The position numbers were made by a program, and so were the translations under genes. Of a stretch of DNA of 20,618 nucleotides, positions 1 through 20,618 are shown piece by piece. The first letter of the stretch is position 1. Each line of letters starts with the position of its first letter. The notes under the pieces are model-generated. The model saw only the letters and a program-made list of their open reading frames with translations. It searched no databases and was not told the origin of the DNA. Source of the stretch: a virus; the IMG/VR virus record IMGVR_UViG_3300044675_008121, positions 1 through 20,618 of that record. The stretch is one strand, 5' to 3'.

Positions 1-550
1 TGGCGAGCTGGCTGACAAGGAGCGTCCCCTGAGCGCCCACCCGTGCCCTGGAAAGCCCAAGATGCGCCCGCCCGGTTCCGCCCCTGCTACTGCCAACTGA
101 GTGCCCCTCAGCGCGAAGCAGCGCTGCGTTGAACTGAGCGACCATGACGCGCTCCTTGCCGGCAGTGGTTACGCTGACATAGCCAGCGTTTTTCGCGATT
201 TCGGCGTAAGGCAGCTGCTTTTCGAGGCCGGCGTTATAGGCCTGGAGCAGGGCCTCGCCAATCAGCCGTGTTGCAGGCTCGGCCCCTTCTTCGCTTTCAC
301 CGCTCTCGTAGTCCGACAGCGCAGAGGCGTATTCATCGCCCTCATCGGGCAAGAAAGGCAACTCATCCATTGTGAGCCCCTCCTGCGCCGTAATGGTGAT
401 GTCGCTTTGGCCAGTGATGTGGCTGATGTCTCCGTGGGGAAAATGAGTCTCCGGCTCGGGATCAGAAGCAGGAACAGGAGCGGGGACAAGAACCGGAGCG
501 GGAACAGGGGCGGCTTCAACAGCGGCCTTTGGTGTGCGTCTGACAGGCAT
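1..550 (-). CDS. Cyanobacterial AbrB-type (cyAbrB) transcription regulator, truncated by window edge
   Basis: The minus-strand frame is open from ATG at 550 to the window edge, giving 183 residues with no stop. Residues 1-95 are a low-complexity, Pro/Ala/Val-rich then acidic extension. From about residue 96 the protein follows the cyAbrB pattern: LIGEALLQAYN, then IAKNAGYVSV, GKERVMVAQFNAALLRAEG, a Gly/Ser/Arg linker and TLLVSQLA. Known cyAbrB proteins are DNA-binding regulators of carbon and nitrogen metabolism in cyanobacteria, so a phage copy could reprogramme host transcription; that role is inference. A -10 element (TACGAT, 574-579) ends 23 bases before the ATG, so the gene probably has its own promoter although it follows the exonuclease gene by only 37 bases. 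The long N-terminal extension is unusual for the family. The C-terminus is not visible. The family call is fairly secure. Confidence 0.75.
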   Translation of the reverse strand, partial: MPVRRTPKAAVEAAPVPAPVLVPAPVPASDPEPETHFPHGDISHITGQSDITITAQEGLTMDELPFLPDEGDEYASALSDYESGESEEGAEPATRLIGEALLQAYNAGLEKQLPYAEIAKNAGYVSVTTAGKERVMVAQFNAALLRAEGHSVGSSRGGTGRAHLGLSRARVGAQGTLLVSQLA

Positions 551-573
551 TGAACTGGGTGCGAACAAAAAGG

Positions 574-582
574 ATCGTAGCA
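574..582 (-). promoter_or_regulatory. Promoter -10 for the cyAbrB gene
   Basis: Minus-strand TGC-TACGAT, 23 bases before the ATG at 550 and just after the exonuclease stop. It matches the GC-TANNNT pattern found before most genes in this window. No clear -35. Confidence 0.5.
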
Positions 583-587
583 GATGA

Positions 588-1463
588 TCAAGGACGCATC
601 AAGGGGTAAAGCGCATCGAGAGCCATACAATAAACAGGATGCGTGCCAGCCCTAGCGGCCCTTTGATGGTGCAGCAGCAGCCCATTGGCAAACTGGAGCC
701 ATCCCTGATCCAAGTCTGCCCGGTTCCACTGGTGCTCGGCAACGCCATCGACAGAGAGCATGAAATTGATGCCCCGCTGCACGCGGAGCCCTCCCCTGAC
801 CGCCTCTACGCCCATGGCGTAGCTCCCCTGCTGCATTTGCCAGCCCGAGCGAACTCGGGCGGTTTTTTCTCGCGTTCTGCCGGCCGCCGCATCGACCCTG
901 GCCAAGTGATCGCAAATTCCCCTCAGTATTTCATCTTCAGGAGCGTAATCAACCAGGCGCTGATAGCGCTCTGCAAAGCTCTCCATCTGGTTCGACTTCC
1001 AATCGCAACCTGTAAGCACTCCGTCCACTTCGGCGATCAGGTCTGGAGTGAATCCATACACGCCACCAACGTGAATCATTGGCTGCTCAATAATATAAAT
1101 TTTGCCAATTCTCGGATAAACATGTTTCAGCCATGAACTAAAAATCTTTTCGCTTTCGCTTGATCTGGTCGGCTCCACCCCGTAAATAAGATAGGTTTGA
1201 ATGTGCCCGTGAACCTCCGTGCCGATCGCGGCTCGTATGTCCCTAACGCGCTCCATAAAATAGTGAGCCCCGGACTCGCTGAGCCCCTTGCGCATTAGGG
1301 ATCCCTGCCAGGGATCTTTGTCAAAATCTTTGCCGCCGCCCAAATCAATAATGTGCGAGGAAGACGGAACCTCTACCTCTGTCTGGCCTCTCCAAAAATA
1401 CCTGTGATCCTGTTCGCTGAAAAAAACGCCCCCTTGCGGGGGCAAAAGGCACAATTCGGGCAT
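588..1463 (-). CDS. PD-(D/E)XK exonuclease, Cas4/RecB-nuclease type
   Basis: 291 residues. The N-terminus (HRYFWRG near 20-26, then a PSSS stretch at 33-36) resembles the start of phage exonucleases of this fold. Residues 81-85 give the GTxxH motif, E126 sits in IIEQPM, then PD at 140-141 and DWK at 154-156 form the PD...DxK metal site, and Q211/Q212 with Y215 fit the QxxxY motif. The family degrades DNA ends to leave single strands for an annealing protein. Its ATG shares one base with the stop of the SSB-like gene upstream, and the ERF annealase lies beyond that, so the three genes form a Red/ERF-like recombination operon. Codons 7-14 coincide with a sense-strand intrinsic terminator (1420-1443), which may limit its expression. 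A plus-strand terminator-like hairpin lies at 843-868. Substrate and polarity cannot be read from sequence. Confidence 0.8.
   Translation of the reverse strand: MPELCLLPPQGGVFFSEQDHRYFWRGQTEVEVPSSSHIIDLGGGKDFDKDPWQGSLMRKGLSESGAHYFMERVRDIRAAIGTEVHGHIQTYLIYGVEPTRSSESEKIFSSWLKHVYPRIGKIYIIEQPMIHVGGVYGFTPDLIAEVDGVLTGCDWKSNQMESFAERYQRLVDYAPEDEILRGICDHLARVDAAAGRTREKTARVRSGWQMQQGSYAMGVEAVRGGLRVQRGINFMLSVDGVAEHQWNRADLDQGWLQFANGLLLHHQRAARAGTHPVYCMALDALYPLMRP
843..868 (+). terminator. Plus-strand intrinsic terminator-like hairpin antisense to the exonuclease gene
   Basis: GCCCGAG (843-849), loop CGAA, CTCGGGC (854-860), two G and six T (863-868) form a textbook terminator on the plus strand. No plus-strand gene is credible here, so if active it would stop antisense transcription within the leftward operon. 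Confidence 0.5.
1420..1443 (-). terminator. Intrinsic terminator inside the 5' end of the exonuclease gene
   Basis: Read on the minus strand, GCCCCC, a GCAA tetraloop and GGGGGC form a six-pair GC-only stem, followed after one base by seven T (1426 down to 1420). It lies about 20 bases after the exonuclease ATG, in the sense direction of the ERF/SSB-like/exonuclease operon. The form is canonical; the attenuating role is inference. Confidence 0.65.
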
Positions 1464-2242
1464 CAGAAATCCCCAGGAAGTTGCGGATGCTGACCGTGAA
1501 TGGCTCCAGGGATCGGGGCAGGAGGAACAACCGGCGGAGGCATCAGGTCGGGCGTTGGGGGAGTGTGATGCTGGCCCAAGTGGACCGGCAAAGGCTGAGC
1601 CTGGGCGTATCCCTGGGGAGCCTGGGCGTATCCCTGGGGAGCCTGGGCGTATCCCTGGGGAGCCTGGGCGTATCCCTGGGGAGCCTGGGCGTATCCCTGG
1701 GGAAACTGCTGATGCTGGACTGGCTGATGCTGGACTGGCTGATGCTGGACTGGCTGATGCTGGACTGGCTGATGCTGGACTGGCTCAACGTACCCCTGGG
1801 GAGGCTGCTGAGCGTACTGTTGAGGCGGCTGAGCGTACTGTTGAGGCGGCTGAGGCGGCAAAGGCTGAGCCTGCTGAGCGTACTGCTGAGGCGGAGCCTG
1901 CTGAGCCTGCTGCTGAGCGTACTGCTGCCTGGCAGCCGCACTCTGGATACTATCCTCGACGGAGCTGAGATAGCCGCTCAAAATTGGTTTTTGCTTGCCG
2001 CCCTGAGATGTGCCCCCCTGCTGTGCATAAAGGGCAAAATCCAGCTTGACACAGGGTTGCCCCCCTGAATCTTGCTGGTATTGGCCAGCATTGAAAGCAG
2101 CCAACATTTCCTGAAGTAAGCCGTAAGAAATTTCAACATTGCCCTTGTAATCGGGCTGGTTCGGATTCTTCTTGTTGTTGACCCACAAAGCAGACCTGTT
2201 AGGCCGGTAAGTGCGTTGCGATTGCTGCGGAAATTGTGTCAC
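1463..2242 (-). CDS. SSB-like protein with long P/Q-rich repeat tail
   Basis: 259 residues, with a GTG start inside the GTGA that also ends the ERF gene, implying translational coupling. Residues 13-95 are a compact domain: RSALWVNNKK, PDYKG, then alternating hydrophobic strands (VKLDFALYAQ, ILSGYLSSVED). This resembles small phage single-strand-binding proteins, but I cannot show an OB fold by eye. Residues 100-259 are disordered and made of P/Q-rich repeats: PQQYAQ-type units, five VQHQP units (155-178) and five PQGYAQA-type units (181-216). The protein ends LPGDF, a weak echo of the acidic, Phe-terminated tip of bacterial SSB. Its place between an annealase and an exonuclease supports a role in handling single strands during recombination. 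The repeats are near-perfect at DNA level and likely to vary in copy number. The main alternative is an accessory scaffold of unknown function. Confidence 0.5.
   Translation of the reverse strand: MTQFPQQSQRTYRPNRSALWVNNKKNPNQPDYKGNVEISYGLLQEMLAAFNAGQYQQDSGGQPCVKLDFALYAQQGGTSQGGKQKPILSGYLSSVEDSIQSAAARQQYAQQQAQQAPPQQYAQQAQPLPPQPPQQYAQPPQQYAQQPPQGYVEPVQHQPVQHQPVQHQPVQHQPVQHQQFPQGYAQAPQGYAQAPQGYAQAPQGYAQAPQGYAQAQPLPVHLGQHHTPPTPDLMPPPVVPPAPIPGAIHGQHPQLPGDF
1598..1702 (-). repeat. Five tandem 21-bp repeats coding for PQGYAQA-type units
   Basis: Five adjacent 21-bp copies start at 1598, 1619, 1640, 1661 and 1682 and read as near-identical. They are in frame with the SSB-like gene, so each change in copy number adds or removes seven residues. 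Near-perfect DNA identity suggests recent expansion by slippage or recombination. Confidence 0.9.
1709..1783 (-). repeat. Five tandem 15-bp repeats coding for VQHQP
   Basis: Five identical 15-bp units start at 1709, 1724, 1739, 1754 and 1769, again in frame with the SSB-like gene (five residues each). Together with the neighbouring 21-bp array and a third, looser 21-bp repeat (about 1806-1850), this gene carries three independent arrays. Confidence 0.9.
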
Positions 2243-2952
2243 GAGAGGACGGGGAGAGGGTTTACGGCGTAGGCGATAACGCCAGGCTGGGGCGCCTGAG
2301 CGAACTGCTGGGAATGAGGCTGAGCAAACTGCTGCGGATGGAGTGGCTGAGCAAACTGCTGGGGATGAGGCACGGGTGACTGACCTTGAGGCTGAGGCGC
2401 CCCAAGGCCGGGCAGGGAATGACCAGAAGCAAAAGCAGAAGAATTGCCGACGTTCCCGTCGTCATCTTCTGAGTCTGGGCAAATGTTAAGTAGCGCAAAC
2501 AAATTGTAGCGCGTCCCTAGCGTGAAAAAACCAGCGACCTTTTGCATTGTAAGCACTTCGCCCGCGATGTCGCCCACAATGGGAAAGTCGCTACTCAGCT
2601 CTTCTTCGCCGTCAAGCGTAGACAGCGTGGTCCTGACGAACCACCGGCCGTCGGCGAAACAACCTTGGGTAAAAACCTTTACTCCGTACTCCAAAAGCGG
2701 CTCCCTGATCGCCTCCAGTAGCGAAGACAGTTTAAGGTAACGGCTCTTGGTGTACGTGTTCTCAGCGTCTTTCGTAAGGTTCTGGAATTGCGGAGTAGCC
2801 GCAGCAATTCGCTCCAAAAGAGAAAGGTTGCCAAGGCCGGTCGAAGAGTGCAGGGCTGGCGCTACGGGCTGAGCAACCATCGGAGGCAGCTGCCCGGTCG
2901 GCAAAGATGCCATGGGAGCAGGCGGGTGTTGGTCTGAAGCGGAGCGCGTCAT
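2239..2952 (-). CDS. ERF-family single-strand DNA annealing protein
   Basis: 237 residues from ATG 2952. The frame is open further upstream, but a -10 element ends 21 bases before this ATG, matching the spacing at other genes, so I chose it. Residues 55-157 hold the ERF-type core: FQNLTKDAENTYTKSRYLKLSSLLEAIREPL, the short GEEELSSDFPI strand, and the QKVAGFFTLGTRYNLFALLNI segment that corresponds to the family's Q-x-x-G-x-x-x-T-Y-x-x-R-Y-x-L signature. Such proteins anneal complementary single strands in phage recombination. The C-terminal 65 residues are P/Q-rich with three QQFAQ units, echoing the QQYAQ units of the SSB-like protein encoded next. The stop overlaps that gene's GTG. An ERF annealase, SSB-like protein and exonuclease together make a complete recombination module. 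Confidence 0.8.
   Translation of the reverse strand: MTRSASDQHPPAPMASLPTGQLPPMVAQPVAPALHSSTGLGNLSLLERIAAATPQFQNLTKDAENTYTKSRYLKLSSLLEAIREPLLEYGVKVFTQGCFADGRWFVRTTLSTLDGEEELSSDFPIVGDIAGEVLTMQKVAGFFTLGTRYNLFALLNICPDSEDDDGNVGNSSAFASGHSLPGLGAPQPQGQSPVPHPQQFAQPLHPQQFAQPHSQQFAQAPQPGVIAYAVNPLPVLS
2296..2367 (-). repeat. Three imperfect 21-bp repeats coding for QQFAQ units
   Basis: Copies at 2296-2316, 2320-2340 and 2347-2367 differ at few bases and are separated by 3 and 6 bases. They are in frame within the tail of the ERF gene and code for HPQQFAQ-like units. Confidence 0.75.
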
Positions 2953-2973
2953 AGGAAGCGGGCGAACAAGAGA

Positions 2974-2982
2974 AGCGTAGCA
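2974..2982 (-). promoter_or_regulatory. Promoter -10 for the ERF/SSB-like/exonuclease operon
   Basis: Minus-strand TGC-TACGCT, with its last base 21 bases before the ERF ATG at 2952. It supports that start over earlier in-frame codons. Upstream lies a semi-palindromic AAGC-GTTGCA-AGCTT stretch (about 3005-3019) similar to one before the clamp gene (11926-11938), possibly an operator. Confidence 0.5.
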
Positions 2983-3015
2983 CAGGGAGGACGGTTTTAA
3001 GGGCAAGCGTTGCAA

Positions 3016-3036
3016 GCTTGGCGCTTTTGCCCAAGC
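3016..3036 (-). terminator. Hairpin just after the primase-helicase stop
   Basis: GCTTGG (3016-3021) and CCAAGC (3031-3036) form a six-pair stem with a 9-base loop, starting 3 bases after the primase-helicase stop codon. There is no T tract on the minus strand, so it is either a weak terminator or an mRNA 3' end structure. Confidence 0.3.
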
Positions 3037-3038
3037 CC

Positions 3039-5471
3039 TTAATCCGGGAAACGCCCTAGCGCGACAAAAACTGCTGCTCGGCCTTCTCGGCGCCACTCCC
3101 CCAGCCCCATGTCAACTAGCTGTTCCATCGCGGTTTTGACGTGAGTAGGTAAAATTTCCTTTCTGTACCTTGCCGGCACGCATTGAGAGACGAAAACTGA
3201 TGCGCTGCAACCGTTGACGCCTTTGGCGTAAGTGTGGATTCTCCGGTTCAAATCAAAAGATCCGTGCCTAGTCATCTGCGATTCTTGCTGCTCCAGGACT
3301 GCATAGCTCTGGAGCAAGTCAACTAATACAGTTGCCCTGGCAAGGGTTTGGCGAGACAGGAACAGCTCGTCTCCGCTCTCCTCTCCAGCCGCAACGCGGC
3401 ATAGGTGCATGGTCAGGGCAACCTGAAGCACATATCCAAGCCGTTTGCCAAAGACAGCTCGCTGAGACTCTAGAGATACCGCCTGGCTCTTGTCGTAAGT
3501 GTCGCGTGACAAAATAGTGAACAACTCGACAGCCTCTCTTTCAAGCCGCAGCACAAGAGGCCTCAGGCCAAGGCAGCGCAGATAAAAGCTTTCCAGGCAC
3601 TGCCCCGCCATGTGGACAGCAGTAACCTCGTCCGGCGAACGAAAGAAATTAGGCTCGATATATTTGTTTATCAATGGCACTACAAGGCACCTGGCAAACA
3701 AGCCGGCGTCGTCACCATATTCCACCATCGTACGAAATACGCCCGGCTGAACACCTCCCAGGAGGGAGTTTTGAACTTTCCCGCTGTTCCCCCTCAGCCG
3801 CCGGCCAATGCGCAGCGACGAAGGCACATTGCCGTCGAAAAGACACAAAAATGTTTCTTTGCCGCTGCCTTTGCCGTGAGATTTGTACTCATCAAAGTTT
3901 CCAAGAACTCTTTTAATCTCCTCAGAATAGATAAAAGTTGGCAGGCCCTTGGCATGATTGCCAATAAGAATCTCAATCAAAGATTCAGTTGTAAAGTTTT
4001 CAACGCAAGTCTCTAGGGGCTTAGGCTCTTCAGGCCTCGCTCCTTTCGCCACTCCAAGATAACGCATGTCATATTCAGCTTTTTCGCTTTTACTAAGAAA
4101 ATCATAGTGGCTTAGCACAAGACTGAGGCGATCCTTGCATAACTGCCGCATAATGGGGCTCTTCCCGCTCCCGGACGGGCCAGCTAAAAGCAACCAGATC
4201 ACAGGCTGTTTCACAAACATTCCATCCCCAGCATCGAGCCGGTGGCCAGCTTGAAACACGCCAGCAGCAGTAGTCAGGACCACGGAGGCGGCAATCAGTG
4301 GGTCGCACGCCAGGTTCCCGGTCAGCTCTGCTACAGCACCACATATCGACTCCGGCAAATAGTCAGAAAGATTTACGCTTTCTCTTTTAGCCTCAAGCTC
4401 TTGTCGCTGGAATATGGCCGATGTCGCGGACAATGCCTCAGACGTGGCCTGGCGATCCTCTGACAGCGAATCCCATATACGCTTGGTGTCGAATACGGAG
4501 GCATTGTTGGCGGACGCAATATCCGCGATTGCGGCTTGAATGTTTGCAGCCCCGGTGGGTTCCGTTTCGTAAAAATCCTGCAAATCTTGCTTTATCTTGC
4601 CATAGCTGATCCGATTGAGCGGCGCCGGCTTCACGCCGGACGCTGATTTAATAGCTGCTGTTATTAAAAAAGAGAGATTTTCTGCCGGCATGTCGTCAAC
4701 GCTCCCGCCATCTGGAACGTCATAAATAGACTCAGCCGGAATAACGCAAAATTCAATCTTGGCAAGCTGAGCTGCGGCAGAAAAGGCAACAGCTTTTCTC
4801 CTGCCGGCAACATCGTTGTCAGATATAAAGCAAACTTTTTTAATTCCCGCAGCTGCAAGGCCGGCATATCGTGCTCTGCATGAAGCTTCATCCCGCTGGT
4901 GGCCGGGATGCGTTATCGCAGCAATGCCATTGGCTCGTAAAATGTCAACGCATTTTTCGCCCTCAACCTCTATGATAAAATTGCTTGAATTTGCCCCAAT
5001 GGATCCGTAGAATGGCCATATTTCGGGGCCAGCGCTGGACCTCCAGGTACCGCCGGAAAAGAATCCTGCTGAAAAATCTTTTTTCCCGCCCTCAACATAA
5101 TCATATCTAGTCACCCTCAAATCTTGCCGGTAGTAATACGTGGTAGCAACAGCTTCTCTCTGGCCTTTAACAGCAAATGCTGGCGCAGGTAGGCGCAACG
5201 GGCCGCACGATGGCAGGTGGTCGTCAACCTTCTCCTCGTGAACCACAAACACCGCTCCCCGCCCGTCTTCGGAGTCTCCAGTGTAGGCCCATGTTCTGCC
5301 CGCAACGTCCATCAACTCCCCGGCCCTCAGGTCGTCAGGCGGCCCCAAGCTCTTGCCTCGATGGCATAGAACCATTTGCTCGTCATCCCTGATCCTGCAG
5401 TCCCCATCGCTAGTTCTGCCGCAAATTGGGCACGGGTTACGGCGAGAGGAAGGCTGCCACTTGTGCTGCAT
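3039..5471 (-). CDS. Primase-helicase: zinc finger, Toprim and DUF3987-type ATPase
   Basis: 810 residues. C14, C17, C25 and C36 near the N-terminus form a CHC2-like zinc-binding motif. A Toprim domain follows, with the EGEK glutamate near residue 169 and DND in ISDNDVAGR near 218, the metal-binding acidic residues of primases. A linker region (about 290-375) leads to a DUF3987-type ATPase with Walker A GPSGSGKSP at about 429-437 and YSEEIKRVLG (about 515) as a likely Walker B region. The C-terminal 100 residues have a winged-helix look. The combination predicts a protein that lays RNA primers and drives fork unwinding, as T7 gp4-like proteins do, though DUF3987 helicase activity is inference. 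The gene starts behind a leader of roughly 130 bases holding three hairpins, from the minus-directed half of the divergent promoter at 5605-5635. Confidence 0.8.
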   Translation of the reverse strand: MQHKWQPSSRRNPCPICGRTSDGDCRIRDDEQMVLCHRGKSLGPPDDLRAGELMDVAGRTWAYTGDSEDGRGAVFVVHEEKVDDHLPSCGPLRLPAPAFAVKGQREAVATTYYYRQDLRVTRYDYVEGGKKDFSAGFFSGGTWRSSAGPEIWPFYGSIGANSSNFIIEVEGEKCVDILRANGIAAITHPGHQRDEASCRARYAGLAAAGIKKVCFISDNDVAGRRKAVAFSAAAQLAKIEFCVIPAESIYDVPDGGSVDDMPAENLSFLITAAIKSASGVKPAPLNRISYGKIKQDLQDFYETEPTGAANIQAAIADIASANNASVFDTKRIWDSLSEDRQATSEALSATSAIFQRQELEAKRESVNLSDYLPESICGAVAELTGNLACDPLIAASVVLTTAAGVFQAGHRLDAGDGMFVKQPVIWLLLAGPSGSGKSPIMRQLCKDRLSLVLSHYDFLSKSEKAEYDMRYLGVAKGARPEEPKPLETCVENFTTESLIEILIGNHAKGLPTFIYSEEIKRVLGNFDEYKSHGKGSGKETFLCLFDGNVPSSLRIGRRLRGNSGKVQNSLLGGVQPGVFRTMVEYGDDAGLFARCLVVPLINKYIEPNFFRSPDEVTAVHMAGQCLESFYLRCLGLRPLVLRLEREAVELFTILSRDTYDKSQAVSLESQRAVFGKRLGYVLQVALTMHLCRVAAGEESGDELFLSRQTLARATVLVDLLQSYAVLEQQESQMTRHGSFDLNRRIHTYAKGVNGCSASVFVSQCVPARYRKEILPTHVKTAMEQLVDMGLGEWRREGRAAVFVALGRFPD

Positions 5472-5503
5472 GGTAGAATTGTCAGGTTAAAAGTGGTCAA
5501 CAT

Positions 5504-5541
5504 GGGGCCGGGCGCGTGCGAAGCGCCCAGCCCCTTTTTTT
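5504..5541 (+). terminator. Strong plus-strand intrinsic terminator in the divergent control region
   Basis: GGGGC (5504-5508), a C/A mismatch and GGGCGC (5510-5515) pair with GCGCCC and GCCCC (5523-5534) around a 7-base loop, followed by seven T (5535-5541). It points away from the primase gene, so on the plus strand it would end antisense transcripts. On the minus strand the same bases form a hairpin in the primase leader. Confidence 0.65.
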
Positions 5542-5588
5542 GCGCCGTGGGCGCTGTGCCACTATGGCACACTTGGAAGAGTGTGCCA
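5542..5588 (-). promoter_or_regulatory. Competing hairpins in the primase-helicase leader
   Basis: TGGCACACT/AGTGTGCCA (5565-5573 with 5580-5588) is a perfect 9-pair hairpin. It shares GGCAC with a second hairpin, GTGCC (5556-5560) with GGCAC (5566-5570), so the two cannot form together. A third stem GCGCC-GTG-GGCGC follows at 5542-5554. This is the layout of a leader with alternative folds; any ligand or regulator is unknown. Confidence 0.5.
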
Positions 5589-5604
5589 GTTTCCGCGACT
5601 GTCA

Positions 5605-5635
5605 CATTGTAGCGTACATGCTAAGCGCTACAATG
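5605..5635. promoter_or_regulatory. Symmetrical divergent promoter
   Basis: CATTGTAGCG (5605-5614) and CGCTACAATG (5626-5635) are a perfect 10-bp inverted repeat with an 11-bp spacer. Each arm contains TACAAT preceded by CGC, so the site reads as back-to-back -10 elements: leftward to the primase-helicase, rightward to the small gene at 5658 (23 bases away). The same arm sequence recurs at 15376, 15623 and 15672. It could also be an operator or part of an origin. Confidence 0.6.
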
Positions 5636-5657
5636 GGCTGGCATCGCAAAGGATTCA

Positions 5658-5837
5658 TTGTTGCCTGATTGGTCACAGCTCGAAAGAGCCGGCGTTATCG
5701 CCGCGCCGCCCGGAAGAGACAGCGCAGTAAAAAAAGCTGTCGCATGGAGCGCAGAAAAAAGGGCTGCCAAAGAGGCCCCCAAGGCGGCCACCCCCAAAGC
5801 AAACGTTCGTAAACCTGCCACACGGAGGCGCAAATGA
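5658..5837 (+). CDS. Small basic Ala/Lys-rich protein, TTG start
   Basis: 59 residues starting at TTG 5658, found only if non-ATG starts are allowed. Support: AAAGGA lies 4 bases upstream as a Shine-Dalgarno site, the -10 TACAAT ends 23 bases upstream, and the stop overlaps the next ATG as ATGA. The sequence begins LLPDWSQLERAG and becomes very basic (AVKKAVAWSAEKRAAKEAPK, then PKANVRKPATRRRK). The composition resembles small DNA- or RNA-binding tails. It is the first gene of the rightward operon. No family is recognised. Confidence 0.6.
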   Translation: MLPDWSQLERAGVIAAPPGRDSAVKKAVAWSAEKRAAKEAPKAATPKANVRKPATRRRK

Positions 5838-6271
5838 GCGACACCATTCCTAGCGACCTAAGGCAGGTTTGGGTTCGGGATCCTGAAGGCATGGCGCCAC
5901 TGCCAGCGCTGCTGGACAGCGAGCACAAGCTATCTGTTTACGATCGAAGAGTCGAAAAGTTTGGCTGGGCTGCTCACGCCTTTTCTAAGGTGAGCCTATT
6001 TGACACTTTTGAGGAGTGCCGCGCAGCCATGATCGAAGAAAGCAGCACAATGCTCAAAGAGCAAAACGCTGCCTGCCGCCAGCTCGCTCAGTCTATCGAG
6101 CATCTCAAAACCATCCCAGTCTCACCCTTCCCACAGTTCGATGTCATTCCAGAAGTATCAGGATCCCAAAAAGAAGACCAAGCCAAAAGCAAAGAAGCCC
6201 AAGGCGAGCGCAAAAAAACAGAAGCCGACCTGAAGCGACCTGCCCCCCGGAAAACCACGGAGGGCCGCTGA
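5834..6271 (+). CDS. Hypothetical protein, helical with basic C-terminal tail
   Basis: 145 residues. GGAGG lies 6 bases before the ATG, one of the better Shine-Dalgarno sites here, and the start overlaps the stop of the 59-residue gene. Residues 1-95 have mixed composition with a probable helix (FEECRAAMIEESSTMLKEQN, then CRQLAQSIEHLK). Residues 110-145 are Lys/Glu/Pro-rich and probably disordered. The stop TGA shares one base with the ATG of the next gene, so four genes from 5658 to 6827 are chained by overlaps and are probably translated as one unit. I do not recognise a family. The position next to a resolvase-like gene suggests an early, DNA-related role, but that is only context. Confidence 0.6.
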   Translation: MSDTIPSDLRQVWVRDPEGMAPLPALLDSEHKLSVYDRRVEKFGWAAHAFSKVSLFDTFEECRAAMIEESSTMLKEQNAACRQLAQSIEHLKTIPVSPFPQFDVIPEVSGSQKEDQAKSKEAQGERKKTEADLKRPAPRKTTEGR

Positions 6272-6480
6272 TGACCAAGGTAACTATCCGCACTACGGAA
6301 TATCATCGAAAGGCGCAGCGCTGGGAGAACTGCAGGGCGGCGTATTTTCGCAAAACGGGAAAGCCCGAAAACGAGGCAATGTGCCTTGCAATAGCGCAGG
6401 AGCACGAAGAAAGCGCTAAGACGGCTTTATGCTGGACGAAGCATCGCGAGGGTAAATTCTCCATACCTGATCCAGTATGA
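6271..6480 (+). CDS. Small hypothetical protein
   Basis: 69 residues from ATG 6271, which overlaps the previous stop (TGATG). The same frame stays open upstream to 6016, but that part only shadows the previous gene. The protein is Lys/Arg/Glu-rich, with RKAQRWENCRAAYFRKTGK and NEAMCLAIAQEHEESAK likely forming two helices. C34-type cysteines are scattered and do not make a zinc motif. Its stop overlaps the resolvase-like ATG by four bases. No family recognised. Confidence 0.55.
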   Translation: MTKVTIRTTEYHRKAQRWENCRAAYFRKTGKPENEAMCLAIAQEHEESAKTALCWTKHREGKFSIPDPV

Positions 6481-6827
6481 GCAACCCAGCCAAAAACAAG
6501 GGCGACCGTGCAGAGCGCGAAGCAGCCGAGCTGCTTTCAAGACTCACTGGTCACACTGCGCGACGCGAGCTGGGGGCCGGCAGGAAGGATGATCAAGGAG
6601 ACATTGACGGCCTCCCTGATCTGACCGTGCAAGTCGCATTCTGGGCGGACGTATTGTCCGCTATCAGAATCAAGCCTAAGGGGGCGGAACAGCAGAGGAT
6701 CAATCGCGGAACTCGCTGGGCAATAACAATGGTTCGCTTAAGCAGGGCCGGATTTAGGGTTGTAATGACTCCAGAGCAATTTGCGGCTCTCTATGCGGAT
6801 GCCAAAAAGGGAGCGTCCATGCCATAA
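6477..6827 (+). CDS. Holliday-junction-resolvase-like protein with altered catalytic site
   Basis: 116 residues. NKGDRAEREAAELLSRLTG (7-25), RRELGAGRKDDQGDIDGLPD (29-48) and the closing FRVVMTPEQFAALY match the pattern of small phage resolvase/nuclease proteins of the archaeal Hjc type. These share a PD-(D/E)XK fold with an N-terminal Glu, the Asp of GDI and then E-V-K. Here E13/E15 and D42 are present, but E-V-K is replaced by Q52-V53-A54 (VQVAFW), so the catalytic Lys and second acidic residue are missing. The protein may bind branched DNA without cutting, or the active site may be rebuilt elsewhere. It starts in an ATGA overlap at the end of the 5658-6827 operon. The family call is fairly strong; loss of activity is inferred. 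Confidence 0.65.
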   Translation: MSNPAKNKGDRAEREAAELLSRLTGHTARRELGAGRKDDQGDIDGLPDLTVQVAFWADVLSAIRIKPKGAEQQRINRGTRWAITMVRLSRAGFRVVMTPEQFAALYADAKKGASMP

Positions 6828-6851
6828 AAGCTGGCCCGCCCAGCAATTCTC

Positions 6852-6857
6852 TACACT
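6852..6857 (+). promoter_or_regulatory. Possible promoter -10 for the gene at 6887
   Basis: TACACT preceded by CTC, 29 bases before ATG 6887. Its distance fits the pattern and argues for ATG 6887 over the in-frame TTG at 6869, which would leave only 11 bases. Weak match. Confidence 0.3.
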
Positions 6858-6886
6858 TTTTAATTTTATTGAAATTCCATCATCAA

Positions 6887-7201
6887 ATGACGGACCAATC
6901 TCGGCTCTCCTTCGGAGAAATGACGGTTTTTGGCGAGTTGGCCAGAGGTGTTCACCCGGCAGATGAGATTGGGCTGGCCATGGCGCTGGCCCTAGGAAAG
7001 CCGGACCCCCCAGCTCCCCCCTTCTCAACCGTGCCGGTTTTCCTGGACGGCCACCACATCGGCCGCGCTGAATGCGTCAGATGGGTTTGGGGCGGCTCGT
7101 GCTACCATTTCGTCTCTGTAAGCGAGAAGACAAAATTTTCGGTCTCAAACAAGCAGGAACTGCTCTTTTGCCTTAAAGAGATGCTAGGATTAACGAGTTG
7201 A
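6887..7201 (+). CDS. Hypothetical protein
   Basis: 104 residues from ATG 6887; an in-frame TTG at 6869 is possible, and neither has a clear Shine-Dalgarno site. The N-terminal half is Ala/Gly/Leu-rich (GLAMALALGKPDPPAPPF) without being a convincing membrane helix. The second half alternates strands and turns (VPVFLDGHHIGRAECVRWVW, SCYHFVSVSEKTKFSVSNK) and ends in a helix. It sits in a 59-base gap after the resolvase-like gene with its own possible -10. No family recognised. Confidence 0.5.
   Translation: MTDQSRLSFGEMTVFGELARGVHPADEIGLAMALALGKPDPPAPPFSTVPVFLDGHHIGRAECVRWVWGGSCYHFVSVSEKTKFSVSNKQELLFCLKEMLGLTS
7183..7190 (+). promoter_or_regulatory. Promoter -10 for the gene at 7214
   Basis: GC-TAGGAT within the end of the preceding gene, 23 bases before ATG 7214. 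Same pattern and spacing as the other single-gene promoters. Confidence 0.45.
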
Positions 7202-7213
7202 CCTTCAAGCGCC

Positions 7214-7606
7214 ATGACGCAATCCAGCAACGGCCTTCAACCGTCTCTTCCCCAAACCCCAGCCCAAGCAGAAGCAGAAAAGATAGCAGCAAGGCTGCTT
7301 TATCTTCTCCAGCAAGAAAAGGCTGTTAAAGAAGAAATCTCCAGAATCAGGCAGAGATGTGAGAATCTTTACGGCATTGGCTCATTGGCCGCAAAAACCG
7401 ATTTGCTCGCGCTGTTCTCGGATGGTTCAACCCAAAGAATCCGGCTGAGCCGATCTCCAGGAGGAACGTATTTCAAGGTAGTCGAGGCAGCCAAGGAGGC
7501 CTGGGCGGAAGCGAAGAAAACGCTAGAGCAAAGCTTCCTGGTTGACGGCCGAGCCGAAATGGCAGAAAAAGCCAGTTCCTGGACCGCCAAAGTAGTGAAG
7601 AAGTGA
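7214..7606 (+). CDS. Hypothetical protein with N-terminal helical region
   Basis: 130 residues. Residues 15-52 are a probable long helix or coiled coil (AQAEAEKIAARLLYLLQQEK, then AVKEEISRIRQRC). A middle segment with strands follows (QRIRLSRSPGGTYFKVVEAA), then another helical stretch (EAWAEAKKTLEQSF). There is no membrane segment and no catalytic motif. It lies 42 bases before the helicase and may be cotranscribed with it, so it could be a helicase partner, which is only context. No family recognised. Confidence 0.55.
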   Translation: MTQSSNGLQPSLPQTPAQAEAEKIAARLLYLLQQEKAVKEEISRIRQRCENLYGIGSLAAKTDLLALFSDGSTQRIRLSRSPGGTYFKVVEAAKEAWAEAKKTLEQSFLVDGRAEMAEKASSWTAKVVKK

Positions 7607-7648
7607 TGGCACGCGCAAACAATCTCGCAAGTAATCGCAAAAGACTGA

Positions 7649-9091
7649 ATGTTCGATCTCTATGACTATCAGGCCGATATGGCCAGGAGAATGATCGAAC
7701 ACATGAATCAGGGTGGGGCTCCCTGCGGGGAGTCTCCTACTGGTTCTGGCAAAACTGTCATTCTAGCAGAGATCACAAGATACTATCGCTCATACGGCTA
7801 CAAGGTGATACTTGCAGCGCACAGGAAGAGCATAATTAAGCAAATCGCAGCTTCCTGCCAAAAGCACTGCCAAGAACCCGTAGGGTTTTACGCTGCTAAG
7901 TGCATGACGGAAGATATGGGCATCATGGTAACAATGATGCCAACGCTAGCACGGAGACGCAACGCTATTTCGACGTTCCGAAACAGGGTATTCCTTCTTG
8001 ACGAAGGACACCACCTGGCCGCAAAATCTTATCAAGAGATTATCAGGGAAATACAGCCTAGCTTCTTTGGCATTACAACGGCTACACCTGTAACGCCCAC
8101 CGGAGCGGGCTTGGGCAAGTTTGGGATTACGAAACTTTTGCTAGGCCTTAAGCCAGCTCAGTTAATCGAAGAAGGAAAGTTGTGCAATTACGAATTATAC
8201 AGCGGAGATGCGCTAGTAGATACTGAAGGCGTCCCGACAAGCAATGGAGATTTTAACGCAAAAAAACTAGAAGAGCGAATAGTAGAAGTCAACGGAGACT
8301 TTGTTAGGGACTTATTGCGCTTTAACCCTGACCTTAAGCCGACTATATCGGTCACGGTCAGCAAAGCTCACGCTTACAAGTTAGCAGAGCAATATAACGA
8401 GGCCGGCATAACAGCACGAGTAATTCTTGGCGATAGTTCAGACGGTGAACGAGACAAAGCCTTTAAGGAGTTAAGCGATGGCAGATTGAAGGTAGTTGTT
8501 AGCGTCGCGTTGATAGACGAAGGACTAGACATTCCCGAAGCAGTATGTCTACAGCTTATCCGGCCTACCAAGTCTTTAAGGCTATGGAAGCAGCTAATTG
8601 GCAGAGTGCTGCGAGCCGACAAAAACAACCCGAACAAGATCGCCATTATCATTGATCATGGTGCCTGCTGGAAATCCTTGCCGCTTCCAGATGACCCAAT
8701 AAATTGGACGCTCGAAGGGAAAGTCAAATTTCAAGTAAAGTCTTTGTCGAAAAATGAAAGCGGTTTAATTATCTTAAAACCTGAAAAGCCCGCCAACCCG
8801 CTGTCCCCAAAGCTAGCCCAAGGCAATAGCACTGAATTGCGCAAGATCACGGGAAAGAGGGGCAAGGCGAAGGAGGCGGCCATGAGGCTTACGCCAGAAG
8901 AGCAGAAAGCAACAGCACGACTAAACTGCTGTCGGCGGAACCTTTACCTAGTCGAAGTGAAAGATTTCCCTGCCGCAATCCTAAAGCCATGGGCAAACAA
9001 CCCTAATGGCCTAAGTTCTAGCGAACGCAGGAGAGTCGAGCGAGCGCTTGGCTTGCCGCTCTACTACTGCGAACGCAACGTCAAAAGTTAA
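7649..9091 (+). CDS. Superfamily 2 DNA/RNA helicase (DEAD/DEAH-like)
   Basis: 480 residues. Residues 5-20 (YDYQADMARRMIEHMN) form the Q-motif-like start, with Walker A SPTGSGKT at 29-36, motif II DEGHH at 118-122, motif III TATP at 144-147, motif V near SVALIDEGLDIPEA (about 287-300), and motif VI QLIGRVLRA at about 315-323. All core motifs are present, so an ATP-driven translocase or helicase is well supported. The extra 150 C-terminal residues (basic, KRGKAKEAAMRLT, then CCRRNLYLVEVKDFP) are not a domain I recognise. Phages use such proteins at forks, in recombination or in replication start. No good Shine-Dalgarno site or -10 is visible just upstream, so it is probably transcribed with the gene at 7214. 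Confidence 0.88.
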   Translation: MFDLYDYQADMARRMIEHMNQGGAPCGESPTGSGKTVILAEITRYYRSYGYKVILAAHRKSIIKQIAASCQKHCQEPVGFYAAKCMTEDMGIMVTMMPTLARRRNAISTFRNRVFLLDEGHHLAAKSYQEIIREIQPSFFGITTATPVTPTGAGLGKFGITKLLLGLKPAQLIEEGKLCNYELYSGDALVDTEGVPTSNGDFNAKKLEERIVEVNGDFVRDLLRFNPDLKPTISVTVSKAHAYKLAEQYNEAGITARVILGDSSDGERDKAFKELSDGRLKVVVSVALIDEGLDIPEAVCLQLIRPTKSLRLWKQLIGRVLRADKNNPNKIAIIIDHGACWKSLPLPDDPINWTLEGKVKFQVKSLSKNESGLIILKPEKPANPLSPKLAQGNSTELRKITGKRGKAKEAAMRLTPEEQKATARLNCCRRNLYLVEVKDFPAAILKPWANNPNGLSSSERRRVERALGLPLYYCERNVKS

Positions 9092-9127
9092 TAAATGTTA
9101 AGCCCTTGTTTCCGACGCGGCAATTAC

Positions 9128-9135
9128 GCTAGTAT
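9128..9135 (+). promoter_or_regulatory. Promoter -10 for the gene at 9159
   Basis: GC-TAGTAT, 23 bases before ATG 9159. It follows the helicase stop by 37 bases and opens the accessory region. Confidence 0.45.
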
Positions 9136-9158
9136 TCCATTGTTCGCAACCGCCCCAA

Positions 9159-9365
9159 ATGCGATTTAACTTATGGATCGTCCGAGAAGACGCCGCAATA
9201 GTCATCTGCCATGGAAGCCAAGAGGAGATGACGGCGCTTGTCGCAGCAGTGGCGGACACGGCGCTGGCAGTCCTGCCCGACTCCAAAGAACCCTCAGGCT
9301 TCCTTGGCTCGCGATTGCCGTTGCAGACATCGTGCTCGCCACTTCCATTAGCGAGCCAACTCTAG
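9159..9365 (+). CDS. Small hypothetical protein overlapping a membrane-protein frame
   Basis: 68 residues. The first 41 look like a normal folded protein (MRFNLWIVREDAAIVICHG, then EEMTALVAAVADTALAVLPD). The last 25 are Ser/Pro/Leu-rich and look like read-through of another frame. From about 9290 the convincing coding signal moves to the frame of the ORF at 9173. Either two genes overlap out of frame, or a frameshift (natural or a sequencing error) joins the two halves. The promoter spacing supports the ATG at 9159. No family recognised. Confidence 0.45.
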   Translation: MRFNLWIVREDAAIVICHGSQEEMTALVAAVADTALAVLPDSKEPSGFLGSRLPLQTSCSPLPLASQL

Positions 9366-9421
9366 CCGCCGCCGCCCTAATCGTCGGGCTTGTCTTGTTA
9401 GCCACGAACGTACTACACTAG
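9173..9421 (+). CDS. Possible small membrane protein nested out of frame
   Basis: 82 residues if ATG 9173 is used. The first 40 are Arg/Gly-rich and may be non-coding shadow of the gene at 9159. The rest contains two hydrophobic stretches, LPWLAIAVADIVLATSI and LAAAALIVGLVLLATNVL, separated by SEPT, typical of a two-helix membrane hairpin with its basic end inside. It could be a holin-like or envelope-targeting phage protein. Its true start may be later than 9173. The C-terminal half is the supported part. Confidence 0.4.
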   Translation: MDRPRRRRNSHLPWKPRGDDGACRSSGGHGAGSPARLQRTLRLPWLAIAVADIVLATSISEPTLAAAALIVGLVLLATNVLH

Positions 9422-9477
9422 CCATTACTGGGCAGCGCAAAGCGCGTAAGTCCCAGCATTCCACCGCTGCTCCTTCA

Positions 9478-9861
9478 ATGAACGAAGACCTTTATCAACT
9501 TTCCCAGGAAGTGTCAACGGCTTCCAGCCGATACACGTCGGCGCTTTCTGATTTGGCATTTTCCCAGCAAGAAGTATCCAGGACGGAAGACGAAATTTTG
9601 ACAAAGCGTCGCGAGCTGCAGTATCTTGAGAACCATGTTCTCGCCGTCATGAGGATAGAACTTTGCAAGAAAAAGGCTCACGCAAACCTTTGCAGCTCCA
9701 TGCTTGAAAAAGCAAAAAAAGAGCTGCAAGAGTTTGCCCAGGAGTCGGAGGAAGATAAAATGGACGACCCCGGTCCTGAGTCGATGACGGCAGGACAGCG
9801 GAATGATCCCCGTGTCTACACAGTCTTTGTAGGCCGATTTCATAGGCCGCCGACCTACTGA
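9478..9861 (+). CDS. Coiled-coil hypothetical protein
   Basis: 127 residues. Residues 5-95 are almost entirely helical heptad-like sequence (SRTEDEILTKRRELQYLENH, then LEKAKKELQEFAQESEEDK), with no Pro or Gly, so a long coiled coil is likely. The last 30 residues are polar and end in FVGRFHRPPTY. A weak -10 candidate (GCG-TAAGTC, ending at 9452) lies 25 bases before the ATG. The gene precedes the HNH-like gene by 6 bases. No family recognised. Confidence 0.6.
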   Translation: MNEDLYQLSQEVSTASSRYTSALSDLAFSQQEVSRTEDEILTKRRELQYLENHVLAVMRIELCKKKAHANLCSSMLEKAKKELQEFAQESEEDKMDDPGPESMTAGQRNDPRVYTVFVGRFHRPPTY

Positions 9862-9867
9862 GACAAA

Positions 9868-10350
9868 ATGGCCTTCCCGTCGCTTCGGTCTTTGCAGCTC
9901 CTTTTTCATTACAATCCAATAAACGGAGAAATCAGCTACCTGGTTGACAGGGGGCCAAAAAAGGCCGGCCAACTGGCCGGCTGCACACAAGGCGGTTTCC
10001 CTTGCATTTACGTGCAAGGGAAATACTACAAAGCCGTAACTATAGCATGGATGCTGGCACACGGGGAACTAAGCCCGCAGCACATTATGTGCATAGACGG
10101 CAACAAAGAAAACTTAAGGCTTTGCAACCTTAAGCCAGCCGACGAACCTGCGCCCTCCCCTCGCCATGCCGGCAGACGTGCTCGGCGGCCGGCATGGCAG
10201 AAGAGGGACATCTTCTACGACCGAACATTTGGTCTGTGGATCACCAAATTCCAGGGGGAAATATGCGGAGAGTTTGCAACGCAGAAGGAGGCAATCGCCG
10301 CTTGGCGTGCTGCTGCAAAAGACGCGGGCGAACAGGAGCAAAATGCCTAA
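9868..10350 (+). CDS. HNH-like protein with AP2-like C-terminal domain, catalytic His residues missing
   Basis: 160 residues. Residues 10-90 follow the phage HNH_3 pattern: LLFHYNPINGEISYLV, AG (33-37), a GGFPCIYVQGKYY strand pair, IAWMLAHGE (59-67) and CIDGNKENLRLCNL (75-88). Residues 112-150 (IFYDRTFGLWITKFQGEICG, then EFATQKEAIAAWR) resemble the three-strand-plus-helix AP2 DNA-binding unit common in homing endonucleases. The usual HRLAW reads VTIAW (57-61) and the usual D-H before I-N-G reads M74-C75, so both canonical His residues are gone. The protein probably still binds DNA but may not cut, perhaps having become a regulator. The gene contains four perfect hairpins (9964-10198), which is exceptional. 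It overlaps the next gene by 8 bases. Confidence 0.6.
   Translation: MAFPSLRSLQLLFHYNPINGEISYLVDRGPKKAGQLAGCTQGGFPCIYVQGKYYKAVTIAWMLAHGELSPQHIMCIDGNKENLRLCNLKPADEPAPSPRHAGRRARRPAWQKRDIFYDRTFGLWITKFQGEICGEFATQKEAIAAWRAAAKDAGEQEQNA
9957..9981 (-). terminator. Minus-strand terminator-like hairpin inside the HNH-like gene
   Basis: GCCGGCC (9964-9970), AACT and GGCCGGC (9975-9981) form a perfect 7-pair hairpin. On the minus strand it runs into six T (complement of A 9957-9962). It faces against the direction of the gene. Confidence 0.45.
9996..10023. repeat. Perfect 11-bp hairpin inside the HNH-like gene
   Basis: TTTCCCTTGCA (9996-10006) and TGCAAGGGAAA (10013-10023) are exact inverted repeats with a 6-base loop. 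Two further perfect hairpins follow in the same gene, at 10113-10134 (7 pairs) and 10163-10198 (11 pairs). Confidence 0.85.
10163..10198. repeat. Perfect 11-bp inverted repeat in the HNH-AP2 linker
   Basis: GCCATGCCGGC (10163-10173) and GCCGGCATGGC (10188-10198) are exact inverted repeats around a 14-base loop. It codes for the Arg-rich linker between the HNH-like and AP2-like parts. Confidence 0.85.
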
Positions 10351-10618
10351 TCTTGTGAAGCCAGGGCTAAGTTCTCGCGACATAAGAACTCGCCGCGTTT
10401 TATTTAGGCGCGTGCGAATTGGGCAGATATTTTCTTCATGGAATCGCTGGTATCAAAAAGTAAGTTTCGGGATGGCGGTTAAAGCCGACACTTCCGATCA
10501 GGGAAAAATCCGCTTTGCGCAGGGCAAGAGCGTTAATGTCATCGCAGAGGGAAGCGTACTGTCGCGACAAGGATTGACATTTGAAGAATTTATGAGACAG
10601 CAAAGCCCTGAAATTTAG
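10343..10618 (+). CDS. Small basic hypothetical protein
   Basis: 91 residues from ATG 10343, chosen because GGAG lies 4 bases upstream; the frame is open earlier, but only in the shadow of the HNH-like gene. Residues 10-45 are Arg-rich with aromatic residues (IRTRRVLFRRVRIGQIFSSW, then NRWYQKVSF), suggesting a nucleic-acid contact surface. The remainder (GKSVNVIAEGSVL, LTFEEFMRQ) looks globular. It overlaps the HNH-like gene by 8 bases and is probably translated with it. No family recognised. Confidence 0.55.
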   Translation: MPNLVKPGLSSRDIRTRRVLFRRVRIGQIFSSWNRWYQKVSFGMAVKADTSDQGKIRFAQGKSVNVIAEGSVLSRQGLTFEEFMRQQSPEI

Positions 10619-10623
10619 GCTAA

Positions 10624-10632
10624 GCTACCAAT
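10624..10632 (+). promoter_or_regulatory. Possible promoter -10 for the gene at 10656
   Basis: GC-TACCAAT (7 bases after GC rather than 6), ending 23 bases before ATG 10656. Imperfect version of the common element. Confidence 0.35.
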
Positions 10633-10655
10633 GTCCACCAACAACAGGATCCCAC

Positions 10656-11099
10656 ATGGCCGCGTTCAATGTCCAACAGCTTTGGAAGGAGTTAAGAGAA
10701 AGAGTCAAGACAAACTGGCAATTCCGTCTTTGTTATGACGATCTTTTGTTGAATTTGCTTACAAGGATTGAAAAGCTAGAATCCTACACCGCCGGGTATC
10801 GCCGCAATCCTGAGATCGTTCGCGATTCCGAACCAACTTACAAGACCAATTCGCTCAAGCCGATTGCGCAAGCGGATATGACAGGCACGTCTTTTCTCCA
10901 AAAAGACGGATCAGTCGTTACCTTATTCGACGAAGAATGTCAGTGCTGGTGCGCTGACGCAAGAAACTTAATACCTTCCTGGGAGTTTCGCCAGCCGCAT
11001 CCTGAAGATACGCATTTCCTCCCGCGCGACAGCATCGCCTGGCCTATGTCTGAAAGCTCGCTGAGCGAGTTTGGCCCGAACGACATGCCGCTGGGCTGA
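10656..11099 (+). CDS. Hypothetical protein
   Basis: 147 residues. The N-terminal 50 residues are helical and amphipathic (VQQLWKELRERVKTNWQFRL, then LLNLLTRIEKLESY). The middle carries strands (GTSFLQKDGSVVTLFDEECQ), and the C-terminal third is Pro/Ser-rich. C-x-C near residue 98 (CQCWC) may bind metal or be structural. It lies directly upstream of the tad2-like gene and may be cotranscribed with it. No family recognised. Confidence 0.55.
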   Translation: MAAFNVQQLWKELRERVKTNWQFRLCYDDLLLNLLTRIEKLESYTAGYRRNPEIVRDSEPTYKTNSLKPIAQADMTGTSFLQKDGSVVTLFDEECQCWCADARNLIPSWEFRQPHPEDTHFLPRDSIAWPMSESSLSEFGPNDMPLG

Positions 11100-11156
11100 C
11101 CACGCGGCCCGCCAGTGCCGCCCCCAATCTGGTCTCCACTTGCATACTTTTCCCCT

Positions 11157-11393
11157 ATGGAACGAAACGACTCTTTCGCAACTGTGATTGCAGATCTTGT
11201 GGTGTCTCGCCTCCCGCACCGATGGTCGCGCAGAGGGTGGAATGGCCGGGGCCAATTTATCGCCCGCTGCGTCCCTGACGAGGCCAGCGAAATAACAGTC
11301 CCGTTTATCTGCATCAACACGGTTAACTTTGATCGCGTCCCTTGGCTTCCGAGCCAAGGAGACCTTTTCGCCGAAGACTGGTACATCTTCTAA
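11157..11393 (+). CDS. tad2: Tad2-like anti-Thoeris protein (DUF2829)
   Basis: 78 residues from ATG 11157; an earlier in-frame start at 11115 would only add a Pro-rich stretch. The two hallmark segments of the Tad2/DUF2829 family are clear: RRGWNGRGQFI (25-35) and VPWLPSQGDLFAEDW (61-75), with a predicted helix before the first. Known Tad2 proteins act in the host cytoplasm by sequestering the cyclic ADP-ribose-type signal made by ThsB TIR proteins, which blocks the Thoeris defence system. This copy is shorter than typical members (about 90-100 residues), mainly between residues 40 and 50, so signal binding needs testing. It lies 57 bases after the 10656 gene. A CATACT element at 11143-11148 would make its mRNA almost leaderless; otherwise it is read from the upstream promoter. 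Confidence 0.8.
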   Translation: MERNDSFATVIADLVVSRLPHRWSRRGWNGRGQFIARCVPDEASEITVPFICINTVNFDRVPWLPSQGDLFAEDWYIF

Positions 11394-11401
11394 TCCACCA
11401 A

Positions 11402-11429
11402 GCCAGCGGGCGGCCTCGCGCTCGCTGGC
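11402..11429 (+). terminator. Hairpin after the tad2-like gene
   Basis: GCCAGCG (11402-11408) and CGCTGGC (11423-11429) form a 7-pair stem 8 bases after the tad2-like stop. The T tract is poor (ATTT), so a weak or partial terminator. The rest of the 11394-11537 gap holds only the promoter of the next gene. Confidence 0.3.
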
Positions 11430-11495
11430 CATTTCGCCATCCTTTCCCCCTGTTCTCATTTGCACGATTGCGCAGAAAGGCAAAGCCTAAACTCT

Positions 11496-11503
11496 GCTAT
11501 GCT
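11496..11503 (+). promoter_or_regulatory. Promoter -10 for the gene at 11538
   Basis: TGC-TATGCT, 34 bases before ATG 11538. Same TGCTATGCTTA core as the promoter at 12781. Confidence 0.5.
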
Positions 11504-11537
11504 TAAAGAGTAAAGCGCTTCTTTCGCAAGCACAGCC

Positions 11538-11765
11538 ATGGTACAAAACGACTTTCCTCTTTTTGGCAGCGAACACTACGAGCTGCTGGCTCAGTTTGAG
11601 AGAGACTGCAAGGACCAGATTGGGCGAACCGACAAAGAGCCAAAGGGCATTTGGCACAAAGGCCACATTTACCAAGATGGCGCGACTAACGCCGTCTTCC
11701 TCGCCTATCGGAAAGGATATGCTTATGGCAAGGCTGTAGACATATCCTCAGCCAGGGGAGAGTGA
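11538..11765 (+). CDS. Conserved small phage protein of unknown function
   Basis: 75 residues. The pattern FPLFGSEHYELLAQFER, then KEPKGIWHKGHIYQDGATN and VFLAYRKGYAYGKAV recalls a small protein I associate with many unrelated phages, so it is probably a conserved phage family, but I know of no function. It is soluble, mixed alpha/beta, and lacks cysteine clusters apart from one Cys. It has its own promoter and is followed after 5 bases by a 39-residue membrane-protein gene, so the two probably share a transcript. Confidence 0.65.
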   Translation: MVQNDFPLFGSEHYELLAQFERDCKDQIGRTDKEPKGIWHKGHIYQDGATNAVFLAYRKGYAYGKAVDISSARGE

Positions 11766-11770
11766 CGGCG

Positions 11771-11890
11771 ATGGCTCGTACCGCCGCCCTGCTGTTGGTG
11801 CTCGCGTTGTTTCTGGTGCCACTGGCGCCAAGAATCGCTGATGTGCACAAAAAAATTGAAAGCTTAGCAGGCGCGAAGGTCGCGCCGTGA
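11771..11890 (+). CDS. 39-residue single-pass membrane protein
   Basis: ATG 11771 to TGA 11890, too short for ordinary gene finders. Residues 2-4 (ART) are basic, and residues 5-19 are a hydrophobic helix (AALLLVLALFLVPLA), followed by a short polar tail (RIADVHKKIESLAGAKVAP). GGGGAG lies upstream (11756-11761) at a spacing of 9. The layout fits a signal-anchor peptide or a tiny single-pass protein, possibly an envelope-active phage peptide. Cleavage after PLAP is conceivable but not predicted with confidence. Confidence 0.5.
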   Translation: MARTAALLLVLALFLVPLAPRIADVHKKIESLAGAKVAP

Positions 11891-11937
11891 CGCATTGCGA
11901 AAAAGTGCTAAGCGCTTAAAAGGGAAGCGTTGCACGC

Positions 11938-11967
11938 TCGCTAGTTAGGTGCTATTCTTGCCTTGTT
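11938..11967 (+). repeat. 30-bp promoter repeat, copy 1
   Basis: This 30-bp block contains TGC-TATTCT and matches 12768-12797 at 28 of 30 bases. TTGCAC (11931-11936) precedes TATTCT by 17 bases, a proper -35 spacing that copy 2 lacks. The -10 ends 39 bases before the clamp-like gene. A short palindrome AGCGT-TGC-ACGCT (11926-11938) overlaps the -35 and may be an operator. Confidence 0.8.
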
Positions 11968-11997
11968 GAAACGACCGGCAGTAGGCCGGATCACCAC

Positions 11998-12774
11998 ATG
12001 GAATCCAGCACCTCCCCTCAACTGGGATGGCACCACAACGCAGAACCCGCCACACGGCTCCCTGCGCAACTGATCCATACCGCTGCGCAATTCGCAAGCA
12101 CCGATCCAGACAGGCGGTATATGACTGGGATTCTTGTCAGGCCGGCAGAATGCGGTGTCGGAATCAGGATAGATTCCAGCGATGGTCACAGAGCTTTTCG
12201 CGTGACCTGCCCTGACGAAAGATGGTTTTGCCCGTTTCCAATCCTGCTTAAAGCATCAGCTTTCAAAAAGCGCATCCCAAACGCAGGAACTTTCGATATT
12301 CTAAATGAAGGATGCGCGAGAATCACGGGCGGGAAGAAGCGCGGAAATGACGAAATCATGTCATTAAATGCAATCGTTAATTGGCTTTGGGAAGGAGAAA
12401 GAGACATCGTTTCTTCTACCACTTGCAATCCTGCAAGCCTTTATCCAAACATAGATTATATTTGGCCGTCAAGCTATGGCAGGGATTGCGAAGAGCCGAT
12501 AACGTTTGACGCTCAGCTTTGCGCTGACTTCTTGAAACAGGTTTGCAACTTTTCGCACAGCAAATGTGTCACTATGCAGCGCAACGGCAAAATCAACCCG
12601 TTAATGCTGACGGCGGAAGCAGATGACGGCTATGGCGCTCAAGTTGAGATGAATTTTCTTTTAATGCCCATAGGAAGGCCAGCGCAACAGGTCGAGCGTG
12701 TCACGCCTGCTGATGCTTGCGCCAATTCCATAAAGATGCCAGCAGAACAACGCGAAGCGAAGTTTATTCGCTAG
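11998..12774 (+). CDS. Sliding-clamp-like protein (DNA polymerase III beta fold)
   Basis: 258 residues. Residues 24-70 (AQLIHTAAQFASTDPDRRYM, then GILVRP and IRIDSSDGHRAFRV) match the first-domain pattern of beta clamps, in which a helix is followed by the GxxL strand and the TDGHR turn. The C-terminal part (FDAQLCADFLKQVCNF 170-185, NPLMLTAEADD 200-210, MNFLLMPIGRP 218-228) matches the last clamp domain with its closing LMPIR-like strand. Bacterial DnaN has about 370 residues and three domains; at 258 this one probably has two. Beta clamps hold the polymerase on DNA, and phages use their own version or a decoy for host partners. The gene lies between two 30-bp direct repeats, and its TAG stop falls inside the second. 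Confidence 0.6.
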   Translation: MESSTSPQLGWHHNAEPATRLPAQLIHTAAQFASTDPDRRYMTGILVRPAECGVGIRIDSSDGHRAFRVTCPDERWFCPFPILLKASAFKKRIPNAGTFDILNEGCARITGGKKRGNDEIMSLNAIVNWLWEGERDIVSSTTCNPASLYPNIDYIWPSSYGRDCEEPITFDAQLCADFLKQVCNFSHSKCVTMQRNGKINPLMLTAEADDGYGAQVEMNFLLMPIGRPAQQVERVTPADACANSIKMPAEQREAKFIR

Positions 12775-12797
12775 TTAGGTGCTATGCTTACCTTGTT
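12768..12797 (+). repeat. 30-bp promoter repeat, copy 2
   Basis: Second copy of the block at 11938-11967 (28 of 30 identical, offset 830 bp). It carries TGC-TATGCT 33 bases before ATG 12822 and includes the TAG stop of the clamp-like gene (12772-12774). Confidence 0.8.
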
Positions 12798-12821
12798 CAG
12801 TCAACTCACGCATCCATCCCC

Positions 12822-13232
12822 ATGAACACATCTTGCCCCAGGCTTTGCATCCCCACGGTTGGTGGGGTGGTTCACATTGAGCCAGAGGAAATCGCATTTA
12901 TAGAAACTGTTGGCGAGAAAACAATAGTTGTTACCAAAAATTCAGCGAGAATTACAGTGCTGGCTTCTGCGCTTGACCTGATTGCCCTTATTTGGCAAGG
13001 ACCACCAACTAATCACGCTCACCGTGCGCAACTGTGGAAGGAATGCGCCGAGGCGTGGGATGAAGCACGCAAAGCTGCTCAAGAGCGGGGAGACCGGCCT
13101 AATGTTGTGCTATGCCGAGAATTTCATGCTGCGGCGCTAATGAAACGCGCATCTTTATTGCAAGACCAAGCACAGGGCGGCAGAGATAGCAAAAACAATT
13201 ACGTTTGGCGTGCAAAAATTGCCCCCTGCTGA
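12822..13232 (+). CDS. Hypothetical protein, N-terminal strand-rich domain
   Basis: 136 residues from ATG 12822 (the frame is open upstream inside the clamp gene, but the promoter repeat supports this start). Residues 8-55 (IPTVGGVVHIEPEEIAFIET, then KTIVVTKNSARITVLASALD) alternate strands in a way that faintly recalls LytTR or FlbD-like modules, but the match is too weak to name. Residues 60-135 are helical and charged (LWKECAEAWDEARKAAQERG). The first residues, MNTS, and the bases around the ATG resemble those of the next gene at 13276 (16 of 18 bases alike). Confidence 0.55.
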   Translation: MNTSCPRLCIPTVGGVVHIEPEEIAFIETVGEKTIVVTKNSARITVLASALDLIALIWQGPPTNHAHRAQLWKECAEAWDEARKAAQERGDRPNVVLCREFHAAALMKRASLLQDQAQGGRDSKNNYVWRAKIAPC

Positions 13233-13275
13233 CAATGCACGAAAAGACCTGCCCTTACTCGCCGTGGACATTCCC

Positions 13276-13785
13276 ATGAACACTTCCGATCCTTTCGCAG
13301 CCTGGTCACCTTTCAAGAGCCAGCCACCTCTCCGCCCCAGGGAAAAGCATGACACTGCTAAATTCACCTGGGAGCGTGTCTGCAACGAAGAGCTAGGCGT
13401 TGTTTACTGGCGCTTCACGACCGACAATCACTATCACAGTGTAATTGCCCTGGACTTTGACGACCACGATTTTAGGAAAAACGCAGCTATTCTAGTGCGT
13501 GGAATGAGGCAATTCCACAAAAGATATGTCAAAGCAAAAAAGAGAAGGCAAGCACATGAAAGATTTAAGGACTGCCTTACAAAAGCTTACGAGCATCTTT
13601 TTGTCACCTGCTCTGATTATCGTCACGTTGCTCGCCGACTTACGCCAGCCCAACTAGCCGAGAAAATGATGGACTCACTAGCTGCCGGAAAAGCCATGAT
13701 CGGCGGGCCAAGCGTCAAAGCAGCCTGTAAGCAGCTAGGGATTCCTTGCACTTGCAAAGGCATTAAGGAATACCTAAACCCTTAG
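13276..13785 (+). CDS. Basic hypothetical protein
   Basis: 169 residues from ATG 13276; an in-frame GTG at 13210 is possible, but the sequence around 13276 repeats the start region of the preceding gene. The middle is rich in Lys/Arg/His (MRQFHKRYVKAKKRRQAHER), and the C-terminus (AMIGGPSVKAACKQLGIPCT, then KGIKEYLNP) looks like a short helix-turn-helix: ACKQLGIPCTCKGIKEYL. This fits a DNA-binding protein but is not conclusive. The gene is followed by a good intrinsic terminator at 13826-13854, so the transcript probably ends here. Confidence 0.55.
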   Translation: MNTSDPFAAWSPFKSQPPLRPREKHDTAKFTWERVCNEELGVVYWRFTTDNHYHSVIALDFDDHDFRKNAAILVRGMRQFHKRYVKAKKRRQAHERFKDCLTKAYEHLFVTCSDYRHVARRLTPAQLAEKMMDSLAAGKAMIGGPSVKAACKQLGIPCTCKGIKEYLNP

Positions 13786-13825
13786 CGCTTCGCTTCGCGA
13801 TTGACCGGCAAGGAGGAAATTTTCT

Positions 13826-13854
13826 ACGGCTGGAGGGCAACCTTCAGCCGTTTT
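13826..13854 (+). terminator. Intrinsic terminator after the gene at 13276
   Basis: An 11-pair stem (13826-13836 with 13841-13851, one G-T wobble) capped by a GCAA tetraloop is followed by four T. It lies 40 bases after the stop at 13785. Confidence 0.75.
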
Positions 13855-14298
13855 GCCGCGTTTGGGGGTAAAAGCCTGATTAGGTGGGCTTATGAATTGG
13901 GCGTTTTTCGCATGATTTTGCCTGTATTACTTAAAAGCCTTGCGCCGCAATCGTTTTGGGGGAAAAAATCGTATTCATGGATTGTCATGTTTTGGACTGC
14001 ATTGTCTTAAAAGCCTTGCGCTGGAAGGGAACGGGGGGAAAATCTCTTAAAAAAACACCTTAAAGTGTTTTGAAGGGAAAAAGGGGCAAAAGGGCACAAA
14101 TTCTCAAAATGAGTCGCATGAGACAGCAAAAGGTGCTAAGAGAGTTTTTTTTAAGACTTTTTCTTAACTCTTCTAGCTCTAGCAGGGCTTTTAGGTGCGT
14201 GCAAGAGATTACAGCCCTATCCAGGCCAATAAGGCCAGCCTATCCGCAACCTTTTTCCTTGCCGGTCAGTGTGAGCGTGTGAGTTTTGCGCCTGCGTT

Positions 14299-14304
14299 TA
14301 AGAT
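14299..14304 (+). promoter_or_regulatory. Promoter -10 for the gene at 14326
   Basis: TAAGAT, 21 bases before ATG 14326. The preceding bases (GTT) differ from the usual GC. Confidence 0.35.
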
Positions 14305-14325
14305 GCGACCAACTACATAAGCGCC

Positions 14326-14886
14326 ATGAGCGGGGAAATGACGCCCATTCATCTGTTGCCGGATGCTGAGCGCGTATTGCGAGCGCATGGCGCCTGGCAC
14401 GCGCAATGGGACGCGCAGGAAGTAGAGCCAGATTTGCAAGTGCTAATTCGTTTTGCGTATGACTGCTATTCACGCGCCATGTCACCCGCAGAGGTGACGT
14501 GGAAGATGGAAGACGAGTTTCCGAGCCTGCCGGCCACCCTGCTCAAGAAAGCCAGGCGCGGCGCAGAGCGGGCGTTGCGGGCAGCCGAGACAGTCCCGCC
14601 CGAGCTTCAGAGGGCGATCGTTGCGGCAGCCCGCCAGCGGGCCATTCAGGGCGCCTTGGCCACTGGCGATTGGGGAATGGCGCTGAAAGGCCTTGAGCGA
14701 GCTGGAGAGATCGCTGGGGAGCTGAGGGAGTCTGCCGGCCTGGGAGAGGAAGACCTGATCTTGAGAGTCTCCGTGGAGGACGAGACGGGGTTGGCGCTGC
14801 CCGAGGCTCAGTCTCAGCCAGTCTCAGGCGAGACTGAAGACGGTCTCATGCTTGAGACTGCGGAAGTTGAGGCCGGGCCTAATTGA
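14326..14886 (+). CDS. Possible small terminase subunit
   Basis: 186 residues. Residues 30-95 are helical (PDLQVLIRFAYDCYSRAM, PAEVTWKMEDEFPSLPATLL) and could form a helix-turn-helix. Residues 100-140 (QRAIVAAARQRAIQGALATG, DWGMALKGLERAGEIAGELR) resemble the oligomerising helices of small terminases, where a G-D-W...A-L-x-x-L-E-R motif is common. The tail is acidic and disordered. Small terminases recognise the packaging site on the genome, and a cluster of GTCTC/GAGAC motifs (14766-14913) overlaps the 3' end, as pac sites often do. Against this, the large terminase lies 5 kb away on the other strand. Another DNA-binding protein is an equal possibility. Confidence 0.35.
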   Translation: MSGEMTPIHLLPDAERVLRAHGAWHAQWDAQEVEPDLQVLIRFAYDCYSRAMSPAEVTWKMEDEFPSLPATLLKKARRGAERALRAAETVPPELQRAIVAAARQRAIQGALATGDWGMALKGLERAGEIAGELRESAGLGEEDLILRVSVEDETGLALPEAQSQPVSGETEDGLMLETAEVEAGPN

Positions 14887-14913
14887 GAACGGTTGCGGCG
14901 CAGTGAGTCTCAC
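14766..14913. repeat. Cluster of GTCTC/GAGAC motifs
   Basis: Eight copies of GTCTC or its complement lie within 148 bp, four of them as AGTCTCA or TGAGACT (14810, 14820, 14853, 14906). The last sits in an 11-base palindrome GTGAGTCTCAC (14903-14913). Chance expectation for a 5-mer pair in this length is well under one. Confidence 0.7.
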
Positions 14914-14923
14914 GCAAGACGGC

Positions 14924-15010
14924 CATTCATGCGCTTAAATTTTGGGCATTCATGCGTCAGCGTGCATTCATGCGCTACTGTAGGAGGGCATTCATCGGGA
15001 AGCATTCATG
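14924..15010 (+). repeat. CATTCATG repeat cluster before the gene at 15008
   Basis: CATTCATGCG occurs at 14924, 14947 and 14965, CATTCAT at 14989 and CATTCATG at 15003, the last containing the start codon. GC-TACTGT (14974-14981) is the likely -10, 26 bases before the ATG. The block aligns without gaps to the leaders of the genes at 15411 and 15707. Confidence 0.8.
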
Positions 15011-15349
15011 GCCAAAAACAACCTGTCAACCTTCCCTGAAGGTTCCAAGCTACGAATTGATTATGTCAACGCATCAAAAAACTACTCATACGGCGAGGAA
15101 TGGTCTTCCCTTAAGGATTGCTGGTGCTGCGAAACGCTAGAGAATGGCAGCATTCAAGCCAGAAAGGGCGATTTATTTAGGATGCTAGCCGAGGATCTTG
15201 GCAGATGCGTCGGAAAAGTTTATGTTGACGGCCCGAACGGTTCCGCTGTCCCCATAGGTTGGGTGTTTCAAAAAAGGATGGAATACAGCGATTGTAAGCA
15301 AACCTATCTACAGGAGTCGTGGGCTTCCATAGTCTTGCCTAAAGCGTAG
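15008..15349 (+). CDS. Hypothetical phage protein with repeat-type leader
   Basis: 113 residues. LRIDYVNASKNYSYGEEWSS, then KGDLFRMLAEDLGRCVGKVY and IGWVFQKRMEYSDCKQTYLQESWASI suggest a small alpha/beta protein; the final segment resembles a recurrent but uncharacterised phage protein, by memory only. Four Cys (three in CWCC and RCV) may be structural. It is the first of three neighbouring genes that share the CATTCATG leader and begin MAK, so they are probably controlled together. The ATG lies in the last CATTCATG copy, with GGGAAG just upstream as a weak Shine-Dalgarno site. Confidence 0.6.
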   Translation: MAKNNLSTFPEGSKLRIDYVNASKNYSYGEEWSSLKDCWCCETLENGSIQARKGDLFRMLAEDLGRCVGKVYVDGPNGSAVPIGWVFQKRMEYSDCKQTYLQESWASIVLPKA

Positions 15350-15375
15350 GTTGCCACGCAAGCGCACCATTCACA

Positions 15376-15420
15376 CGCTACAATGTGGAAGCATTCATCA
15401 GGAAGCATTCATGGCAAAGC
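15376..15420 (+). repeat. 45-bp promoter/leader repeat, copy 1
   Basis: Identical over 45 bp to 15672-15716. It includes the -10 CGC-TACAAT (15379-15384), two CATTCAT units, AGGA as Shine-Dalgarno site and the start MAK of the gene at 15411. A further 25-bp stretch upstream (15356-15380) also recurs at about 15643-15667 with one mismatch. Confidence 0.9.
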
Positions 15421-15605
15421 GCACCTACGAAGTCATCCGCAAGGCAACAACGTTTACGCAGTTCGGGCCATCGCCCGATACCGTGCTAAGTCGCCATGCT
15501 TCGTATGAAACCGCCAAAAAGGCATTTGATAGCGCAAGCGGCAATATCAGGCTAGTTGAAGTGACTGGCACGCAACGCCTCGTTATGGATGCTGCGATGT
15601 GCTAA
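15411..15605 (+). CDS. Small hypothetical protein in a repeat-flanked cassette
   Basis: 64 residues from ATG 15411; the frame extends upstream through the leader repeat, but the promoter makes that part untranslated. The sequence (AKRTYEVIRKATTFTQFGPS, SYETAKKAFDSASGNIRLVE) looks like a compact beta-alpha-beta protein. GGAA/AGGA lies 7 bases before the ATG. The gene together with its leader forms a 296-bp unit between two identical 45-bp repeats, so it could be lost or duplicated in one recombination step. No family recognised. Confidence 0.55.
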   Translation: MAKRTYEVIRKATTFTQFGPSPDTVLSRHASYETAKKAFDSASGNIRLVEVTGTQRLVMDAAMC

Positions 15606-15616
15606 GGCTGCGCCTT
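15604..15616 (+). terminator. Short hairpin after the gene at 15411
   Basis: AAGGC-TGC-GCCTT, a 5-pair stem starting at the TAA stop codon and followed by GTGTTG. Too weak for a firm terminator call. Confidence 0.25.
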
Positions 15617-15622
15617 GTGTTG

Positions 15623-15636
15623 CCACATTGTAGCGC
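15623..15636 (-). promoter_or_regulatory. Inverted copy of the TACAAT promoter, pointing left
   Basis: CCACATTGTAGCGC (15623-15636) is the exact inverted repeat of 15671-15684. It carries a leftward TACAAT that would drive antisense transcription into the gene at 15411. This copies the divergent layout seen at 5605-5635, with a longer spacer of 34 bp. Confidence 0.5.
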
Positions 15637-15671
15637 ATTCATACGCAAGCGCACCATTCATACGCTTCATG

Positions 15672-15716
15672 CGCTACAATGTGGAAGCATTCATCAGGAA
15701 GCATTCATGGCAAAGC
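15672..15716 (+). repeat. 45-bp promoter/leader repeat, copy 2
   Basis: Exact copy of 15376-15420, carrying the -10 TACAAT (15675-15680) 26 bases before ATG 15707. Two CATTCATACGC units (about 15637-15667) lie upstream. Confidence 0.9.
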
Positions 15717-16006
15717 AAACTGAAGACTACGAATGGACAGGCAGGTATCTACTCGGCGCTAGGATCGCGTGCGTGATTCGTTTTAGGCCGCCCACAGACC
15801 GCAGGCCCCCGCAGTGGGCAGCAACCTTGCGTAGGGGGGCCAGGCCTGATCAGATTTTTCGCGCTACGGTTCCCTATTCTGACGGTCCGCTAGCCGCTGC
15901 TATAGCGGTGGCGACTAAAGCCGGTTGCTCACATTGGAAGCCTGAGCACGTTCTCAGCACTGGCAAGGGAGATGACGAATACTGCGTAAGCTTCCGCAGC
16001 TCGTAA
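15707..16006 (+). CDS. Small hypothetical protein with repeat-type leader
   Basis: 99 residues from ATG 15707; the longer frame upstream only reads through the repeat. Two strand-rich parts, YEWTGRYLLGARIACVIRF and QIFRATVPYSDGPLAAAIAV, flank an Arg/Pro-rich loop (RPPTDRRPPQW). It is otherwise unlike the genes at 15008 and 15411, although all three share the leader and the MAK start, so the leader and not the protein is what has been copied. No family recognised. Confidence 0.55.
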   Translation: MAKQTEDYEWTGRYLLGARIACVIRFRPPTDRRPPQWAATLRRGARPDQIFRATVPYSDGPLAAAIAVATKAGCSHWKPEHVLSTGKGDDEYCVSFRSS

Positions 16007-16046
16007 GGAATTTTAGGGAACTTGCCCTTTCACCGCCTTTTTCGCT

Positions 16047-16052
16047 TACAAT
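16047..16052 (+). promoter_or_regulatory. Promoter -10 for the gene at 16077
   Basis: TACAAT preceded by CGCT, 24 bases before ATG 16077. Confidence 0.5.
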
Positions 16053-16076
16053 CCAAACGTAAACTCTTTTCTCACC

Positions 16077-16376
16077 ATGGCCAACCTAATTCTCGGCGTA
16101 ACTATCACGACAAAATACTGTGGAGCTACCGATAGTCGCGACTCGCGCATTATGGCAGTTTACAAACGTGACAGGGACGAAACTTTGCGCTGTTATCGCC
16201 CTTATGAAGACGCCATGAGCGCAGAGGAAAATCATCAAGCGACCGCTGAAAAGCTGCTTAGTGAAAAATGGGGGCATAAGCATAATTTGGCGATAATTGC
16301 CAGGGGATCAGATAATGATTATTATCACTGGATTGCCGCAAGCAAAAATTTGTATTCTGTATCTATTAACCCATGA
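16077..16376 (+). CDS. Hypothetical protein
   Basis: 99 residues. The N-terminus (ANLILGVTITTKYCGATDSR) and C-terminus (NLAIIARGSDNDYYHWIAAS) are strand-rich, while the middle is helical and charged (YEDAMSAEENHQATAEKLLS). It has its own TACAAT promoter. Its TGA overlaps the ATG of the next gene, so the two are coupled. A 10-bp palindrome AGTCGCGACT lies inside at 16134-16143 and shares AGTCGCG with the hairpin at 16624-16654. No family recognised. Confidence 0.55.
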   Translation: MANLILGVTITTKYCGATDSRDSRIMAVYKRDRDETLRCYRPYEDAMSAEENHQATAEKLLSEKWGHKHNLAIIARGSDNDYYHWIAASKNLYSVSINP

Positions 16377-16618
16377 AAAAGACAACCGCCTCAGGGCTAA
16401 AAATCACTTTCGCGCCATTTTGGCTTGTTTGGGTTGGCCCGTCAGACGGCGGCCCGGAACGGTTCCCCCACATTTTAGTAAATCCAGTAAATAAAAATAA
16501 CGCCGAACCGCTATCTGAAGCGGAAGCTTTAGACTGTTGGCTACATTCTCGCCTAAATAATTGCACTGCTTCTCCTGAAGCGGAAGAGTATCTAGCGCTG
16601 TTAAGGGACCGCTGTTAA
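16373..16618 (+). CDS. Small hypothetical protein
   Basis: 81 residues starting in an ATGA overlap with the previous gene. The N-terminal half is hydrophobic and Trp/Pro-rich (ITFAPFWLVWVGPSDGGPER), and the C-terminal half is acidic and helical (LSEAEALDCWLHSRLNNCTA, then EAEEYLALLRDRC). Three Cys are spread out. It may be a partner of the 99-residue protein encoded just before it. No family recognised. Confidence 0.5.
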   Translation: MKKTTASGLKITFAPFWLVWVGPSDGGPERFPHILVNPVNKNNAEPLSEAEALDCWLHSRLNNCTASPEAEEYLALLRDRC

Positions 16619-16623
16619 ATTTT

Positions 16624-16654
16624 TGCGCGACTGAGAAGCGTCCTTAGTCGCGCA
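16624..16654. promoter_or_regulatory. Perfect 9-bp hairpin upstream of the promoter at 16671
   Basis: TGCGCGACT (16624-16632) and AGTCGCGCA (16646-16654) are exact inverted repeats around 13 bases. No T tract follows on either strand, so it is more likely an operator or mRNA 3' end structure than a terminator. It ends 16 bases before the -10 TATTAT. Confidence 0.5.
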
Positions 16655-16668
16655 GCGTACTTTGACCT

Positions 16669-16676
16669 GCTATTAT
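16669..16676 (+). promoter_or_regulatory. Promoter -10 for the gene at 16703
   Basis: TGC-TATTAT, 26 bases before ATG 16703. AGGGAG (16691-16697 region) gives this gene one of the clearer Shine-Dalgarno sites. Confidence 0.55.
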
Positions 16677-16702
16677 GGGGGAGTTCTACGCAGGGAGCCA
16701 TC

Positions 16703-17497
16703 ATGCTCAACCGCAAACCCGAAACCCTCAGGACGTGGGATCCCGACCTTTACCGGGATCTGTGGCGCAGCGCAGTAGAAAGAGCAAGGCTAGAGACAGG
16801 CGATAGCGAAAGGGCGGGGCGGGAATACGAGAGCGCTAACGCGCTGTACCCTCTTTATGAGCAGACAAAAAAGCCTGCCTTTTCCCCTGACTACCCTGAG
16901 CCTATTATCCGCGACACTGACCAGTACGACCGGCTGCGTATTTGCACTAATCGTCACATCGAACTTGCGCTAGGAGACCAGAAACCTTTGCCTATCCCTA
17001 CTTATCTGGAAAGCTGTATTTATGACGAAGACAAAAATTGGGAAGACAAAGTTTGCGACTGGCTAAAGGCCAATGATGACGAAAATTACGATTATACTTA
17101 CCACCGTCTTTCACTTTCCGGGGAGAACGATCTTTCCGGCGATACTGAGATTGTCTACTTTGTCAAAGACAATAACAGGGATCAATACTGGCACGGCTGC
17201 TATGTAGTGTGGGGGGCAAATGTTTACGACTTATCAGATTGTAACATTGGAGGCTGCGGGATTCTTGACGTTACTATCGACTGGCGCGTTTACACGCTTA
17301 GCGATGACGACTTGCCGTCAGAATGCCGCACTGACGAGTATTCTCAGGGTTATTCACGCAACCCTACCGGGAGGCTTGCCAAGGACTTGATAGGTGAGCC
17401 TGTTTATCACTGGGGTCACAAGTGTTTCGTGGGAAGACTGACGACTTATCCGCATCCTGTCAAACTATTCCCTGGGGTTTCGTCCTACGGCGCTTAA
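16703..17497 (+). CDS. Large acidic hypothetical protein
   Basis: 264 residues, the largest unassigned gene of the accessory region. It is rich in Asp, Glu and Tyr: YDEDKNWEDKVCDWLKANDD, ENYDYTYHRLSLSGENDL and FVKDNNRDQYWHGCYVVWG. The C-terminal third has strands and turns with Gly/Cys (CNIGGCGILDVTIDWRVY) and ends GRLTTYPHPVKLFPGVSSYGA. The excess of acidic and aromatic residues would suit a protein that mimics DNA or binds a basic partner, but this is speculation from composition alone. It has its own promoter and a good Shine-Dalgarno site, so it is probably well expressed. No family recognised. Confidence 0.6.
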   Translation: MLNRKPETLRTWDPDLYRDLWRSAVERARLETGDSERAGREYESANALYPLYEQTKKPAFSPDYPEPIIRDTDQYDRLRICTNRHIELALGDQKPLPIPTYLESCIYDEDKNWEDKVCDWLKANDDENYDYTYHRLSLSGENDLSGDTEIVYFVKDNNRDQYWHGCYVVWGANVYDLSDCNIGGCGILDVTIDWRVYTLSDDDLPSECRTDEYSQGYSRNPTGRLAKDLIGEPVYHWGHKCFVGRLTTYPHPVKLFPGVSSYGA

Positions 17498-17500
17498 TGC

Positions 17501-17508
17501 GCTAAGAT
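17501..17508 (+). promoter_or_regulatory. Promoter -10 for the gene at 17534
   Basis: GC-TAAGAT, 25 bases before ATG 17534, starting 4 bases after the previous stop. Confidence 0.5.
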
Positions 17509-17533
17509 TCTTTCACTTTTGCACTTTATCGCC

Positions 17534-18145
17534 ATGTCTTCAATGCTTCTCTCGATTAGTCGGTCTCCCATTGTCTCCACCGACACCCTGCGCTCTGATC
17601 ATTTGTGCTCAGCATTGATAGCTGAGGCTAACAGGTTGGGCATTGCTTTGGAGCGTAGCGTGTGGCAGCCTGCCGCTGCTATAGCGGCACATGGGCAGCA
17701 TGGCGGAGCTTGCCTGCAATTGCCCTCTAAATTGCAATATATTGCTGGCGGTGTAGTGAATGGTCTCTTTGAAGCGTTAAATTGGGCGGCGCCTGCAGGA
17801 TGCTCCCTTGGGGCTAGTGAAGGTGACGGAGCTTGTTTCGTGTGGTCTTTAACCATGGAAGCACAAGCGGAAGCGATAAATGGCGATCCCGCTAGTAGGT
17901 GGGAAGCTAAGACTTTAACAATCCCTGAGCACTGGATTAGCGCAATAGCAAACGATGATCCCTCAGGCTTGAGCGAAAAGGAGGAATCAGCCTTTGAGGC
18001 TTTTTGCAGCGAGGAACTAGCAGAGGGATGGAGTCTTTCGGGACACGAAACAGAGGGGTCTTTCATGGCATGTCACGATGCAAGCAGCTATGGCGTGCTG
18101 GCTTGCAATGCGGTTGAAGCGCTTGTTGTACGTCTCAAGGAGTGA
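17534..18145 (+). CDS. Conserved phage hypothetical protein
   Basis: 203 residues from ATG 17534; a TTG at 17519 is in frame, but the promoter spacing favours the ATG. Residues 1-125 are Ala/Gly-rich and probably globular. Residues 133-200 (IPEHWISAIANDDPSGLSEK, EESAFEAFCSEEL, SFMACHDASSYGVLACNAVE) resemble a small domain common in phage proteins, built around a D-x-S-G-L-S-x-x-E core followed by a helix and two strands. I recall it as uncharacterised and cannot confirm it here. No catalytic residues stand out. It is probably a monocistronic unit. Confidence 0.55.
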   Translation: MSSMLLSISRSPIVSTDTLRSDHLCSALIAEANRLGIALERSVWQPAAAIAAHGQHGGACLQLPSKLQYIAGGVVNGLFEALNWAAPAGCSLGASEGDGACFVWSLTMEAQAEAINGDPASRWEAKTLTIPEHWISAIANDDPSGLSEKEESAFEAFCSEELAEGWSLSGHETEGSFMACHDASSYGVLACNAVEALVVRLKE

Positions 18146-18193
18146 CAGATTAACAAGCGTAACGGCGCCCATGGCAAGCACACTATGAGCGCC

Positions 18194-18199
18194 TATAAT
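18194..18199 (+). promoter_or_regulatory. Promoter -10 for the gene at 18228
   Basis: Consensus TATAAT preceded by GCC, 28 bases before ATG 18228. The in-frame ATG at 18198 overlaps this element, so it is not used as the start. Confidence 0.6.
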
Positions 18200-18227
18200 G
18201 AGAAAGCAAATCACCCACTTCTCCATC

Positions 18228-18407
18228 ATGTCCCTAAACAGACAAGCGGCCAAGGAACTTGCACTAACAGGAGGTAGCATCCTAGGAGGGAGCGCACTAG
18301 GCGCCCTCGCTTTACTCGCTATCCCGCCCGCGACCTTAGCGGTTGGCTGTGTTGGCTGTGTTGCCCTGGCTTCTGTCGCGATCCCCCTCGCATTTTTGCT
18401 CAAGTAA
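18228..18407 (+). CDS. 59-residue two-helix membrane protein
   Basis: ATG 18228, chosen over ATG 18198 because that one overlaps the TATAAT box. After a short basic start (MSLNRQAAKELALTGG) there are two hydrophobic stretches, SALGALALLAIPPATLAVG and CVGCVALASVAIPLAFLLK, with a Pro-Pro turn between them. Size and layout fit a small holin-like or other inner-membrane phage protein; no lysis genes are nearby in the window to support that. It is the last plus-strand gene before the convergent region. Confidence 0.55.
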   Translation: MSLNRQAAKELALTGGSILGGSALGALALLAIPPATLAVGCVGCVALASVAIPLAFLLK

Positions 18408-18428
18408 GTGCTAGCCTCTCGCTGCGAT

Positions 18429-18457
18429 CCCGCCCCAATTCTTTATACCGGGGCGGG
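18429..18457 (+). terminator. GC-rich hairpin ending the plus-strand genes
   Basis: CCCGCCCC (18429-18436) and GGGGCGGG (18450-18457) form an 8-pair stem with a 13-base loop, 22 bases after the last plus-strand stop. The T tract is poor, so efficiency is uncertain. Confidence 0.45.
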
Positions 18458-18630
18458 GTTGCAGTTTACGCACGGGGGCGGGCGGGTGCCCATACCCCCG
18501 ACACCTCTCCAAGGTATTCTCAAAAAATAATATATCACCCAACAACGACAACGCAACTCTATCGCAAGCAAGGGGGCAGGGGTTCGTTTTCAGTATTTTG
18601 CCCTACGCAAATACACACGCTAAAATGCCC

Positions 18631-18668
18631 AAAAAAAAGCTTCTAAGGATCCGACCCCCTAGAAGCTT
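18631..18668 (-). terminator. Intrinsic terminator of the minus-strand pair 19397-18699
   Basis: AAGCTTCTA (18637-18645) and TAGAAGCTT (18660-18668) are exact inverted repeats. On the minus strand the hairpin runs directly into at least six T (complement of A 18631-18636). It lies 31 bases after the stop of the 53-residue gene. Confidence 0.75.
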
Positions 18669-18698
18669 CCACCACATGTCCAGGCCAATCCTAGCACA

Positions 18699-18860
18699 CT
18701 AGGACCGAGTAAGTGATTTGCGAGAAACCAGCCGTGTTACGCCATTTGGGTCAATAGCGATAACACGCCCCGAAGATGGCAGCACTCCAAAAGCGTAAGG
18801 CAGCCTCCAGCCCGTCTCCCCGTCATGTTTGACGGCGGTGTAAGAAATGGGACGATCCAT
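18699..18860 (-). CDS. 53-residue hypothetical protein
   Basis: ATG 18860 to TAG 18699 on the minus strand, too short for ordinary gene finders. The sequence MDRPISYTAVKHDGETGWRL, then PYAFGVLPSSGRVIAIDPNG and TRLVSRKSLTRS looks like a real small strand-rich protein with balanced composition. It starts 24 bases after the stop of the 170-residue gene and is followed by the terminator at 18631, so the two form an operon. No family recognised. Confidence 0.55.
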   Translation of the reverse strand: MDRPISYTAVKHDGETGWRLPYAFGVLPSSGRVIAIDPNGVTRLVSRKSLTRS

Positions 18861-18884
18861 GGTCAGCCGGCTAACGTAATCAGT

Positions 18885-19397
18885 CTACCAGTTGTCGTGC
18901 TCCTCTTCCTTGCCTGAGCTGTCGCCATCTTGACGCAAGACCATTTGGTCGTCATCCTCGCGATCAGATAAGTTAAAGCACTTCGACAGCATAAGAGTTG
19001 CAGCAGAATGGAGCACGCCTACAGCGTGCACAGCGGAAAGATCCGTGTTTTTGCATTCTTCGAGAACTCTCCTCAGCAGATCATCTTCGGCCGAGTCGCT
19101 GTGCCAAGAGCTTTGCACGGCCTTTGGCACCAAGGGCAACGCAAGATCCCTGCGTTCAGCGTCTTCCCTCAGAACCTCCAGGGCTTCAGCGCATAGCTGT
19201 AAGTAGCCAATTTCATTTGCGCCGATTGCGACACTAGACTCGTGGTTTCCGTGCCGAATGCCAGACTCAAGAACAAGTCTCCTGCCCGGACACTCGGCAC
19301 GCCATTTCAGAGCCCGCTCATGGCCCCATTCCTGCCTCAGCAGCCAGTCGCACACTTCAGGCGGCGGCAAATGGGGGTCGCGCTCATAAGTGGACAT
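18885..19397 (-). CDS. Hypothetical protein with acidic tail
   Basis: 170 residues. The N-terminal 130 residues are helical with scattered Cys (PPEVCDWLLRQEWGHERALK, YLQLCAEALEVLREDAERRD, AEDDLLRRVLEECKNTDLSA). The tail from about 145 is strongly acidic (REDDDQMVLRQDGDSSGKEE) and ends EHDNW, an acidic stretch with a terminal aromatic residue like the tip of SSB proteins, though this may be coincidence. It is transcribed from a TATACT promoter 25 bases upstream. It lies next to the large terminase and in the same direction, but I cannot link it to packaging. No family recognised. Confidence 0.6.
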   Translation of the reverse strand: MSTYERDPHLPPPEVCDWLLRQEWGHERALKWRAECPGRRLVLESGIRHGNHESSVAIGANEIGYLQLCAEALEVLREDAERRDLALPLVPKAVQSSWHSDSAEDDLLRRVLEECKNTDLSAVHAVGVLHSAATLMLSKCFNLSDREDDDQMVLRQDGDSSGKEEEHDNW

Positions 19398-19422
19398 GGT
19401 GGCAGTTGCGAATGGCTGTCAT

Positions 19423-19430
19423 AGTATAGC
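19423..19430 (-). promoter_or_regulatory. Promoter -10 for the pair 19397-18699
   Basis: Minus-strand GC-TATACT, 25 bases before the ATG at 19397. No -35 is evident 17 bases upstream. Confidence 0.55.
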
Positions 19431-19517
19431 TCGCCCTTCGCCGGCCGAGTCTGGACGGCACGCTTTCCTGCCCCTGCTCGCGGCTAAAATCGCCAAAAAA
19501 TCAAAAAATATAAAAAA

Positions 19518-20618
19518 TTAGTAAATTCGGTGAGAAGTGGCGGCTCCGTTTTCGCCTCTAGTAAGATCAAATTTAGCCTTGACTAAGTATTTGAAAGCAT
19601 CAAAAGGATGGTCAACGCCTAGTTTCTTGTTTGGCATTCGAGTGCCATCAGCGTAGCCAAGCGTGCGAAAAGACTTGATGAGTTCGCGACAGCAAGGATG
19701 TATTTTTGTGTGCACTTCGCCATCCGCAGTCCGCAGGGCTGCATTTACGCCGCGAATGCCGTCAGCAGTGTTGTATGGCGCCTCTGGCGCGATCACGGAA
19801 ATTCCCGCTTTGCGCAATATCTGATGATCGCTTACTCCAGTGCCTGATGTTTGCTTCCTTTTGCCGGTGGGATCAGGGCACGCATAAATCCGGCGGGCCA
19901 GACGATTAGGAGTGAGACCGTAAAGATCGACCAATACCTCTGCCAAATCCCATGTTGTGGCATTTCTAAGTAAAATCTCGTTGAAAATCCGCAGCTCTTT
20001 GATTTTGCCATTTTCTTTGATAATGTTAGCGCAAATTGCAGTTAATGGATCATTATTGAAATCAATCCCTACGTAAAGCGGCAAGTTTGGATCGTCTCTA
20101 ACAGACGAATCCAAGTTGTCCATGGAAAAACAAGAGACAACCAAGCCTGTATTTGAAAGAATTTTAGCCTCATATTCACGCTCAAACGCCTCAGGAGAGA
20201 GCGTCCTTCGTGCTCTTTCAATTTCCGCTAACGGGATATTTCCACCCTGCAGTGACGTGTACTCGTAAAGAGTCCATTCTTGTGGATTAAGCTGATCCAT
20301 CTCCGGGTCAGCCAAGTCTCCTCCCTTCAGTTTCAGAATTAGCTCGTAAAACCATCCTGCAGTGCCCTCAGGGCTAGGCGTAGTTATGAGCAGCGCCCAA
20401 CCCAAAAGATCAGAAAGTGCCGGATTGATCACCGAGTTCCATGTGTACTCTTGCTGAAAGGCGCACTCATCCATCACGACTCCGCCCAAAGCCGGACCGC
20501 GCAAAGCGTCTGGGTCTTCAGAGCCTTTGAGATAAATGACAGAGCCGTTAATAAGGTCAATTCTAAGGTTGGATTCGTTTTTTTTCCTTATCCATCTTTC
20601 TGGGATAAGGCTTTTATA
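19518..20618 (-). CDS. Large terminase subunit, C-terminal part
   Basis: The frame is open to the window edge, giving 366 residues without the N-terminus; the true start and Walker A lie outside. Visible parts are the Walker B strand with catalytic Glu (GGVVMDECAF), the region after it (LLGWALLITTPSPEGTAGWF, including the coupling motif TTP), and the RNase-H-like nuclease domain with VGIDFNNDPLTAI (first Asp), DPTGKRKQTSGTG and GVDHPFDAFKYL (last acidic residues). This is the motor and nuclease that cuts and packages phage DNA into proheads. Structural genes are expected beyond the right edge. An AT-rich stretch (19494-19520) follows the stop. Confidence 0.9.
   Translation of the reverse strand, partial: YKSLIPERWIRKKNESNLRIDLINGSVIYLKGSEDPDALRGPALGGVVMDECAFQQEYTWNSVINPALSDLLGWALLITTPSPEGTAGWFYELILKLKGGDLADPEMDQLNPQEWTLYEYTSLQGGNIPLAEIERARRTLSPEAFEREYEAKILSNTGLVVSCFSMDNLDSSVRDDPNLPLYVGIDFNNDPLTAICANIIKENGKIKELRIFNEILLRNATTWDLAEVLVDLYGLTPNRLARRIYACPDPTGKRKQTSGTGVSDHQILRKAGISVIAPEAPYNTADGIRGVNAALRTADGEVHTKIHPCCRELIKSFRTLGYADGTRMPNKKLGVDHPFDAFKYLVKAKFDLTRGENGAATSHRIY

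Follow-up and report, generated by a model that had tools for sequence, protein, structure and literature searches.

Tad2 proteins are homotetramers of V-shaped dimers assembled through helix α2, strand β2, and helix α1 (PMC12043709). Their gcADPR pockets comprise the β1-β2 and β3-β4 loops, strand β4, the β4-α3 loop, and helix α3, and cyclic dinucleotides bind a long insertion between β2 and β5 (PMC12043709). The known ligand of Tad2 from Bacillus phage SPO1 (gp34.65; PDB 8sme, 8smf, 8smg, 8wje) is gcADPR. One family member, ModTad2 from a Myroides odoratus prophage (PDB 9eib, 8v3e), binds His-ADPR (PMC13299392; PDB 9eib title). Short phage Tad2-like proteins also exist, among them those of Mycobacterium phages MalagasyRose (gp4) and Curiosium (gp4), of Acinetobacter phage XC38, and of four IMG/VR loci designated L012 to L015; in the literature covered, with the primary Tad2 papers lying outside it, we found no experimental characterization of these short proteins.

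Here we analyze a Tad2-like gene of an uncultured virus, on a 20,618-base IMG/VR fragment (IMGVR_UViG_3300044675_008121), the whole of which is referred to as the window. The protein it encodes shares the length and the 48-residue Trp-Trp spacing of the short phage proteins listed above and is 62 to 64% identical to those of L012 to L014. SPO1 Tad2 belongs to the same Pfam family, has the fold predicted for the window protein, and is 32% identical to it, with WNG, P65, S66, Q67, D69, and AEDW in common; it differs by 13 more β2-β3 residues and by SQTDVL where the window protein reads SQGDLF, and whereas gcADPR is its known ligand, that of the window protein cannot be read from sequence. ModTad2, the top structural match of our model, reads PSVSDIL in the helix where the window protein reads PSQGDLF, and its β2-β3 segment is longer. 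HgmTad2/AcrIIA7 and SptTad2 (PDB 8kbi-8kbm, 8wjd) agree with the window protein in family and fold but carry about 24 to 30 more β2-β3 residues, in a segment reported to bind cyclic dinucleotides.

Gene, family assignment, and predicted fold

The gene and its two hallmark segments are as follows.

11157-11393, plus strand: Tad2-like (PF11195) gene, 78 amino acids, assigned from Pfam, PDB matches, AlphaFold2, and Foldseek/VIA
11229-11261, plus strand: hallmark segment 1, RRGWNGRGQFI, residues 25-35, covering the end of β1, the β1-β2 loop, and the start of β2
11337-11381, plus strand: hallmark segment 2, VPWLPSQGDLFAEDW, residues 61-75, covering β4, a loop, a helix, and the start of the last strand

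Both segments, on which the original prediction had based its call, are present in this open reading frame, and the claimed membership in the Tad2 family is borne out by sequence, profile, and predicted fold, to the point that we regard it as close to certain. The protein matches PF11195 (Tad2-like, formerly named DUF2829) with an E value of 2.3e-15; its score of 57.3 bits exceeds the cut-off of 25, and the alignment pairs 57 residues with 59 positions (14-72 of the 73 in the profile). A sequence search of the PDB returned strong matches to Tad2/AcrIIA7 entries only, namely SptTad2, Myroides Tad2, HgmTad2/AcrIIA7, and SPO1 Tad2. The protein also matched two PHROGs families with no assigned function. 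Neither PADLOC nor NCBIfam named a family, and the NCBIfam result is uninformative since SPO1 Tad2 was likewise missed.

The start at 11157 agrees with the proteins of L012 to L015, which begin at the same residue with (M/V)EQN(D/E)SF; a 92-residue version starting from the GTG at 11115 is unsupported by the starts of these relatives. An antisense frame of 171 residues (10968-11483, minus strand) overlaps the gene, and we found nothing in its favor. Compared with three relatives, 11157-11393 gave pN/pS values of 0.22/0.66, 0.23/0.72, and 0.22/0.78, with synonymous sites near saturation. Judging from these comparisons, the frame is under purifying selection.

An AlphaFold2 model of the protein (pLDDT 94.3, pTM 0.81) contains helices at residues 7-16 and 67-71 and strands at 23-25, 34-38, 50-54, 60-62, and 75-77. 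Because the input alignment consisted of 75 window- and locus-derived sequences, all of them family members, the evidence from sequence and from fold is not independent. In Foldseek searches with this model, solved Tad2 chains ranked first, with a probability of 1.00 to all Tad2 entries listed and TM scores of about 0.73 to 0.79. VIA-align, for which a Z score of 8 is the tool's own level for a meaningful match, gave Z 11.5 (rmsd 2.0 Å over 72 residues) to ModTad2 bound to His-ADPR, Z 11.3 (rmsd 2.1 Å over 73 residues) to SPO1 Tad2 with 1''-3' gcADPR, and Z 10.8 to SptTad2 with cGG; all Tad2 entries listed fell between 10.8 and 11.5, and the next unrelated entry scored 6.1. Comparison with the Tad2 crystal structures had been proposed as a check, and the window protein is predicted with high confidence to have the Tad2 fold. 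The monomer model contains no helix in residues 38-50, and a counterpart to helix α2 is not apparent; therefore, the known Tad2 assembly may not carry over to this protein.

Phage lineage and accessory segment

The genes used to place the phage and to delimit the segment around the Tad2-like gene are given below.

9868-10350, plus strand: HNH endonuclease gene (PHROG 99, E = 3.3e-18), conserved left flank shared with sister phages
10343-10618, plus strand: conserved small gene, immediate left flank, 31 to 41% identity in 11 sister loci
10619-11997, plus strand: window-specific segment with the Tad2-like gene, 1.38 kb, defined by comparison with sister phages
10656-11099, plus strand: open reading frame of 147 amino acids, upstream in the segment, function not assigned
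11097-11156, plus strand: leader separating the Tad2-like start from the stop codon upstream of it (blastn match 11093-11395, 69%)
11538-11765, plus strand: open reading frame of 75 amino acids, downstream in the segment, function not assigned, with relatives in Pseudomonas phage IME307 and one IMG/VR contig
11998-12774, plus strand: conserved gene, immediate right flank, with weak PHROG matches to a RusA-like resolvase and a polymerase processivity factor
19518-20504, minus strand: terminase large subunit gene, used for phage placement (PHROG and protein matches)

A megablast search of the whole window against phages returned no match, and placement was made through individual proteins. By bit score, the best match of the terminase is Cyanophage S-2L, at 34% identity. 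In a sister contig (L125) whose terminase is 80% identical to that of the window, the best-scoring match of the portal is again S-2L, with phages of Synechococcus and Prochlorococcus ranking next, and S-2L is the best named match of the capsid, behind an unannotated marine single-cell virus. In the contig of the nearest Tad2 relative, L012, the capsid shares 63% identity with its counterpart in Synechococcus phage S-SRP02. The cyanophage background named in the original prediction thus agrees with the lineage's terminase, portal, and capsid, for all of which the best named matches are cyanophages. On these protein comparisons, a cyanophage identity is well supported, and together the matches, at low identities, support a probable cyanobacterial host for the window phage. 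Thoeris genes have been reported in Synechococcus, and genome annotation is the sole basis for Thoeris in cyanobacteria in the literature we found (PMC10696648).

The junction occupied by the Tad2 segment measures 1,380 bp in the window; five sister phages have only 47 to 101 bp there and another has 411 bp, and PF11195 was found in none of 25 sister records, many of which are fragments. The Tad2-like gene is therefore a sporadic accessory gene of the phage lineage, in keeping with the accessory region that had been claimed. The roughly 60-base leader can be aligned with those of L014 and L015 up to the stop codon, and the preceding genes are unrelated (2181-2242 in L014); a comparison of gene order between the window and L012 to L015 found no shared gene beyond Tad2. 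It appears as if the gene and its leader travelled together. Read from the letters, GCGGC-N8-GCCGC in the leader could possibly form a small hairpin.

Several further observations concern the neighboring genes. The 75-residue downstream protein is 61% identical to a Pseudomonas phage IME307 protein and belongs to a small phage family. The 147-residue upstream frame, modeled alone with AlphaFold2, gave an unusable prediction (pLDDT 43). Its last 16 residues, SESSLSEFGPNDMPLG, are found unchanged at the end of an otherwise different 309-residue frame in another IMG/VR contig (L197, 4122-5051); because the codons differ between the two, the peptide itself seems to have been kept. A scan of viral contigs for the pattern EFGPNDMP returned the L197 contig only. 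Downstream of the terminase gene, a frame of 53 residues (18699-18860, minus strand) has tblastn matches in 66 sister loci, which marks it as a short conserved gene. At the other end of the window, a 259-residue frame (1463-2242, minus strand) has a tail rich in Gln and Pro, in which QHQPV-like and QAPQGYA-like motifs repeat in tandem, and adjoins an ERF-family gene (2239-3096, PF04404). Elsewhere, phage CBW1004C-Prop1, presumably a Synechococcus/Cyanobium prophage to judge from its name, has a Tad2-like gene (L011, 1444-1698) near its lysis and terminase genes.

Length, presumed pocket, and unusual substitutions

The original prediction had called the 78-residue copy short and possibly a minimal form, an idea that we discarded because this is the commonest length found. 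The spacing between Trp28 and Trp75 is 48 residues, as it is in 43 of the 74 relatives in our alignment, and the profile alignment described above, which spans most of the domain, likewise speaks against a minimal form. Phage proteins of 71 to 78 residues are common among the relatives, and phages of Mycobacterium, Acinetobacter, and Aeromonas also lack the extra β2-β3 residues. The 48-residue spacing is the commonest form among the relatives retrieved, but its family-wide share is overstated, as retrieval favored proteins that resemble the short form. Among viral contigs, a single-sequence query found no relative, and an alignment query was needed to retrieve them.

The shortness has a more specific bearing on ligands. 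One further feature is needed here.

11271-11303, plus strand: β2-β3 loop, residues 39-49, VPDEASEITVP, where relatives read xPDxHSKMTLP

Solved Tad2 proteins have 13 to about 30 more residues between β2 and β3 than the window protein, whose loop comprises 11 residues; the dinucleotide-binding forms among them have 24 to 30 more. The long insertion after β2 that serves as the dinucleotide site of HgmTad2 and SptTad2 is thus absent. In contrast, all 11 columns that are invariant across the 75 sequences (the window protein and 74 relatives) are kept: R25, W28, N29, G30, P62, W63, S66, Q67, D69, D74, and W75. The WNG and PWxxSQxDxxAxDW residues conserved in the family are likewise all present. 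These invariant residues lie in or beside the β1-β2 loop and the β4-helix region, which according to a review form the gcADPR pocket (PMC12043709); the argument follows the wording of that review rather than a comparison with ligand coordinates. The short form therefore appears to keep the elements of the gcADPR pocket while lacking the insertion. Dinucleotide binding is unlikely, given that the protein lacks the segment in which the dinucleotide site is reported to lie, and binding of an ADPR-type signal is possible.

What sets the window protein apart is its substitutions. Among columns with a conservation of 80% or more, it departs at 11 positions (A10V, G20P, L37R, Q38C, K45E, M46I, L48V, Y50F, A65P, T68G, and L71F); among 44 short-form proteins, the next highest count is 8 and the median is 1. 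Nine of the 11 fall within residues 37-50 and 65-71, that is, in the β2-β3 region and in the loop and helix beside the presumed pocket. Hallmark segment 2 contains three of them, A65P, T68G, and L71F, such that the window protein reads PSQGDLF where the family has ASQTDLL. Short phage relatives keep loops resembling QxPDxHSKMTLPYI together with ASQTDLL, and both are changed in the window protein. The clade joining it with L012 to L014 is supported (100/99), and its end branch measures 0.58 compared with 0.035 to 0.14 in these three sisters. L027 combines P65, G68, and F71, and a pattern scan found the same combination in 26 IMG/VR stretches, long forms included; since the scan asked for a PSQGDLF-type motif, it shows recurrence and not frequency. 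The 26 stretches include the contig on which L027 lies (as L208), and a few of them nearly duplicate one another. None of the solved Tad2 proteins matched here contains SQGD. This set of substitutions is, by comparison with the alignment, unusual and merits a comparison of specificity.

Probable signal sequestration and rival readings

The window protein is an ordinary member of a known anti-defense family in an interesting host group, and by family a sponge role for it is likely. From sequence and model, we favor the reading that it is a Tad2-family signal sponge, an accessory gene product of an S-2L-related cyanophage, that would capture an ADP-ribose signal made by a TIR-domain protein, and we place the probability of this reading at roughly 0.68. 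The protein would assemble into an oligomer. In presumed pockets formed by the WNG loop and by the PWxxSQxD loop and helix, it would hold a nucleotide signal from a TIR-domain protein of the host, which could be an isomer of cyclic ADP-ribose or a related molecule, for example His-ADPR. With the signal sequestered, a Thoeris-type effector would not be switched on. By analogy, 1''-3' gcADPR is only one option as ligand; because family members bind either gcADPR (SPO1 Tad2) or His-ADPR (ModTad2), the ligand of the window protein is not fixed. That sister phages do without the gene counts against the sponge reading.

We considered four other explanations, each of which we judge to be weaker than sequestration of an ADP-ribose-type signal. 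A sponge for CBASS cyclic dinucleotides, alone or together with Thoeris signals, of the sort reported with HgmTad2 and SptTad2, would suit a protein of the same family with an agreeing fold and a close sequence match to SptTad2 with cGG. However, the long β2-β5 insertion that carries the site (PMC12043709) is made up of residues the window protein does not have, and SPO1 Tad2, which has a shorter insert, fails to bind 3'3'-cGAMP (PMC11722364); both points make this reading very unlikely. The name AcrIIA7, borne by some PF11195 proteins, raises the idea of an inhibitor of type II CRISPR-Cas: PDB 8kbi and 9kzr, so named, match the sequence profile, 8kbi also matches the fold, and the copy in Escherichia phage Louie is annotated as an anti-CRISPR protein. 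Yet the same protein has been solved with nucleotide signals (8kbj and 8kbk titles), which favors a sponge role and leaves anti-CRISPR activity an outside chance.

We give just as little credence to a role as a virion or assembly protein. In L012, the gene is flanked by portal-like and scaffold-like reading frames (as read by eye), in Klebsiella NKA196 it comes after the gene for the major capsid protein, and the model bears some resemblance to a neck protein of phage 812 (8qkh_s, Z 6.1), but this score falls below the meaningful level of 8 and far below the 11 reached with Tad2; moreover, the window gene lies outside the structural module and is missing from sister phages, which means that it does not encode an essential structural part. 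Decay or relaxation of the copy, with little function left, would account for the long end branch and for the highest count of conserved-column changes. It is nonetheless an unlikely explanation, as all 11 invariant residues are kept, the frame is intact, the predicted fold is confident, and pN/pS is about a third or less; the recurrence of P65, G68, and F71 together in the 26 IMG/VR stretches points instead to an alternative state. Some weakening of function is possible, because the 11 deviations are the most among the short forms.

Returning to the ADP-ribose signal sponge, we asked what the substitutions could mean for its ligand. Altered specificity, which the original prediction had tied to shortness, is possible through the unusual substitutions instead, and the SQGDLF state together with the changed β2-β3 loop suggests that the ligand need not be 1''-3' gcADPR. 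A bolder and, in our estimate, unlikely proposal is that PSQGDLF marks a separate Tad2 specificity class, whose TIR-made signal would be neither gcADPR nor His-ADPR; the state would have been reached independently within the short-form clade, because the closest sisters read ASQTDLL. If true, such a class would hint at an undescribed TIR signal in cyanobacteria. The window protein and the 26 IMG/VR stretches form a ready panel for the study of ligand specificity, PSQGDLF being absent from the solved structures matched here. More broadly, Tad2 proteins reveal the nucleotide alarm signals that a phage meets in its host, and the presence of one in a lineage of cyanophages suggests that immunity of the TIR type is active in cyanobacteria.
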